Assembly (NCBI GenBank): GCA_012270995.1
Contig: JAAXHG010000197.1
Span: 1 to 64,000, forward strand
Direction: 5' to 3'
From: Vicinamibacteraceae bacterium
Lineage (GTDB): Bacteria > Acidobacteriota > Thermoanaerobaculia > Multivoradales > Multivoraceae
DNA: 64,000 nucleotides
The stretch's first letter is position 1, and each line of letters opens with the position of its first letter. Made by a program: the position numbers and the translations under genes. A model generated the notes under the pieces. That model searched no databases. It had not been told where the DNA came from and worked only from the letters and a program-made list of their open reading frames with translations. Of the stretch, positions 1 to 64,000 are shown piece by piece.

Positions 1-47
1 CTAGTCCGCAGATTTCACCGAGGTTCGTAGCGAGGGCGCGTAGACGC

Positions 48-136
48 CGCTGTAGCGGGGCGCACGGACTGAGGGAACGCTGAAGGCGTACTGCAGTACG
101 TCGAAGCGGCCTGAGGGAGTACGGCCCGCTACAGCG
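48..136. repeat. Nested inverted repeat (89 bp)
   Basis: The outer arms are perfect 12-base inverted repeats, CGCTGTAGCGGG at 48-59 and CCCGCTACAGCG at 125-136. At their centre, 87-100, sits a perfect 14-base palindrome, CGTACTGCAGTACG. The intervening arms are only partly complementary. The element could form a long hairpin or cruciform. It is not followed by a T-run, so it does not look like a standard intrinsic terminator. A REP/MITE-type dispersed repeat is possible, but I saw no second copy in this window. Confidence 0.6.
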
Positions 137-250
137 AGCGGATCCGCGGCCGCAGTAGGACATCGGTGCAATTTGCGGGCTAGGGGGCTTGCGCCGCGGA
201 ACGTTACGGGTGAGTTTGCTGCGCAAGCTTCTGGGCGAGGACGGGATGGG

Positions 251-280
251 CCGAAACACCGAGCCTGCGAGGCGTTTCGG
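251..280. repeat. Hairpin upstream of the NTF2-like gene
   Basis: CCGAAAC at 251-257 pairs with GTTTCGG at 274-280, and an inner CCT/AGG pair can extend the fold. It lies 28 bases before the ATG at 309. There is no T-tract. It may be the terminator of an upstream gene or a leader structure. Confidence 0.45.
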
Positions 281-308
281 GGCGCTAGCGGGCTAGAGTC
301 ACTCGACG

Positions 309-1166
309 ATGCGGCTGGCTGTGCGCAATCTGTTTGGGTTGTTCGTGCTCCCCGTTCTCTGGCCGGCACAGGCGCCTGCCTTGACCGAGGACGAAGCGAG
401 GCAAGCCGTCCGCCACTTCATCGAAGCGTGGAACACCCGCGAACCGGCCGCCTTCGCCGCGACGCTGCAGTACCCGCACGTGCGACCGACCGCGGATTTC
501 GACGGCCGCGTCTTCGCCGACGTTTCCGCCTACGCCGCGATCGTGGACTTCGATCAGGTGCTGGCGACCGGCTGGGATCGGACCCGGCTCGACTCGGCGA
601 CCGTCGTCCAGACCGGGGAGGGGCAGGCCCACGTCGCCGGGCGGTACACGCGGCTGCGCGCCGACGGGTCGGACATCTGGAGCAACCAGGTTACGTACGT
701 TGTGACAGAGAAGGACGGCTCGATCGGGATCCAGGCGCGGCTCACCGCGGGCTTCGACGATCTGTCCGAGGGCGATCGTGCGGCGACTGCTTCGGCCGCC
801 GTCGCCGCCGTCGAGCGGTACCTCGCGGCCTTCAATGCTCGCGACGAGGAGGCGACGACCGCCGCCCTGCACTTCCCCCACGTTCGGGTCGGAAGAGGAA
901 GGGTGAGAGCCTGGAGAACCGCCGCGGGGTACATGGACGGCTTCGACTTCGAGGGCTTCGCTCAGCGGCTGGGCTGGGAGCGCTCCGAAGCGGACTCCAT
1001 GGAGGCGATCCAGGTTGCCGCCCGGGGCGTGAACGTCGCGGTCAGGATCACGCGGTACGGCTCCGGCGGTACCGTGATCCAAAGCTTCGACACGATCTAT
1101 CTGGTGACCGAGAAGGACGGCCACTGGGGTATCAGGGCGGGCGCCAGCATCGCGCCAGCACCCTGA
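309..1166 (+). CDS. Secreted protein with two tandem NTF2/SnoaL-like domains
   Basis: A 285-residue protein. The first 25 or so residues form a signal peptide (positive start, hydrophobic stretch FGLFVLPVLWPAQAPA), so it is probably exported. The rest is an internal duplication. RHFIEAWNTREPAAFAATL near residue 35 matches ERYLAAFNARDEEATTAAL near 175, each followed by a P-H-V-R segment. Each half ends with YVVTEKDG or YLVTEKDG. This is the look of the NTF2/SnoaL (DUF4440-like) fold, which in many families serves as a small-molecule pocket or protein-binding domain. I cannot name a substrate. The ATG at 309 puts the signal peptide exactly at the N-terminus. Confidence 0.7.
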   Translation: MRLAVRNLFGLFVLPVLWPAQAPALTEDEARQAVRHFIEAWNTREPAAFAATLQYPHVRPTADFDGRVFADVSAYAAIVDFDQVLATGWDRTRLDSATVVQTGEGQAHVAGRYTRLRADGSDIWSNQVTYVVTEKDGSIGIQARLTAGFDDLSEGDRAATASAAVAAVERYLAAFNARDEEATTAALHFPHVRVGRGRVRAWRTAAGYMDGFDFEGFAQRLGWERSEADSMEAIQVAARGVNVAVRITRYGSGGTVIQSFDTIYLVTEKDGHWGIRAGASIAPAP

Positions 1167-1178
1167 GGCCGCCTCGTC

Positions 1179-1316
1179 ATGCTGCTGGTTGCCCTCCTCG
1201 TTGCCGCCTTGGTCCTCGGCGTGATCTACGACATCGCCCTGGGGGCCGGCCTGCTGCTCAGGCTGTTCTCGAAGACGCCGGATGGGCCGGAGCCTCCCCG
1301 CTACCGCGGGCGCTGA
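1179..1316 (+). CDS. Small 45-residue single-pass membrane protein
   Basis: Starts 12 bases after the preceding stop, in the same orientation. Residues 2-16 (LLVALLVAALVLGVI) and about 20-30 are hydrophobic, giving one or two membrane segments. A short charged proline-rich tail ends in RYRGR. A GAGG element lies about 10 bases before the ATG. Position and composition suggest a real small gene cotranscribed with the secreted NTF2-like protein. I recognise no family, and at this length coding status is uncertain. Confidence 0.5.
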   Translation: MLLVALLVAALVLGVIYDIALGAGLLLRLFSKTPDGPEPPRYRGR

Positions 1317-1318
1317 GG

Positions 1319-1705
1319 TCAGGGTTCCGTGACCTTTGGGGACTCTCCGCTTGCCGAGCGGATGAAGTCGCGGTCGAATGTGAGCATCGTCTCGCAGTGC
1401 GCGGCGGCGCCAAGGTGCAGGGCATCCGCGAAGTCCATGCCCTTGGCGGCTCGGTCGAGCGCCTCGACGAGCAGGTTCGGGCTGTCCACCGTCACACCCG
1501 GCAGTCCCGAGAGGGCCCTCAGGGCCGAGGCGGCATCCTCGGCGGCGAGGCCGTAGACGCTGCGCAGGACCCACTCGCACTCGAGGAGGACGGTCGTGCT
1601 CACGAAGACACTCCCCGTCTCGATCACGTTTCGCGCCCTGGCGGCCTGTTCCGGATCGTCGCCGGTCAAGTAGCGAACAACGACGTTGGTGTCAATCGCC
1701 CGCAT
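1319..1705 (-). CDS. vapC: PIN-domain toxin, VapC-like
   Basis: A 128-residue PIN-domain protein, predicted Mg2+-dependent endoribonuclease toxin of a type II toxin-antitoxin pair. The acidic residues of the active site are visible: D5 (AIDTN), E42 (LLECEW), D91/D94 (MDFADALH) and D111 (LTFDRDF). It overlaps the upstream AbrB-type antitoxin gene by 14 bases, so the two are probably translationally coupled. Its 3' end meets the small membrane-protein gene tail to tail with a 2-base gap. The family assignment is firm; the RNA target cannot be read from sequence. Confidence 0.88.
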   Translation of the reverse strand: MRAIDTNVVVRYLTGDDPEQAARARNVIETGSVFVSTTVLLECEWVLRSVYGLAAEDAASALRALSGLPGVTVDSPNLLVEALDRAAKGMDFADALHLGAAAHCETMLTFDRDFIRSASGESPKVTEP

Positions 1706-1967
1706 GCCGTCGCCTGGCCTCGGCCAGGACGCCTTCCCGCATCTCCTGGGGGGACTTCGGTGGGCCGTCGTAGGCCACGCTGCCGAACACGTCCTCGGGC
1801 CGGGTCTCGGGAAGCACGGGCTCGGGCTTGAGCAGGACGCCGTCGGGCGTGTTCTCCACGACGAGGCGCGTTCCGGCTGCCCAGCGCAGCTCCCGGCGAA
1901 TCGCCTTGGGCAGGATCACCTGCCCCTTGGTCGACAGTTTCGTGGTCAGTGGTTCGGGCGTGAGCAT
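1692..1967 (-). CDS. vapB: AbrB/SpoVT-family antitoxin, VapB-like
   Basis: Predicted 91-residue swapped-hairpin (AbrB/MazE) DNA-binding antitoxin. The core TKLSTKGQVILPKAIRREL near residues 9-27 is the classic signature. The C-terminal half is proline- and acid-rich and would wrap the toxin. I chose the ATG at 1967 because it is preceded by GGAGGAA at a good distance. A longer frame starting at 2012 has no such site. The gene overlaps vapC by 14 bases. Such complexes usually repress their own promoter, and a TATCTT element about 35 bases upstream could be the -10. Confidence 0.87.
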   Translation of the reverse strand: MLTPEPLTTKLSTKGQVILPKAIRRELRWAAGTRLVVENTPDGVLLKPEPVLPETRPEDVFGSVAYDGPPKSPQEMREGVLAEARRRHAGD

Positions 1968-2101
1968 CGGTGAATTCCTCCTCCATGCGGGTAAGGCGAA
2001 AGTAAGATACACCGTTCCGTGCGTGCAGCCAAGTTCGGAGGTCCGCGGGCGCCGCGGCGTGAGCGCGCGGACGAGCGGCCGGCGGCGGTAGAGTCAGGTC
2101 C

Positions 2102-2485
2102 ATGAGCCAGACGCCTTCGCTCCGACGTCCCGCCGTCGTCCGGCGCGCCGACGACGCGCCGGCGAACCAGGTCGAGCTGGGTACGGCAACGACCACGCAG
2201 GTCCTGCTGGGTGCCGCCGACGACGCACCGCACTTCGCGATGCGGCGGTTCCGCATGGAGGACGGCGGCGGGATGCCGCTCCACACGAACCAGGTGGAGC
2301 ACGAGCAGTACGTGCTTCGGGGCCGCGCCCGGATCGTGCTGGGCGACGAGACGGTCGAGGTCGGCGCGGACGACGTGCTGCTCATTCCCGCGGGCCTGCC
2401 CCATTCCTACGAAGTGATCGAGGCGCCGTTCGAGTTCCTCTGCCTGGTGCCGAACCGGCCGGACCGGATCGACCTGGTCGGCTGA
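2102..2485 (+). CDS. Cupin-domain protein
   Basis: A 127-residue single-domain cupin. Motif 1 is seen around residues 55-75 (GMPLHTNQVEHEQYVLRG), with the usual His-Glu metal ligands. Motif 2 follows around 88-105 (VLLIPAGLPHSYEV). Proteins of this size are metal-binding beta-barrels that act as isomerases, dioxygenases or sugar/ligand sensors, and the sequence does not decide among them. No signal peptide, so cytoplasmic. The GTG of the next gene follows after 2 bases, suggesting cotranscription with the secreted propeller. Confidence 0.8.
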   Translation: MSQTPSLRRPAVVRRADDAPANQVELGTATTTQVLLGAADDAPHFAMRRFRMEDGGGMPLHTNQVEHEQYVLRGRARIVLGDETVEVGADDVLLIPAGLPHSYEVIEAPFEFLCLVPNRPDRIDLVG

Positions 2486-2487
2486 GG

Positions 2488-3909
2488 GTGAACCCGCACC
2501 GCCGTCCGCCGGCCGTGCTCCACGCGGCGGGACTCTTGCTGGCGGCGTCCTTGGCGACGGAGCCTGCGGACCTGGCGGTGGCAGCCGACGGCGAGACGCT
2601 GCCGCCCGATCTCCGGACCCGCACGGACGGCATCGACTGGCCCGGTTTCCTCGGCCCCAACCGGGATTCGAAGTCGCCGGAGACGGGCATTCGAACCGAC
2701 TGGACCGGGGGTCTGCCTCTCCTGTGGCACGTGGAACTCGGCGAGGGCTACGCCCCGCCGTCGGTGGCCCGGGGTCGGCTCTTCTACTTCACGCGCTATC
2801 GCGACCGGGCGCGTCTGGTCGCGGTCCGCGCCGAGACCGGCAAGGAACTCTGGCGCTCCGAGTACCACACGGACTACGAGGACTACTACGGCTACGACGG
2901 CGGCCCGCGCACGGCGCCGCTGATCGACGGTGCGCGGGTCTACTCCGTGGGAGCTGACGGCTTCCTGCGCTGCAACCGCATAGTGGACGGGGCCGTGCTC
3001 TGGGAGCGCGACGTGCACGCGGAGTACGGCGTCCAGCAGAACTTCTTCGGCGTCGCCAGTTCGCCCTGGATCGAGGCCGACCTGCTGATCGTGGCGGTCG
3101 GCGGCAGCCCGCCGGGCGCGCCGAACATCCACAGCGGTCGGGTGAAGCCGAACGGTACGGCCCTGGTGGCCTTCGACAAGCGAACGGGCGAGGAGCGCTA
3201 CCGCGTTGGCGACGACCTGGCCAGCTACGCGAGTCCGATCGTCATCGACTTCGGCGGCAAACGACTCGGCTTCCACTTCGCTCGCTCGGGCCTGATCGTG
3301 TTCGACCCGAAGGCGGGCCGCGAGCTGGACCGCTTCGACTGGCGGGCTCGCCGGTTGACCAGCGTGAACGCCGCAAACCCGGTGATCGTCGGCAACCAGG
3401 TGCTGCTCACGGAGTCCTACGAGAGGGGCGCGATCCTGCTTGAGTACAACGGCGCCTCCAAGGGCGACTCGACCGCCTTCCGATCGATCTGGCAGGACGG
3501 ACCGCGCAACCAGTCGATCGCCGCCCACTGGAACACGCCCGTCTACCACGAGGGCGTCGTCTACGTCTCGAGCGGCGAGAAGTCGCCGAACGCGGAGTTG
3601 AGGGCCGTCGACTGGGCGACCGGCGAAATCCACTGGAGCCAGCCCCGCCTCGCGCGCACCCAGTTGCTCTACGTCGATGGTCACTTCGTCGTACACAGCG
3701 AAGTCGGCGATCTGCTGCTCATCCGGGCGACCCCCGAGAGTTACCAGCAGATTGGCCACATCCGGCTGCGGGCCGAGCTCGACGGCCGGACGGTCGATCT
3801 TCTCCGCTACCCGGCCTGGGCGGCGCCCGTGCTTTCCCACGGCGTGCTCTACGTGCGTGGTCGAAGCCGGCTGGCCGCTCTGGAACTCATCCCGCCGCCG
3901 GCCCCGTGA
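2488..3909 (+). CDS. Secreted PQQ-like beta-propeller protein
   Basis: A 473-residue protein with an N-terminal signal peptide (VLHAAGLLLAASLA) and then repeated WD/PQQ-like blades: ETGKELWRSEY, GAVLWERDVHAE, RTGEERYRVGDD, ATGEIHWSQPR. The mature N-terminus has WPGFLGPNR, matching the WPQFRGP motif of the second propeller at 34510-35904. Such outer-space propellers in Acidobacteriota and Planctomycetota are usually annotated as PQQ-binding-like. Without catalytic-site residues or a cytochrome domain, a quinoprotein dehydrogenase activity is not shown. The GTG start follows the cupin stop by 2 bases. Its last 4 bases overlap the addB start. Confidence 0.82.
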   Translation: MNPHRRPPAVLHAAGLLLAASLATEPADLAVAADGETLPPDLRTRTDGIDWPGFLGPNRDSKSPETGIRTDWTGGLPLLWHVELGEGYAPPSVARGRLFYFTRYRDRARLVAVRAETGKELWRSEYHTDYEDYYGYDGGPRTAPLIDGARVYSVGADGFLRCNRIVDGAVLWERDVHAEYGVQQNFFGVASSPWIEADLLIVAVGGSPPGAPNIHSGRVKPNGTALVAFDKRTGEERYRVGDDLASYASPIVIDFGGKRLGFHFARSGLIVFDPKAGRELDRFDWRARRLTSVNAANPVIVGNQVLLTESYERGAILLEYNGASKGDSTAFRSIWQDGPRNQSIAAHWNTPVYHEGVVYVSSGEKSPNAELRAVDWATGEIHWSQPRLARTQLLYVDGHFVVHSEVGDLLLIRATPESYQQIGHIRLRAELDGRTVDLLRYPAWAAPVLSHGVLYVRGRSRLAALELIPPPAP

Positions 3910-6900
3910 CGGACCTGCGAGCGGCGTCGATTCTGGTTTCGAGCTCCGCCCGGGCTCGGTTGACGGAGGCCGGAAGGAGGCTCCGCCAGTGTCTGGAGAC
4001 CGGCGACGAAGTCCTGCTCCTCGCGCCGTCCCGCGGTGCCGCGGACGACCTGTTGCGAGGCCTGACGGGGAATGGCGCCGGTGTGCTTGGGGTTCACGCG
4101 ATGTCCTTCCGGCAATGGACGCGCGAAGCTGCGTCGCTCGACCTTGCCGCGCGCGATCTGCGACCCATCACCCCGCTCGGAACGGAGGCCATCGCCGCCC
4201 GCGCCGCGCGGCTGGCGGTGGCGGCCGGCGAACTGGAGCGCCTTTCGCCGGTTTCCGGCATGCCGGGATTCGCTCGTTCGCTGGCGGCGACGATCGGCGA
4301 ACTGCGTTCGGCCGGCGTTCCACCGTCGATTCTGGTCGAGGATGACGGCACGCGGGACCTGGGCCGCCTGCTCGAGCGCTTCGCCGACGAGATGGCGCGG
4401 TTCGGGCTGGCCGACCGCTCGGCCCTCCTCGGGTTGGCCGCGGAGGCCCTCGCGGGGGGGCGGGCGACCGCGCCACCGCGCTCGATCTGGCTCGATCTTG
4501 CCGTGCGCAGCCGCGCCCAGGCAGACCTGTTGAGGGCCCTTGCCGCGTGCAGCCGGAAGGTCGTGGCGACCGTCGCCGCCGGTGACAGCGAGTCGCTGGA
4601 TTGGCTGACCTCGGTGCTGGGCGACGAGGTCGTGACGAACGTCGATCAGGATGCGGACGGCAAGCCGCAAGCCGCGCTCAGCCGCGTGCAACGCCTCGTC
4701 TTCGAGACGGGCGTGGACGCTGAGGGGATGCCTTCGGCCGAGGAGACGCCGCCGTCCGTCGACCTGTTCTCGGCCGCGGGGGAGGGCCAGGAGTGCGTCG
4801 AGATCGCGCGTCGCATCCGCCGCGCCGCGGCAGGCGGTCAGGCCTTCGACCGCATCGCCATCCTCGTGCGCCAGCCAAGTGCCTACTTGCCCCTGGTGGA
4901 GGACGCGCTCGGTCGTGCCGGAGTTCCGGCCTACGTCACGCGGGGTTCGCTGCGCCCCAACCCGGCCGGCCGCGCTTTCCTGGCTCTGCTCGCCTGCGCC
5001 GGTGAACGGCTCTCGGCGAGCCGGTTCGCGGAGTATCTCTCGCTCGGCCAGACGCCGGAGCCGGCCGCGGACGGTGCGCCGCCCAGGCTCACGGATGTTC
5101 CGTGGGTGGAACCGGCGGGCGAGCAGCTGGTGCTCAAGTCACCGGAGCCGGCGGAGCCGCAGCCCCCGCCCGCGTCCGACGACCCGGAGGACGCGGACGG
5201 CGTCCGGGAAGACGGGGCGCCCGCCGGCGCGCTTCGGGCCCCGGCGCGGTGGGAGCGCCTGCTGGTGGACGCGGCCGTGGTGGGCGGCTCCGGGCGCTGG
5301 CGGAAGCGCCTGGAGGGACTCGACGCCGAGTTCCGGCTGCAACTGCTCGAGGCCGCCGACGAAAGCGAGAGCCGCCGGGGCTACCTCGAGCGTCAGATCG
5401 CGCGTCTTGGCACGCTCAGGGACTTCGCGCTGCCTCTGGTCGAGTTTCTGGACGATCTACCGGTGCGCGCCGACTGGGGCATCTGGCTCGACCGTCTCGG
5501 CCGGCTGGCGACGATGGCGCTCCGGCGCCCGGAATCCGTGCTCCAGGTGCTTGCGGAGCTACGGCCGCTCTCGGAGGTCGACGAGGTCGGTCTGGACGAG
5601 GTAGAGCGAGTGCTCGCCGAGCGCCTGCGCTTGAGCCGTCGCGAGCCACCGAAGCGCCGCTTCGGACGCGTCTTCGTGGGCGCGGTGGAGGAGGCTGCCG
5701 GACGGTCCTTCGATCTCGTGTTCGTGCCGGGCCTGGCCGAGGGAGTCTTCCCGAGGCGGTCCAGCGAAGACGCGCTCCTGCTGGACGAGCGGCGACGCGC
5801 CCTGGATGGCGCGGGCTTCCGCCTCGCGCTCGACGTCGACCGCACCCGCCGCGAGCAACTCCTGCTGCGTCTCGCCGCCGGCGCGGCCGGTGGCTCGCTG
5901 GTCGCCTCCTACCCGCGGGTCGATCTCGTGCAGGGCCGGGCCCGAGTGCCGTCCCTCTATGCCCTCGACCTGCTGCGGGCCGCCGAGGGTCGGTTGCCCG
6001 ACCTCGACACTCTCGGCCGGCGGGCCGCCGCCGCTGGCGCGGCGGTCGTCGGCTGGCCGGCGCCCGCCAACCCGGAGGAGGCGATCGACGAGGCGGAGTT
6101 CGACCTCGCCATGCTTCAACCGCTGCTCGGCGGTGGACTGTCGGAGGCGGAACGCCGGGGACGGGCGCGGTTCCTGCTGTCCTCGAACGAGCACCTTGCG
6201 CGGGCACTGCGGGCACGGGCCAGGCGCTGGCGCAGGGGGTGGTTTCCGGTCGACGGCCTGGTGGACGTGGGCGACGAGGCCCGGGAAGTCCTGTCCCGGC
6301 ACCGCATCGGGGCCCGCTCCTACTCGCCGACCGCCCTCCAGAACTTCGCTGCCTGTCCCTACCGGTTCTTCCTCGGAGCGGTGCTGCGCCTGTACCCGCG
6401 CGACAAACTCGTGCAACTGGAGCAGTTGGATCCACTGACCCGCGGCAGCATCTTCCACGAGATCCAGTTCCGGCTGTTCGGCGCCCTCCGCGAGGCGGCG
6501 CTTCTGCCGGTGACATCCGCACGGCTCGAGGACGCGTTCGGCGTCCTCGATGTCGTGCTGAAGAGAGCCGAGCGCGACTACCGGGACCGGTTGGCGCCGC
6601 CCATCAAGCGCGTATGGCAGGCCGAGTTCGAGGGCCTGCGCGCCGATCTTCGGGGTTGGCTGCGCCACGTGGCGGACGAGCCCGGTGGCTGGATACCGAT
6701 CCACGCCGAGCTCGGCTTCGGCCTCGCTCGGTCGGGCGAACGGGACCCGCAGAGCGTCCGGGAAGCCGCGCCGGTGCTAAGTGTTGCATCGCTCAGGGGC
6801 TCGATCGACCTGGTCGAAGCGGACGCCGCCGGTCGCCTGCGGGTGACCGATCACAAGACCGGCGTCGCGCGTCACGCCGGCAGCTCTCTCGTGATCGGCG

Positions 6901-7235
6901 GCGGCAAGGTGCTGCAGCCAGTGCTCTACAGCCTGGCGGCTGAGGCCGTTCTGGGCCGCGACGTCGTCTCGGGCCGGCTCTTCTACTGCACGCAGCGCGG
7001 CGGCTACAGCGACGTTTCCGTCCCGCTCGACGAGCGGAGCCGCGGCGCGGCCCGCAGGATGCTGGCCACCGTCGACCGCGCCCTGGAGGAGGGCTTTCTT
7101 CCCGCCGCGCCTGCGAAGGACGAGTGCCGCTACTGCGACTACCGGTCGATCTGCGGCCCCTACGAGGAACTGCGCGCCGCTCGCAAAAAGAGGCGACGCC
7201 TCGGGGCACTCAACGACTTGAGGCTCGAACGATGA
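3906..7235 (+). CDS. addB: AddB-type helicase-exonuclease subunit with Fe-S nuclease domain
   Basis: An 1109-residue protein. With the next gene it should form the AddAB double-strand-break resection complex that loads recombinase at recombination hotspots. The C-terminal PD-(D/E)xK nuclease is shown by VTDHKTG (D982). The four cysteines that hold the 4Fe-4S cluster are present: C817 (AACPYRF), C1074, C1077 and C1083 (ECRYCDYRSIC), the C-n-C-x2-C-x5-C pattern of AddB. The N-terminus has only a weak P-loop-like segment (LLLAPSRGAADDLL), as expected for the inactivated helicase half. The GTG start overlaps the previous stop as GTGA. The stop overlaps addA as ATGA. Confidence 0.87.
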   Translation: MTDLRAASILVSSSARARLTEAGRRLRQCLETGDEVLLLAPSRGAADDLLRGLTGNGAGVLGVHAMSFRQWTREAASLDLAARDLRPITPLGTEAIAARAARLAVAAGELERLSPVSGMPGFARSLAATIGELRSAGVPPSILVEDDGTRDLGRLLERFADEMARFGLADRSALLGLAAEALAGGRATAPPRSIWLDLAVRSRAQADLLRALAACSRKVVATVAAGDSESLDWLTSVLGDEVVTNVDQDADGKPQAALSRVQRLVFETGVDAEGMPSAEETPPSVDLFSAAGEGQECVEIARRIRRAAAGGQAFDRIAILVRQPSAYLPLVEDALGRAGVPAYVTRGSLRPNPAGRAFLALLACAGERLSASRFAEYLSLGQTPEPAADGAPPRLTDVPWVEPAGEQLVLKSPEPAEPQPPPASDDPEDADGVREDGAPAGALRAPARWERLLVDAAVVGGSGRWRKRLEGLDAEFRLQLLEAADESESRRGYLERQIARLGTLRDFALPLVEFLDDLPVRADWGIWLDRLGRLATMALRRPESVLQVLAELRPLSEVDEVGLDEVERVLAERLRLSRREPPKRRFGRVFVGAVEEAAGRSFDLVFVPGLAEGVFPRRSSEDALLLDERRRALDGAGFRLALDVDRTRREQLLLRLAAGAAGGSLVASYPRVDLVQGRARVPSLYALDLLRAAEGRLPDLDTLGRRAAAAGAAVVGWPAPANPEEAIDEAEFDLAMLQPLLGGGLSEAERRGRARFLLSSNEHLARALRARARRWRRGWFPVDGLVDVGDEAREVLSRHRIGARSYSPTALQNFAACPYRFFLGAVLRLYPRDKLVQLEQLDPLTRGSIFHEIQFRLFGALREAALLPVTSARLEDAFGVLDVVLKRAERDYRDRLAPPIKRVWQAEFEGLRADLRGWLRHVADEPGGWIPIHAELGFGLARSGERDPQSVREAAPVLSVASLRGSIDLVEADAAGRLRVTDHKTGVARHAGSSLVIGGGKVLQPVLYSLAAEAVLGRDVVSGRLFYCTQRGGYSDVSVPLDERSRGAARRMLATVDRALEEGFLPAAPAKDECRYCDYRSICGPYEELRAARKKRRRLGALNDLRLER

Positions 7236-10200
7236 CCGGCCAGGCCGTGCGGCCACTCGCGGACGAGGCCGCCCGCAGGCGGATCCGGGAGGCGCTGGAC
7301 GAGAGCCAACTGGTCGAGGCGGCTGCCGGCACCGGCAAGACGACCGTGCTCGTCGAGCGTCTGGTGGCGATCCTGGAGCAGGGCCTCGGCAGGGTCGACG
7401 GGCTGGCGGCCGTCACCTTCACGCGGAAGGCAGCAGGCGAACTGAAGCTGCGCTTGCGCGAGGAACTGGACAAACGGCTGCTCAAGCTACGCGCCGCCGG
7501 CGTTGCCGACAGGCGCACGCAGAACCTGGAGACGGCGATCTCGCGGCTCGAGGAAGCGTCGATCGGCACGATCCACTCGCTTTGCGCTGAGATCCTCCGG
7601 GAGCGGCCGGTCGAAGCCGGCGTCGATCCGGGCTTCGGCGAACTGGCCGAGGACGAGGCGCCGCGGCTCTTCAACCGCGCCTTCCGGAGCTGGATCGAGG
7701 AGCAGCTCGAGTCGATGCCGCCCGGTCTGCGCCGGGAACTGGCGCGGCTCACGGCGGGGCCGTGGTCGCCGCGGCCGCCGCCGCTGGAGCGGTTGCGCGA
7801 CACCGCCTTGCGACTGGTCGAGTGGCGCGACTTCCCGTCGAGCTGGCGAAGGCCGGACTTCGACCGCGAAGGGCGGCTTGTCGACCTTGCGGCGCGGGTG
7901 GAACGCCTTGCGGGTCTCCTGCGGCACGGGCGGCGCGGCGACATCCTGCGACGGGGCCTCTACCGGGTCATCGAGCTGGAGGCCTGGATGGCCCGTGCAC
8001 GGGAACTGGGCGCTTCGGGACCGAACGGCGGTGGCGGGGAAGCGGACGGCGGCGAGGCGTTTCGGGATCAACTGGAGGCGAGGCTCGTCGAGCTGCAGCG
8101 TCGCCTGAGCGGCTACGGCGCGCCCCGCAAGGGTCGCGGCGGCTTCGCGGAGGGCGTGGCGCGGGACCAGGTGTGGGGACTCTGGCAGCGGCTGGCGGAG
8201 CGGCTTGAGGAGTTCGTGGGGGCGGCCAACGCGGATCTCGCGGCGCTGCTCCGTGACGAGCTGGCTGGGGCGGTCGAGCGCTACGAGGAGGCAAAGACTT
8301 CTCTCGGCAAGCTGGACTTCCACGACCTCCTGATCAAGGCCCGGAACCTGCTGCGGTCGGACGGTACGGTCCGAGCCCACCTGCAGCGGCGCTACAGCCA
8401 CCTGTTCATCGACGAGTTCCAGGACACGGATCCGCTTCAGGCCGAGATCCTGCTCCTGTTGGCCGCCGACAGTCCCGAACAGGGCGACTGGAGGCAGGTG
8501 CGGCCGGCAGCGGGCAAGCTCTTCGTCGTCGGCGATCCGAAGCAGTCCATCTACCGCTTTCGCCGCGCCGACGTCGTGCTCTACCACGACGTGAAGGAGA
8601 TGCTCGCCGACCGCGGCGTCGAGGTCCTCCACCTGACGACCAGCTTCAGGTCGATCGCTCCGATCCAGCGGCTTGTGAACAGGGCCTTCGAGCCGTTGAT
8701 GACGGGCGACCATGACGCCGGCAGCGCGGACTACATCGCCCTCGGCGAGCACCGCGAAGCGATCGCCGGTCAACCCGGCGTGATCGCGTTGCCGCCACCC
8801 AGGCCCTACGGTCCCCGCAACCTGAGCAATCGGGAGATCGAGGCGTGCCAGCCCTACGCCACCGTCGAGTTCGTCCGCTGGCTGATCCAGGACAGCGGCT
8901 TCGAGGTCGAGGTTCCGGACCCGGACCGGCCCGGACAGCGCGTGCGGTCGCGGATCCGGCCCCGGGACGTCTGCCTCCTCTTCCGCCGGTTCCTGAGCTG
9001 GAACCGGGACACGTCCCGCGAGTACGTTCGGGGACTGGAGGCCGTGGGCATCCCTCATCTCCTGCTTGGCGCCCGTTCCTTCCACGAGCGGGAAGAGGTG
9101 GAGGCGCTACGGTCGGCCCTCAAGGCGGTGGAGTGGCCGGACGACGATCTCTCGGTCTACGCGACGCTGCGTGGCGGCCTGTTCGCGTTCGACGACGAGC
9201 TTCTGCTGCGCTTCAAGGCCCGCTATGGCGGCTGGCATCCGTCCCGGGCCCCGCGGCGGGCGCGGGAGAACGGCGAGCCGCCCGAAGAGTTCCGCTCCCT
9301 GGTCGAGGTGCTGGACTTCCTCGCCGAGCTTCACCGCCGCCGGAACTATCGGCCGATCGTCCGCACCGTGCAGGAGGTGCTGGCCAGGCCCCGGGCCCAG
9401 GCGTCGATGGCGCTGCGGCCCGCCGGCAACCAGGTGCTGGGCAACGCGCAGCGGGTGTGCGATCTCGCCCGCCGCTACGAGCTCGCGGGCGGCCGCTCCT
9501 TTCGCGGTTTCGTCGAGCAGTTGGACGAGGAGGCCGAACGGCCGGCGAGCACGCAGGCGCCGGTGGTCGAGGAGGACGCGGAGGGCGTGCGGATCATGAC
9601 GGTCCACACCGCGAAGGGGCTGGAATTCCCGGTGGTCATCCTCGCCGACATGACGGCCGGCCTGTCCCGCGGCGCCGAACGGACCGTGCGCCCGGAGGAC
9701 GGCCTGTGCGCGATGAGGCTCCTCGGCCTGTCGCCTCAGGAGCTGCTGGACGCCAAGGAGATCGAGGACCGGCGAGAGGAGGCAGAGGGCGTGCGTGTCG
9801 CCTACGTGGCGGCGACTCGCGCCCGCGATCTGCTGGTTGTGCCGGCAGTCGGCGATGCGAAACGGAAGGGCTGGGTCCAGTGCCTGAACGACGCGGTCTA
9901 TCCGCCGGCGGAGCGGTGGCGGCAGTCCGAGCCGGCGGAGGGCTGCCCGGAGTTCGGCGAGCGGTCGGTGGCAAGGCGCCCGGGCGAGCACGACCACCAG
10001 CCGCAGCCGGAGACCTCGGTCCGGCCTGGCCGCCACCCCTTCCCGGGCGTCGCGGTCGACGGCGGTGACACGGGCTACGAGGTTGTCTGGTGGGACGCCG
10101 AGTTGGTCGACGAGAAGCCGCCGGCGAGCTACGGCCTGCTGGGCGAGGATCTGCTGATCGAGGCTGGTGACGACGCGAACCGTGAACGGTTCGAACGCTG

Positions 10201-10819
10201 GCGGCGCCATGGCGAAGAACTCGTTGCGCGAGGCTCGGAGCCGAGCGCCCGGCCGGTCGCCGTCACCGAGCTCGAGAGAGAGCCGCCCGGAAAGGCCGCC
10301 GAGGTCGCAGTCGAGGAACTGGATCGCAGCCGGGACCGGCCTGGCGGAGTCCGCTTCGGCAGCCTGGTCCACACCGTGCTGCGGGACGCGCCGCTATCGG
10401 GCGAACCGGGGCGGGTCGGGGAACTGGCCTCTCTTCACGGCTCTCTGATCGGGGCGACGCGTGCCGAGGTCGAAGCGGCCGAGTCCGTCGTGGCGGCGGC
10501 GCTCGCTAGCCCGGCGGCGGACGCGGCTCGCGCCTCGCGACGGGTGCTGCGCGAGACGCCGTTCCTTCTTCCGCTGGCCGGCGACTCCGAGCGCCGCATC
10601 GTCGAGGGGGCGATCGATCTCGCCTACCTCAAGGACGACGGTAGGTGGATCGTCGTCGACTGGAAGACCGACCTGGGCGATCTCGACGCACCCGCCGGTG
10701 CTTCCGGCGACAACGGTGTCTCGCGCGGCGAGCGCTACCACCGGCAGGTTCGCTGGTACTGCTACGCGCTGGAGCAGTTGACCGGTGCGCCGGCCTCGGG
10801 CCGCCTGGTGGTGCTCTAG
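7232..10819 (+). CDS. addA: AddA-type UvrD-family helicase/nuclease
   Basis: A 1195-residue SF1A helicase plus nuclease. Walker A is AAAGTGKTT (A31-T38). The Walker B/motif II is LFIDEFQDTDP near residue 392, motif III/IV contains VVGDPKQSIYRFRRAD, and motif V/VI is TVHTAKGLEFPVVI and RVAYVAATRARDLL. The C-terminal nuclease carries IVVDWKTDLGD near residue 1143. It would supply the motor and one of the two nucleases of AddAB. I chose the ATG that overlaps the addB stop (ATGA). A longer frame would run about 110 bases back into addB. The frame continues open for about 34 codons beyond the stop, but that stretch shows no family match. Confidence 0.9.
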   Translation: MTGQAVRPLADEAARRRIREALDESQLVEAAAGTGKTTVLVERLVAILEQGLGRVDGLAAVTFTRKAAGELKLRLREELDKRLLKLRAAGVADRRTQNLETAISRLEEASIGTIHSLCAEILRERPVEAGVDPGFGELAEDEAPRLFNRAFRSWIEEQLESMPPGLRRELARLTAGPWSPRPPPLERLRDTALRLVEWRDFPSSWRRPDFDREGRLVDLAARVERLAGLLRHGRRGDILRRGLYRVIELEAWMARARELGASGPNGGGGEADGGEAFRDQLEARLVELQRRLSGYGAPRKGRGGFAEGVARDQVWGLWQRLAERLEEFVGAANADLAALLRDELAGAVERYEEAKTSLGKLDFHDLLIKARNLLRSDGTVRAHLQRRYSHLFIDEFQDTDPLQAEILLLLAADSPEQGDWRQVRPAAGKLFVVGDPKQSIYRFRRADVVLYHDVKEMLADRGVEVLHLTTSFRSIAPIQRLVNRAFEPLMTGDHDAGSADYIALGEHREAIAGQPGVIALPPPRPYGPRNLSNREIEACQPYATVEFVRWLIQDSGFEVEVPDPDRPGQRVRSRIRPRDVCLLFRRFLSWNRDTSREYVRGLEAVGIPHLLLGARSFHEREEVEALRSALKAVEWPDDDLSVYATLRGGLFAFDDELLLRFKARYGGWHPSRAPRRARENGEPPEEFRSLVEVLDFLAELHRRRNYRPIVRTVQEVLARPRAQASMALRPAGNQVLGNAQRVCDLARRYELAGGRSFRGFVEQLDEEAERPASTQAPVVEEDAEGVRIMTVHTAKGLEFPVVILADMTAGLSRGAERTVRPEDGLCAMRLLGLSPQELLDAKEIEDRREEAEGVRVAYVAATRARDLLVVPAVGDAKRKGWVQCLNDAVYPPAERWRQSEPAEGCPEFGERSVARRPGEHDHQPQPETSVRPGRHPFPGVAVDGGDTGYEVVWWDAELVDEKPPASYGLLGEDLLIEAGDDANRERFERWRRHGEELVARGSEPSARPVAVTELEREPPGKAAEVAVEELDRSRDRPGGVRFGSLVHTVLRDAPLSGEPGRVGELASLHGSLIGATRAEVEAAESVVAAALASPAADAARASRRVLRETPFLLPLAGDSERRIVEGAIDLAYLKDDGRWIVVDWKTDLGDLDAPAGASGDNGVSRGERYHRQVRWYCYALEQLTGAPASGRLVVL

Positions 10820-10882
10820 TTGCAACCGGAACTTCTCCGCGACGTCCTCGTCTTCGAACGGCTTCATGCGCTCGACACGAGC

Positions 10883-12253
10883 TTACAGCCAGCCTGCAGG
10901 AGCCGGTTTCGGAAGGCTGACTGAAGCCCCAAGGAGCCATTCGTAGGCGGGCGTAGCCTCGATCCCACGTGGAACATCGGACGGGAGGCCTGACCGTGTG
11001 AGGGTCAACAGGCGCTTGCGAGCGTTCGGAAAGCGCGTCTCGGCATCAGCCAGCGCCCGAAGCTCCCTGGACGCCGTGTCGTGGTCCGAGGCGTCGGCAC
11101 AGACCTGGATGAGTGCCATCTCGCCGTCCGGTGATCGGGCCAGGAAGTCCACTTCGTAGCCCTTCGGGGTCCGTACGTAGGTCACCTCGCACCCCCGGCG
11201 CTCCAGTTCGATGAGGACGGCAGTTTCCAGCGCATGCCCCAGATTGGCTCGTCCGCTGCGGTCGAACGCGGGAATGAGACCGGCATCGACCGGATACGCC
11301 TTGCGCGGGTTCACCATGCGTTGGCGCTCCGAGTCGGCCTCGATCCATACCGTTCGCACCAAGAAGCAGTCCTCAAGGTAGGCGAGGTAGTCGTGGACGG
11401 TGTCCCTGCCGATGGCGATCGCCTGCGCCTTCAGCCTGGCGTGGAACTTCTCGACGCTGAACAGAGACGCGGCGCTTGACAGTACGTGGCGGGCCAGCCA
11501 ACGCAAACCCGTCACGTTGCGGACGGCGTACCGATCGATCACGTCGCGCAGGATGGCCACGTCGACGTAGTCCCGGAGTAGCTGTAGCCGGGCCGCCGCC
11601 GGCAGTCCCTGAGCTTCCGGAAACCCTCCGGTGGCGAGCCACTGGCCGAAGGTCGATTCCAGTCTGGTTGCCTCCCCTTCCGTGGCGGCGGACGGATCAA
11701 GCGGTGGGGCCGTGCCCTCGTGCCGAAGTGCCTCCTCGAAGCTGAACGGGTAGATCGCGACCGTCCATCCGCGTCCACGTAACTCCGTGGCGATCTCGCG
11801 GGAGAGCAGGGCAGCCGAGGATCCTGAGATGTACAACTCGCTGCGCTGGGAGTCCAGCAGGCGCCTCAGGAGGCGCTCCCAGCCCGGCACCACCTGAATC
11901 TCGTCGAGCAGCCAGGCTTCGACCGCGGCGTCAGCATTCTCCAGATAACGGCTTGGGTACTCGTCGATCAGTGCGCCCAGGGAAAGGGCGTCCAGTCCGG
12001 CAAACCGCTCGTCCTCGAGCCTCAGGAACGGTAGGCGCCATGGTGCGATGCCTCCAGCCATCTTCTCGGCCCGCAACTGATGCAGGAACGTCGTCTTTCC
12101 CGCACGTCGCATTCCGATGACGGACGTGACCTTGCCCGGCAGCCGGACCTGGCCGAAAACGCGGCGTCTCGTGAACGACGGCTCCGCATCTTCTAGTCCG
12201 TCGGCGAGCTGGGAGTCGAAGGCGAGTCGGAGTCGGTCCAGATCCGGTGACAT
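10883..12253 (-). CDS. AAA ATPase with DUF4143-type C-terminal domain
   Basis: A 456-residue protein of the AAA_14/DUF4143 class. The P-loop is GMRRAGKTT (G47-T55). Walker B is WLLDEIQVVPGWE near residue 115, followed by SGSSAALLSREIATELRGR. The C-terminal domain contains GYEVDFLA and ALIQVC, reminiscent of a restriction-endonuclease-like core. Members of this family are common in accessory DNA, and their biochemical role is not established. It follows the unknown gene at 12258-13022 after only 4 bases, so they form an operon. The pair lies between addA and a permease gene, and is the best candidate in the window for an uncharacterised two-gene system. Confidence 0.85.
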   Translation of the reverse strand: MSPDLDRLRLAFDSQLADGLEDAEPSFTRRRVFGQVRLPGKVTSVIGMRRAGKTTFLHQLRAEKMAGGIAPWRLPFLRLEDERFAGLDALSLGALIDEYPSRYLENADAAVEAWLLDEIQVVPGWERLLRRLLDSQRSELYISGSSAALLSREIATELRGRGWTVAIYPFSFEEALRHEGTAPPLDPSAATEGEATRLESTFGQWLATGGFPEAQGLPAAARLQLLRDYVDVAILRDVIDRYAVRNVTGLRWLARHVLSSAASLFSVEKFHARLKAQAIAIGRDTVHDYLAYLEDCFLVRTVWIEADSERQRMVNPRKAYPVDAGLIPAFDRSGRANLGHALETAVLIELERRGCEVTYVRTPKGYEVDFLARSPDGEMALIQVCADASDHDTASRELRALADAETRFPNARKRLLTLTRSGLPSDVPRGIEATPAYEWLLGASVSLPKPAPAGWL

Positions 12254-12257
12254 CGGC

Positions 12258-13022
12258 CTACGGTTTCTCCTTCCCGGGAGGAGAAACGGGGTTCGCGTCG
12301 GCTGCCGCGAGCGGGACGCGCGGCCGCCACTTGACCGCCCCTCTGCCGTCGACGAAGACCTCGCCCCGGAAGCACTTCTCGCTGACGTAGGTCGCGAATC
12401 CTCCGTCCGCGATCGTACCTACGACCTCGCCGTCCACCACGAGGTCGTACACCTCCCGCTGCTGGAGCGCGGCCGTCTCGCGGGGAACGATGAGCCGGAA
12501 GCCCGGGGGAGGTTCGGCCGGCATCTGTCCGACCTTGGCCAGTTCCGTCGTCGCGCGCCGCCAGGCATCGCGGGCCGAGCTCGGATCGGTCGTCAGGTCC
12601 GCGGCCCTGGGAGCTTGGGACACGGAACTGGCGGACCCGGCCTGCCTTTGCGGTGCAGCCGCCACGGCGCTCTCGGTGTCGGGGCCTGCCGGATCGTCGA
12701 CAGCGGAACGAGCTGCTTCCGGGTCAGAAGTACTTTGGACTTCGCCGGAGAGCCTGGCCGATCCTTCGTCCATCTTGTAGACGGTCTGGCCCTCGGGAAC
12801 CCCGGCTCTCATTTCGTCCTCCAGGCGGTTCACAAGTGCCGGAGGCCATCCGTAGTAGCGCGCGGCTTCCCGCAGATCCACGAATCGGACCGCCGTGCGC
12901 TCGGCCTGTGCGAGGGTTACCGCCTTCAGTGTGCCGCGGCGAATAGCCGCCCGGACCGCGGCCACGGTCACCTCGGCCAGCCGTGCGGTGAGCTTGATCG
13001 ATAGAAGAACGGTCCCGGCCAT
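12258..13022 (-). CDS. Unknown protein with helix-turn-helix-like N-terminus
   Basis: A 254-residue protein I do not recognise. Residues 8-55 (KLTARLAEVTVAAVRAAIRR, then RFVDLREAARYYGWP) read like a MerR/excisionase-type helix-turn-helix or tandem short DNA-binding units. Residues about 85-150 are low-complexity, rich in Ala/Ser/Asp. The C-terminal part has a compact segment around YDLVVDGEVVGTIADGG and RGEVFVDGRGAVKWRP, suggestive of a small beta domain. It is cotranscribed with the AAA/DUF4143 ATPase 4 bases downstream. A palindrome and direct repeats lie just upstream of its ATG. I infer a DNA-binding autoregulator or adaptor for the ATPase, but nothing in the sequence proves it. Confidence 0.65.
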   Translation of the reverse strand: MAGTVLLSIKLTARLAEVTVAAVRAAIRRGTLKAVTLAQAERTAVRFVDLREAARYYGWPPALVNRLEDEMRAGVPEGQTVYKMDEGSARLSGEVQSTSDPEAARSAVDDPAGPDTESAVAAAPQRQAGSASSVSQAPRAADLTTDPSSARDAWRRATTELAKVGQMPAEPPPGFRLIVPRETAALQQREVYDLVVDGEVVGTIADGGFATYVSEKCFRGEVFVDGRGAVKWRPRVPLAAADANPVSPPGKEKP

Positions 13023-13041
13023 GGCCTCTGTTGCCCTCCGT

Positions 13042-13080
13042 CATCGTGTGACGATGCGTAACAATGTAGCGTATCGTAAC
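13042..13080. promoter_or_regulatory. Operator-like palindrome and direct repeats
   Basis: CATCGT-GTG-ACGATG at 13042-13056 is a perfect 6-base inverted repeat 20-34 bases upstream of the minus-strand ATG at 13022. It is followed by two direct repeats, CGATGCGTAAC at 13052-13062 and CGTATCGTAAC at 13070-13080, with an 18-base period. Repeats on this spacing suit a homo-oligomeric DNA-binding protein. The HTH-like protein encoded directly downstream is the natural candidate. Confidence 0.5.
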
Positions 13081-13126
13081 ACAGCCATCCCAGGGCGCGG
13101 TCCGGCGTCGAGGGACTGCCGGACGC

Positions 13127-14260
13127 CTACACCACCTCGCCGATGTACCGCTCCCGCGCCAGTCGCCAGAACACGACCAGGAAGGCGGTCAGCGGGATCG
13201 CCAGGATCATGCCGGCGATGCCGTTGAGGGCCGAGCCCCAGAAGAAGACGGCGACGATGATCGCCATGGGGTGGAGCCCCGTGCGGTCGCCCATGATCCG
13301 AGGCGTCAGCACGTAGGCCTCGATCAACTGAACGAGCGCGAAGACGACCAGCACCCAGATGACGAGGTTGAGGCCGCCGCCCTCCTGCCAGTAGCCGATC
13401 GGCAGCGCCACCGCCAGGCCGACGATGCTGCCGAGGTAGGGAATGATGTTCAGGAAGCCGAGCGCCAGGCCGAGAACGAGTCCGTAGCGCAGGCCGGCGA
13501 TGGAGAAGCCGATGGCGAACAGCGCACCCTGGAGGAAGGCGATGACGAGTTGGCCGCGGAAGAAGGCGACCAGGATGTCGATGAACTCCTGAATCAGGTA
13601 GATCACGTCTTCCCGCGTTCTCGGTTTGAGGAAGGGGAAGAGGTGGTCCAGCTTGCGGAAGCGGTCGGGGTCGATGATCAGGAAGAAGCACAGGTAGACC
13701 GGCAGGACGGCCCAGGCGAAGAGCGAGGCGAGGCCGGCCCCGACACTCTGGAGGACGTCCACGGTGGCGTCGCCGACGAGCCCGAAGCCCGGGAGCAGGC
13801 TCGCCGGGTCGAGATTCTCGATCGCTTCACGGACCCGGCTCGCGAACGGGATCGTCTCGGTGAGTTCGTCGAGCGCCGGCAAGGTCTCGGTTACCCAATC
13901 CACCACGCGGTCCGACGCGTCGGGCAACGCGTCGATCAGCCCCGTCATCTGTGACGCGGCCAGGGCGCCGAAGAACCAGGCGAAGCCGGCTACAGGCAGC
14001 AGCAGGGAGAGCAGCACGACGGCTACCGCCAGGATCTTCGGGAACCGCAGTCGCTCGTTAAGCAACTCGTAGTAGGGCCGGAGCACGAACGCGAGAACCG
14101 CCGCCACCGCCAGCGGCAGGAAGACGTTCGAGAAGGCGGCGAAGAAGGAGCCGATGGCCCAGAACAGGGCGACCACAGCGGCCAGGATGACGGCGGCCGC
14201 GGCGATCGTCGCGGCGGCGGCGACGGTGGCGCGCTGGCGTTCGGAGAGTTCGATCTGCAC
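13127..14260 (-). CDS. AI-2E family (PerM/TqsA-like) membrane permease
   Basis: A 377-residue inner-membrane protein with about seven to eight hydrophobic segments, including VILAAVVALFWAIGSFFAAF near the N-terminus and a C-terminal run from VIAFLQGALFAIGFSIAGL onward. The long soluble stretch between the second and third segment groups (ALPDASDRVVDWVTETLP, coil-like) is typical of the family. Roles known for members include AI-2 export and Na+/H+ antiport; the substrate here is unknown. I chose the GTG at 14260 because AAGGAG lies 5 bases before it. The longer frame to 14326 would reach across the start of the divergent hisS. Confidence 0.82.
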   Translation of the reverse strand: MQIELSERQRATVAAAATIAAAAVILAAVVALFWAIGSFFAAFSNVFLPLAVAAVLAFVLRPYYELLNERLRFPKILAVAVVLLSLLLPVAGFAWFFGALAASQMTGLIDALPDASDRVVDWVTETLPALDELTETIPFASRVREAIENLDPASLLPGFGLVGDATVDVLQSVGAGLASLFAWAVLPVYLCFFLIIDPDRFRKLDHLFPFLKPRTREDVIYLIQEFIDILVAFFRGQLVIAFLQGALFAIGFSIAGLRYGLVLGLALGFLNIIPYLGSIVGLAVALPIGYWQEGGGLNLVIWVLVVFALVQLIEAYVLTPRIMGDRTGLHPMAIIVAVFFWGSALNGIAGMILAIPLTAFLVVFWRLARERYIGEVV

Positions 14261-14324
14261 GTCGCTCCTTTTCCGCCGAGACGCTACCACCGGAAATCGA
14301 CTCCGGGGTGGATACCATCGCGCC

Positions 14325-15632
14325 ATGGCTGCGAAGCAGCGCTTTCAGACCGTGAAGGGCATGCACGACCTGGGGGGCTGGATGTCCCTTGCCTTTGCGT
14401 TCGTGGAGGGGAAGGTGCGGGAAGTGTTCTCCCTCTACGGGTACGACGAGGTGCGTACACCGGTCGTGGAGGAAACGGAGTTGTTCGTGCGAGGTGTCGG
14501 CGAGGGCAGCGAGATCGTCGGCAAGCAGATGTACACCTTCGACGACAAGAAGGGTCGCAGCCTGACGCTCCGTCCGGAAGGCACGGCGCCGATAGCACGG
14601 GCCTACCTGCAGAACAACTGGGCGTCCGGGCCCCAGCCGGTCAAGGTCTTTTACATGGGGCCGTACTTTCGCTATGAGCGCCCGCAGGAAGGCCGCTACC
14701 GTCAGTTCCACCAGATCGGCGCCGAGCTGATCGGGGATCCCGGGCCCTACAGCGACGTCGAACTGCTGGTCATGCTGCTGCGCTTCCTGGAGGAGCTCGG
14801 ATTCGAGGACCTGGAGGTGGGCCTCAACTCGGTCGGCGACCCGGAGTGCAGGCAGCGCTACTCCCGGCGTCTGCGGGAGTTCCTCGAACCGCACCGTGAC
14901 GAACTGGGTGCGGACAGCCGGCGACGGCTGGAGACGAATCCCCTCCGCATCCTGGACACGAAGGCGCCCAGGGAGCGGGAACTGCTCGAAGGCGCGCCAC
15001 GACTTCGCGACGAGCTGGGCGGGCCGGCTCGCGACCACTTCCAGATCGTCAGCGACGAACTCGACCGGTTCGGCGTCGACTTCGAGATTGACGATGGGCT
15101 AGTGCGCGGCCTCGACTACTACACGCGGACCGTGTTCGAGATCACATCCACCGCCCTGGGCGCCCAGAACGCGATCCTGGGAGGCGGCCGCTACGACGGC
15201 CTGATCGCCGAACTCGGCGGTCCGAGTGTGCCCGGCATCGGTTTCGCGATTGGTCAGGACCGGCTGGTCGACCTGGTCCTGAAGATTCCCGGAGCCCGTC
15301 AGCGTCTGAACGCCGAGGACCATCGTCGAAGGCCCGTGTGCGTGATTCCGATTGGCGGTTCGTACCGCCGGCATGGCATGGAACTGGCGCAGGAGCTGCG
15401 CGCCGCCGGTATCCCCGCGGTCTGTGAGTTCGATTCTCTCCGGCCTCTGAAGGCTCGACTGAAGCAGGCGGCCCGGCATGACTGCCGGTGGGTCGTGCTG
15501 TTCGGTGAGGACGAAGAGAAGAGCGGAGAGGTCGTGTTGAGGGACTTCTCCGACCGCACCCAGGAGACGATCCTGCGGGACGGTTTCGCGGCGGCCGTGG
15601 CCGCGAAGATACGTCCTGACGAGCAGCCCTAG
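14325..15632 (+). CDS. hisS: Histidyl-tRNA synthetase
   Basis: A 435-residue class II synthetase charging tRNA-His. Visible signatures are FQTVKGMHDL at the N-terminus, TLRPEGTAPIARAY (motif 2 region), RYRQFHQIGAELIG, the histidine-binding GLDYYTRTVFE, and the motif 3 region GIGFAIGQDRLVDL. The C-terminal anticodon-binding domain begins near VCVIPIGGSYRRHG. The length is normal for bacterial HisRS. The ATG at 14325 starts immediately before the conserved N-terminus. First gene of a same-strand run with aspS, aroB, ftsY, ribD and ribE, divergent from the permease. Confidence 0.95.
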   Translation: MAAKQRFQTVKGMHDLGGWMSLAFAFVEGKVREVFSLYGYDEVRTPVVEETELFVRGVGEGSEIVGKQMYTFDDKKGRSLTLRPEGTAPIARAYLQNNWASGPQPVKVFYMGPYFRYERPQEGRYRQFHQIGAELIGDPGPYSDVELLVMLLRFLEELGFEDLEVGLNSVGDPECRQRYSRRLREFLEPHRDELGADSRRRLETNPLRILDTKAPRERELLEGAPRLRDELGGPARDHFQIVSDELDRFGVDFEIDDGLVRGLDYYTRTVFEITSTALGAQNAILGGGRYDGLIAELGGPSVPGIGFAIGQDRLVDLVLKIPGARQRLNAEDHRRRPVCVIPIGGSYRRHGMELAQELRAAGIPAVCEFDSLRPLKARLKQAARHDCRWVVLFGEDEEKSGEVVLRDFSDRTQETILRDGFAAAVAAKIRPDEQP

Positions 15633-15721
15633 TTGTGCGAGGATCGGGGGCTTCGTGGGCCGGCGTCCGATTGACGGGCGACCGGGACGAAGGCAGGCAT
15701 ACGGACCGAACGGACACGCAC

Positions 15722-17485
15722 GTGAAGAGAACGCAGGCAGGAACCCTGACGACCGAACAGGTCGGCCGGCAGACGAAGGTCCAGGGATGGGTCCATCGAC
15801 GCCGCGATCACGGCGGCGTGATCTTCCTCGACGTGCGCGACCGGAGCGGCGTCGTGCAGGCGGTCGTGCACCCGGAAACGACGCCGGATGCCGCCGCGGC
15901 CCTCCAACCCGCGCGGCTGGAGTGGGTGGTCGAGGTCGAGGGCGAGGTCGTGCGCCGCGACCCGGACAAGGTGAACCCGAAGATGGCGACCGGCGAGATC
16001 GAGGTGCGGGTCGAGACCGGCCGCGTGCTGGGCCGTTCGGAACCGATGCCGTTCGGAGTGGAGGGCGCTCAGGACGCGAGTGAGGAGACTCGCCTCAAGT
16101 ACCGGTTCCTCGACCTTCGCCGGGCCGGCCTGCAGCGCAACCTGAGGATGCGCTCCGACTTCACGATCGAGAGCCTGGCGTACTTCCGCGAGCAGGGCTT
16201 CGTCAACATCGAGACGCCGATGCTCACCCGGTCGACGCCGGAGGGAGCCCGCGACTACCTGGTGCCGAGCCGCCTGAATCACGGCAGCTTCTACGCCTTG
16301 CCGCAGTCGCCGCAGTTGTTCAAGCAGATCCTGATGGTCAGCGGGCTGGAGCGCTACGTCCAGTTCGCGCGCTGCTTCCGCGACGAGGACCTGCGCGCCG
16401 ACCGGCAGCCCGAGTTCACGCAGATCGACGTCGAGATGTCGTTCGTCGACGAGGAGGATGTCTTCGCCCTCGTCGAGGGTCTCTTCTCGCGGGTGTTCCC
16501 CCTGGCCGGGATCGAGCCGCCGGTCTCCTACCCGCGTCTCTCCTACGACGACGCGATGCGGCGCTACGGGTCGGACCGTCCGGATCTGCGGGTGGATCTC
16601 GAGATCACGGACGTGACCGACTGCCTGCGGGAAACGGAGTTTCGGGCCTTCCAGGCGGCGATCGCGGCCGGCGGCGTCGTGCGGGGCGTCCACATTCCCG
16701 GCGCCTCCTCGTCCAGCCGCCGTCAGGTGGACGAGTACGCCGACATTGCCCGTCGCCACGGCGCCGCGGGCGTGCTCTGGGTCAAGCGGGAGAACGGCGT
16801 CCCCTCCTTCCTGGTGAAGAGCGCCCTGAGCCAGTGGCAGGTGGAAACGCTGGCCGACCGGCTCGGCGTCGAGGAGGGCGGCATGGCGCTCCTCGTGGCG
16901 GCGCCGGAACCGACGGCGGCTGCCGCCCTCGGCTCGCTGCGGGAAGAGGTCGGCCGGCGCTTCGGCCACATGCGCGAGAACGCGCACGAGTTCCTGTGGG
17001 TGCACGACTTCCCGCTCGTGACCTGGAACGGCGACGAAGGGCGCTGGAACGCGACGCATCATCCCTTCACGTCGCTGCACATGTCCGACCTGGATCGCCT
17101 GGAGAGCGACCCGGGCTCGGTCCGCTCGCGCGCCTACGACGTGGTGCTCAACGGCAACGAGATCGGCGGCGGCTCGATTCGTATCCACGACCGGGACGTT
17201 CAGAAGCGGGTGCTCGCCCTGCTGGGGATCGACGCCGAGGAGGCCGAGCGTCGTTTCGGCTTCCTGTTCGAGGCGCTCAGCTACGGCGCGCCGCCCCACG
17301 GCGGCATCGCACTCGGCGTCGACCGGATCGTCATGCTGATGGCGGGCGCCGACTCGCTGCGGGACGTGATCGCCTTCCCGAAGACGGCCTCGGCGGTGTG
17401 CCTGATGACCGAGGCGCCGTCGACGGTCGACCAGGAGCAGTTGCTCGACCTGGGGCTGCGGATCCGTCCCCAGGGCGGCCGCTGA
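15722..17485 (+). CDS. aspS: Aspartyl-tRNA synthetase, probably non-discriminating
   Basis: A 587-residue bacterial-type class II AspRS: N-terminal OB-fold anticodon domain, catalytic core (FRDEDLRADRQPEFTQIDVE motif 2), a GAD insertion in the middle, and motif 3 GGIALGVDRIVMLM. The GTG at 15722 gives the expected start VKRTQAGTL; an earlier GTG at 15635 would add unrelated residues. The anticodon-domain motif reads RRRDHGGVIF with His30. Discriminating enzymes such as E. coli's have Leu there (RRRDLG), while known non-discriminating bacterial AspRS have His. It may therefore also charge tRNA-Asn with Asp, with GatCAB amidating later. No gat or asnS gene lies in this window. Confidence 0.94.
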   Translation: MKRTQAGTLTTEQVGRQTKVQGWVHRRRDHGGVIFLDVRDRSGVVQAVVHPETTPDAAAALQPARLEWVVEVEGEVVRRDPDKVNPKMATGEIEVRVETGRVLGRSEPMPFGVEGAQDASEETRLKYRFLDLRRAGLQRNLRMRSDFTIESLAYFREQGFVNIETPMLTRSTPEGARDYLVPSRLNHGSFYALPQSPQLFKQILMVSGLERYVQFARCFRDEDLRADRQPEFTQIDVEMSFVDEEDVFALVEGLFSRVFPLAGIEPPVSYPRLSYDDAMRRYGSDRPDLRVDLEITDVTDCLRETEFRAFQAAIAAGGVVRGVHIPGASSSSRRQVDEYADIARRHGAAGVLWVKRENGVPSFLVKSALSQWQVETLADRLGVEEGGMALLVAAPEPTAAAALGSLREEVGRRFGHMRENAHEFLWVHDFPLVTWNGDEGRWNATHHPFTSLHMSDLDRLESDPGSVRSRAYDVVLNGNEIGGGSIRIHDRDVQKRVLALLGIDAEEAERRFGFLFEALSYGAPPHGGIALGVDRIVMLMAGADSLRDVIAFPKTASAVCLMTEAPSTVDQEQLLDLGLRIRPQGGR

Positions 17486-17492
17486 TTCCGCC

Positions 17493-18662
17493 GTGGCGGA
17501 GCTCGCCGCGGACGGGCCGCGCCGACTGACGCTCTCGCACCCGCGCGGCGTAAGCGAGATCCTGGTTGGACATGGACTCCTCGCCGCGGGTGGTGGAGGT
17601 GCGCTCGAAGACGTCGCGGGCTGGTGCCGCGGGCGGGTCGTGTTCCTGGTCACGAGCGAGGTGCCGGACCGCCACTGCGGCGAGGCCGCGCGCGATCTGC
17701 TCGAACCGGCCGCGCGGATCGAGACGATCGAGGTTCCCGACGGTGAGGCGGCAAAGACCCTCGAGTGCGCCGGTTCCGTGTGGCGGCAGATGCTCGAGCG
17801 CGGCGGCAAGCGCGACAGTCGCCTGGTCACCCTCGGCGGCGGCTCGGTGGGCGACCTGGGAGGCTTCGTGGCGGCCGGTTTTCTGCGCGGCATCGACTAT
17901 GTCCAGATCCCGACCACGCTGCTGGCCCAGGTCGACGCTTCGGTCGGCGGCAAGACGGGCGTGGACCTGCCGGGCGGCAAGAACACGGTCGGCGCCTTCC
18001 ACCATCCCCGCTTCGTGCTCGCCGACATCGACTCCCTGCGTTCCTTGCCGTCCGGCGAGTTGAGGGCCGGGCTGTTCGAGGTGGTCAAGATGGCCGCGCT
18101 GCTCGATCTCGATCTTCTGGCCTTGGTGGAGGAATCGCTGGATCGCCTGCTCTCGGTGGACGCCGACATCCTGACGCCCGTCGTCGCGGCTTCGATCGCG
18201 GCGAAACTGGGCGTCGTCGAAGCCGACCTCGAAGAGGGAGACCGCCGGCGGCTGCTCAACTTCGGCCACACCCTGGGGCACGCGATCGAGTCCGAGTTCG
18301 GCTACCGGGACCTGCGCCACGGCGACGCCGTGGCTCACGGCATGCGGTTCGCGCTCCGCCTCGCCCTGCGCCGTGGTCTGGACCCGGAGTTCGCGGCGCG
18401 CCTGGGACGGATGATCGACCGGCTGGGGCCGCCGGACCTCGGCGTGGTGGAGGAGCGGCGCGGCGTTCACCTCGACGTGGACCGCCTCGTCGAGGCGATG
18501 GGCCGCGACAAGAAGGCGCGGGAGAGCGGACTCGTCTGGATCCTGCCGGCCGCACCGGGTAGGGGCGAGATCGTCGCCGATCTCGATCCGGCGCTGGTGC
18601 GGCGCGAACTCGGGGCCTTTCTCGACGACAGCCGCGGTCCGTCCTCCGGGAGCGCGCGGTGA
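17493..18662 (+). CDS. aroB: 3-dehydroquinate synthase
   Basis: A 389-residue enzyme converting DAHP to 3-dehydroquinate, the second step of the shikimate pathway, using NAD+ and a divalent metal. The NAD-binding and active-site run is present: VTLGGGSVGDLGGFVA, QIPTTLLAQVDASVGGKTGV and FHHPRFVLAD. The metal-binding histidines sit in LNFGHTLGHAIE. One region, FEVVKMAALLD, replaces the more usual EVIKYGLI, which still keeps the Glu and Lys. The GTG start lies 7 bases after aspS, and the stop overlaps ftsY as GTGA. Confidence 0.93.
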   Translation: MAELAADGPRRLTLSHPRGVSEILVGHGLLAAGGGGALEDVAGWCRGRVVFLVTSEVPDRHCGEAARDLLEPAARIETIEVPDGEAAKTLECAGSVWRQMLERGGKRDSRLVTLGGGSVGDLGGFVAAGFLRGIDYVQIPTTLLAQVDASVGGKTGVDLPGGKNTVGAFHHPRFVLADIDSLRSLPSGELRAGLFEVVKMAALLDLDLLALVEESLDRLLSVDADILTPVVAASIAAKLGVVEADLEEGDRRRLLNFGHTLGHAIESEFGYRDLRHGDAVAHGMRFALRLALRRGLDPEFAARLGRMIDRLGPPDLGVVEERRGVHLDVDRLVEAMGRDKKARESGLVWILPAAPGRGEIVADLDPALVRRELGAFLDDSRGPSSGSAR

Positions 18663-19651
18663 GCACCGGAATGGACAGCGGCACGGCCGCGGCGACGGTC
18701 GGGGCCGAATCCCGCGAAACGCGGGATTCCGGAAGAGGGGGCCTGTGGAACCGGCTGCGCCGGGGCCTGGGCCGCACCCGCAACGGACTCGTCGGCCGCA
18801 TCAGCACCGCGCTCGGGGGCGCCGCCCGCATCGATGAGGAGGTGCTGGAGCGACTCGAGGAGTCCCTGATCGAGTCCGACCTGGGCGTCGAGACCTCGCT
18901 CGAGCTCGTCGAGCGGCTGCGTCAGGCGGGGGATGCGGGGCCGATCGCGGCCGGGGACGAGTACGCGCTGCGGCAGTTGCTGGTCGACGAGGTGGCGGTG
19001 CTCCTGCTCGACGCGCCGCCGGCCGCGCTGCCGGCGGCACCGCGCATCACCCTCCTGGTGGGTGTCAACGGTTCCGGCAAGACGACGTCCGCCGCGAAGC
19101 TGGCGCAGGCTTCCCTGGCCCGGGGCGAGAAGGTCCTGTTCGCGGCCGGCGATACCTTTCGAGCCGCGGCCGCGGAACAGCTCGAGGTGTGGGGAGGACG
19201 GCTGGGGATCGAGGTGGTCCGGCGCCCCAAGGGGGGCGATCCGGCCGCGCTCGTCTTCGACGCCGTGCAGGCGGCCACGGCGCGCGGGATCGACCATCTC
19301 ATCGTGGACACCGCGGGGCGCCTCCATACCCGCGGCCAACTGATGGAGGAACTGTCGAAGGTCCATCGTGTCGCGCGGCGGGCGGCCGGTGAGGCCTGGA
19401 ACGTCTTCACCCTCCTCGTGGTCGACGCCGGCAACGGCCACAATGCACTCGTGCAGGCACGCGAGTTCGGAGCGGCGGTCCCGATCGACGCCGTTTTCCT
19501 GGCCAAGCTCGACGGGACGGCCAAGGGCGGCATGGCGGTCGCGATCGCCCGCGATCTGCGCCTCCCGGTCGCCTACCTGGGCGTGGGCGAGACGGTTGAG
19601 GACATGGTCGAGTACAAGCCGCGGTCCTTTGCGGCCGCCCTGTTCGGATGA
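18659..19651 (+). CDS. ftsY: Signal recognition particle receptor FtsY
   Basis: A 330-residue SRP-type GTPase that receives ribosome-SRP complexes at the inner membrane. The N-terminal approx. 45 residues are basic (WNRLRRGLGRTRNGLVGR), consistent with membrane association, and the long acidic A domain of E. coli FtsY is absent. The N domain then has the helix ARIDEEVLERLEESLIESDLG. The G domain has GVNGSGKTTSAAKLA (G1), DTAGRLHT (G3) and AKLDGTAKGG. The GTG start overlaps aroB by 4 bases, and its stop overlaps ribD (ATGA). Confidence 0.95.
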   Translation: MSTGMDSGTAAATVGAESRETRDSGRGGLWNRLRRGLGRTRNGLVGRISTALGGAARIDEEVLERLEESLIESDLGVETSLELVERLRQAGDAGPIAAGDEYALRQLLVDEVAVLLLDAPPAALPAAPRITLLVGVNGSGKTTSAAKLAQASLARGEKVLFAAGDTFRAAAAEQLEVWGGRLGIEVVRRPKGGDPAALVFDAVQAATARGIDHLIVDTAGRLHTRGQLMEELSKVHRVARRAAGEAWNVFTLLVVDAGNGHNALVQAREFGAAVPIDAVFLAKLDGTAKGGMAVAIARDLRLPVAYLGVGETVEDMVEYKPRSFAAALFG

Positions 19652-20844
19652 GCGCGGCCGGGCCTGGGGCGCACCGGCGTTTCGACGACGCGGACCGGCG
19701 GGCGATGGGCCGGGCCCTGACGCTGGCGCGACGCGGCCGCTCGACGACGGCGCCGAACCCGATGGTCGGCTCGGTCGTCGTGCGGGACAACGAGGTCGTC
19801 GGCGAGGGCTGGCACCGGCGCGCGGGCGGCGAGCACGCGGAGGCCATGGCGCTCGGGCAGGCCGGCGACCGCGCCCACGGCGGCACGATCTACGTCACCC
19901 TCGAGCCCTGCAACCATGACGGCCGGACACCGCCCTGTGCGGGGCGGATCCTGGAATCCGGGGTCAAGCGCGTCGTCTTCGCCCACCGTGATCCGAACCC
20001 CGAGGTGGAGGGCGGCGGCGCCGCGCGGCTGCGGGCGGCGGGCCTGCGGGTCGAGAGCGGTCTGCTCGCCGATCAGGCGGTCGAGATGAACGTGCCCTTC
20101 CTGATCCGCGTCCTCCACCGGCGCCCCGCCGTGACGCTCAAGTGGGCGATGAGCCTGGACGGCCGGATCGCGACGGCGACCGGCGACAGCCAGTGGATCT
20201 CGTCGGAGCGGGGGCGTCGCTGGGCGCTCGAACTGCGGGAAGAGCACCAGGCGATCGTGGTCGGCAGCGGCACGGCGCAGGCCGACGATCCACGGCTGAA
20301 CCGGCGGCTGAACCGGCGGCTGGGCCGGGCGCAGGGGCCGATCCTGCGGGTGGTGCTCGATCGGCGGCTACGGCTGTCGGCCGCGGCGCGGATGTTCGAG
20401 GTCGAGGGACCGGTCGTCGTCTACACGGAGGCTCCGCGGGAAATCGGCTCCTCGATGTCGGCGGACGCTCGGGATTGGGCGACGCGGCGCCATCGGCTGC
20501 GCCGCGCCGGCGCCGAGGTGGTGGGTCTTTCCGCCGTCGAGCCGGCCGGCGTACTGGAGGACCTCTTCGACCGTGGGGTCTCCAACGTGCTGGTCGAGGG
20601 TGGCGGGGAAGTGCTCGCCGCCTTTTCCGGCTCCGGGCTGTGGGACCGAGCGGCGGTGTGCTGCGCGCCCGTTCTGATCGGCGGCAAGGCGGCGCCGGGT
20701 CCCCTCGGCGGCGACGGACCGCGGCGGCTGGCCGATGCCCTGCGCCTGGACGAACTGCGAGTCAGCAGGCGCGGACCGGACGTGATTCTCTTAGGCTACA
20801 GGCAGGGATGTTTACCGGAATTGTCACGGAGCGTGGGCGGGTAG
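19648..20844 (+). CDS. ribD: Bifunctional riboflavin deaminase/reductase RibD
   Basis: A 398-residue two-domain enzyme for the second and third steps of riboflavin synthesis. The N-terminal deaminase has the zinc site HAEAMALG and PCNHDGRTPPCAG. The C-terminal reductase starts near LKWAMSLDGRIATATGDSQWIS, and GGGEVLAAF lies toward the end. A short in-frame duplication, RLNRRLNRRLGR (about 20296-20328), sits at the junction to the reductase core and looks like a recent tandem repeat. The ATG overlaps ftsY. The 3' end overlaps ribE by 37 bases, much longer than the local norm. I see no FMN riboswitch before the gene. Confidence 0.94.
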   Translation: MSAAGPGAHRRFDDADRRAMGRALTLARRGRSTTAPNPMVGSVVVRDNEVVGEGWHRRAGGEHAEAMALGQAGDRAHGGTIYVTLEPCNHDGRTPPCAGRILESGVKRVVFAHRDPNPEVEGGGAARLRAAGLRVESGLLADQAVEMNVPFLIRVLHRRPAVTLKWAMSLDGRIATATGDSQWISSERGRRWALELREEHQAIVVGSGTAQADDPRLNRRLNRRLGRAQGPILRVVLDRRLRLSAAARMFEVEGPVVVYTEAPREIGSSMSADARDWATRRHRLRRAGAEVVGLSAVEPAGVLEDLFDRGVSNVLVEGGGEVLAAFSGSGLWDRAAVCCAPVLIGGKAAPGPLGGDGPRRLADALRLDELRVSRRGPDVILLGYRQGCLPELSRSVGG

Positions 20845-21443
20845 TCGAGGCGGCCGGGGTGTCCGACTGGGGGGGCGCGCGCCTGGTCGTCGGACACTCG
20901 GCGGCGCTGGCCGCGAAGCTCGAACTGGGCGCCAGTATCGCCATAGCGGGCGTGTGTCTGACCGTGGTGGAGCAGGACGAGGTGGATGGAGACGCGCGAA
21001 CCGTGTTCGATCTGTCTCCGGAGACGCTGAGCCGAACAACGCTCGGCGCGCTGCGGGCCGGTGACGAGGTGAACCTCGAGCCGCCGCTCTCGGCCGGGGA
21101 CCCGTTGGGCGGCCACTGGGTCCAGGGGCACGTCGACACGACGACCCGGGTAGCGCGGGTGGAGGAGCAGGGGGACCACCGCGTCGTCACGTTCGACGTC
21201 CCGGCCGGACTGGAGACGGGCATCGTGCTCAAGGGCAGCATCACGATCGACGGCGTCAGCCTGACCGTCGCGGCGCTCGACGAACGGACCTTCGACGTGG
21301 CGCTGATCCCGCACACCCTCGAGGTGACGACCCTTGGCGGTCTGAAGCCGGGCGACCGGGTGAACGTCGAGGGGGACGTCCTCGCCCGCTACGTGCAGAA
21401 GGCGGTGGAGGCAGCGGTCGCCGCCGCGCTCGAGTCCAAGTAG
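20808..21443 (+). CDS. ribE: Riboflavin synthase alpha subunit
   Basis: A 211-residue enzyme that dismutates two 6,7-dimethyl-8-ribityllumazines to riboflavin. It is made of two lumazine-binding barrels: the first begins MFTGIVTERGRV and contains ASIAIAGVCLTV; the second contains GIVLKGSITIDGVSLTV. GHWVQGHVDTT sits at the junction. The N-terminal MFTGIV is the invariant start of the family, which fixes the ATG at 20808 even though this overlaps ribD by 37 bases. The unknown gene at 21448 follows after 4 bases. Confidence 0.94.
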   Translation: MFTGIVTERGRVVEAAGVSDWGGARLVVGHSAALAAKLELGASIAIAGVCLTVVEQDEVDGDARTVFDLSPETLSRTTLGALRAGDEVNLEPPLSAGDPLGGHWVQGHVDTTTRVARVEEQGDHRVVTFDVPAGLETGIVLKGSITIDGVSLTVAALDERTFDVALIPHTLEVTTLGGLKPGDRVNVEGDVLARYVQKAVEAAVAAALESK

Positions 21444-21447
21444 TCAA

Positions 21448-22593
21448 GTGACGTCCCTCACGCTTCGGGAACACGTCGCCGAACCCGCGAACCTCTGGAT
21501 ACGCCACGGCTTCTCCCGCTGGCCGCCTGCCAGTGAGGACGGACGGCTTTGCTGCGATTTCGCCACTGGTGGATTGCGGATCGCGGACGCCCGGCCGGCG
21601 CCTGCCGCCTCCGACGTTTGGCGACTCGTCCGCGGGGCCGTCGACGTCGTCTACGTTCCCCCGCTCCCGGCCGATTCCGAGCCGCTCCGCGCGGCGATCG
21701 TCGAGGCCGCGGGGGCCGCCGGTGCGCCGCTTCTTCTGCACGTCGTGGCGGCTAGCCTGGCGTCGGCGCCGGCCGCCGGCTGGCCATGGCTGCGCTTGGG
21801 CGCCGCGCATCCGCCCGGGCCCGCAGTCGGGGACCCGCCCCTCGGCTCGGCGTCGACCGCTGGCGACGAAGCCTCCGGCGGCGACGGTCTGGAACCGACG
21901 GACCGGTTCACCCGCTTCCCGGTCCCGGACGCTGGCGACGAACTCCCGCGCAACGCCACCATCGCCGTCGACCTGCTCGATTACCTGGTGGCGGAGGCGG
22001 CCCTGCTGCGGGAGAAGTTCCGCGAGGGTCCCCAGCCCGACCTGCCTTTCGCGCCAGTCCCGGCTCGGCACGCGACCCTGGTCTGGCCTCTCGTCACCGG
22101 CTGGACGGATCAGTTGGCCATGGTGGATGCGGCCATGCCCCGGCTCGCGGCCGTTGGGGCGCGTCGCGTCGTGCCTCGCGCGATGACGCTCGATGCCCGC
22201 GAGCGCCACCTCCTCGCCGAACGACTGGAGCGTGCCTGGCCGGATGCCTTCGACGCCGTCTTCCACGGCGACGAGTCGCCCCCGGACGAGGCGGCCTTCC
22301 GCGGCGCCGCCGAAGCCGCGGGTCTCGAGCACCGCCTGCCGCGGCCGCTGCCCGCGCCTCCGCTGCGGCCCCGGCTACGCCTCGCCCGCGAACTCGCGGG
22401 CCACCTGATCGAACTCGGCGACGCCGCCGCTACCGGCGGCGACGCCTACTACCGGGCCGCCCGCTTCCTCGACCGCGACGAGGTCGACATCGAAGCCGCC
22501 GCCCGCGAAGGGAACCTCGGCGTCCTGCCGTGGCTGGAGGAGCCGGCCAGACAGGCAGTGGAGGAGTGGTTCGGCCGGCTGGCGGAAGCCTGA
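21448..22593 (+). CDS. Unknown 381-residue protein downstream of ribE
   Basis: I do not recognise a family. The protein is soluble (no signal peptide or membrane segment), Ala/Pro/Arg-rich and contains few Lys. Distinct parts are an alpha/beta-looking N-terminal half (DVVYVPPLPADSEPLRAAI), an acidic Gly/Ala-rich linker around residues 130-160, and a C-terminal half with WPLVTGWTDQLAMVDAAMP and VFHGDESPPDEAAF, then helices. The GTG start is 4 bases from the ribE stop, so it is probably cotranscribed with riboflavin genes. It meets the STAS/HATPase gene tail to tail 2 bases on. Codon use matches the neighbours, so it looks coding. A weak pattern of two alternating alpha/beta halves could hide a Rossmann- or TIM-like fold. 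Confidence 0.6.
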   Translation: MTSLTLREHVAEPANLWIRHGFSRWPPASEDGRLCCDFATGGLRIADARPAPAASDVWRLVRGAVDVVYVPPLPADSEPLRAAIVEAAGAAGAPLLLHVVAASLASAPAAGWPWLRLGAAHPPGPAVGDPPLGSASTAGDEASGGDGLEPTDRFTRFPVPDAGDELPRNATIAVDLLDYLVAEAALLREKFREGPQPDLPFAPVPARHATLVWPLVTGWTDQLAMVDAAMPRLAAVGARRVVPRAMTLDARERHLLAERLERAWPDAFDAVFHGDESPPDEAAFRGAAEAAGLEHRLPRPLPAPPLRPRLRLARELAGHLIELGDAAATGGDAYYRAARFLDRDEVDIEAAAREGNLGVLPWLEEPARQAVEEWFGRLAEA

Positions 22594-22595
22594 GT

Positions 22596-23933
22596 CTATT
22601 CGTCGGCGGGTCCGGCCGTGTCGGCGGCGACGGCGGACTGCGGTTCCGCCTGCTTCCGCGTTCGAGCGAACGTCTGGCCCGCGCGCTGCATGATGGCTTT
22701 GTCGATCAACCCATGTACGACGGGCCGCATCCCGGTATTGCGCACTCTCGCGCTGAAGCTAAGCGGGCCGAGCTCGGCGAACAGCTTGCCGACAAGTTCG
22801 TCCGCGAAGCTGCTGGAGATCAAGGGAACTCCGGCCCAGTCCAGAAGGAGAGGTTTGTCTGGCTCTGCATTCAGGAGGTTGAGACTCTTGTTCCTGATCT
22901 GGTTTCCGGCCATGCGGGATCCGAAGCCGACCCTTTCGTCGCGCAGCCGGAGCCTGACGGCGCTTCCGTCGTCCGTCTCGTAGATCGCCTCGACCACGTC
23001 CACGGGGCGGTGCGGTCCGGTGCCGAAGTCGAGTGCTTCGGAGAGGTCGAAGCTCGTGTCCAGATCGATGTCGAGGTAGACGAAGGTGCCGTGGAACGTT
23101 AGCCGGGGGCCGCGCTTGTAAGGAGTGGACTCTCCGTTTCGATAGACGACGCTGGCTCGACCCGATGTGATTTCGATGGAGCCTTCGGACATTGTCGCGA
23201 TTCGGAGAGCGCCGGCCAGTCCATTGCCTTGGCCGATGTCGGAATGGCGCGTGACTCCCGCCTCGAGGGCCTTGTAGATGGCGTCCGCGTCGTCCGTGAG
23301 TTCAGGGTAGCTCTCGCGGAGGGACTCGGGGATGCCGCGGCCGGAGTCGGCCACGCCCACCGCGACCTTGCGCGTCTTCTTGAAGGTGCTGACTTGCAGT
23401 ACTCCGCCCAGAGGGCTGTCGGCGTGGGTGAGCACGTTGTCGGTGATCTCGTTGATGGACCATTCGAGAGCGCCGATGTCGTCTCTTTGCAGGGAGGCGA
23501 TCCCTCCCAGGAGAACCTGCAGTGCCTCTCCAACCAGCCTGTGTTGCTGCTCGGCATTGCGGAACCGACGCGCGGGAACGTGGCCGGGATGAACGGTGGT
23601 GCTCTCCGGGTAGGTACCGGGTTCCAACAGATAGGCCCAGTTGGAGTTCAGGAAGAGCCGTTGAAGGTAGCTGTGCGCCGGGAGGATGACGGAGACGTCG
23701 AGACCGTCGTGGCGAAGGTTATCGACGCTTGTGATGACGGGAAGGACGCCATTCGGGAAGGCACTTTCGCACCGGGAGAGGTCGAGGACGACGTCCTCGT
23801 ACCCTCGTTCAAGGCAGTCGGCAAGGCACCACCTGAATTGATTGGAGTTGACGTCCGCCAGGAAGAGAATTCGGTTCTCTTCTCGCTTGACGGTATACTT
23901 CTTGGGTGCGGTTTGGGTGGTTGAAGTCAACAT
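22596..23933 (-). CDS. STAS-like / HATPase / STAS-like (DUF4325) regulatory protein
   Basis: A 445-residue three-part protein. Residues about 13-110 look like a STAS domain (EDVVLDLSRCESAFPNGV). Residues 150-290 are a GHKL ATPase, with N box EWSINEITDNVLTHAD (157-172), G1 VADSGRGIPESL (D196xGxG) and G2 GQGNGLAGAL (234-243). Residues 320-415 resemble the DUF4325 STAS-like family (LLLDWAGVPLISSSFADEL). In partner-switching systems a STAS antagonist and a GHKL anti-sigma kinase are separate proteins; here both are in one chain. The ATG at 23933 has AAAGGA 6 bases upstream. It follows lysS after 17 bases. The target is unknown. No sigma factor or SpoIIE-type phosphatase is nearby. Confidence 0.78.
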   Translation of the reverse strand: MLTSTTQTAPKKYTVKREENRILFLADVNSNQFRWCLADCLERGYEDVVLDLSRCESAFPNGVLPVITSVDNLRHDGLDVSVILPAHSYLQRLFLNSNWAYLLEPGTYPESTTVHPGHVPARRFRNAEQQHRLVGEALQVLLGGIASLQRDDIGALEWSINEITDNVLTHADSPLGGVLQVSTFKKTRKVAVGVADSGRGIPESLRESYPELTDDADAIYKALEAGVTRHSDIGQGNGLAGALRIATMSEGSIEITSGRASVVYRNGESTPYKRGPRLTFHGTFVYLDIDLDTSFDLSEALDFGTGPHRPVDVVEAIYETDDGSAVRLRLRDERVGFGSRMAGNQIRNKSLNLLNAEPDKPLLLDWAGVPLISSSFADELVGKLFAELGPLSFSARVRNTGMRPVVHGLIDKAIMQRAGQTFARTRKQAEPQSAVAADTAGPADE

Positions 23934-23950
23934 CGGCGTTCCTTTGACGT

Positions 23951-25438
<1,488 letters not shown>

Positions 25439-25441
25439 GGC

Positions 25442-26314
25442 TCAGCTCGATTCCATGTTCCAGAACGCCTCGTCCGCGAACAGGTCGGAGATGAGGCGGG
25501 CGACGCCGCCGGAGGCTCTGTCGCCGATCCGAAGTACGTCCTGGTGGTCGACCGCTTCGTCCACGAGCCCCACGCCCATGTTCGTGACCAGGGAGAAGCC
25601 GAGCGTGCGGAGCCCCATGTGGCGGGCGGCGATCACCTCGAGCACGGTCGACATGCCGACCAGGTCGGCGCCCAGGGCGCGGTAGGCGCGGATTTCGGCC
25701 GGAGTCTCGAAGGACGGCCCGAGCAGCCCGGCGTAGACCCCCTCGCCGACCGGGATTCCGGCCTCTTCCCCGAGTTCTGAGAATCGGCGGCGCAGGCCGG
25801 GGTCGTAGGCGTCCGCCAGGTCGGGGAACTGCGGCCCCCAGGCGGCCGGCAGCCGGCCCCTCAGCGGGTTCAGGCCGGTCAGGTTGATGTGGTCGGAGAT
25901 GGCCGCGATCGAGCCGGGCGGCAGGTCCGCGCGCAGCGAACCCGCGGCGTTCGTGACGACCAGCGACCGGGCGCCGAGCAGGGCGCTGAGCCGCACCAGG
26001 TAGACGACCTGGGCCGGGGTGTAGCCCTGGTAGGCGTGCAACCGGCCGCGGCTGTAGAGCACCAGTCTGCCGCCGCCCGTCCGCACGAGTTCGGCGGTCA
26101 CGGCGTGGCCCTCGATCGCCTCGACCTCGAAGGGGAACAGGTCGGAGAACGGCCACGGGCCCGCCGCCGGGTCGCCGAGATCCAGGCTCAGGCCGGAACC
26201 GGTGACGAGGAGGGCGTCCGGCGTCGGGATTCCCGCCTCCAGCCAGCGCCGCCGGCCCTCCTCCAGCTCGGCCGCGAGACTCCTGTTCGGGCCGGTATCC
26301 TTGTGACGATTCAC
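25442..26314 (-). CDS. punA: Purine nucleoside phosphorylase
   Basis: About 290 residues, PNP_UDP family of trimeric, PunA-like enzymes cleaving inosine/guanosine with phosphate. Seen are LLVTGSGLSLDLGD, GRLHAYQGYTPAQV (family usually H-x-YEGY), VVTNAAGSLRADLPPG, SDHINLTGLNPL, GPSFETPAEIRAYRALG and DLVGMSTVLEVIAARHMG. The frame is open farther upstream. I chose the GTG at 26314, which gives VNRHKDTGPN. An ATG at 26362 would run to within 16 bases of the divergent hpt ATG. The start is therefore uncertain by 16 codons. Divergent from hpt, which works on the free bases it releases. Confidence 0.88.
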   Translation of the reverse strand: MNRHKDTGPNRSLAAELEEGRRRWLEAGIPTPDALLVTGSGLSLDLGDPAAGPWPFSDLFPFEVEAIEGHAVTAELVRTGGGRLVLYSRGRLHAYQGYTPAQVVYLVRLSALLGARSLVVTNAAGSLRADLPPGSIAAISDHINLTGLNPLRGRLPAAWGPQFPDLADAYDPGLRRRFSELGEEAGIPVGEGVYAGLLGPSFETPAEIRAYRALGADLVGMSTVLEVIAARHMGLRTLGFSLVTNMGVGLVDEAVDHQDVLRIGDRASGGVARLISDLFADEAFWNMESS

Positions 26315-26377
26315 GGCGTTATCTCGTGTCGCGCGCTCCAGGGTTGGAGTGCGGCAGACCATATCCCGAGGAGTTCC

Positions 26378-26923
26378 ATGACCGAAGACGGCCTGCCGCG
26401 CGAGTTGATTTCGAGGAAAGTGCTCGACCGCCGGGTCGGCGAGCTGGCCGCCGAGATCGAGAGGGACTACGCCGACAGCAAGGAGCTGCTCTGCGTCGGA
26501 GTGCTGAAGGGGTCCGTCTTCTTCATGTCCGACCTCCTGCGGCGGCTGTCCCGGCCGCTTGTCGTCGACTTCTTCCAGACCTCGAGCTACCGCGGCGAGA
26601 CGACGTCTCCCGGCGAAGTGCGGATCCGCCGCGATCTCGACCACTCCTTGGCCGGGCGCGACGTCCTGCTGATCGAGGACATCGTGGACACCGGCTACAC
26701 GATGCGGACGATCATGGCGCTGATGGGGTTCAGGGGGGCGCGTTCCGTGCGGCTCTGCGTGCTGCTCGACAAGGCCTGCAAGCGGGAGACGCCGGTTCAG
26801 ATCCACTATCGCGGTTTCGAGGTGGAGGACATGTTCGTCGTCGGCTACGGCCTGGACTACGACGACCGCTACCGCAACCTGCCGTACATCGGCGTGCTGG
26901 AGGAGCCGGGAGCCTCGGAGTAG
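26378..26923 (+). CDS. hpt: Hypoxanthine phosphoribosyltransferase
   Basis: A 181-residue type I phosphoribosyltransferase salvaging hypoxanthine/guanine with PRPP. LLCVGVLKGSVFFMSDLLR is the pyrophosphate loop region, and LLIEDIVDTGYTMRTI is the PRPP-binding motif. The C-terminal DDRYRNLPYIGVL is the hypoxanthine-specific end. GAGGAG lies 5 bases before the ATG. The gene diverges from the PNP/lysS operon. The lolC/E-like gene follows after 13 bases. Confidence 0.94.
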   Translation: MTEDGLPRELISRKVLDRRVGELAAEIERDYADSKELLCVGVLKGSVFFMSDLLRRLSRPLVVDFFQTSSYRGETTSPGEVRIRRDLDHSLAGRDVLLIEDIVDTGYTMRTIMALMGFRGARSVRLCVLLDKACKRETPVQIHYRGFEVEDMFVVGYGLDYDDRYRNLPYIGVLEEPGASE

Positions 26924-26936
26924 CCTTCGCGTTGTC

Positions 26937-28148
26937 GTGGGCTTCGTCTGGCACGTTGCGCTGAGGTACTTCCGCTCGACCCGCGCGGACGCGCACATCC
27001 GCGTGCTGTCCTCGCTGACGGCCGGCGGTCTGGCGGTGGGCGCGGCGGCTCTGGTGCTGGCGCTGGCGGCTCTCTCCGGCTTTCAGAACCACCTGCTCGC
27101 CGACCTCTCGCGTCACACGCCGGCCCTGCAACTCGAACTGGCCGGCTCCGGGGCGGGCGCCGCCGGCGACGCCGACGCGGAGGAAGAGTCGGCGGCCCTG
27201 GCCGCCTGGGCCGGGGCGACGAACGGCGTCTCGGCGGTCCAGGAGTTGCTGTATGCACGGGGCTGGCTGGCCGTCGGGGCGAGTGTCGAACAGGTCGAGG
27301 TCCTGGGCTTCGAGAAGGCACCGCCGGTCTGGATCCCGGTCGGGGACAGGACGGCACGCGGACTGATCGTCCCGATGGCCGTCGCCCAGAAGTTGGGGCT
27401 CGCGGTCGGCGAGACGGTGCGCGTCTTCTCGCCGCGACCCGGACTGACGCCGCTCGGCCCGCGCCCGAGGACGCGCACCCTGCCCGTCGCCGGCATCTAT
27501 CGTTCCGACCGGGCCGACTACGAGGAACTGCCTGTCCTGTTGCCGCTGGAGGAGGCGGCCGCCCTCTTCGCCGGCGGGGACCGCCGGCTCGACCTCGCCT
27601 TGGAGCCGGATGCCGAGCCGGAACAAGTGGCCGGTTTCCTGCGCGAGACGGTCGACCCGGCCGACGCGACGGTGATCGGTTGGCGCGAGGCGAACCGCGC
27701 GCTCCTGTTCGTGCTGCGGCTCGAGAAGAGCCTCGTGTTCTCGGCGGTCGTGCTGATCGTCGCGGTGGCGGCGTTCGCGCTGCTCGCGTCGCTGTCGCTG
27801 GTGCTGTCGAGCAAGCGTTCCGAAGTGGGCGCCCTGGCGGCGATGGGAGCGCCGCCGGCCCGACTGCATCGGATCTTCCTTGCACTCGGCGCGCTGCTGT
27901 CGGTCGGAGGAGCCGGTCTCGGCGGCGCGCTGGGCGCCGGCGTGGCGGCGTTCCTGGACCGCTTTCGGGTCATCTCGCTGCCGCCCGACGTCTACATCGT
28001 CGAGTACGTGCCGTTCCTGGTTCGGGGCAGCGACGTGCTCATCGTGGTGGCGTCCACGGTCGTCTTCACCGGCGCTGCTTCGCTGCTGAGCGCACGCAAG
28101 GCGAGCCGCCTGGACCCGGTCGAGGCGATGCGGAGCGCCCGGACGTGA
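26937..28148 (+). CDS. lolC: LolC/LolE-family lipoprotein-releasing permease
   Basis: A 403-residue FtsX-superfamily ABC permease. One membrane segment near residues 25-48 (GGLAVGAAALVLALAAL) is followed by a large periplasmic domain. Three further segments lie in the C-terminal third (VLIVAVAAFALLASLSLVL, ALLSVGGAGLGGALGAGVA, VVASTVVFTGAASLLS). The end SARKASRLDPVEAMR is typical. With LolD it would extract lipoproteins from the inner membrane. Only one permease is present, so a homodimeric LolF/LolC-type complex is likely. The N-terminal half carries an extra Ala/Glu-rich loop (GDADAEEESAALAAW). GTG start; 4-base overlap with lolD. Confidence 0.88.
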   Translation: MGFVWHVALRYFRSTRADAHIRVLSSLTAGGLAVGAAALVLALAALSGFQNHLLADLSRHTPALQLELAGSGAGAAGDADAEEESAALAAWAGATNGVSAVQELLYARGWLAVGASVEQVEVLGFEKAPPVWIPVGDRTARGLIVPMAVAQKLGLAVGETVRVFSPRPGLTPLGPRPRTRTLPVAGIYRSDRADYEELPVLLPLEEAAALFAGGDRRLDLALEPDAEPEQVAGFLRETVDPADATVIGWREANRALLFVLRLEKSLVFSAVVLIVAVAAFALLASLSLVLSSKRSEVGALAAMGAPPARLHRIFLALGALLSVGGAGLGGALGAGVAAFLDRFRVISLPPDVYIVEYVPFLVRGSDVLIVVASTVVFTGAASLLSARKASRLDPVEAMRSART

Positions 28149-28813
28149 TTTCCGTTGCCGGAGTCACCAAGGCCTACCGCGACGGCGCAGTCCGGCGCCA
28201 GGTGCTGCGCGGCGTCGATCTCGAACTCGGCCCCGGCGGCACGGTGGCCATCGTCGGACCCTCGGGGTCGGGCAAGTCGACACTGCTGAACATCCTCGGG
28301 GCGCTCGATACCGCCGACGCCGGGACGGTCCGGATCGACGGCGTGGACGTCTCCGCCTCCAGGCCGGTGGCATTGGCCGGGTTCCGGAACCGATCCCTCG
28401 GCTTCGTGTTCCAGTTCCACCAGTTGCTGCCCGACTTCACGGCGATCGAGAACGTGATCATGCCGGGGCGGATCGCGGGGCGTTCCGCGAACTCGCTCCG
28501 GGGCGAGGGGATGGACCTGCTCGCCCAGGTCGGGCTAGCGGACCGCGCCGCCGACTTTCCCCAGCAGCTCTCGGGCGGAGAACGGCAGCGTGTCGCGATC
28601 TGCCGGGCGCTGGTGCTCGAGCCGCCGGTGCTGCTTGCCGACGAGCCGACCGGCAACCTGGACGCGGCCAGTGGAGAGCAGGTACTGGAGCTGCTCGACG
28701 GGCTCAGGCGACGGCGAGGAACGACCATGGTGCTGGTGACGCACAACCCGGAGGTGGCGCGCCGCTGCGGCAGCGTATTGCGGCTGGATGGCGGACGGTT
28801 GACGCCGGCCTAG
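28145..28813 (+). CDS. lolD: LolD-family ABC transporter ATPase
   Basis: A 222-residue ABC ATPase. Walker [11 protein letters not shown]-loop [18 protein letters not shown], signature [17 protein letters not shown], Walker [12 protein letters not shown] and H-switch VTHN are all intact. The phrase [12 protein letters not shown] is characteristic of LolD among MacB/LolD-type ATPases. The GTG start overlaps the permease stop by 4 bases, so the two subunits are translationally coupled. A 61-base gap precedes clpC. Confidence 0.93.
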
Positions 28814-28874
28814 GGCCGCCGGACCGCGGCGTCGATAGACTGCCGGTAGAGGCTGGCGCGCGGCGCCGGGAGCA

Positions 28875-31386
<2,512 letters not shown>

Positions 31387-31400
<14 letters not shown>

Positions 31401-33846
31401 TCGAAGCCGCTGCACCGTTCTGGCGGGGATGGGGACGCTTGTGGCCGTGCTCCTGGCGGCGTCGCCCGCCGCCGCTCAACTTCTCGTCGGCCGCCCGATC
31501 GTGTCGGTCGAATACACCGGCGTCGAGACGCTCAGCGAAGACAGCCTGAGCTACTACCTGGATCTGGAGCCGGGCAAGCCCTGGGATCCGGGCCGCCTGA
31601 ACGATCGGATCAAGGAGCTCTGGGGGCGTGAGCTGATCGACGACATCTCCATCGCGGCCGAGGCGGAGGGCGACGGTGTCGGGGTTCAGGTGACGATCAC
31701 CGAGAGGCCTCTCCTCACCTCGCTCGACTACGAGGGTCTGAAGAAGCTGAAGCGCAGCGATATCGGGGACATGACGGATCGGGAGCGCATCTCGGTCTAC
31801 GAGGATCTGCCGCTCGACCTGGGCGAACTGGCGCGACTCGAGCAGGCGATCAAGAAGCTCTATGAAGAGCGGGGATTCCGCTTCGCCGGCATTCACGTCG
31901 ATGTACAGGACGCGGGCTTGGGCGAGAAGCGCGTTCTCATCACGGTCGACGAGGGCGGGCGGGTCAAGATCGGTCAGGTCGACTTCGAGGGCAACGAAGT
32001 GTTCTCCGCGGGCAAGCTGCGCCGCCAGATGGAGAAGACGAAGAAGTCGAACCTCCTGACCCGGATTCGCAAGCGCGACGTCTTCAACTCCGCTACCGTC
32101 GAGGAGGATCTGGACAAGGTCAAGGATCTCTACCGCCGCTTCGGTTACAAGGACGTCGAGGTGGGCGAGCCCGAACTCGACGTGATCGAGCGCAAGCCGA
32201 ACGCGGAGCGCCTCGAGGACCGCAAGAGGCAGCTCTCCCTGGTCGTGCCGGTGGAGGAGGGCCCGCGCTGGAAGCTGGGACAGGTCTCCATCGAGGGCGC
32301 CGATGTGCTGCCGGAGCCGCTCCTGCTCCGGGCGTTCAAGGAGCCGAAGGGCGGCTGGTTGCGTTCCGACTTGATCGACGAGGGCGTCGAGCAGATCGGA
32401 GAACTCTACCGCAACAGCGGCTACATCTTCGCGGACGTGAAGATGGAGATCATCGAACAGGACGACCTGGTGGCCGACGTGCTGGTCACGATCGAGGAGA
32501 ACGACCAGTTCACGGTCGGACGGCTCGAGTTCACCGGCAACGACCGCACCCGTGACCGGGTTCTCCGACGGCAGATGCTGCTGAAGGAGGGCGACGTCTT
32601 CAACTCGGGAATGCTCCGCACCAGCCTGCTGCGGCTCAGCCAACTCGAGTACTACGTGGTCGACGAGACGGAGGCCGTCGACGTGAAGTACGACAGCGAC
32701 AACCAGAAGGTCGATCTCGTCGTCAAGGGGACGGAAACGGGCCAGACCGAAGTCCAGTTCGGCGGCGGCTACAGCGAACTGGACGGCTTCTTCGTCCAGT
32801 CGGCGCTGCGCACGCGCAACTTCCTGGGCCGCGGCGAGACCGTCGGCGTGTCGATTCAGACCGGCCGCTACCGCGACATCTTCGATGTCTCGTACTACAT
32901 GCCGTGGGTCAAGGACCGGCCGCAGAACTTCGGCATCCAGTTGTTCAACCGCGACACGGACTTCGACCTGCTGATCGACCAGCGCTATCGCAGCAAGGAG
33001 GCGGGCGGCGTCATCTCGTTCGGGCGGTCGTTCAGGAACTTCGAACTCGTCCAGTTGGCGTACAGCAACATGGACATCGAGAGCTACCAGTCCCAGACGT
33101 TCTATTTCTTCCAGGATCCAGAGGCGCGGGACGAAACGGCGAGCGACACGGTCGAACACCTGTTCGAGTTCAATCGCCGGTCGGTCACGGCGACATACCA
33201 GTACGACAGCCACAACAACCGGCTGGAGCCGATCAGGGGCAAGCGCCTGATCGCGTCGCTCGAGTACGCCGGCGGGCCGCTGGGCGGCGAGTCCTTCTTC
33301 ATCCGGCCCTCGTTGACGGCCGCGATCACGACACCCGTGACCATGGGGGCCTGGCGCAGTGTGGCCAGGGCGAACGTCCAGCTCGGCTACATCCAGCCCT
33401 TCGGCAGCGACAACGAGGGCAACCTCCGCCAGTTGTTCTTCCTCGACCGCTACCTGCTCGGCGGGGAGAACAGCCTCCGGGGCTTCGCCTTCCGGTCGAT
33501 CTGGGTGCGCGATCCGGAAACCGGGCGCACGCTGCTCGACGCGAACGGCTTCCCGCAGGGAGGCAACAAGAGCGTCGTGATCAACCTGGAGCACCACACC
33601 CTGGTCAACGGCCCGTTCCGGGTGGTCGCCTTCGTGGATGCGGGTAACGTGTACGGCGATGATCAGGATGTGGACTTCAGCCACATGAGGATGTCGGCCG
33701 GCATCGAGCTGCGGGTCAACGTGCCGATTCTTGGCGCGCCGCTCCGGTTCATCTACGCTACGAACCTGAATCCCCTCCCCGATCTCGGCGGTTTCGACCG
33801 CGAGCGCTTCGACAGCTTCGACTTCAGCATCGGGACCAGCTTCTAG
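31387..33846 (+). CDS. bamA: Outer-membrane barrel assembly protein BamA
   Basis: An Omp85-family protein of 819 residues. After a signal peptide (AGMGTLVAVLLAASPAAAQ) come about five POTRA repeats, each with a G-x-(E/D)-x-hydrophobic core (EYTGVETLSEDSL; DFEGNEVFSAGKL; EFTGNDRTRDRVL). The C-terminal 16-stranded barrel includes LGGENSLRGFAFRSI, the family's conserved lid region. The chain ends in Phe (GTSF), a normal barrel end signal. I chose the TTG at 31387 because AGGAGG stands 9 bases before it and it starts right at the signal peptide. This overlaps clpC by 14 bases. ompH follows after 29 bases. Confidence 0.93.
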
Positions 33847-33875
33847 GATCCCCGGCTGCCAACGGAGAACACCCC

Positions 33876-34427
33876 ATGAAACTCACCACATTCAGAACCC
33901 GCGCGGTCCTCGTCGCGGGGGCCGTCGCCATGATCTCCGGGCCGGTCCTGGCCCAGAGCAAGATCGCGGTGATCGAGGTCGAGCGGCTGCTGCAGGAATC
34001 GGCTCGCGGCCAGGTCGCGGTGCAGGAACTCACCAGGCTCAGGGACCAGAAACAGGTCGAACTCCAGAGTCAGCAGGAACAGTTGGCGGCGCTGCAGAAG
34101 CAGTACAACGACGGCCGTCTGACCCTGGCGGAAGATCGTCTCGCGGAGATGGAAAAGCAGCTCGAAGACATGACGATCGGGCTGCAACGCTCGCAGGACG
34201 ACGCGAACCGGGAGATGCAGAAGATGCAGGCCGAGAGGTTCGGCGAGATCGAACAGGCGGTGCTGCCGATCATCGCCCAGGTCGGCCGGGAGTTCGGCTA
34301 TACGGCGATCTTCAACAAGTTCCAGGGGGGATTGCTGTACTCGGCCGATGCGGCCGACATCACGAGCCTGATCATCGAGCGCTACAACGCCGCCTATCCG
34401 GCCACGCCCTCTGAGCCCGGCGAGTAG
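33876..34427 (+). CDS. skp: OmpH/Skp-family periplasmic chaperone
   Basis: A 183-residue protein with a cleavable signal (VLVAGAVAMISGPVLAQ) and then the family core SKIAVIEVERLLQESARGQ. Residues about 45-110 form a long charged coiled coil (LQSQQEQLAALQKQYNDG), the tentacle region. The C-terminal end returns to the body (FGYTAIFNKFQGGLLYS). Skp/OmpH holds unfolded outer-membrane proteins on their way to BamA, in line with its place directly after bamA. The ATG is fixed by the signal peptide. A hairpin follows at 34444-34461. Confidence 0.92.
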   Translation: MKLTTFRTRAVLVAGAVAMISGPVLAQSKIAVIEVERLLQESARGQVAVQELTRLRDQKQVELQSQQEQLAALQKQYNDGRLTLAEDRLAEMEKQLEDMTIGLQRSQDDANREMQKMQAERFGEIEQAVLPIIAQVGREFGYTAIFNKFQGGLLYSADAADITSLIIERYNAAYPATPSEPGE

Positions 34428-34443
34428 CGCGGCAACCGGGTGC

Positions 34444-34461
34444 GCCGGCGCCCCCGCCGGC
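34444..34461. terminator. GC-rich hairpin between convergent genes
   Basis: GCCGGCG at 34444-34450 and CGCCGGC at 34455-34461 form a perfect 7-base stem with a 4-base loop. It sits between ompH (plus) and the propeller gene (minus), where a bidirectional terminator is expected. No T-run follows on either strand, so termination efficiency is uncertain. Confidence 0.4.
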
Positions 34462-34509
34462 TTCCGGGAAGCGCGCCGCGGAGCGGCGACGATCTTGCTG
34501 CGCTACTCG

Positions 34510-35904
34510 TTACTTTCGGATGCTGTAGAGCTTCGACCGGGTGCGGATCAGCAACCGGTCGCCGACGACCGCGGGCGACGCCATCGCCATCTCGTCGAGG
34601 CTGTTCATGTGCAGCACCTCGTACTCGGCGCCCGCTCTCATCACGTAGGTGTCGCCCTGCTCGCTGAGCGCGAAGACGAGGTCGTTGTAGGCCCAGGGCG
34701 ATGACGTGAAGCTGGCGCCGCCGCGCGGGGCGACGCGCTGGCGGCCGTACACCGGTTCGCCGGTCAAGGCGTCGTACGCCTCGAAGAAACCGCGGTCCAG
34801 CAGGCTGTAGTAGATGCCCTTGTAGACCAGGGGGGAGGTGTTGTAGTTGCCGGCCTTCGGCTGGTGCCAGGCGACGAACTCGCTCTCCGTCGCGTCCTCC
34901 GCCAGGGTGATGTCGCCGAGTGCCCCGGGACGGATGGCGAACACCGGCCGGCGCTGGTCCTGGAAGTAGCCGGAGTTGATGTACATCAGGTTGTCGACGG
35001 CGAAGGGCGTGGCGATCGCCGCCCAGGACATGCGGCCGTCCATTTCCCAGAGCAGCTCCCCGTCGAGGTCGTAGGAACGGATGCGGTTCTTGCCGTTGGT
35101 CACGATCTCGGTGCGGACCTCGTTGGCCCACACGAGGGGCGTGGCCCAGCTCGAAACCTCGGCCCGGTCCGTGCGCCAGCGCTGCTCGCCGGTGGCCTTG
35201 TCGAGGCCGGCGATCCACGACTCCTCCTCGTTGTCGTAGAGGATGATCAGGAGGTCGTCGTGCAGCACGGGCGAGGAGGCGGAGCCGTAGTCCCACATGG
35301 TCTGCCGGTGGGGCGTGTCGAAGCTCCATACCGAGGCGCCGTCCATCGTGAACGCGTAGACGCCCAGGTCGCCGAATCGCGCGTAGACGCGCTCACCGTC
35401 GGTCGTGGGGGTTTCGGAGGCGTACGTCTGCTTCTGGTGACGCGCGAACTCGGGGACTCCGGTCTTGACGGAGCGGCTCCAGACGACATCGCCGGTTTCG
35501 AGGTCCAGACAGTAGATCCGCCAGTCGTGGATGGCCTGGGGCGGTTCGCTGCGTCCGCGCGCGGCGTAGAGCCCTGCCTGCGGACGCTCGAAGTCGCCAT
35601 CGGCGACGGCCGTGGTGAGGAACACCCGGCCGCCCCAGACGATCGGACTCGACCAGCCGAGACCGGGGATCTCGGTCACCCACTCGACGTTCTCCGTCTG
35701 GCTCCAGCGGTCCGGCAGATTCGGATTGTCTTCGACCGCGGGGTTCATCCCGGGGCCGCGGAACTGGGGCCAGTTGTCGGACGCCCCGGCCGGCGGGACA
35801 AGGGCGAGGGCGGCGCAGGCGAGGATCAGAGCGGCCCCCGCCGCGCGGTTCAGCGGGTTGGGCGAAAGCTGGCGGCGGGGTCGCGACGTCGTCGATGCAT
35901 CCAT
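34510..35904 (-). CDS. Secreted PQQ-like beta-propeller protein
   Basis: A 464-residue exported propeller. The signal peptide (NRAAGAALILACAALALVPP) should be cut near AGA-SDN. A Cys in the hydrophobic core is probably not a lipobox, because the hydrophobic stretch continues past it. The mature chain starts DNWPQFRGPG and has blades with LDLETGDVVWSRSV, LDKATGEQRWRTD, YDLDGELLWEMDG and YDALTGEPVYGRQ. The ATG at 35904 has GGAGG about 8 bases upstream. The gene sits in reverse between ompH and lpxD. BamB is also such a propeller, so a BAM-linked role is conceivable, but the lack of a clear lipobox argues against it. A paralogue is at 2488-3909. Confidence 0.82.
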   Translation of the reverse strand: MDASTTSRPRRQLSPNPLNRAAGAALILACAALALVPPAGASDNWPQFRGPGMNPAVEDNPNLPDRWSQTENVEWVTEIPGLGWSSPIVWGGRVFLTTAVADGDFERPQAGLYAARGRSEPPQAIHDWRIYCLDLETGDVVWSRSVKTGVPEFARHQKQTYASETPTTDGERVYARFGDLGVYAFTMDGASVWSFDTPHRQTMWDYGSASSPVLHDDLLIILYDNEEESWIAGLDKATGEQRWRTDRAEVSSWATPLVWANEVRTEIVTNGKNRIRSYDLDGELLWEMDGRMSWAAIATPFAVDNLMYINSGYFQDQRRPVFAIRPGALGDITLAEDATESEFVAWHQPKAGNYNTSPLVYKGIYYSLLDRGFFEAYDALTGEPVYGRQRVAPRGGASFTSSPWAYNDLVFALSEQGDTYVMRAGAEYEVLHMNSLDEMAMASPAVVGDRLLIRTRSKLYSIRK

Positions 35905-35987
35905 CGAAGGAACCTCCAAGAGTCGTCGAAGGGAGTGCCGCATCGTATCGCCGACGCGGCCGGGGTCCACCGGGATAGGCTCGTCCC

Positions 35988-37112
35988 GTGACCCACCGCC
36001 TGGCCGATCTCGCCGCGATGGTCGGCGCCGACCTCGTGGGCGATCCGGATCGGCTGATCGACGGCGTTGCCACGCTGGAGGCCGCCGGCGAGCGGGATCT
36101 CTCCTTCCTGACCAATCCGAAGTACCGGGACCAGGCGCGGTCGTCGGGCGCCGGCGCGCTGCTGGTGCCGAAGGACCTCTCGCCTGACACCCTTCGCGGT
36201 CTCCGCGCCGACCTGTTGTGCTGCGAGGACGCGTATCGCGCCCTGGCCGACCTGATGACGGCGCTCTTCCCGGCGCCCGAGGTCGAGCCGGGCGTTCACG
36301 AGACGGCCTGCGTCGATGCGGCCGCCAGCGTCGACGCCACCGCCCGCATCGACGCCTTCGCCGTCGTAGGCGCCGGGTCGACCGTGGCGCCGGGCGCGGT
36401 CGTCGGCGCCCACAGCGTGGTCGGCCGGGGCTGCTGGATCGGAGAGGGCACGGTGCTTCACCCTCACGTCGTGGTCTACGACGGAAGCCGCATCGGCGAT
36501 CGGGTGATCGTCCATTCGGGCGTCGTGCTCGGAGCGGACGGATTCGGATTCGCCGAGGGGGCGGCGGCATCCCAGGTCAAGTTGCCCCAGGTCGGCGTCG
36601 TCGTGATCGGGGACGACGTGGAGATCGGCGCCAACTCGGCGATCGACCGGGCGACGTTCGACACCACCCGCATCGGCAGCGGCACGAAGATCGACAACCT
36701 GGTGCAGATCGGCCACAACGCCCAGATCGGCCGGGGCTGCATCCTCTGCGGGCAGGCGGGAGTCTCGGGCAGCAGCCGCATCGGCGACCGCGTGCTGCTC
36801 GCGGGTCAGGCAGGAGTCGCGGGTCACTTCGAAATCGGCGACGGGGTCCAGGTCGCGGCCAAATCCGCCGTCTTCCAGGAGGTGCCGCCGGGGCAGCGGG
36901 TCGCGGGTATTCCCGCGACGCCGATCGCCGCCTGGCGCCGCCGGAACGCGTTACAGTCCCGCCTGCCGGCGATGCGCGCCGCGCTGCGCGGTCTCGAGCG
37001 TCGCGTCCAGGAGCTGGAGGCGGCGGCGCAGTCCGAGGCGGCTCCGGGAGGCGGCGATCAAGGTTCGGCGCCGGCGGCGGACCGAGACACGGATACGGGA
37101 GACGAGAAGTGA
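35988..37112 (+). CDS. lpxD: UDP-3-O-acylglucosamine N-acyltransferase
   Basis: A 374-residue enzyme adding the N-linked 3-hydroxyacyl chain in lipid A synthesis. The N-terminal LpxD domain (AGERDLSFLTNPKY) is followed by a left-handed beta-helix of hexapeptide repeats, with the catalytic His in QIGHNAQIGRGC and GQAGVSGSSRIGDRVLLAGQ. The C-terminal helix AAWRRRNALQSRLPAM is extended by a roughly 35-residue Glu/Gly-rich tail not needed by the family. The GTG start lacks a strong Shine-Dalgarno sequence. It is divergent from the propeller gene. Its stop overlaps fabZ as GTGA. Confidence 0.93.
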   Translation: MTHRLADLAAMVGADLVGDPDRLIDGVATLEAAGERDLSFLTNPKYRDQARSSGAGALLVPKDLSPDTLRGLRADLLCCEDAYRALADLMTALFPAPEVEPGVHETACVDAAASVDATARIDAFAVVGAGSTVAPGAVVGAHSVVGRGCWIGEGTVLHPHVVVYDGSRIGDRVIVHSGVVLGADGFGFAEGAAASQVKLPQVGVVVIGDDVEIGANSAIDRATFDTTRIGSGTKIDNLVQIGHNAQIGRGCILCGQAGVSGSSRIGDRVLLAGQAGVAGHFEIGDGVQVAAKSAVFQEVPPGQRVAGIPATPIAAWRRRNALQSRLPAMRAALRGLERRVQELEAAAQSEAAPGGGDQGSAPAADRDTDTGDEK

Positions 37113-37579
37113 GCGGAGAGAAGGCCCGGAGCGGAGCGATCCTGGGCCCATTCGACTCGAAGTGGATCGAGAGCGTGCTGCCGCACCGGTATCCGCTGCT
37201 TCTGGTCGACCAGGTGCTCGAGCTGGAGCCGGGCCGGCGGGTCGTGGCGATCAAGAACGTGACGCGCAACGAGCCCTTCTTCGACGGGCACTTCCCGGGC
37301 AATCCGATCATGCCGGGCGTTCTGGTGATCGAGGCGATGGCGCAGACGGCGGCGCTGCTGTTGCTGCACGAACTCGAGGACCGGGATCAGAAGGTGCTCT
37401 TCTTCTCGGGTATCGAGAAGGCTCGCTTCCGCCGACCCGTGGTCCCCGGCGACCAGTTGCGGATGGAGGTGGAGTCGTTGCGCCTTCGGACCTTCCATTC
37501 ACGTTTCCGCGGCCGGGCCACCGTCGACGGCGAGCTGGCGGTGGAGGCCGTCTGCACGTCCGCCATGGTGACTGCCTGA
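37109..37579 (+). CDS. fabZ: 3-hydroxyacyl-ACP dehydratase FabZ
   Basis: A 156-residue hot-dog dehydratase of type II fatty acid synthesis. LPHRYPLLLVDQVLEL carries the catalytic His, and GHFPGNPIMPGVLVIEAMAQ carries the catalytic Glu. The GTG overlaps the lpxD stop. It competes with lipid A synthesis for 3-hydroxyacyl-ACP, which explains its usual place between lpxD and lpxA. Confidence 0.95.
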   Translation: MSGEKARSGAILGPFDSKWIESVLPHRYPLLLVDQVLELEPGRRVVAIKNVTRNEPFFDGHFPGNPIMPGVLVIEAMAQTAALLLLHELEDRDQKVLFFSGIEKARFRRPVVPGDQLRMEVESLRLRTFHSRFRGRATVDGELAVEAVCTSAMVTA

Positions 37580-37614
37580 GGCGACGGGCGGTTGCTGATG
37601 CCGCGGCACGCACG

Positions 37615-38421
<807 letters not shown>

Positions 38422-38432
38422 GGGGTCTAGCA

Positions 38433-39458
38433 CTGGTCACGGTACCCTCCGGGCGCGCAGGCGGCGACGGCGGCGCCGCGGCGGGGCGCCGGGCCGGCGT
38501 GGTCGGCGCCGGCGCGATGGGGCGCCATCACGTTCGCCTTCTCACTGACCTGCTGGAACCCCGTTCGGTCGTCGTCTTCGACGCGGACGCGGCCCGGGCC
38601 GAGAGCGTCGCGGCCGAGCATGGCGCCACGGTGGCGGCCGGACTCGGGGAACTCGCCGAAGCCGTCGACCTGGCCGTAGTTGCCGTGCCGACGGTCGATC
38701 ACCTCGACGTGGCGGAGCGTCTGATCGAGGCGGGAGTCCACGTCCTGGTGGAGAAGCCGATCGCGGTGGACCTCGCCCAGGCGGACGCGATGATCGCCGC
38801 CGCGGCGACGAGCGGCGTGGTTCTGGCGGTGGGCCACGTCGAGTTCTACAATCCTGCCGTTCAGGAACTCCTGGCATCGGGTCGCGGGCCCCGCTTCGTC
38901 GAGGTGGAACGGATGTCGCCCTTCAGCCCTCGCAGCCTGGATGTGGACGTGGTGCTGGACCTGATGATTCACGACCTGCAGATCCTCCATGCCCTCGATC
39001 CGAGTCCCGTGCGCGAGGTGCGCGCGGTCGGGATCGACGTCATGAGCGACCGTGTCGACATCGCCGACGCCCGGATCGAGCTCGAGTCGGGCTGCGTCGC
39101 GAACCTGACCGCGTCCCGGGTGTCCGCGGAGCGTGTGCGCCAGTTGCGTGTCTTCTTCGCGGATCGGTACCACTCGCTGGACTACCAGGAACAGACGGTG
39201 AAGGGGTTTCGCAGGGTGCCAAGCAGGGGTGCCGGAGCGCAGGCCCAGGCGGGCGCCGTTGCCGCCGGTGGATGGGCCGGGCGCATCGTGCCGGCGGACC
39301 TCGAGGTGGAGCAGGGCGAGCCGCTCCGCCGGGAACTGGAGGCGTTTCTCGACCGTTGCGCGGGCGGCATGGCGCCCCTCGTCGATGGCGAAGCCGGCCG
39401 GCGGTCCCTCGAGACGGCGTTGCGGGTGAACTCGACGATCGCCGGAAGCGGGACATGA
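38433..39458 (+). CDS. Gfo/Idh/MocA-family oxidoreductase next to lpxA
   Basis: An NAD(P)-dependent sugar dehydrogenase-like protein of about 320-340 residues. The Rossmann motif is VVGAGAMGRHHVRLL. The EKP signature is in HVLVEKPIAVDLAQAD. The second domain has GHVEFYNPAVQEL and VVLDLMIHDLQILHAL. The start is uncertain. The first in-frame GTG (38499) would leave only two residues before GxGxxG. I give the rare CTG at 38433, which has AGGGG 7 bases upstream. The lpxA neighbour suggests a sugar-nucleotide substrate, possibly a GnnA-like role, but no gnnB aminotransferase or lpxB is here. Its stop overlaps mtnP (ATGA). Confidence 0.83.
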   Translation: MVTVPSGRAGGDGGAAAGRRAGVVGAGAMGRHHVRLLTDLLEPRSVVVFDADAARAESVAAEHGATVAAGLGELAEAVDLAVVAVPTVDHLDVAERLIEAGVHVLVEKPIAVDLAQADAMIAAAATSGVVLAVGHVEFYNPAVQELLASGRGPRFVEVERMSPFSPRSLDVDVVLDLMIHDLQILHALDPSPVREVRAVGIDVMSDRVDIADARIELESGCVANLTASRVSAERVRQLRVFFADRYHSLDYQEQTVKGFRRVPSRGAGAQAQAGAVAAGGWAGRIVPADLEVEQGEPLRRELEAFLDRCAGGMAPLVDGEAGRRSLETALRVNSTIAGSGT

Positions 39459-40348
39459 GCGCCGGACCCAGCAGGATAGGGATCATCGGGGGCTCCGGCC
39501 TCTACGCAATGGCGGAGCTCGAAGTCCACGAGGAACGTGCGATCGAGACACCGTTCGGTAGCCCTTCGGAGGTCTTCGTGCTGGGGGAGCTGAGCGGCCG
39601 GCGGGTCGCTTTCCTTGCGCGTCACGGGCGCGGCCACCGCATCCTGCCGAGCGAGCTGAACTTCCGCGCCAACGTCTATGCCTTCAAGACGCTGGGTGTG
39701 GAGCGGTTGGTCTCGCTGTCCGCCGTCGGCTCGCTGCGCCGGCGCTACCGGCCGACCCACATCGTGGTGCCCGACCAGTTCATCGACCGCACGCGCCACC
39801 GGCCCGACACGTTCTTCGGCAACGGGTTGGCGGCCCACGTCGGCTTCGCGGACCCGATCTGCCCCGTTCTGATGGAGGTCTGCGCGGAACAGTCGGCCGC
39901 CGCCGGGGCCGTGGTTCACCGCGGCGGCACCTACGTGTGCATGGAGGGACCTCAGTTCTCGACCCGCGCCGAGTCCTTCATGCACCGCGGCTGGAACGCC
40001 GATGTGATCGGCATGACGAACCTGCAGGAGGCGAAGCTCGCGCGGGAGGCGGAGATCTGCTACTCGACTCTGGCCCTGATCACGGACTACGACTGCTGGC
40101 ACGAGGAGGAAGAGGACGTCACCGTGGAGGCCGTCCTCGCCGTTCTGCAGCAGAACGCGCGCACCGCGCAGGCGGCGGTGGGGCGAATCGTCGCGGCGTT
40201 GCCCGCGGAACGGCCGCCCGGATCATGTCCCTGCGCCAGCGCGTTGGAGCACGCCCTGATCACCGACCCAGCGGTCGTTCCGAAGTCCGTGCTGCGCGAT
40301 CTGGCGCCGATCGTCGGCCGCGTGCTCGGTGGCGGCCGCACCAGTTGA
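39455..40348 (+). CDS. mtnP: 5'-methylthioadenosine phosphorylase
   Basis: A 297-residue PNP-family enzyme. IGIIGGSGLYAMAEL is the phosphate loop. FLARHGRGHRILPSELNFRAN, TYVCMEGPQFSTRAES and VIGMTNLQEAKLAREAEICY are typical of MTAP. ITDYDCWHEEE near the C-terminus is also conserved. It recycles methylthioadenosine from polyamine or SAM metabolism to adenine, which Apt (41910) can reuse. The ATG overlaps the preceding stop. Confidence 0.92.
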   Translation: MSAGPSRIGIIGGSGLYAMAELEVHEERAIETPFGSPSEVFVLGELSGRRVAFLARHGRGHRILPSELNFRANVYAFKTLGVERLVSLSAVGSLRRRYRPTHIVVPDQFIDRTRHRPDTFFGNGLAAHVGFADPICPVLMEVCAEQSAAAGAVVHRGGTYVCMEGPQFSTRAESFMHRGWNADVIGMTNLQEAKLAREAEICYSTLALITDYDCWHEEEEDVTVEAVLAVLQQNARTAQAAVGRIVAALPAERPPGSCPCASALEHALITDPAVVPKSVLRDLAPIVGRVLGGGRTS

Positions 40349-40370
40349 ACCGAGACGAGCGAGAACGGAC

Positions 40371-41147
40371 GTGACGCGACTGCTGCTGACCAACGACGAT
40401 GGCATCGAAGCCCCGGGCCTCTGTCGGCTCGCCGCGGCGCTCGACGATCTCTCCACGTCCCGAGGGCCGATCGAGTACCAGGTCGTGGCGCCCCTGCACG
40501 AGCAGAGCGGCTGCGGCCAGGCGCTCACACTGTTCCGGCCCCTGCGCGCCAGGGTGGTGCGGGAAGGCTGGTTCGCGGTCGACGGCACCCCGTCCGACTG
40601 CGTCAACCTGGGCGTTCACTCGCTGCTGGACGAACGGCCGGATCTGCTCGTCTCGGGCATCAACTACGGCGTCAACCTGGGCGACGACGTGACGCACAGC
40701 GGTACGGTCGGAGCCGCGCTCGAAGGGCGGCTGCTCGGCGTCCCGGCAGTCGCTTTCTCCCAAGAGTACCGAAAGGCCCGGCCCGCCGACATGGAACGGG
40801 CCGCGAAGCTGGCCGCGCGCGCGATCGTCTCCCTGCTGGAGCAGGGGATTCCCGACCGGATGCTCCTCAACGTGAACTTCCCGTTCGATCCGCCCCGCGG
40901 CGTCCGGGTTTCGCGGCTCGGGCGACGGCCTTACCGCAACGCGGTCGTGGAGCAGGCGGATCCGCGAGGCGGCTCGATGTACTGGCTGGTGGGGAAGCCC
41001 GCGCCGGAGCTCCTTCACGACACGGACGCGGCGGCCGTTCGGGACGGCTACATCTCGGTCACTCCGCTCTCTGCCGACCTCACCGATCACGAGGCGATCG
41101 CCGGCAACGACGGCGTGCTGCCCGGCCTCGTGGGAGCGCTGGGTTGA
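40371..41147 (+). CDS. surE: 5'-nucleotidase SurE
   Basis: A 258-residue metal-dependent nucleoside monophosphatase. The metal site LLLTNDDGIEAPGL is at the N-terminus. APLHEQSGCGQALTL, the SGINYG-NLG-DD segment and HSGTVGAALEG are the conserved core. The GTG at 40371 fits the invariant start. The TTGA overlap with pcm recalls the surE-pcm pairing seen across proteobacteria. Confidence 0.94.
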   Translation: MTRLLLTNDDGIEAPGLCRLAAALDDLSTSRGPIEYQVVAPLHEQSGCGQALTLFRPLRARVVREGWFAVDGTPSDCVNLGVHSLLDERPDLLVSGINYGVNLGDDVTHSGTVGAALEGRLLGVPAVAFSQEYRKARPADMERAAKLAARAIVSLLEQGIPDRMLLNVNFPFDPPRGVRVSRLGRRPYRNAVVEQADPRGGSMYWLVGKPAPELLHDTDAAAVRDGYISVTPLSADLTDHEAIAGNDGVLPGLVGALG

Positions 41148-41824
41148 AGACGCTCGCGGTCGATCGGGCGGACGGCTACCGTCACGCCCGGCGCCGCATG
41201 GTGCGGAAGCTGGTCGAGCAGTACGGTTTGCAGGACGAGCGGGTCCTCGCGGCCATCGGACGGGTGCCCCGCCACCTCTTCGTGCCGGACCATCTCGTGA
41301 ACGACGCGTATCGCGACAGCGCCCTGCCGATCGGTTGCGAGCAGACGATCTCCCAGCCGTACATCGTCGGCCGGATGACCGAAGACCTGGCTGTCGGCGA
41401 TGAGGACTCGGTGCTCGAGATCGGTACCGGTTCGGGCTATCAGACGGCCGTGCTGGCGCTTCTGGCCCGCCGGGTCTACAGCATCGAGCGGCTGGGACCC
41501 CTGGCCCGGGAGGCGATGGCGCGGATGCGCGCGCTCGAGCTGCCGAACGTCAAGGTGCAGGTGTTCGACGGCACGGTCGGTTGGAAGGACGCGGGGCCCT
41601 TCAGCCGCATCCTGGTCGCGGCCGCGGCGCCCCGTGTTCCCGACGCGCTCGTCGAACAACTGGCGCCGGACGGTCGGTTGGTGATTCCGGAAGGCGACCG
41701 GAACACGCAGAACCTGGTGACCTACCGGAAGTACCCGAACGGCACCGTGACCCGGGATGTGGGCGAATCCGTGCGCTTCGTGCCCCTGATCGGTCGCCAG
41801 GGCTGGAAGACCAGGGTTCGCTAG
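41144..41824 (+). CDS. pcm: Protein-L-isoaspartate O-methyltransferase
   Basis: A 226-residue SAM methyltransferase that repairs isoaspartyl residues. The region before the SAM fold has RVPRHLFVPDHLVNDAYRD and GCEQTISQPYIVGRM. The SAM motif is VLEIGTGSGYQTAVLALLA, and the C-terminal strand pair holds DALVEQLAPDGRLVIP. The TTG start overlaps surE by 4 bases. An 85-base gap precedes apt. Confidence 0.93.
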   Translation: MKTLAVDRADGYRHARRRMVRKLVEQYGLQDERVLAAIGRVPRHLFVPDHLVNDAYRDSALPIGCEQTISQPYIVGRMTEDLAVGDEDSVLEIGTGSGYQTAVLALLARRVYSIERLGPLAREAMARMRALELPNVKVQVFDGTVGWKDAGPFSRILVAAAAPRVPDALVEQLAPDGRLVIPEGDRNTQNLVTYRKYPNGTVTRDVGESVRFVPLIGRQGWKTRVR

Positions 41825-41909
41825 CCGTAGAGTCGCGGCGTCCGCGCCGGGCTGACGCAAAGGAAGTGCGGTTCCGTGCAAGGCGGCCTGAAGAAGGGGA
41901 GAAGCAGCG

Positions 41910-42443
41910 ATGGGATCGGAAAGGCCGTTCGGGCTAAAGGACTGGATTCGGGAGGTGCCCGACTTTCCGAAGCCGGGGATCCTGTTCAAGGACATCACGA
42001 CGTTGCTCAAGGAGCCGGCCGCGCTGCGCGAGACCGCCGACCGGCTCGCCGAGCGGTTCGCGGACCGACGGATCGATCAGGTGGTCGGAATCGAGGCGCG
42101 CGGCTTCATCTTCGCGCCGCTGGTGGCGGTTCGGTTGAACGCCGGCTTCGTGCCGGTGCGCAAGCCCGGCAAGCTCCCGGCCGAGACGGCTGCCCGTTCG
42201 TACGAACTCGAGTACGGCACCGACGCCCTGGAGCTGCACGTCGACGGCCTGGCTCCGGGCGACCGGGTGGCCCTGGTCGACGATCTCCTGGCCACCGGCG
42301 GCACCGCGAGGGCCGCCGCCGACCTGGTGGATTCGGTCGGAGCCAGGGTCGAGGCCATCGGCTTCGTCGTCGAACTGACGTACCTCGAAGGCCGGCGGCG
42401 GCTTGAAGGGTACGACGTGGTTGAATCCCTGGTCCGATACTGA
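41910..42443 (+). CDS. apt: Adenine phosphoribosyltransferase
   Basis: A 177-residue type I phosphoribosyltransferase making AMP from adenine and [22 protein letters not shown] is the N-terminal signature. [13 protein letters not shown] and [11 protein letters not shown] form the base-binding part. [17 protein letters not shown] is the PRPP motif. The length is normal. It completes adenine salvage with mtnP upstream. The tRNA-Arg gene follows after 60 bases. Confidence 0.95.
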
Positions 42444-42503
42444 GATCCTTCACTGGCCCGGCATCACCGGCCGGAAGGCCGCGGCAGACCGAAGCGAGAT
42501 CGG

Positions 42504-42580
42504 GCGCCTGTAGCTCAGGTGGATAGAGCGGCGGATTCCTAATCCGCAGGTCGGAGGTTCGAGTCCTCCCAGGCGCACCA
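42504..42580 (+). tRNA. tRNA-Arg (anticodon CCU)
   Basis: A complete 77-base cloverleaf with an encoded CCA. The acceptor stem GCGCCTG (42504-42510) pairs with CAGGCGC (42570-42576), followed by A and CCA. The anticodon stem GCGGA/TCCGC surrounds loop TTCCTAA, with anticodon CCT at 42538-42540. The T arm GGAGG-TTCGAGT-CCTCC is perfect. It would read AGG codons. Confidence 0.95.
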
Positions 42581-42586
42581 CCCACA

Positions 42587-42656
42587 TCTCACGGGATGGC
42601 GCGACAGGGATTCCCAATCAGCAGGCAAGGAGGTTCGAGTCCTCCCAGGCGCACCA
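42587..42656 (+). pseudogene. Decayed copy of tRNA-Arg with intact 3' third
   Basis: Bases 42629-42656 are identical over 28 bases to 42553-42580 of the tRNA-Arg: T arm, acceptor 3' strand, discriminator and CCA. Upstream, the similarity continues with mismatches (GGATGGCGCGAC against GGATAGAGCGGC, and GGATTCCCAATC against GGATTCCTAATC), but the 5' acceptor strand and D arm cannot pair. The anticodon stem is broken. It is either a degenerated tandem tRNA or the scar of an element that used the tRNA 3' end as attachment site. Confidence 0.75.
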
Positions 42657-42673
42657 GCCTTCCGACCGCGCCA

Positions 42674-42856
42674 CTACTCTTCGATCTTGCCCTTCGGCTC
42701 TTCCTCGTTCTCGTCTTCGCCGGGCTCGTTCAGGCCGCGCTTGAAGTTCCGGATGCCGGCGCCGAGACCACCCGCCAACTTGGGGATCCGGCTGGCGCCG
42801 AAGACCAGGACGATGATCGCGAGAACGATCAGCAGTTCAGGGAAGCCTAGAGACAT
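42674..42856 (-). CDS. tatA: Twin-arginine translocase TatA-type subunit
   Basis: A 60-residue Tat component: a short periplasmic start, one membrane helix (ELLIVLAIIVLVFGASRIP) with the conserved F-G-x-x-(K/R)-(I/L)-P hinge, then an amphipathic helix (LGAGIRNFKRGLNE) and an acidic tail. It forms the channel part for export of folded proteins. No tatC is adjacent. It runs towards the tRNA on the opposite strand. The ATG at 42856 has only a weak ribosome binding site. Confidence 0.9.
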   Translation of the reverse strand: MSLGFPELLIVLAIIVLVFGASRIPKLAGGLGAGIRNFKRGLNEPGEDENEEEPKGKIEE

Positions 42857-43006
42857 CTTGAGCACCCAGACATGGTTGGAGTGGTCTCGGCGGAGGGCAG
42901 GTGATCGACGCGCTCCTAGTCTGCCACAGTGCGCTCGGCGGCCGCTCAGCCAGACCCCGGACGTATCAAGCAGTGGTAGGGTTTGCGCCGCTCCGGGAGG
43001 TCTTGC

Positions 43007-43840
43007 ATGAGTCGTCTGACACGAGAGGAGATGCGGCGCGACGAGGTGCGCGAAGCGGTTTTTTCGGCTTCCACCTGGTTCGCGGAACACATCCGGCAGA
43101 TCCTGATCGGGATCGCGGGCGTCATCGTCGTCGTCGTCGGCGCGGTCATGTTCCTGAACTATCAGGAAGACCGCGAGGCGGAGGCGAGTTTTGAACTCAG
43201 CAAGGCCCTCGACGTCTTCCGGGCGGAAGTGAAGGCGCCGGAAGCGGACGCCGCCCTGGATTTCCTCGACGCACCGTCGGACAGTGCCCCGAGCGAGGAC
43301 GTTGCCGCAGTGGAACCCGCCGCGCAGGAGGACGGCGAAGAGGAAGGCCTGACCTTCGCGTCCGAGGCGGAACGGCGCGCGGAGGCGCGTTCAGCCCTCG
43401 AAGCGGTCCGGGACAGCTACGGTTCAACCTCCTCGGGTCGTCTGGCTTCCGTGTACCTGGGCCAGATCGCCGCGGCCGAGGGCGATACGGCAACGGCGCG
43501 CGCCCTGTGGACGGAGTATCTGGAGTCGAACGGCGACGACCACGCGCTGGCCATCAGCCTGCAGATGAACCTCTACAGCCTCGACCGCGCCGAGGGCCGG
43601 GGAGAGCAACTCGCGGCCGAACTCCGCGGCGCCGTGGCGACCGAGACGTCCGATTTGCCGAAGGACGTGCTGCTCTTCGAACTCGCCGCCACCCTGGACC
43701 AGCTCGGTGACGAGGAGGGCGCCCGGGAGACCTACCAGCGGATCGTCGACGAGCACCCGGACAGCGGTTACGCGATCAGGGCCCGGCAGCAGCTCGGACC
43801 CGATCCCGCCGCCGCGAGCCCGTTCAGCTTCGGCGGCTAG
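43007..43840 (+). CDS. Membrane-anchored TPR-like protein (YfgM/TPR_21 type)
   Basis: A 277-residue protein with a short cytoplasmic start, one membrane helix at about 33-50 (LIGIAGVIVVVVGAVMFL) and a periplasmic, acidic helical domain. TPR-like pairs are visible (YLGQIAAAEGDTATARALW; ATLDQLGDEEGARETYQRI followed by HPDSGYAIRARQ). The layout matches YfgM, which joins SecYEG and periplasmic chaperones. A Glu/Ala-rich linker (about residues 75-125) is of low complexity. GGGAGG lies 6 bases before the ATG. It diverges from tatA. Confidence 0.75.
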   Translation: MSRLTREEMRRDEVREAVFSASTWFAEHIRQILIGIAGVIVVVVGAVMFLNYQEDREAEASFELSKALDVFRAEVKAPEADAALDFLDAPSDSAPSEDVAAVEPAAQEDGEEEGLTFASEAERRAEARSALEAVRDSYGSTSSGRLASVYLGQIAAAEGDTATARALWTEYLESNGDDHALAISLQMNLYSLDRAEGRGEQLAAELRGAVATETSDLPKDVLLFELAATLDQLGDEEGARETYQRIVDEHPDSGYAIRARQQLGPDPAAASPFSFGG

Positions 43841-43888
43841 CGCCGCCAAACCCGTCGCCTGCTCCTAGCGCCGCCTATCCGCAGCTCG

Positions 43889-45154
43889 GTGCTCACGCCC
43901 TACGCCATTCTGAACCGGATGCGTCGGGGGCGGACGCTGACCGGCGACGAGGTGTGGTCGGTGGTCGCCGGGGCGGCCGACGGGAGCTGGACGGACGTGC
44001 ACCTTGCGGCGTTCTTGATGGCCGCGGCGATGCGGGGCTTAAGCGGCGACGAGACGCGGGACTTGACGTTGGCGATGCTCGAGTCCGGCGACCGGTGGCG
44101 TTTAGCGGAGGACTTCGGTCCGCTCGTCGACAAGCACTCGACGGGCGGGGTGGGAGACACCGTGAGCCTGATTGCGCTGCCGCTGCTCGCCTCCTGCGGC
44201 GTGCCGGCGGCCAAACTCACCGGCCGCTCGCTCGGCCACAGCGGCGGTACGGCGGACAAGCTGGAGAGCATTCCCGGCCTGCGGTTGGAGCTGGATCGGA
44301 GCAGGACGCTCGAGGTTCTCGAGCGATTCGGCATGGCGATCGGCATCGCGACCGCCGGCATCGCGCCGGCCGACCGGCGCCTGTACGGCCTGAGGGACCG
44401 GACCTCGACCGTGGATTCGATTCCGCTGGTGGTCGGCAGCATCCTGTCGAAGAAGCTGGCCCTGGGAGCGTCCGGGATCGTGTTCGACGTGAAGACCGGC
44501 AACGGCGGCTTCTTTCCCGACCCGGAGGACACCCGCATTCTCGCGTCGAGCCTGACCGAGATCAGCGCCGCCTGCGGCACCCCGGCGGACTGCGTGCTGA
44601 GCGACATGAGTCAGCCTCTTGGCCGGTGGGTCGGCCACGCATCCGAAGTGCGGGAGGCGCTGGACTTCCTGAGTGGCGACGGCGACCCGCGACTGTTCGA
44701 GGTCGTCGCGGCGATCTGCTCCAGGGCGGCCCGTCTGGTCGGCAGTGAGATTCGCTCGCCGGACCTCGATGCCGTGATCGCCTCGGGCGCCGCCCGCCAG
44801 AAGCTGATCGACTGGGCCGATGCCCAGGGCGCCGAGCCCGGCTGGACCTCGGCCCTTGACCTGGCGCCGGTCGAAGCCGTCGTCACGGCCTCCGAGTCCG
44901 GGTATCTCGCCGCCGTCGACTGCCGCCGGATCGGCAACGCCTTCGCGGACGCCTGTCGCCCGGACCGCGACCCGACGAAGATCGACCACGCCGTCGCGCT
45001 CCGCTACGACGTACGGCTGGCCCAGAAGGTCGAACGCGGCCAGGAACTCGCCCGCCTCTACGTCCGCCGCGACCCGGAATCGCTCCGGCGGGAAGTCGCG
45101 GCGGCGCTCGTCATCGGAGAGGAGGCCGAGCCGCCGGCGGCCATAATGGAGTAG
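43889..45154 (+). CDS. deoA: Pyrimidine-nucleoside (thymidine) phosphorylase
   Basis: A 421-residue enzyme of the nucleoside phosphorylase-II family. DKHSTGGVGDTVSLIALPLLA is the phosphate-binding signature (D-K-H-S-T-G-G). LTGRSLGHSGGTADKLESIPG is the pyrimidine site, and VFDVKTGNGGF follows. A C-terminal PYNP domain closes the chain, with a shortened end. Thymidine phosphorylase and the broader pyrimidine-nucleoside phosphorylase cannot be told apart here. The GTG at 43889 gives MLTPYAILNRMRRG. The accessory island starts 17 bases later. Confidence 0.92.
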   Translation: MLTPYAILNRMRRGRTLTGDEVWSVVAGAADGSWTDVHLAAFLMAAAMRGLSGDETRDLTLAMLESGDRWRLAEDFGPLVDKHSTGGVGDTVSLIALPLLASCGVPAAKLTGRSLGHSGGTADKLESIPGLRLELDRSRTLEVLERFGMAIGIATAGIAPADRRLYGLRDRTSTVDSIPLVVGSILSKKLALGASGIVFDVKTGNGGFFPDPEDTRILASSLTEISAACGTPADCVLSDMSQPLGRWVGHASEVREALDFLSGDGDPRLFEVVAAICSRAARLVGSEIRSPDLDAVIASGAARQKLIDWADAQGAEPGWTSALDLAPVEAVVTASESGYLAAVDCRRIGNAFADACRPDRDPTKIDHAVALRYDVRLAQKVERGQELARLYVRRDPESLRREVAAALVIGEEAEPPAAIME

Positions 45155-45171
45155 TAAGGGCCGAAAGACCG

Positions 45172-45486
45172 ATGGACGTCTCGGACGCCACCGTAGGCCG
45201 CATCCTGGGCCACTTGGTAGCCAACCCTTCCCGAACGGGGCGGAGCCGATGTAGCCGGCTGCGAACTCTGCGTCCTGCCGCCGCGCTCCCCCAAGCTCAA
45301 CGGCCGCGTCGAGCGCCTCCAGGCCACCTTCCGGCACGAGTTCTACGGCTCCTACACCCTGCCGCACCGATAAAGCCCCTGAATCGCTGCCTCGACGACT
45401 TCAACCACCACTACAACCGGCAAAGACCCCACCAGGCTCTCGGAGGACGCACCCCGTGGCAGTATCTCCACAACAGAGCGGCTTGA
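45172..45486 (+). pseudogene. IS481-type transposase remnant
   Basis: A broken rve-type transposase in three pieces. The start MDVSDATVGRILGHLVA is the helix-turn-helix end. A large internal deletion follows. The core LCVLPPRSPKLNGRVERL is then read in another frame (about 45250-45363) and ends in TAA. The C-terminal LNRCLDDFNHHYNRQRPHQA with GGRTPWQYL returns in the first frame to 45486. At least two frame changes and loss of most of the DDE core make it inactive. No clear terminal inverted repeats or target duplication are seen. Confidence 0.85.
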
Positions 45487-45504
45487 AGACCTCCGAGTCT
45501 CATA

Positions 45505-45521
45505 TGTACTGAGCCAGTACA
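45505..45521. repeat. Short perfect inverted repeat after the IS remnant
   Basis: TGTACTG at 45505-45511 and CAGTACA at 45515-45521 are separated by 3 bases. It lies 18 bases after the transposase stop and 38 before the McrC fragment. It may be a leftover of the element's end or a small terminator. No T-run follows. Confidence 0.45.
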
Positions 45522-45559
45522 GTCCGCGGCTCTCTCCGTCTTGAGCGTCCCGAGCTGCG

Positions 45560-45982
45560 GTGGTCGGGGAGAAGCCGATCTCGTGGAACGCGGTTGACCG
45601 AGAAGGGCCGCAGGTCCCCGGCATGCGGGCTGACCTGTTTGTTCCGGCGCGCGGCGGCCGCAGTGTGATCGTGGAGTGCAAGTGCGAGAAGGACCCGTTC
45701 GACCGGGGCCGAGCAATCCTCAAGAGCCGGCACCCGTACCAACTCTGGGCCTACTTAACGAACTACGCGCGCACCCGATCGGAAGAGGTACGGCCGTTGG
45801 GGGTGTTGCTCTACGCCACCGTCAACAGCAGCTTCAACTACGAGTACGAGCTACCGGGGTATCCACTTAGGGTGCGGTCTTTGGACCTTGGCCAGCAGCG
45901 GCCCGACCTCCGCCAAGACCTGCTCAACTTCGCCGACGAACTGGCCGAAGCGACCGGTGCTGAGGTGCGCCCGGCCGCCTGA
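45560..45982 (+). pseudogene. Truncated McrC-type restriction subunit (C-terminal nuclease part)
   Basis: A 140-codon frame that matches the C-terminal end of McrC-family proteins: VPGMRADLFVPARGG, then VIVECKCEKD, then HPYQLWAYLTNYARTR, LGVLLYATV, and finally LRVRSLDLGQQRPDL with RQDLL. The D of RAD and the E-x-K of ECK would be PD-(D/E)xK residues. Full McrC proteins are two to three times longer and need the McrB GTPase. Neither the N-terminal part nor mcrB is present. The sequence begins abruptly next to the IS remnant, so I call it a truncated remnant, although the frame itself is intact. Confidence 0.75.
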
Positions 45983-46002
45983 ACGCGTTCATGTTCCACC
46001 TC

Positions 46003-46437
46003 TCAGGGCGCCGCGGCGCGGGGAAGCCGCTGCATGGCCGCGTCGAAGGTGTGGACGCCGTCCAGCCGTTCGCCGTCGCTCGCCGCGGTCCGGAGCGCCT
46101 TGAACACGATCAGTGCGTCGGCGAATCCGATTTGCCCGGCCGCCCCTGTCTCGCCGCTCGCCCCGTCGCCGCGGTAGGCGTGGAGCGCTCGCCATACGAC
46201 CTGGTCGTCCTCGAAACGGATGCTCGGCTCGCTGAACAGCCGTTCGAGGACGGCCACCAGTTGAGCCTTCGGCAGTCGGTACTTCCTGCCGGAAAGCGTC
46301 CAGATCGTCTCTACCAGGACGACGTCGGTGACCAGGATCGTCTCGCCGGCAGCAAAGACGTTGGCGGCACGTGCCGCCTGCTGCTCGTTGTCCTGGAGCA
46401 GGTACCGGAGCAGAACGCTCGTGTCGGCTGCGATCAA
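46003..46437 (-). CDS. vapC: PIN-domain toxin, second VapC-like
   Basis: A 144-residue predicted ribonuclease toxin. The acidic residues are D5 (AADTSVLL), E43 (VLVETIW), D107 (IGFADALI) and D132 (HTFDAAM). The start is the TTG at 46437, which overlaps the antitoxin stop as TTGA. No ATG or GTG gives a sensible N-terminus. It differs clearly from the VapC at 1319-1705 and seems to be an independent acquisition. An insert GDGASGETGAAG before the third acidic residue is glycine-rich. It ends 20 bases from the McrC fragment. Confidence 0.87.
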   Translation of the reverse strand: MIAADTSVLLRYLLQDNEQQAARAANVFAAGETILVTDVVLVETIWTLSGRKYRLPKAQLVAVLERLFSEPSIRFEDDQVVWRALHAYRGDGASGETGAAGQIGFADALIVFKALRTAASDGERLDGVHTFDAAMQRLPRAAAP

Positions 46438-46661
46438 GGCCTCGACGCGTCGAGTGCGCTCTGAAGCGACTCGTCGTCGCTCATCGCCGGGTCGCCGGTG
46501 ACGTGTCGGAGAAAGCCCTTGGCCGACCCGGCCTCCTTGCGCACGACGGTGATGCGGCCGTCGGCAACGAAGCAGCGGTACTCGTCGCCGGGCTCGATTC
46601 CGGCTTCCCGGCATTGTGCAATGGGGAGCGTGATCTGGCGTTTCGCGCTGACTCGCGGCAT
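46434..46661 (-). CDS. vapB: AbrB-family antitoxin, second VapB-like
   Basis: A 75-residue swapped-hairpin protein: MPRVSAKRQITLPIAQCREA is the DNA-binding N-terminus, with ITVVRKEAG finishing the barrel. The acidic C-terminal tail (MSDDESLQSALDASRP) would bind the toxin. GGGAGGAGG precedes the ATG by 2 to 3 bases. A 9-base inverted repeat 46 bases upstream (46707-46741) is a plausible autoregulatory operator. Confidence 0.85.
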   Translation of the reverse strand: MPRVSAKRQITLPIAQCREAGIEPGDEYRCFVADGRITVVRKEAGSAKGFLRHVTGDPAMSDDESLQSALDASRP

Positions 46662-46706
46662 GATCCTCCTCCCGTCCCGGATGGCAGATGCGAGTGAAGG
46701 CTAGCC

Positions 46707-46741
46707 GCGTTCTTTGCTCTGGGTCAAGAGGTAAAGAACGC
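46707..46741. promoter_or_regulatory. Operator-like inverted repeat upstream of vapBC
   Basis: GCGTTCTTT at 46707-46715 and AAAGAACGC at 46733-46741 are perfect 9-base inverted repeats with a 17-base spacer. On the minus strand a TTGACC box lies in the spacer, and TAGCCT follows about 18 bases on, so the repeat would overlap a promoter for vapBC. The plus-strand side faces cinA (start 46779). Confidence 0.5.
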
Positions 46742-46778
46742 TGCTACGGAGGCTGAACGCCTCGTTACACTGCGCCCG

Positions 46779-48101
46779 GTGAAGGCTTCGATTCTCGCGG
46801 TCGGCGACGAGTTGCTCGGCACGGACCGGCTCGATACGAACTCGCTGGCGCTGACGGAGGTTCTGCGGCGGTGGGGAGTGGAACTTGTTTCGAAGGCGGT
46901 CGTCGGCGACGACGTCGTCCTGATCGCCCAGACCCTCGATGCGCTTCGGGAGCGGGCGGATCTGCTGCTGGTGACCGGCGGTCTGGGCCCGACGCGGGAC
47001 GACCTGACGCGGGAGGGTCTGGCTCGGCTGCTGGGGCGGTCCGTCACGGTAGACGAAGCGTTGTGGGACCAGATCGAGCGCGGGTTTCGCAAGCTCGGGC
47101 GGCGCATTCCGCGGGTCAACCGGAAGCAGGCGGAGCGGGTCGACGGTGCCGAGATGCTGCCGAACCGCGCCGGTGTGGCGCCGGGCCAACGGATCGAGGA
47201 CGCCGCGCCCTCGCCCCGGGGTACGACCTACTTCCTGTTCCCCGGCGTGCCGCGGGAACTGCACGCCCTCGTCGAGGACGCCCTCGATCCGTGGCTGGCG
47301 GCGCGGTCCGAGGACGGCGCGGGGTTCGATCAGGTCGAAGTGCGGGTCGCCTGCCTGCCGGAGTCGGTGGTCGAAGAGCGGATCGCGCCGGTCTACGAGC
47401 GCTTCGGTGACGAGAATCTGTCGGTCCTGGCACGGCCGGGCGAGATCCGGCTGCGCCTGCGCGCCGGCGGTGCCTCGGAGGGCCGGCCGCCGCGTCTGGC
47501 CGAGATGGAGGCCGCGGTTCGGGACGTCCTCGGTGACGCGGTGTTCTACGTCGGGCCGATCGAGGACGGTGTCGAGTTCGAGGCCGCGGTCGGTGGTTTG
47601 CTGGCGGCCCGCGGCGAGACGGTCGCAGTGGCCGAGTCCTGCACGGGCGGCCTTCTCGGCCAACGGTTGACGGCCACGGCCGGGAGCAGCGCCTGGTTCG
47701 TGGGCGGCTACCTCACGTACTCGAACGAACTGAAGAAGCGCCTGCTCGGCGTGCCGGAAGACACCCTGGCCGACTATGGCGCCGTGTCGAAACCGACGGC
47801 GCTGGCGATGGCCGCGGGCGCCCGGGAGCGTTGCGGCAGCGACTACGGCATCGGGATCACGGGCGTCGCGGGCCCGGGCGGCGGCAGCGAGTCGCGGCCG
47901 GTCGGCACGGTCCACATCGCCGTGGCCGGACCGGGCGACTCGCGCTCCCACTTCGAGGCCCGGTTTCCCGGCGACCGGGCCCGTGTCAGGCAGCTCTCGA
48001 CCCAGTTCGCACTTGAGCTGTTGCGGCGGATGCTGCTGGCCGGAGAAGGGGCGGCCGACGCGCTGCCCTGGGCGGCGCCAAAGCAGTTGGGTCCGCCATG
48101 A
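46779..48101 (+). CDS. cinA: CinA-family protein
   Basis: A 440-residue two-domain protein. The N-terminal MoCF/COG1058 domain starts ASILAVGDELLGTDRLDTN and has LLLVTGGLGPTRDDLT. The C-terminal CinA domain has VAVAESCTGGLLGQRLT, GSSAWFVGGYLTYSNELK and GIGITGVAGPGGGSESRPVG. Known activities are NMN deamidation (C-terminal) and ADP-ribose hydrolysis (N-terminal), part of pyridine nucleotide recycling. The middle region carries an extra Arg/Pro-rich loop (RAGVAPGQRIEDAAPSPRG). GTG start. The stop overlaps plsY (ATGA). Confidence 0.92.
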   Translation: MKASILAVGDELLGTDRLDTNSLALTEVLRRWGVELVSKAVVGDDVVLIAQTLDALRERADLLLVTGGLGPTRDDLTREGLARLLGRSVTVDEALWDQIERGFRKLGRRIPRVNRKQAERVDGAEMLPNRAGVAPGQRIEDAAPSPRGTTYFLFPGVPRELHALVEDALDPWLAARSEDGAGFDQVEVRVACLPESVVEERIAPVYERFGDENLSVLARPGEIRLRLRAGGASEGRPPRLAEMEAAVRDVLGDAVFYVGPIEDGVEFEAAVGGLLAARGETVAVAESCTGGLLGQRLTATAGSSAWFVGGYLTYSNELKKRLLGVPEDTLADYGAVSKPTALAMAAGARERCGSDYGIGITGVAGPGGGSESRPVGTVHIAVAGPGDSRSHFEARFPGDRARVRQLSTQFALELLRRMLLAGEGAADALPWAAPKQLGPP

Positions 48102-48751
48102 CGGCGGCCGGTCCGGTCGCGGTCGCGGTGTCGTATCTCCTGGGGTCCCTGCCCTGGAGCTACCTGGTCGTGCGGCTCCACCGGGGCATCGACGTCCGCA
48201 CGATTGGCAGCCGTAGCGCCGGCGCGACGAACGTGCTGAGGGCTTCGGGCAAGTCGGCGGCTCTGCTCGCGCTGCTGCTGGACGCCGCCAAGGGCGCCGC
48301 GGCTGTGGTCCTGGCGCGTTCTCTCGAAGTCGGCTCCGGGTGGTTGGCGGCCGCCGCGGTCGCGGCGGTCGCCGGGCATGTGTTCCCGCTGTTTCTCGGG
48401 TTCCGGGGCGGCAAGGGAGTCGCGAGCGCCGCCGGCGTCCTTGCGCTGCTGGCGCCCGGGGCGGCGCTCGGAGCTCTGGCCGTCTTCGTCGTCATGGTGG
48501 CGTGGAAGCGCTACGTCTCCCTGGGCTCGATCTCGGCGGCCGTGGCGCTGCCGCTGCTGGTCGGCGTCTACTGGTTGAGCGGCGCCTTTCGGGTTGACCA
48601 GGGTGTCGATTCGGGGCCGGCTCTGCTCGCGGGCACGGCGGCGATCGCCGTGCTCGTGATCGGCAAGCACCGCACCAACCTGGTGAGGTTGCGGGCCGGA
48701 ACGGAATCGCGACTGGGCGAGAGGCCGCCCTCGCCGGAGGTCTCCGGTTGA
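48098..48751 (+). CDS. plsY: Acyl-phosphate glycerol-3-phosphate acyltransferase PlsY
   Basis: A 217-residue inner-membrane enzyme with about five to six membrane helices. The three family motifs are present: SYLLGSLPWSYLV, GSRSAGATNVLRASG and GHVFPLFLGFRGGKGVA. It transfers an acyl group from acyl-phosphate to glycerol-3-phosphate, the first step of phospholipid synthesis. gpsA, which makes the acceptor, overlaps it by TTGA, so substrate supply and use are coupled. Confidence 0.93.
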   Translation: MTAAGPVAVAVSYLLGSLPWSYLVVRLHRGIDVRTIGSRSAGATNVLRASGKSAALLALLLDAAKGAAAVVLARSLEVGSGWLAAAAVAAVAGHVFPLFLGFRGGKGVASAAGVLALLAPGAALGALAVFVVMVAWKRYVSLGSISAAVALPLLVGVYWLSGAFRVDQGVDSGPALLAGTAAIAVLVIGKHRTNLVRLRAGTESRLGERPPSPEVSG

Positions 48752-49805
48752 GCGGCGCCGGAGCGGGCGCCGGCATCGCCGTGCTCGGGGCGGGCGCCTG
48801 GGGCACCGCGCTCGCCATTCACTCGGCCCGGGCCGGTACGCCGGTGCTGCTGTGGGTCCGCTCGGCCGAGTTCGGGGCGAAGCTGGCTTCGGAACGGGTG
48901 AACGAGCGCTACCTGCCGGGCGTCGAGCTGCCGGCCGAGGTCCGCGTTACCTGGGACCTGCGACAGGCCGCCGCCAGCGGCACGGTGCTCGTCGTCGTGC
49001 CCTCCCATGGTTTTCGCGCGGTCGTTCGTTCCTTCCTGGACGCGCGCGCCAGCCTGAGCGACGCCGCCCCGCTGCCTGAGCGGGTGACCCTAGTGTCGGG
49101 CGCCAAGGGAATCGAGTCCGATCACCGGGGCCACTTCCGGCGGATGAGCGACATCTGCGCGGAGGAGGCCGCGTCGGCGGGTGTCGACATCGACTTCGCG
49201 ACCATCAGCGGTCCGTCCTTCGCCGCCGAACTGGCCGCCGAGCTGCCGACCGCCTGTGTCGTCGCGTCGGAGGAGACCGAGGTGGCGGGCCGGCTGCAGG
49301 CCGAACTCTCGTGCGGGGCTTTGCGGCTCTACACCTCGACCGACGTCGTGGGCGTGGAGATAGGCGGCGCGGCGAAGAACGTGATCGCGATTGCCGCGGG
49401 CGTGCTGGACGGCCTGGGCTACGGCTCGAACACGCGCGCGGCGCTGATCACTCGCGGTCTGCACGAGATGATGCGCCTGGGGCTCGCCTGCGGCGGCCGG
49501 CCGGCGACCTTCGCCGGGCTCGGCGGCCTGGGTGACCTGGTGCTGACCTGCACCGGCGGCCTGTCCCGCAACCGGAACACGGGGATCGAACTGGGGCGCG
49601 GCCGCACCCTCGAGGAGATCGAGACGGGCCGCGCCGGCGTCGCCGAGGGCGTGCGGAACTCGCTCGCGCTGCTCGAACTGGCGACCGACAGGCAGGTCGA
49701 ACTGCCGATCACGGAACAAATGGTCGAGATCCTCTATCGGGGCAAGGATCCGGCGGCGGCGATCCGCGATCTGATGGGGCGGGAACTCAAGGTAGAGTCC
49801 GCCCT

Positions 49806-49809
<4 letters not shown>
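48748..49809 (+). CDS. gpsA: Glycerol-3-phosphate dehydrogenase (NAD(P)+)
   Basis: A 353-residue enzyme reducing dihydroxyacetone phosphate to sn-glycerol-3-phosphate. The Rossmann motif is AVLGAGAWGTALAIHSA. VSGAKGIE, TISGPSFAAELAAELPTA and VEIGGAAKNVIAIAAGVLDG are conserved, and GLGGLGDLVLTCTGGLSRNR is the substrate region. TTG start overlapping plsY. The stop overlaps guaA (GTGA). Confidence 0.94.
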
Positions 49810-51371
<1,562 letters not shown>

Positions 51372-51387
51372 GGCCGACCCGCGGCTG

Positions 51388-51407
51388 AGGGCCCCCGGCG
51401 CGGCCCT
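51388..51407. terminator. Hairpin between convergent guaA and DHH gene
   Basis: AGGGCC at 51388-51393 pairs with GGCCCT at 51402-51407 over an 8-base loop. It lies in the 39-base gap between convergent genes. It is a possible bidirectional terminator, but without a T-run. Confidence 0.4.
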
Positions 51408-51410
51408 GCT

Positions 51411-52463
51411 TCAATCGTCCGCTAGCGGTGCGATCCGGCCGGGGTTCTTGCGCAGAATCGTGGCGAACCGCGCCTCCAGGCGGTCCTGCTGGCGCGAGAC
51501 GGCCTCGGTGCCGCCGCCCCCGGCGGCGGGAAGCCATCCGCCCGCGATCATGCCGTGGCCGCCGCCCCGGCCCCGTCGCCCGACCAGGCGTCGCATGACC
51601 CTGGAGGCCTCGGCGCGGGGGTTCGTGGTGCGGATCGAACAGTAGATCCGGTCCTCGTAGAGGCCGCTGCACAGCGACCAGGTCCGCCCCTCCATGCGCA
51701 GCAGGAGATCGGCGATCTCGGGCACGATGTCGGGCTGGGCGACCGCGCCAAGCCGGCTCATGACCAGGGTGTCCACGCCGCGAAGGTTGGCCAGGGCCTC
51801 GCGGAGCGTCTCGAAGTAGTTGAGCGGCAGGCTCGGATTCTGGATCCGGCCCAGGAGACGCGGGAGGGCGCGGGCGTTGAAGTGATCGTGGATCAACCGG
51901 TCCGCCTCGTCCGCTCCGCGGGAAAAGTCGAGGGTCTCGCTCCGTATCGCGTAGACGATCGCGGTCGCCTCGCGACGGGTGGCGGGGATTCCGGCAGCCA
52001 GCAGGTACTCGGCGACGATCGTGGCGGTGGCCGCGTAGTTGTTGCGCAGGTCGTGAAAGGGCGACGCGGAAGTTCGCTGGCGGCGCGGGTGATGGTCGAT
52101 GACGACCTCCGGCGCCAGGTCGTCCGGCAAGGGGTTGTTGCCGGTCGCCGGCTGGCAGTCGACGAGAGCCACATACCGATGGCTCTCGGGCTCGAGCCGC
52201 CTCGCCTGGCTGAACCGCAGCCCCAGCGAGCGGACCATCTCCTGGTTCTCGGCCCTGCCGATGATGCCCCGGTAGGCCGGGGTGGCGCGGCGGCCAAACC
52301 CGGAACGGAGGACTTTCGCAAGGACGGTCGCCGCCGTCAGAGCGTCCGGATCCGGGTTGTCGTGAGTCAGGATGAGCCAGCGCCCCCGTGGATCGGTGCG
52401 TTCGATGTGGTCGTGGAACGCGGCGAAGCGGTTGCGGGCCAGCTCGCTCAGCATCCCGTTCAT
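51411..52463 (-). CDS. DHH-family phosphoesterase (NrnA-like)
   Basis: A 350-residue DHH/DHHA1 protein, probably hydrolysing nanoRNAs, pAp or cyclic dinucleotide products. The metal motifs are LILTHDNPDPDALTA, YVALVDCQP and VVIDHHPRR (the DHH). The DHHA1 end has RGGGHGMIAGGWLP. Residues 205-230 show a typical linker. The ATG at 52463 (MNGMLSEL) was preferred; a second ATG lies three codons on, and the open frame upstream runs into the divergent lgt leader. The specific substrate cannot be decided from sequence. Confidence 0.85.
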   Translation of the reverse strand: MNGMLSELARNRFAAFHDHIERTDPRGRWLILTHDNPDPDALTAATVLAKVLRSGFGRRATPAYRGIIGRAENQEMVRSLGLRFSQARRLEPESHRYVALVDCQPATGNNPLPDDLAPEVVIDHHPRRQRTSASPFHDLRNNYAATATIVAEYLLAAGIPATRREATAIVYAIRSETLDFSRGADEADRLIHDHFNARALPRLLGRIQNPSLPLNYFETLREALANLRGVDTLVMSRLGAVAQPDIVPEIADLLLRMEGRTWSLCSGLYEDRIYCSIRTTNPRAEASRVMRRLVGRRGRGGGHGMIAGGWLPAAGGGGTEAVSRQQDRLEARFATILRKNPGRIAPLADD

Positions 52464-52488
52464 GGTAACGGGCGTAGGATTCCCGTTG

Positions 52489-53289
52489 ATGATCTCCGAA
52501 CTCTTCCGTATCGGCCCGCTGTCGGTTTCGCCCTTCGGGGTGATGCTGGTCGCCGCCCTGTTCGTCGGCAACCTGCAGTTGCGCTGGGGCCTCCGGCAGG
52601 TGGGCGTGGGCACCGCCCGCGCGGCCGACGACGCGGCGGCGATCCTGCTTGCTGCCGCCCTGGGCGGCATCGTCGGCGGCAAGGCGTACTACGCGCTGCT
52701 CTATGGCGACTGGCACCTGCTATACAGCCGCGCGGGTCTGGTCTGGTACGGCGGCTTCCTGGTCGGCGCGGCGGCGGTGCTGTTCGTCATTCGTCGTCGC
52801 CGAATGCCGGCCTGGCGGACGGCCGACGCCGCGGCGCCGGCGCTGGCCCTGGGCTACGGCGTCGGCCGCATCGGCTGCCTCCTGGTCGGCGACGACTTCG
52901 GCGAGCCGACGGACCTTCCCTGGGGCATGACCTTTCCCGAAGGGCCGATCCCCACCACCGCGGACGCCCTCCAGCGCGAGTTCGGTGTCGATCTTCCCGC
53001 CGGCGTGGCGCCGGACACCCTGGTCGCGGTGCATCCCACCCAGATCTACGAGACGCTGGCCGCGCTGCTCATCTTCTGGTTCGGCCGGACGCTTCTGGCG
53101 CGCGGCGCGCAACCGGGAGGCGTCGTGCTGCCGGTGATTGGGTTGCTGTCGGTGGAGCGCTTCCTGGTCGAGTTCGTGCGCGCCAAGGACGATCGCTTCG
53201 TCGGAACGTTGACTCTGGCGCAGTTGATCGCGGCCGCTCTCCTGCTACTGGTCGCCCTCCTATGGCTACGCCGCCGCCGCGCGTCCTGA
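52489..53289 (+). CDS. lgt: Prolipoprotein diacylglyceryl transferase-like protein
   Basis: A 266-residue membrane protein with about seven hydrophobic segments. The family signature appears as GYGVGRIGCLLVGDDFG (residues 122-138). VHPTQIYE and SVERFLVEFVR, the Arg/Glu pair near the end, are intact. In E. coli Lgt the signature reads GRLGNFINGELWG with an essential Asn146; here that site is Cys130, and Glu151 is Asp135. It may be a divergent Lgt clade or a paralogue with another acceptor. The ATG diverges from the DHH gene. The 3' end overlaps thiD by 28 bases. Confidence 0.8.
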   Translation: MISELFRIGPLSVSPFGVMLVAALFVGNLQLRWGLRQVGVGTARAADDAAAILLAAALGGIVGGKAYYALLYGDWHLLYSRAGLVWYGGFLVGAAAVLFVIRRRRMPAWRTADAAAPALALGYGVGRIGCLLVGDDFGEPTDLPWGMTFPEGPIPTTADALQREFGVDLPAGVAPDTLVAVHPTQIYETLAALLIFWFGRTLLARGAQPGGVVLPVIGLLSVERFLVEFVRAKDDRFVGTLTLAQLIAAALLLLVALLWLRRRRAS

Positions 53290-54101
53290 CGATCGCCGGC
53301 TCCGATTCCGGGGGCTGCTCGGGAGTGCCGGCGGATCTGAGGACCTTCGCGGCCTACGGTGTTCATGGGCTGTGCGCCTTGACCGCGGTCACGGCGCAGA
53401 CGGCGGGCGAGGTGCGGGCGGTTGAACCGGTGGGAGCCGGACTGCTGCTTCGGCAACTGGAGGCGGCTGCCGAGGTCGGCCTCGAGGCGATCAAGATCGG
53501 CATGCTCGCCGATGCCGGTACGGTCGAGACGGTTGCGGACTGGCTGGAGACGCTGCCGCCGACGCCCGTGGTGTTCGATCCGGTGTTCCGTTCGACGTCG
53601 GGCGCGGCGCTCCTCGGAGCGGACGCGCTCCCCGTGGTCAGGGAGCGGCTGCTACCGCGAACGCTGCTGGCGACTCCGAACCTGTTCGAGGCGGAGAGGC
53701 TGAGCGGCATGGCGATCGGGGGTCCGGAAGATGCCCGGGCCGCGGCCCGGCGCATCGAACGGATGGGCCCCGGCGTCCTGATCACGGGGGGGCACGGCTA
53801 CTCGGCGAAGGCGGGGCCGCCCTCGTGCGGCGACGGCGGCGACCTGACCGATCTCCTCTTCGACGGGAATCGATTCGAGGCCTTCGTCCACCCCAGGATC
53901 CGAACCCCTTGGCGACGCGGCACGGGCTGTACCCTGTCGGCGGCCATCGCGGCTGGTCTCGGCTGGCACCTGCCGCTCGAGCGTGCGGTGCGGCGGGCGG
54001 TTGCCTTCGTCGAGCGGGCGCTTCGAGGGTCGTATCCCTTGGGGCGCAAGGGTCGCCACGGGACCCTCGATCCGATGGCGGGGCGTCGGGGCCGCGGTTG
54101 A
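53262..54101 (+). CDS. thiD: Hydroxymethylpyrimidine (phosphate) kinase
   Basis: A 279-residue ribokinase-fold enzyme phosphorylating HMP and HMP-P for thiamine synthesis. VLTIAGSDSGGCSGVPADLRTF is close to the family start (usually SGGGAGIQADLK). AIKIGMLADAGTVETVADWL is the core motif, and TPWRRGTGCTLSAAIAAGL is the anion hole (family HGTGCT). The ATG overlaps the lgt-like gene by 28 bases. No TPP riboswitch is visible before it, and no other thiamine genes are near. A PdxK-like activity on pyridoxal is possible. Confidence 0.9.
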   Translation: MATPPPRVLTIAGSDSGGCSGVPADLRTFAAYGVHGLCALTAVTAQTAGEVRAVEPVGAGLLLRQLEAAAEVGLEAIKIGMLADAGTVETVADWLETLPPTPVVFDPVFRSTSGAALLGADALPVVRERLLPRTLLATPNLFEAERLSGMAIGGPEDARAAARRIERMGPGVLITGGHGYSAKAGPPSCGDGGDLTDLLFDGNRFEAFVHPRIRTPWRRGTGCTLSAAIAAGLGWHLPLERAVRRAVAFVERALRGSYPLGRKGRHGTLDPMAGRRGRG

Positions 54102-54155
54102 GTCCGGAGCGCACGTGCCGCACTCCGGGTGGTTGTTCCCTATAATGGGCGGTCG

Positions 54156-55928
54156 ATGGTTCGATCGTTGCGTCAAGCGCCGGCATCGCACGCCGCATAC
54201 CTGATCGCCGGGTTGCTGCCGCTCGGTGCGCCCGCGGCACCCGCTCAGGAAGAACCCTCCGAGACGCCTCGTGCCGTCTTCGAGGAGTCGGTTCACGTCA
54301 AGGTCATAGGCGTCCAGGTCTTCGTGCGCGACAAGGACGGGAATCCCGTGACCGGCCTGACCAGGGACGACTTCATCCTGAGGGAGGACAAGGACCCGGT
54401 CACGATCACGAACTTCTACGAGATCAAGGATCGCGTCAAGGTCGGCGACGTTGCGGGCCTGGTGCCGGAGGACCCCGAAGTCCGTTTCGTGGATCGGCCG
54501 GGCCTCGAGAGGCGGCGCCGGGTCGTACCCGAGGATGAACGACTCAATCTCGTGATCTACATCGATCACATGAACATCCGGCCTCAGAACCGGAACCGGG
54601 TGTTCCGTTACGTGCGCGAGTTTCTGCGCAAGGACGTGACGCGGGACGACCGGGTCATGCTGCTCAGCTACAATCGCTCGGTGAAGGTCGAGCGGGACTT
54701 CACCAGCGATCCGCAGATGATCGCGAACGCCCTCTACGACCTCGAGAAGCACACCGGCGGCAGGACGCAGTGGGATTCGGACCGGGCCGACATCATCCGC
54801 GACATCGGGGAGGAGGACCGCTTTTACGAGTACGTCCAGGGCCGCGTCCGGATCTACTCGCAGTCGATCTACAACGACATGCAGTTCACCCTCGACGGGT
54901 TGAAGGACACCGTCATCTCGCTGGCCGGGCTACCCGGCCGCAAGGCGTTCATGTACGTGTCCGACGGTCTGCCGATGAGGGCCGGCGCGGACCTCTGGGA
55001 GGCGCTCGACCAGCGCGGCCGGACGGTGGACTCGCTCAGCTACAACCAGAACTCCTACCTGGATTCGCTCCAGTACGACTCGAGCCGGCGCTTCAGCGAT
55101 CTCGTCGACACCGCGAACGCGAACGAAGTCTCCTTCTACACGATCGTCGCCGCGGGCCCGATGGGCATCAATTCGCGGGACGCCTCGATGCAGGGCATGG
55201 CGTTCACTTCGAACATCGACTCGGTGGCCCGCGACAACGTGCACTCGTCCGTCATGTACATGGCCGATGAGACCGGCGGCCAGTACATCGTGAATACGAA
55301 CAACTTCCGGGACGGTCTGAACCGGATCGCCCTCGACTTCACGAGCTACTATTCGCTCGGCTTCCAGCCCGGTCACGCGGGGACCGGCCGGAAGTACAGG
55401 CTGCACGTCGAGTTGACGCCGGAAGCGAAACGGCGCCTCGGGTTGAAGCGGGACCGCTACGTGAGGCACCGTCTGAGCTACCGCGACAAGTCGATCGACA
55501 CGGAGATGACCGAGGGGACGCTGGCGGCGCTCAAGCTCGGCTACGAGAAGAACGATCTGGACATCTCCCTGGTCAAGGGGGAGGAGATTCGGCGCGACGA
55601 GCAGGGGCTCTACACGGTCCACGTCGACGTGCGGGTGCCGATCGGAGAGATGACCTTGGTGCCGGTGGGTACGGTCGGGGATCATCTCCTGCGGGGGCGG
55701 GTCTGGGTGCAGGCTCTGGCGTCGAACGGCGACATCTCGCCTCCCGGCGTCGAGCCGTTCGAGCTCACCATCCCGCTCGAGGATCTGGAGCGCGCGAAGG
55801 AGAGCTACTACACCTACAGGCTGCCGTTGATCATGAAGGAGGGCGACCAGCGCCTGACGATCGCGGTGCGGGATGAAGTGGCCGGCCAGACTTCCTTCAT
55901 CACCCGAACCCTGCGGGTCGGCGCCTGA
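54156..55928 (+). CDS. Secreted VWFA-related Acidobacterial-type protein
   Basis: A 590-residue exported protein. The signal peptide is AAYLIAGLLPLGAPAAPAQ. It is followed by a family-typical beta domain (VQVFVRDKDGNPVTGLTRDDF, ILREDKDPVTITNFYE), then a von Willebrand A-like fold starting NLVIYIDHMNI, with the DxSxS metal motif not preserved. VSFYTIVAAGP lies near the end of that fold, and YYSLGFQPGHAGTGRKYRL follows. The C-terminal about 120 residues are another beta domain. The family (TIGR03436) is highly expanded in Acidobacteriota; its function is unknown. The ATG at 54156 begins the signal peptide. A TATAAT lies 10 bases before it without a clear -35. Confidence 0.85.
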   Translation: MVRSLRQAPASHAAYLIAGLLPLGAPAAPAQEEPSETPRAVFEESVHVKVIGVQVFVRDKDGNPVTGLTRDDFILREDKDPVTITNFYEIKDRVKVGDVAGLVPEDPEVRFVDRPGLERRRRVVPEDERLNLVIYIDHMNIRPQNRNRVFRYVREFLRKDVTRDDRVMLLSYNRSVKVERDFTSDPQMIANALYDLEKHTGGRTQWDSDRADIIRDIGEEDRFYEYVQGRVRIYSQSIYNDMQFTLDGLKDTVISLAGLPGRKAFMYVSDGLPMRAGADLWEALDQRGRTVDSLSYNQNSYLDSLQYDSSRRFSDLVDTANANEVSFYTIVAAGPMGINSRDASMQGMAFTSNIDSVARDNVHSSVMYMADETGGQYIVNTNNFRDGLNRIALDFTSYYSLGFQPGHAGTGRKYRLHVELTPEAKRRLGLKRDRYVRHRLSYRDKSIDTEMTEGTLAALKLGYEKNDLDISLVKGEEIRRDEQGLYTVHVDVRVPIGEMTLVPVGTVGDHLLRGRVWVQALASNGDISPPGVEPFELTIPLEDLERAKESYYTYRLPLIMKEGDQRLTIAVRDEVAGQTSFITRTLRVGA

Positions 55929-56032
55929 CCGGCGTCTGACCGGAGCGTTGCAGGTAGGCTCGTCGAGCCGCCTGAAGGCCGAGCCACCGGAGTCGAGCCC
56001 CTGGAGGTCGGAGCCCAGGAGGTCGAGTTACT

Positions 56033-56500
56033 GTGAAGACCACGAAGATCGTCGAGTCCTTGAGCACCCTGAGCGGGTTGAGTGGTGCTCTGGCGCGCTC
56101 CGCCGCGGCGCTGCTCGAAGCCGAAGTCGACCAGTTGCGCTTCGATCTGGCGCGGAACTGGCGCCGTTTTCTGGTGGTCGTTCTGCTGGCGTCGCTGGTG
56201 TTCGGCGTCGTCTTCTGGGCGCTCGGCGCGCTTCTGTTCGCGGCCGGAGCCGGTCTGGCGAACGTGCTGCCGCTCTGGGCCGCGGCGCTGACGGTCGCGC
56301 TGGGCCTGCTGGCGCTGGCGCTGATCCTGTTCTGGATCGTCCGCGCCCGGGCGCGCCGCCTGGAGTCGCCCGTCGGTACGGTCAAGCGCCGCGTCGGCAG
56401 TCACCTGGCGTTCTGGCAGAGCGTTCTGGAAGAGGCCGCGGACCGGGACGAGGCGGATTCGAATGGCGATCCTGACGAATCGTCGGGAGGCGGATCGTGA
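56033..56500 (+). CDS. YqjE-type holin-like membrane protein
   Basis: A 155-residue protein with an N-terminal amphipathic helix (ALARSAAALLEAEVDQLRFD), two membrane helices (FLVVVLLASLVFGVVFWALG and VALGLLALALILFWIVRAR) and an acidic tail. This is the layout of the phage-holin-III/YqjE superfamily found widely in bacterial chromosomes, where lysis is not the role. GTG start. It overlaps the next small gene by GTGA. E. coli has a comparable yqjD-yqjE-yqjK cluster, linked to ribosome or membrane association in stationary phase. Confidence 0.75.
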   Translation: MKTTKIVESLSTLSGLSGALARSAAALLEAEVDQLRFDLARNWRRFLVVVLLASLVFGVVFWALGALLFAAGAGLANVLPLWAAALTVALGLLALALILFWIVRARARRLESPVGTVKRRVGSHLAFWQSVLEEAADRDEADSNGDPDESSGGGS

Positions 56501-56715
56501 GCCGCAGGTCGGAGGCCCGCAGGCGAGCAGCGTTGCTGGCGCGCCGGCGCGACGACACGAGAGAGGCCCTGGAGCAGGTCCGCGGCGCTCTGGGCGACGT
56601 GGGCGGGACCGCCCTGAGGCGAGCTCTGCCGGGAAAGGCCTGGGTGTTTCCCCTCGCGGCCGGTGCGGTGGGGATCGCGATCGCGTGGTCGCTAAGGCGG
56701 CGCGGGAACAGGTGA
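56497..56715 (+). CDS. Small YqjK/DUF3618-like membrane protein
   Basis: A 72-residue protein with a very basic N-terminal half (SRRSEARRRAALLARRR), an amphipathic helix (REALEQVRGALGDVGGTALR) and a single membrane helix near the end (FPLAAGAVGIAIAWSL), followed by RRRGNR. The size, charge and position after a YqjE-like gene suggest its usual partner. Overlaps both neighbours by 4 bases. Confidence 0.65.
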   Translation: MSRRSEARRRAALLARRRDDTREALEQVRGALGDVGGTALRRALPGKAWVFPLAAGAVGIAIAWSLRRRGNR

Positions 56716-57419
56716 GGACACGGCGGCTGCTGCTCTTCGCGAAGGAGCCTGCGCCTGGCGACGTGAAGACCCGGTTGATCGCTGCCGGCGGTCTCGGTGC
56801 CGGTCAGGCCGCTTCTCTCCACGCCGCCCTCGTTTCGGACCTGAGCGCGCGGCTCGCGGCAGGCCCCTGGGAGCTGGTGCTCATGTGGTCGCTCTCGCGG
56901 GGAGACGAACCGCCGGACGACCTGGCGCCGGCCGGCGTGCCCTGGCGTCGGCAGCGCGGCGTCGACCTGGGTGAGCGGCTCTACCGAGGGCTCAAGTGGG
57001 CGGTTTCCGGCGCGGGATGCGCGGCGGCGGTCGGCAGCGATCACCCGGATCTCGACGCCCCGCGTGTCGAGACGGCGTTCGATCTCCTTGCCCGCGGGCA
57101 CGACGCGGTCGTCGGCCCGGCCCGGGACGGGGGCTACTACCTGATCGCCCTGCGGCGTGAGGCCGTACATCGCCGGTTGTTCGATGGACTGGCCTGGAGT
57201 ACGCCGTCGGTGCTCTCCGACACTCTGTCGCGTTGCGGCGAGTTGGGGCTGGATGTGGCGCTCCTGCCGGAAGGGGACGATCTCGACACGGTGGACGATC
57301 TGGCCCGATTCCGTGACGCTCTGAGGCGCCGGCCCGAGTTGCGGTCCCTGTGTCCGCGTACGGCCGACCTGGTCGCGTCCTGGTCCCGGTCGCCGCGGAC
57401 GGCGGGGAGCCACCGGTGA
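56712..57419 (+). CDS. TIGR04282-type (DUF2064) glycosyltransferase-like protein
   Basis: A 235-residue member of the GT-A-like family. LLLFAKEPAPGDVKTRLIAAGG is the N-terminal nucleotide-binding motif. AAAVGSDHPDLDAPRVETAF holds the D-x-D-like site. VVGPARDGGYYLIALRREAV is the next conserved block, followed by DDLDTVDDLARF. The substrate is unknown. The GTG start overlaps the small gene's stop. The stop overlaps nnr (GTGA). Confidence 0.83.
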   Translation: MRTRRLLLFAKEPAPGDVKTRLIAAGGLGAGQAASLHAALVSDLSARLAAGPWELVLMWSLSRGDEPPDDLAPAGVPWRRQRGVDLGERLYRGLKWAVSGAGCAAAVGSDHPDLDAPRVETAFDLLARGHDAVVGPARDGGYYLIALRREAVHRRLFDGLAWSTPSVLSDTLSRCGELGLDVALLPEGDDLDTVDDLARFRDALRRRPELRSLCPRTADLVASWSRSPRTAGSHR

Positions 57420-58969
57420 GAGTCGTCACCGACGACGAGATGCGGGCCGTCGAAGCCGCGGTGATCGATGATCTAGGCGTGCCGGCGCTCGTCCTGATGG
57501 AGAACGCGGCCCGCGCCACGGCGGACGCCATTGCGGAGTGCTATCCGCACGCGCGCCGCGTCGCCATCGCCTGCGGCCAGGGCAACAACGGTGGCGACGG
57601 CCTCGCCCTGTTGCGCTGCCTTTCGACACGGGGTTACGAGGCGACTGCCTTCATCGCCGGCTCGCTCGACCGGCTCAGCCTCGAGGCGACGCAGCAGTTC
57701 GTGTGGTGCGAGAAGCTCGGGCTGTCGCCCGCGGCTGTTCCCGAACCCGCCGGGTGCGACGCGGTGGACGCCGGGTTCGACCTCTGGGTCGACGCACTGC
57801 TCGGTACGGGGTTGAACCGTCCGGTCGAAGGGCCGGTGGCCCGCTGGGTCGACTGGCTGTGCGACCGCCGGGGCGACGTGCCGCTGGTCTCGGTCGATCT
57901 GCCGACCGGTCTCGACGCCTCGACCGCGTTGCCGCCGGGGCCTCACGTGATCGCCGATGTGACCGTGGCTCTCGGCTTTCCCAAGGTCGCGAACGTGCTG
58001 GCGCCCGCGTCGGACGCCGGCGGCCGCCTTCGGATCGGCGATCTCGGCGTGCCGCTTCCCGAACCGCCGCCCGGGCCGGAGACGCTCTACCGGTCGCGGC
58101 GTCAGGACCTGGTGGACCGCCTCGGAACCCGTCCGAAGGAAGCGCACAAGGGGTCGTTCGGTCACGTCGTCGTTGCCGGGGGATCGAGCGGCTACAGCGG
58201 AGCCGTGGTCCTGGCGGCGCGGGGCGCGGTCCGGGGCGGCGTGGGCCTGGTGACGGCGGCCGTGCCTGAACACCTGGTGGACATGGTCGACGCCTGTTCG
58301 ATCGAATCGATGACTCTGGGCCTGCCTTCGGAGCGCGGCGGCTGGTCGCGAAGCGCCGTGGAGCCGCTGCTGCAGACGATCGTCGAGCGGGCATCGCCCG
58401 GCGCACTCGCGTTGGGTCCGGGCCTCGGCGTGGGGGACGATGCATGGGTGCTCGCCCGCCAGGTGGTGGCCCGGAGCGCGGCGCCCGTCGTGCTCGATGC
58501 GGACGGCATCTCCGCCTTCGCGGGCGACGCGCGGACCTTGCGGGCGCGCAACGCCGACCTGGTGATCACGCCGCATCCAGGCGAACTGGCGCGTCTGCTG
58601 GGCGTCGCGACCGACTCGGTCGTCAGTGATCGCTGGGGGCACGCCCGGCGGGCCGCGCGGGAGACCGGAGCGGTGGTCGTCCTCAAGGGCCGTCAGACGC
58701 TGATCTCGGACCCCGCCCTCGGCACCTGGGTGAACCCGACGGGCAATCCGGGGATGGCCTCGGGGGGGACCGGCGACGTGCTGACCGGCGTGATCGCGGC
58801 GCTCCTGGCTCAGGGACTGGAACCGCCGTCCGCCGCGAGGATGGGCGTCTACGTCCACGGCCTGGCGGGTGATCTGGCGGCCGCGACCTGGGGTGAGACG
58901 TCGATGGCCGCCTCCGACCTGGTCGACGAACTCGGGCCGGCGTTCAAGTCGCTGTCCGGCTCGGTGTAG
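57416..58969 (+). CDS. nnr: Bifunctional NAD(P)H-hydrate repair enzyme
   Basis: A 517-residue fusion of epimerase and dehydratase, restoring damaged NADHX/NADPHX. The N-terminal YjeF_N domain starts VVTDDEMRAVEAAV and has ACGQGNNGGDGLALLRCL and SVDLPTGLDAS. The C-terminal YjeF_C kinase-like domain starts KEAHKGSFGHVVVAGGSSGYSG. It contains GPGLGVGDDAW, LDADGISAFAG, VVLKGRQTLI and NPGMASGGTGDVLTGVIAAL. The length is normal for the bifunctional form. tsaE follows after 35 bases, a common pair. Confidence 0.94.
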   Translation: MRVVTDDEMRAVEAAVIDDLGVPALVLMENAARATADAIAECYPHARRVAIACGQGNNGGDGLALLRCLSTRGYEATAFIAGSLDRLSLEATQQFVWCEKLGLSPAAVPEPAGCDAVDAGFDLWVDALLGTGLNRPVEGPVARWVDWLCDRRGDVPLVSVDLPTGLDASTALPPGPHVIADVTVALGFPKVANVLAPASDAGGRLRIGDLGVPLPEPPPGPETLYRSRRQDLVDRLGTRPKEAHKGSFGHVVVAGGSSGYSGAVVLAARGAVRGGVGLVTAAVPEHLVDMVDACSIESMTLGLPSERGGWSRSAVEPLLQTIVERASPGALALGPGLGVGDDAWVLARQVVARSAAPVVLDADGISAFAGDARTLRARNADLVITPHPGELARLLGVATDSVVSDRWGHARRAARETGAVVVLKGRQTLISDPALGTWVNPTGNPGMASGGTGDVLTGVIAALLAQGLEPPSAARMGVYVHGLAGDLAAATWGETSMAASDLVDELGPAFKSLSGSV

Positions 58970-59004
58970 ATGCGCGGTCCGATCGTCCTCGATACGTCCG
59001 ACGG

Positions 59005-59469
59005 ATGTCGCGTGTTCGAGTCATGATCGTCCGCACCGGGAGCGCCGGAGAAACCCGGAGGTTCGGGATCGAGCTCGCCGAGTGGCTGCGGCCGGACGGC
59101 ACGGCCCTCCTCTTCGGCGACCTGGGTTCCGGCAAGACGGTTCTGACCCAGGGCATTGCCGAGGGTCTGGGCCTCGATGCGGGGTTCGTCCAGTCGCCGA
59201 CCTTCACCCTGATTCACGAGTACGACCGCGGCCCGGTGCGGCTGGTCCATGTCGATCTCTACCGGCTGCAGCCGGAGGAGGTCGAGGGGATCGGGTTGGA
59301 CGAGGTCCTGGCCGGGGACGGCGTCAAGGTCGTCGAGTGGGCCGACCGCCTGCCGTACCGCGTACCGGCGACGGAAGTGCGGTTGGAGGTGGGTCGGAAA
59401 CCGGGGGAGCGGAAGATCGAGGTCGGCGGGGACCGTTGTAGAGTGCCGCACCGGAACGAAGGCGGCTGA
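59005..59469 (+). CDS. tsaE: tRNA threonylcarbamoyladenosine ATPase TsaE
   Basis: A 154-residue P-loop ATPase needed with TsaB/TsaD for the t6A modification. Walker A LFGDLGSGKTVLTQGIAEGL, PTFTLIHEY, LVHVDLYRL and VEWADRLPY are all family-typical. Two ATG starts are possible (59005 and 59023); the second, MIVRTGSAGET, has the more typical length. tsaB and tsaD are not in the window. Confidence 0.93.
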   Translation: MSRVRVMIVRTGSAGETRRFGIELAEWLRPDGTALLFGDLGSGKTVLTQGIAEGLGLDAGFVQSPTFTLIHEYDRGPVRLVHVDLYRLQPEEVEGIGLDEVLAGDGVKVVEWADRLPYRVPATEVRLEVGRKPGERKIEVGGDRCRVPHRNEGG

Positions 59470-59510
59470 TTCGGTCGTGCATCACCATGAGGAAGTGAGA
59501 AGAGAGTTCG

Positions 59511-60362
59511 ATGGAAGTTGAGCGCGTTGGCGTCGTCGGCTGCGGTCTCATGGGCCGCGGCATCGCGGAGATCTGTTCGCGTGCCGGGATCCCGGTCACG
59601 GTGAGGGAGATCAACCAGGAAGTGCTGGACACCGGGCTCGGCGCGGTGCGCGCGTCACTGGCCAAGAACCTCGAGAGGCGGCGCATCGACGTCGAGGAGC
59701 ACGACCGGGCGCTCTCGAACCTGAGCGGCACGGTGGACCTTGGTGATCTCGGAGATTCGGACCTGGTCGTCGAGGCGATCGTGGAGGATCTGGAGACGAA
59801 GCGCGAGCTGTTCGTCGCGCTCGACGGCATCGTCGGGGACGACACGATTTTCGCGAGCAACACCTCGTCGTTGACGCTGACTCAACTCGCCGCTTCAACG
59901 GCGAGGCCGGACCGGTTCGTGGGGCTCCACTTCTTCAACCCGGTGCCGGTGATGCGGCTGGTCGAGGTCGTTCGGACCCTGATGACCTCTGACGAGGCGT
60001 ACGACGCCTGCTGGAGTCTGGCCGAGCGGATCGGCAAGACACCGGTCGCGTGCAAGGACAACTCCGGCTTCATCGTCAACCGGCTGCTGGTGCCGTACCT
60101 GCTCGATGCGGTTCGCGCTTACGAGAACGGCATCGGCAGCATGGAGGACATCGACACGGCGATGAAGCTCGGCTGCGGCTATCCCATGGGGCCGTTCACA
60201 CTGTCCGACTTCATCGGGCTGGACACGATGTACTCCGTCGCCAACATCATGTTCGACGAGTACCGGGAGACGCGGTTCGCGCCGCCGACGCTGCTGAAGC
60301 AGTTGGTCCAGGCGGGACATCTGGGACGCAAGACAGGCAAGGGGTTCTTTGACTACCGCTGA
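59511..60362 (+). CDS. 3-hydroxyacyl-CoA (3-hydroxybutyryl-CoA) dehydrogenase
   Basis: A 283-residue single-function NAD(P)-dependent dehydrogenase. Rossmann GVVGCGLMGRGIAEICSRAG; catalytic block ASNTSSLTLTQLA and HFFNPVPVMRLVEVVR (catalytic His); NSGFIVNRLLVPYLLDAVR; and LGCGYPMGPFTLSDFIGLD. The end KTGKGFFDYR is typical of the short (Hbd-type) form. It would interconvert acetoacetyl-CoA and 3-hydroxybutyryl-CoA in fatty-acid or polyhydroxyalkanoate metabolism. No thiolase or enoyl-CoA hydratase is nearby. Its end overlaps phoH by 14 bases, an unusual partner. Confidence 0.92.
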   Translation: MEVERVGVVGCGLMGRGIAEICSRAGIPVTVREINQEVLDTGLGAVRASLAKNLERRRIDVEEHDRALSNLSGTVDLGDLGDSDLVVEAIVEDLETKRELFVALDGIVGDDTIFASNTSSLTLTQLAASTARPDRFVGLHFFNPVPVMRLVEVVRTLMTSDEAYDACWSLAERIGKTPVACKDNSGFIVNRLLVPYLLDAVRAYENGIGSMEDIDTAMKLGCGYPMGPFTLSDFIGLDTMYSVANIMFDEYRETRFAPPTLLKQLVQAGHLGRKTGKGFFDYR

Positions 60363-61353
60363 ACCAGCGGAAGCAAGAGCGCAGCTGGTCCTGCCCGAAG
60401 GGTCGGTGCAGGCAATCTGCGGCGCCCACGACGAGAACCTGCGGCGAGTCGAGAAGGCGCTCCAGGTCACGCTAGGCGTTCGGGGGTCGGCGGTTCAGAT
60501 CCGGGGTCCGGCGAAGGCGGTCGGCAAGGCGGAACGCCTGCTCACCGATCTCGGCACTCTGGCGGCGAGCGGCCGGCGTCTGAGCGGTGGTGACCTGGCG
60601 ACCGCTCTGCGCGTGGTGGCGGAGGAACCGGCTACGTCGCTGGTCGACTTCTTCAGGACCGGGGCGTTGATCCAGGCTTCGCGGCGCCTGGTCGCTCCGC
60701 GCAGCCTGAACCAGAAGCGCTACCTCCGCGCTATGCTGGACCACGATCTGGTCATCTCGACCGGGCCGGCGGGCACGGGCAAGACCTACTTGGCGGTGGC
60801 GGTGGCCGCTTCCGCGCTCAAGCAGGAGAAGGTGCGGCGCATCGTGCTGGCCCGGCCGGCGGTCGAAGCGGGCGAGAAGCTCGGATTCCTGCCCGGCGAT
60901 CTGGCGGAAAAGGTAAACCCCTACCTGCGGCCGCTTTACGATGCTCTCTACGACATCATCGGCTTCGACAAGGTGGCGCGGATGATGGAGCGCGAAGTGA
61001 TCGAAGTGGCTCCGCTCGCCTTCATGCGGGGTCGCTCACTCAACGACAGCTTCATCATCCTCGACGAGGCGCAGAACACGACGCCGGAGCAGATGAAGAT
61101 GTTCTTGACACGCATCGGATTCAACTCGAAGGCGGTGGTCAACGGCGACATCACACAGGTCGACCTGCCACCGGGCCAGCAGTCCGGGCTCAAGCACGTT
61201 CTCAAGGTGCTTCGGGGCGAGGAAGGCATGGCGTTCGTGCGCTTTGGGCGGTCGGACGTGGTCCGCCATGAACTCGTCCAGCGGATCGTCGGCGCCTATG
61301 ACCGTTGGGAGGCGCGTTATGGCTCCGGTTCGGACCCGCAGGTGGAGCGGTGA
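60349..61353 (+). CDS. phoH: PhoH-like ATPase
   Basis: A 334-residue P-loop protein. An N-terminal KH-like domain (about residues 1-90; ALQVTLGVRGSAVQIRG) precedes the ATPase: Walker A GPAGTGKTYLAVAVAAS, ARPAVEAGEKLGFLPGDL, Walker B FIILDEAQNTTPEQMKMFLT and GDITQVDLP. Predicted RNA-linked ATPase or helicase of the ybeZ type. The order phoH-pgpH-ybeY is the classic one. TTG start within the dehydrogenase gene. Confidence 0.93.
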   Translation: MTTAEPAEARAQLVLPEGSVQAICGAHDENLRRVEKALQVTLGVRGSAVQIRGPAKAVGKAERLLTDLGTLAASGRRLSGGDLATALRVVAEEPATSLVDFFRTGALIQASRRLVAPRSLNQKRYLRAMLDHDLVISTGPAGTGKTYLAVAVAASALKQEKVRRIVLARPAVEAGEKLGFLPGDLAEKVNPYLRPLYDALYDIIGFDKVARMMEREVIEVAPLAFMRGRSLNDSFIILDEAQNTTPEQMKMFLTRIGFNSKAVVNGDITQVDLPPGQQSGLKHVLKVLRGEEGMAFVRFGRSDVVRHELVQRIVGAYDRWEARYGSGSDPQVER

Positions 61354-63770
61354 GCACGTCGGCGAAGACGCCGCGGCGGCGCCGGACCGCACGGCGGCGG
61401 GAGGCACGCAGACGGCTGCGGCGGAGCATGATCCGGCGCCACGGCGAACGGCTGACCGTCGCCGGCCTGTGGCACTACGTGCTGGAGCTCGACGTCGTGT
61501 GGGTCGTGTTCATGGTCCTCGGCGGTGCCTTGATCATGGCCCCGGCTGGCGTCTTCTTCGAGCCGGACCTGAGCGAGGGAGACATCGCGAACCGGGACTA
61601 TCTCGCGACGCGCGATGTCCTGATCCTCGATGAGGCGACTTCGGAGGAACTGAAGGAACGGGCCCGTTCCGAAGTCCTTCCGCTCTACGACCGGGACTAC
61701 GCCAAGGCCGAGGAGTTTGAGGATCGGATCGGGCGGCTGTTCGAGATCGAGCGGGGGTTCGACGAAGTGGCCGAGCTGCTGCCGGAGGAAGACGTCGCCG
61801 CCGAACGGCTGCTGCGGCTCCGCGAGGGAAGCGATCTGCAGGTCGACGAGAGCCACGCGGACCTCCTCGCCGTCCAGGTCGACGCTCAGGACGAGGGCGC
61901 GGAGCTGGAGGAACGGCTCGTTGGTCTGGTCGGACTTCTGCTTCGCGACGGAATCGTGGAGAACAAGGAGACCCTGCTCCAGAACCGGCTCGAGGGCGTG
62001 ACGGAGCGCAACCTGCAGACCGGGGAGGAGTCGGTCCAGTTCGACCTCTTCGGCTATCGCGGCTATCCGTTCGAGGTGAGGAGTTACCTGGAAGAGGAAG
62101 TCGGTCGCTGGGGCGGCTGGTCGCGTGCCGATCGGGAACGGATCGTCGACTTCCTGATGATCAACCTCACACCGAACGTCTACCTCAACCTGCGTGAGAC
62201 CGAGGAGCTCCGGAACGCGGCCGCGGAGGCGGTCGGACAGGTCGTCAACCAGATCCGGGCGGGCCAGGTCATCGTGCGCAAGGGCGAACTCGTCGACCAG
62301 GACGACATCAACCTGCTGCGCGAGATGACGGGCAGCGAGGGAGCTCTGACCCAGCTCCGATCGCCCCTGGCGTCCGCCCTGCTGCTGGGGCTGGCGGTAG
62401 CGTTTCTGTGGGTCGCCTTCCGGCGCAAGCGGCTGGTTACCGTCGAGGCCCGCGCCTTCGGCAGCGTCGTTCTGCTGCTGATCCTGGGTCTCCTGGCGAC
62501 CCGCTTCGGCTTCGTGGTCGCCGACGCGCTCGCCGCTTCGTTCGAGATCGAGGCGCTCAGTTCCGCGAGGAGCTACGGCTTCGCGATTCCGTTCGCCGCC
62601 CTCGCCCTGCTGGTGTCCGTGCTCTTCGGCCGGGGCGCCGGGTTGCTCGTGGGTTTCGTCTTCTCGGTGCTGGTGGGGCGCCTGGGGTGGGCGGAGGCGG
62701 CCACCTCGCAACTCGGGCTGGCGGGCGGCACGATGCTCTATGCGCTAACCGGCAGCCTGGCCGCCGTGTTCGCGCTCGATCAACTGAAGCAGCGTTCCGC
62801 CGTGATCCGCGCGGGACTGCTGGTCGGCCTCGTCAACATGGCTTCGGTGACCGTGTTGACTCTGCTGGACGGGAGCGGCGCGACGCTCACGGGCTGGGGC
62901 TTCGAACTGCTCTGCGGACTTCTCGGCGGCCTGCTGGTGGCAGCCGCGGTCGGCTTTGCAATCCCCGTGTTCGAGGCGGTGCTGTTCCTGACCACGGACA
63001 TGAAGCTGATGGAGCTCTCCGACACGAATCTCCCGCTCCTGCAGCGCCTCGCCTTCGAAGCGCCGGGTACGTTCCAGCACTCGCTGATGGTCGCCAATCT
63101 GGCCAAGGCCGGTTGCGAGGCCGTCGGCGGAAACCCGACGCTTGCCTACGTCGGGGGCCTCTACCACGACATCGGCAAGGTGCTGCGCCCGCAGTACTTC
63201 GTGGAGAACCAGCGCGACGACGACAACCCGCACGACAAGCTCGCGCCCTCGATGTCGGCGCTGATTCTCGTCGATCACGTAAAGGAAGGCGCGCGCATGG
63301 CGCGCGAGCAGCGTCTGCCGCAACGGATCGTCGACGCCATCGAACAGCACCACGGCACGCGCACCCTCGCCTACTTCCTCGCCCGGGCGAAGGAGCGGGC
63401 CGAGCCCGGCCAGACGATCAACGAGCACCAGTACCGGTACATGGGCCCCATGCCCCAGAACAAGACGATGGGTGTGCTGATGGTGGCCGATACGGTGGAG
63501 GCGGCGAGCCGTACCCTGGAGGACTACTCCGAGGAGTCGATCAGGGCACTGGTTACGCGTCTTCTCGACGACATCGTCGAGGACGGCCAGTTCGACCAGA
63601 CCGATCTCACCCTGTCCGATCTGCGGCGGCTGAGTCACACGCTGCAGAATGTCCTGAAGACGGTGCATCATCACCGGGTGGACTATCCGGGATTCGAATG
63701 GGGCGGCGAGGGCCGGGGTTCCCTGCGGGTTCTTCCCGGCGGCGCGGGCGGCGGCCAGGGCACCGAGTAG
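61350..63770 (+). CDS. pgpH: PgpH/YqfF-type 7TM HD hydrolase
   Basis: An 806-residue membrane protein. A basic N-terminus (RRREARRRLRRSMIRR) and a first membrane helix (VVWVVFMVLGGALIMAPAGV) lead to a large extracytoplasmic 7TMR-HDED domain (about residues 65-325). About seven membrane helices follow (from ASALLLGLAVAFLWVAF). The cytoplasmic HD domain has TFQHSLMVANLAKAG, YHDIGKVLRPQYF (the HD) and IVDAIEQHHGTR. In Listeria this family degrades c-di-AMP; the same substrate is likely. The GTG start overlaps phoH. A TAG and then ybeY follow. Confidence 0.92.
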   Translation: MSTSAKTPRRRRTARRREARRRLRRSMIRRHGERLTVAGLWHYVLELDVVWVVFMVLGGALIMAPAGVFFEPDLSEGDIANRDYLATRDVLILDEATSEELKERARSEVLPLYDRDYAKAEEFEDRIGRLFEIERGFDEVAELLPEEDVAAERLLRLREGSDLQVDESHADLLAVQVDAQDEGAELEERLVGLVGLLLRDGIVENKETLLQNRLEGVTERNLQTGEESVQFDLFGYRGYPFEVRSYLEEEVGRWGGWSRADRERIVDFLMINLTPNVYLNLRETEELRNAAAEAVGQVVNQIRAGQVIVRKGELVDQDDINLLREMTGSEGALTQLRSPLASALLLGLAVAFLWVAFRRKRLVTVEARAFGSVVLLLILGLLATRFGFVVADALAASFEIEALSSARSYGFAIPFAALALLVSVLFGRGAGLLVGFVFSVLVGRLGWAEAATSQLGLAGGTMLYALTGSLAAVFALDQLKQRSAVIRAGLLVGLVNMASVTVLTLLDGSGATLTGWGFELLCGLLGGLLVAAAVGFAIPVFEAVLFLTTDMKLMELSDTNLPLLQRLAFEAPGTFQHSLMVANLAKAGCEAVGGNPTLAYVGGLYHDIGKVLRPQYFVENQRDDDNPHDKLAPSMSALILVDHVKEGARMAREQRLPQRIVDAIEQHHGTRTLAYFLARAKERAEPGQTINEHQYRYMGPMPQNKTMGVLMVADTVEAASRTLEDYSEESIRALVTRLLDDIVEDGQFDQTDLTLSDLRRLSHTLQNVLKTVHHHRVDYPGFEWGGEGRGSLRVLPGGAGGGQGTE

Positions 63771-63771
63771 G

Positions 63772-64000
63772 GTGGCGACCATCGTGGTGCAGGTGGCGGC
63801 CTCGGTAGAGGCCAGGTGCCGGAGCCTGCTGCCCGGTCTCCGCACCGTTGCGCGCGAGATTGTCGCGGAACTGGCCCCGGACCCGGCCACGCTGACCCTG
63901 CGCCTGGTCGACGACGACGAGATCCGGGAGTTGAACCGCCGCTACCGGTCGCTCGATGAGGCGACCGACGTGCTCTCGTTCCCCGGCGAAACGACTCCCG
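63772..64000 (+). CDS. ybeY: YbeY endoribonuclease (5' part, cut by window end)
   Basis: Seventy-six codons of an rRNA-processing/quality-control endoribonuclease are visible. From the GTG the chain reads VATIVVQVAASVEARC, then LTLRLVDDDEIRELNRRYR and EATDVLSFPGETTP. The segment D-x-L-N-x-x-Y/F-x-x-x-x-x-x-T-D-V-L-S-F-P is diagnostic. The HGxLHLxGYDH metal site lies beyond the window. It starts 1 base after the pgpH stop. Confidence 0.9.
   Translation, partial: MATIVVQVAASVEARCRSLLPGLRTVAREIVAELAPDPATLTLRLVDDDEIRELNRRYRSLDEATDVLSFPGETTP

Follow-up and report, generated by a model that had tools for sequence, protein, structure and literature searches.

What does a single polypeptide do that carries a GHKL ATPase between two STAS-like segments, and does the position of its gene directly behind lysS say anything about its function? 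These questions are raised by a locus in a 64,000-nucleotide stretch of DNA from a Vicinamibacteraceae bacterium, to which we refer as the window. A first-pass annotation, made from the sequence alone, had described a STAS-like segment, a complete Bergerat ATPase and a DUF4325-like STAS segment in one protein, had proposed that such a fusion could be a self-contained, ATP-driven switch, and had considered whether lysS might tie the gene to translation or starvation. The ORF was confirmed at exactly the position given there; its strand, which the annotation had left out, is minus, with an ATG start at 23933 and a stop ending at 22596. The 17-base distance to lysS was also correct, and at its other end the gene faces a convergent gene (Table 1). 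Values of dN/dS between three species range from 0.13 to 0.19, with dS near saturation, which indicates that the gene is under purifying selection.

Table 1. Features of the STAS-GHKL-STAS gene, its product and its neighbors in the window (coordinates are window positions; aa, residues of the 445-aa protein)
Feature	Position	Strand	Basis or remark
CDS, STAS-GHKL-STAS protein (P0001)	22596..23933	-	445 aa, ORF call and Pfam
N-terminal STAS-like domain, aa 12-110; P60 at the phospho-serine position	23604..23900	-	fold matches and TM1442 profile alignment
GHKL (Bergerat) Ser-kinase-type ATPase, aa 116-293	23055..23588	-	Pfam HATPase_c; SpoIIAB Z 15.9 over 135 residues
N box, aa 157-170, EWSINEITDNVLTH	23424..23465	-	E162 and N166 invariant; N166 on CapK N218
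G1 box, D196xG198xG200	23334..23348	-	homologue alignment
G2 box, G236-N-G238..G241	23211..23228	-	homologue alignment
C-terminal STAS (DUF4325), VapS-like, aa 317-425	22659..22985	-	Pfam DUF4325; PDB 9z7o VapS E 5.4e-6; fold
SSSFADE motif, aa 373-379, predicted acceptor S374 or S375	22797..22817	-	alignments to VapS and CapS
lysS, upstream neighbor	23951..25438	-	17-bp gap; judged functionally unlinked
Convergent gene at the far border of the slot behind lysS, which varies within the genus	21448..22593	+	

The three segments proposed for the protein are all borne out by Pfam and by structure prediction. An AlphaFold model made with 52 homologues (pLDDT 91.2, pTM 0.87) is confident except in the tails and two loops, and comprises, from N to C terminus, a STAS-like domain, a GHKL kinase of the SpoIIAB type and a STAS domain belonging to DUF4325, i.e., STAS folds are predicted on both sides of the ATPase. 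The same domain order was found in 51 other full-length relatives from many phyla. Pfam matches HATPase_c at residues 156-268 (29.1 bits against a cut-off of 26.4) and DUF4325 at residues 343-401 (30.7 bits against a cut-off of 23). These are the only Pfam matches in the chain: there is none in the N-terminal third of the protein, and neither a PAS nor a PP2C phosphatase domain was found. The chain stops ~20 residues past the C-terminal STAS domain. Histidine-kinase names from NCBIfam were rejected, the matches being weak and far under their cut-offs.

Compared with solved structures, the modeled central domain (residues 116-293) is closest to SpoIIAB (Z 15.9, 135 residues, 2.4 Å), with topoisomerases and histidine kinases scoring lower (Z ~11 or less). 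All three boxes of the Bergerat fold that define a GHKL ATPase are present (N, G1 with its DxGxG motif, and G2), as had been read from the sequence, and they are essentially invariant in an alignment of 52 sequences, consisting of the 51 full-length relatives and the window protein. Identical in all 52 are N161, E162, D165, N166 and H170, D196 and G198, and G236, N237, G238 and G241. The features expected of a SpoIIAB/RsbW kinase are likewise found, namely a serine-kinase GHKL fold, a catalytic Glu (E162) and a Mg-binding Asn (N166).

Two systems that couple phage defence to DNA damage, each a two-gene switch (PMC13373217), provide the closest comparison. CapK, with an HTH-STAS-GHKL architecture, is activated by ssDNA and phosphorylates S54 of CapS, a STAS-wHTH protein (Chambers et al., EMBO J 2026, PMC13373217). 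For VapK, with a STAS-GHKL architecture, the proposal is that it phosphorylates the antitoxin VapS at S48, which frees the toxin VapC (PMC13373217). The kinase half of the window protein aligns with CapK (hhalign probability 94.9, E 4e-8; BLASTP E 8e-7; CapK sequence WP_001567866.1, traced via a published operator site in E. coli). The alignment spans the STAS-kinase part and puts CapK N218, a residue required for CapS phosphorylation (PMC13373217), on N166.

The N-terminal domain of the model (residues 11-107) matches anti-anti-sigma STAS proteins, with Z scores of 10.1 for TM1442 and 9.6 for RsbV. At its acceptor position, occupied here by P60, 35 of the 52 aligned sequences have Pro and one has Ser; as judged from the alignment, an acceptor serine is not conserved in this STAS-like domain. 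CapK contacts ssDNA through W68, to which F54 corresponds in VapK (PMC13373217). No aromatic residue aligns at the position of CapK W68, where the alignment is gappy, and the basic loop that contains K237 and K239 in CapK is not maintained throughout the STAS-GHKL-STAS family. The input signal may therefore differ from that of CapK.

Since comparison of the full-length model with the PDB mostly tests the ATPase, the C-terminal domain was also modeled alone (pLDDT 90.7). STAS domains make up most of its fold matches and occupy the leading ranks, with SLC26A11 (Z 8.1), RsbS and TM1442 (Z 7.3 each) and SpoIIAA (Z 6.7). Together with a score above the Pfam gathering threshold, these matches assign the domain to DUF4325. 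When a profile of the family's C-terminal domain was compared with solved structures, the best relative was VapS, whose S48 falls on S374 (position counted from the alignment, with the expression tag allowed for); the relationship to VapS is drawn from sequence, and the absence of VapS and CapS structures from the fold matches listed carries no weight. S48 is experimentally essential in VapS (PMC13373217). CapS S54 falls on the adjacent S375, in a weak alignment. Both serines are identical in all 52 sequences, as are R340, D378, E379 and R417.

With a VapS-like C-terminal domain, a CapK-like kinase half and CapK N218 falling on N166, the window protein is probably a serine kinase together with its own STAS substrate in one chain, the fused counterpart of CapK-CapS and VapK-VapS. 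A self-contained serine kinase-STAS switch is thus the best reading, because what resembles a CapK/VapK-VapS pair is here a single chain, and the first-pass proposal to this effect appears well supported by the predicted structure, the invariant residues and the homology to CapK/VapK and VapS. As in CapK-CapS, a STAS-like domain precedes a GHKL serine kinase with the active-site Asn, and the substrate is a STAS domain with a predicted phospho-serine. Some family members also lie in restriction-modification (RM) or defence neighborhoods, and two distant relatives (L090/L019 and L092) have an HTH-like N-terminal extension, as read from the alignment, resembling that of CapK. Unlike in CapK-CapS, kinase and substrate form one chain, there is neither a wHTH in the substrate nor an HTH in the window protein, and CapK W68 is not evidently conserved; moreover, no immune operon follows the window gene, the convergent gene being there instead. 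VapK resembles the kinase part in being a STAS-GHKL kinase without an HTH, and the substrate domain is VapS-like; however, VapK and VapS are separate proteins with a PIN toxin gene next to them, whereas the window protein is fused and no PIN gene adjoins it. No CapS-type wHTH protein, VapC or other effector was found beside the gene. A fusion of kinase and substrate is not mentioned in the text of PMC13373217, the one paper searched: "fused" occurs only for tags and in a reference title, and "fusion" is absent.

A possible sequence of events is as follows. The input module would be the STAS-like domain at the N terminus, which would pack against the kinase. On sensing a stress ligand (ssDNA in the case of CapK), the kinase would use ATP to phosphorylate the predicted acceptor, S374 or S375, in a C-terminal STAS domain, either its own or that of the other chain in a dimer. 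Phosphorylation would then break or make the contact of this domain with an output protein encoded elsewhere. PP2C phosphatases of the SpoIIE type may serve to reset the switch; the genome has six SpoIIE-type phosphatase matches. A role in stress or phage defence is likely by analogy with the two known systems, and also in view of the minority of RM neighbors.

Those neighbors raise an alternative, that the family supplies an accessory subunit or regulator of RM and defence operons and that the window copy is an orphan moved to the lysS slot. Copies lie in or beside type I loci (L016, L040, L090/L019, L092 and L094), at a type III locus (L028/L018) and at a type IIG-like locus (L097); the RM genes of L040, L092, L094 and L097 are confirmed by Pfam, and the remaining ones were read from sequence. 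About a tenth of the dereplicated genome loci (~6/62) are beside RM genes, type I RM models occur among the near genes and are absent from the top list of far genes, and an RM system precedes 88 of the 443 capKS pairs (PMC13373217). The majority of copies, however, have unrelated housekeeping genes for neighbors, some of them at chromosomal positions that are stable in Gemmatimonadota, and the control scans, whose listing leaves out singletons, point only weakly to enrichment: the ResIII enrichment near the gene (5 of 136) is inflated by one match that is probably UvrB and was not taken as proof. We regard a dedicated RM role as rather unlikely. When the neighbors at 80 loci were clustered, in the kind of neighborhood comparison envisaged in the first-pass annotation, no common neighbor appeared. 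The neighbor clusters that did recur came mostly from closely related Gemmatimonadota genomes or looked like spurious ORFs.

The same neighborhoods bear on a classical anti-sigma partner switch, in which the kinase would also sequester a sigma factor and the C-terminal STAS domain would compete for it, as in SpoIIAB/SpoIIAA and Rv1364c. SpoIIAB is the best structural match, and the protein shares with SpoIIAB/SpoIIAA and RsbW/RsbV both the kinase fold and the principle of a STAS acceptor serine. There is also a precedent in one chain, the Mycobacterium tuberculosis protein Rv1364c, which has phosphatase, kinase and STAS domains on one polypeptide and acts on sigma F (PMC9138534), and the genome's SpoIIE-type phosphatases could reset this kind of switch as well. 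Yet SpoIIAB/SpoIIAA and RsbW/RsbV are separate proteins tied to a sigma factor, whereas the window protein carries one STAS-like domain more, at its N terminus, and no sigma factor gene lies nearby. Like Rv1364c, it has kinase and STAS substrate on one chain, but it lacks the PAS and PP2C domains of Rv1364c and starts with a STAS-like domain. No recurring sigma-factor gene was noticed, by eye, among the printed immediate neighbors of ~70 homologues, and VapS, to which the substrate domain is most closely related, targets a toxin and not a sigma factor. An anti-sigma function is therefore unlikely.

ATP could also drive a change in conformation without phosphotransfer, as in HSP90- or MutL-like GHKL proteins, with the STAS domains acting only as dimerisation modules. 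In gyrase, MutL and HSP90, GHKL domains work without phosphorylating proteins, and such domains are also among the fold matches; nevertheless, the similarity to SpoIIAB is the highest, and the invariant C-terminal serines would be left unexplained, so that we consider this reading quite improbable.

How common is the serine kinase-STAS chain, and how unusual is the fusion? A scan of one genome per species, covering 84,980 species, yielded 80 relatives, most of ~385-450 aa. At strict thresholds, matches were found in 4 of 297 genomes of the window's phylum, and in 5 of 345 and 3 of 398 genomes in the phyla of a Bacteroidota and a Pseudomonadota member, respectively; the STAS-GHKL-STAS protein is rare. 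Its tree mixes phyla, with at least five changes required for Pseudomonadota, and the window clade adjoins members from Aminicenantes, Pseudomonadota and Rhodothermota at 54-56% identity, a pattern that points to horizontal spread of the gene. A scan of viral contigs found no relative; phage and plasmid collections contain a few, some of them split. In a sample of 349 Pseudomonadota genomes, there are 29 DUF4325 loci: at ~13 of them a small protein is encoded immediately behind a GHKL gene of its own, whereas 11 are in-frame with GHKL, so that GHKL-DUF4325 chains are common among DUF4325 proteins. Fusion of GHKL and DUF4325 is thus a recurrent state, and kinase and DUF4325 STAS domain associate either fused or split. 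The first-pass annotation had set the protein against known partner switches made of separate proteins; a fusion is not without precedent, as Rv1364c and these 11 chains illustrate. A broader picture can be offered tentatively, which as a whole we think less likely than not: that these proteins are widespread but rare single-chain stress switches, each a CapK/VapK-type kinase with a VapS-like substrate of its own and an unlinked target, which have moved horizontally across at least a dozen phyla, are sometimes housed in RM operons, and use the N-terminal STAS-like domain to read an input other than ssDNA.

To return to lysS, the slot behind it was compared in the 19 species of the genus that have lysS, with protein names read from sequence. 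The gene follows lysS in two of them (G000 and G015). In nine others the space is taken by a HAD-like gene, in one by a dioxygenase-like gene and in one by an unrelated insert; in the remaining six it contains little or no sequence. It is a variable cargo slot in the genus (window positions 22594-23950; sister loci L108-L125). In a third species, G004, the gene lies away from lysS, flanked by the Res and Mod genes of a type III RM operon. In favor of a functional tie between the gene and lysyl-tRNA or translation, by way of the lysS operon, are the shared strand, the 17-bp gap and the presence of thrS (L055) and tyrS (L069), read from sequence, directly upstream of family genes in two unrelated lineages. 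Such a tie is nevertheless highly improbable given the variable slot, the two species of 19, the G004 copy and the lack of a recurrent translation neighbor among the loci compared. The suggested connection to translation or starvation is accordingly abandoned, and the position beside lysS appears to be chance, a case in which a suggestive operon position can mislead. Family genes following thrS, tyrS and lysS in unrelated lineages (L055, L069 and the window) nonetheless exceed a rough expectation, an observation made post hoc.

If the serine kinase-STAS reading is right, this conserved one-chain version would be a compact system for studying how a GHKL kinase recognizes a STAS substrate in cis. 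Two invariant serines and a defined kinase mutant provide a testable lead for a family annotated so far only as DUF4325 proteins.

Several further observations concern related sequences. The PADLOC model for DrmA of DISARM (PDLC02567) matches window residues 153-421 at positions 137-396 of 1750 (E 1e-35). We rejected DrmA as an identity for the window protein, which has 445 aa and no helicase match in Pfam and matches only the GHKL-STAS-like stretch of the model; that PDLC02567 contains a GHKL-DUF4325-like stretch suggests fused or mis-joined members in the model. At another locus (L034:2238-5343), a family member is directly followed by genes for an AAA (OLD-like) ATPase and a UvrD-like helicase in a Gabija-like arrangement. 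Four split GHKL kinase-STAS pairs (L145, L147, L150 and L164) have, in place of a PIN toxin, a small protein (147-219 aa), encoded right after the DUF4325 gene, that has a single hydrophobic helix at its N terminus. Two of these small proteins are alike (E 5e-6), and that of L161 is similar, without a clear membrane helix. They possibly represent a third type of effector, a membrane protein held by a STAS antitoxin. Directly after two other split pairs, PIN-like proteins with the motif DTNVW were read from sequence (L149:810-1403, minus strand; L151:1791-2366, plus strand), and these loci are likely vapKSC operons.
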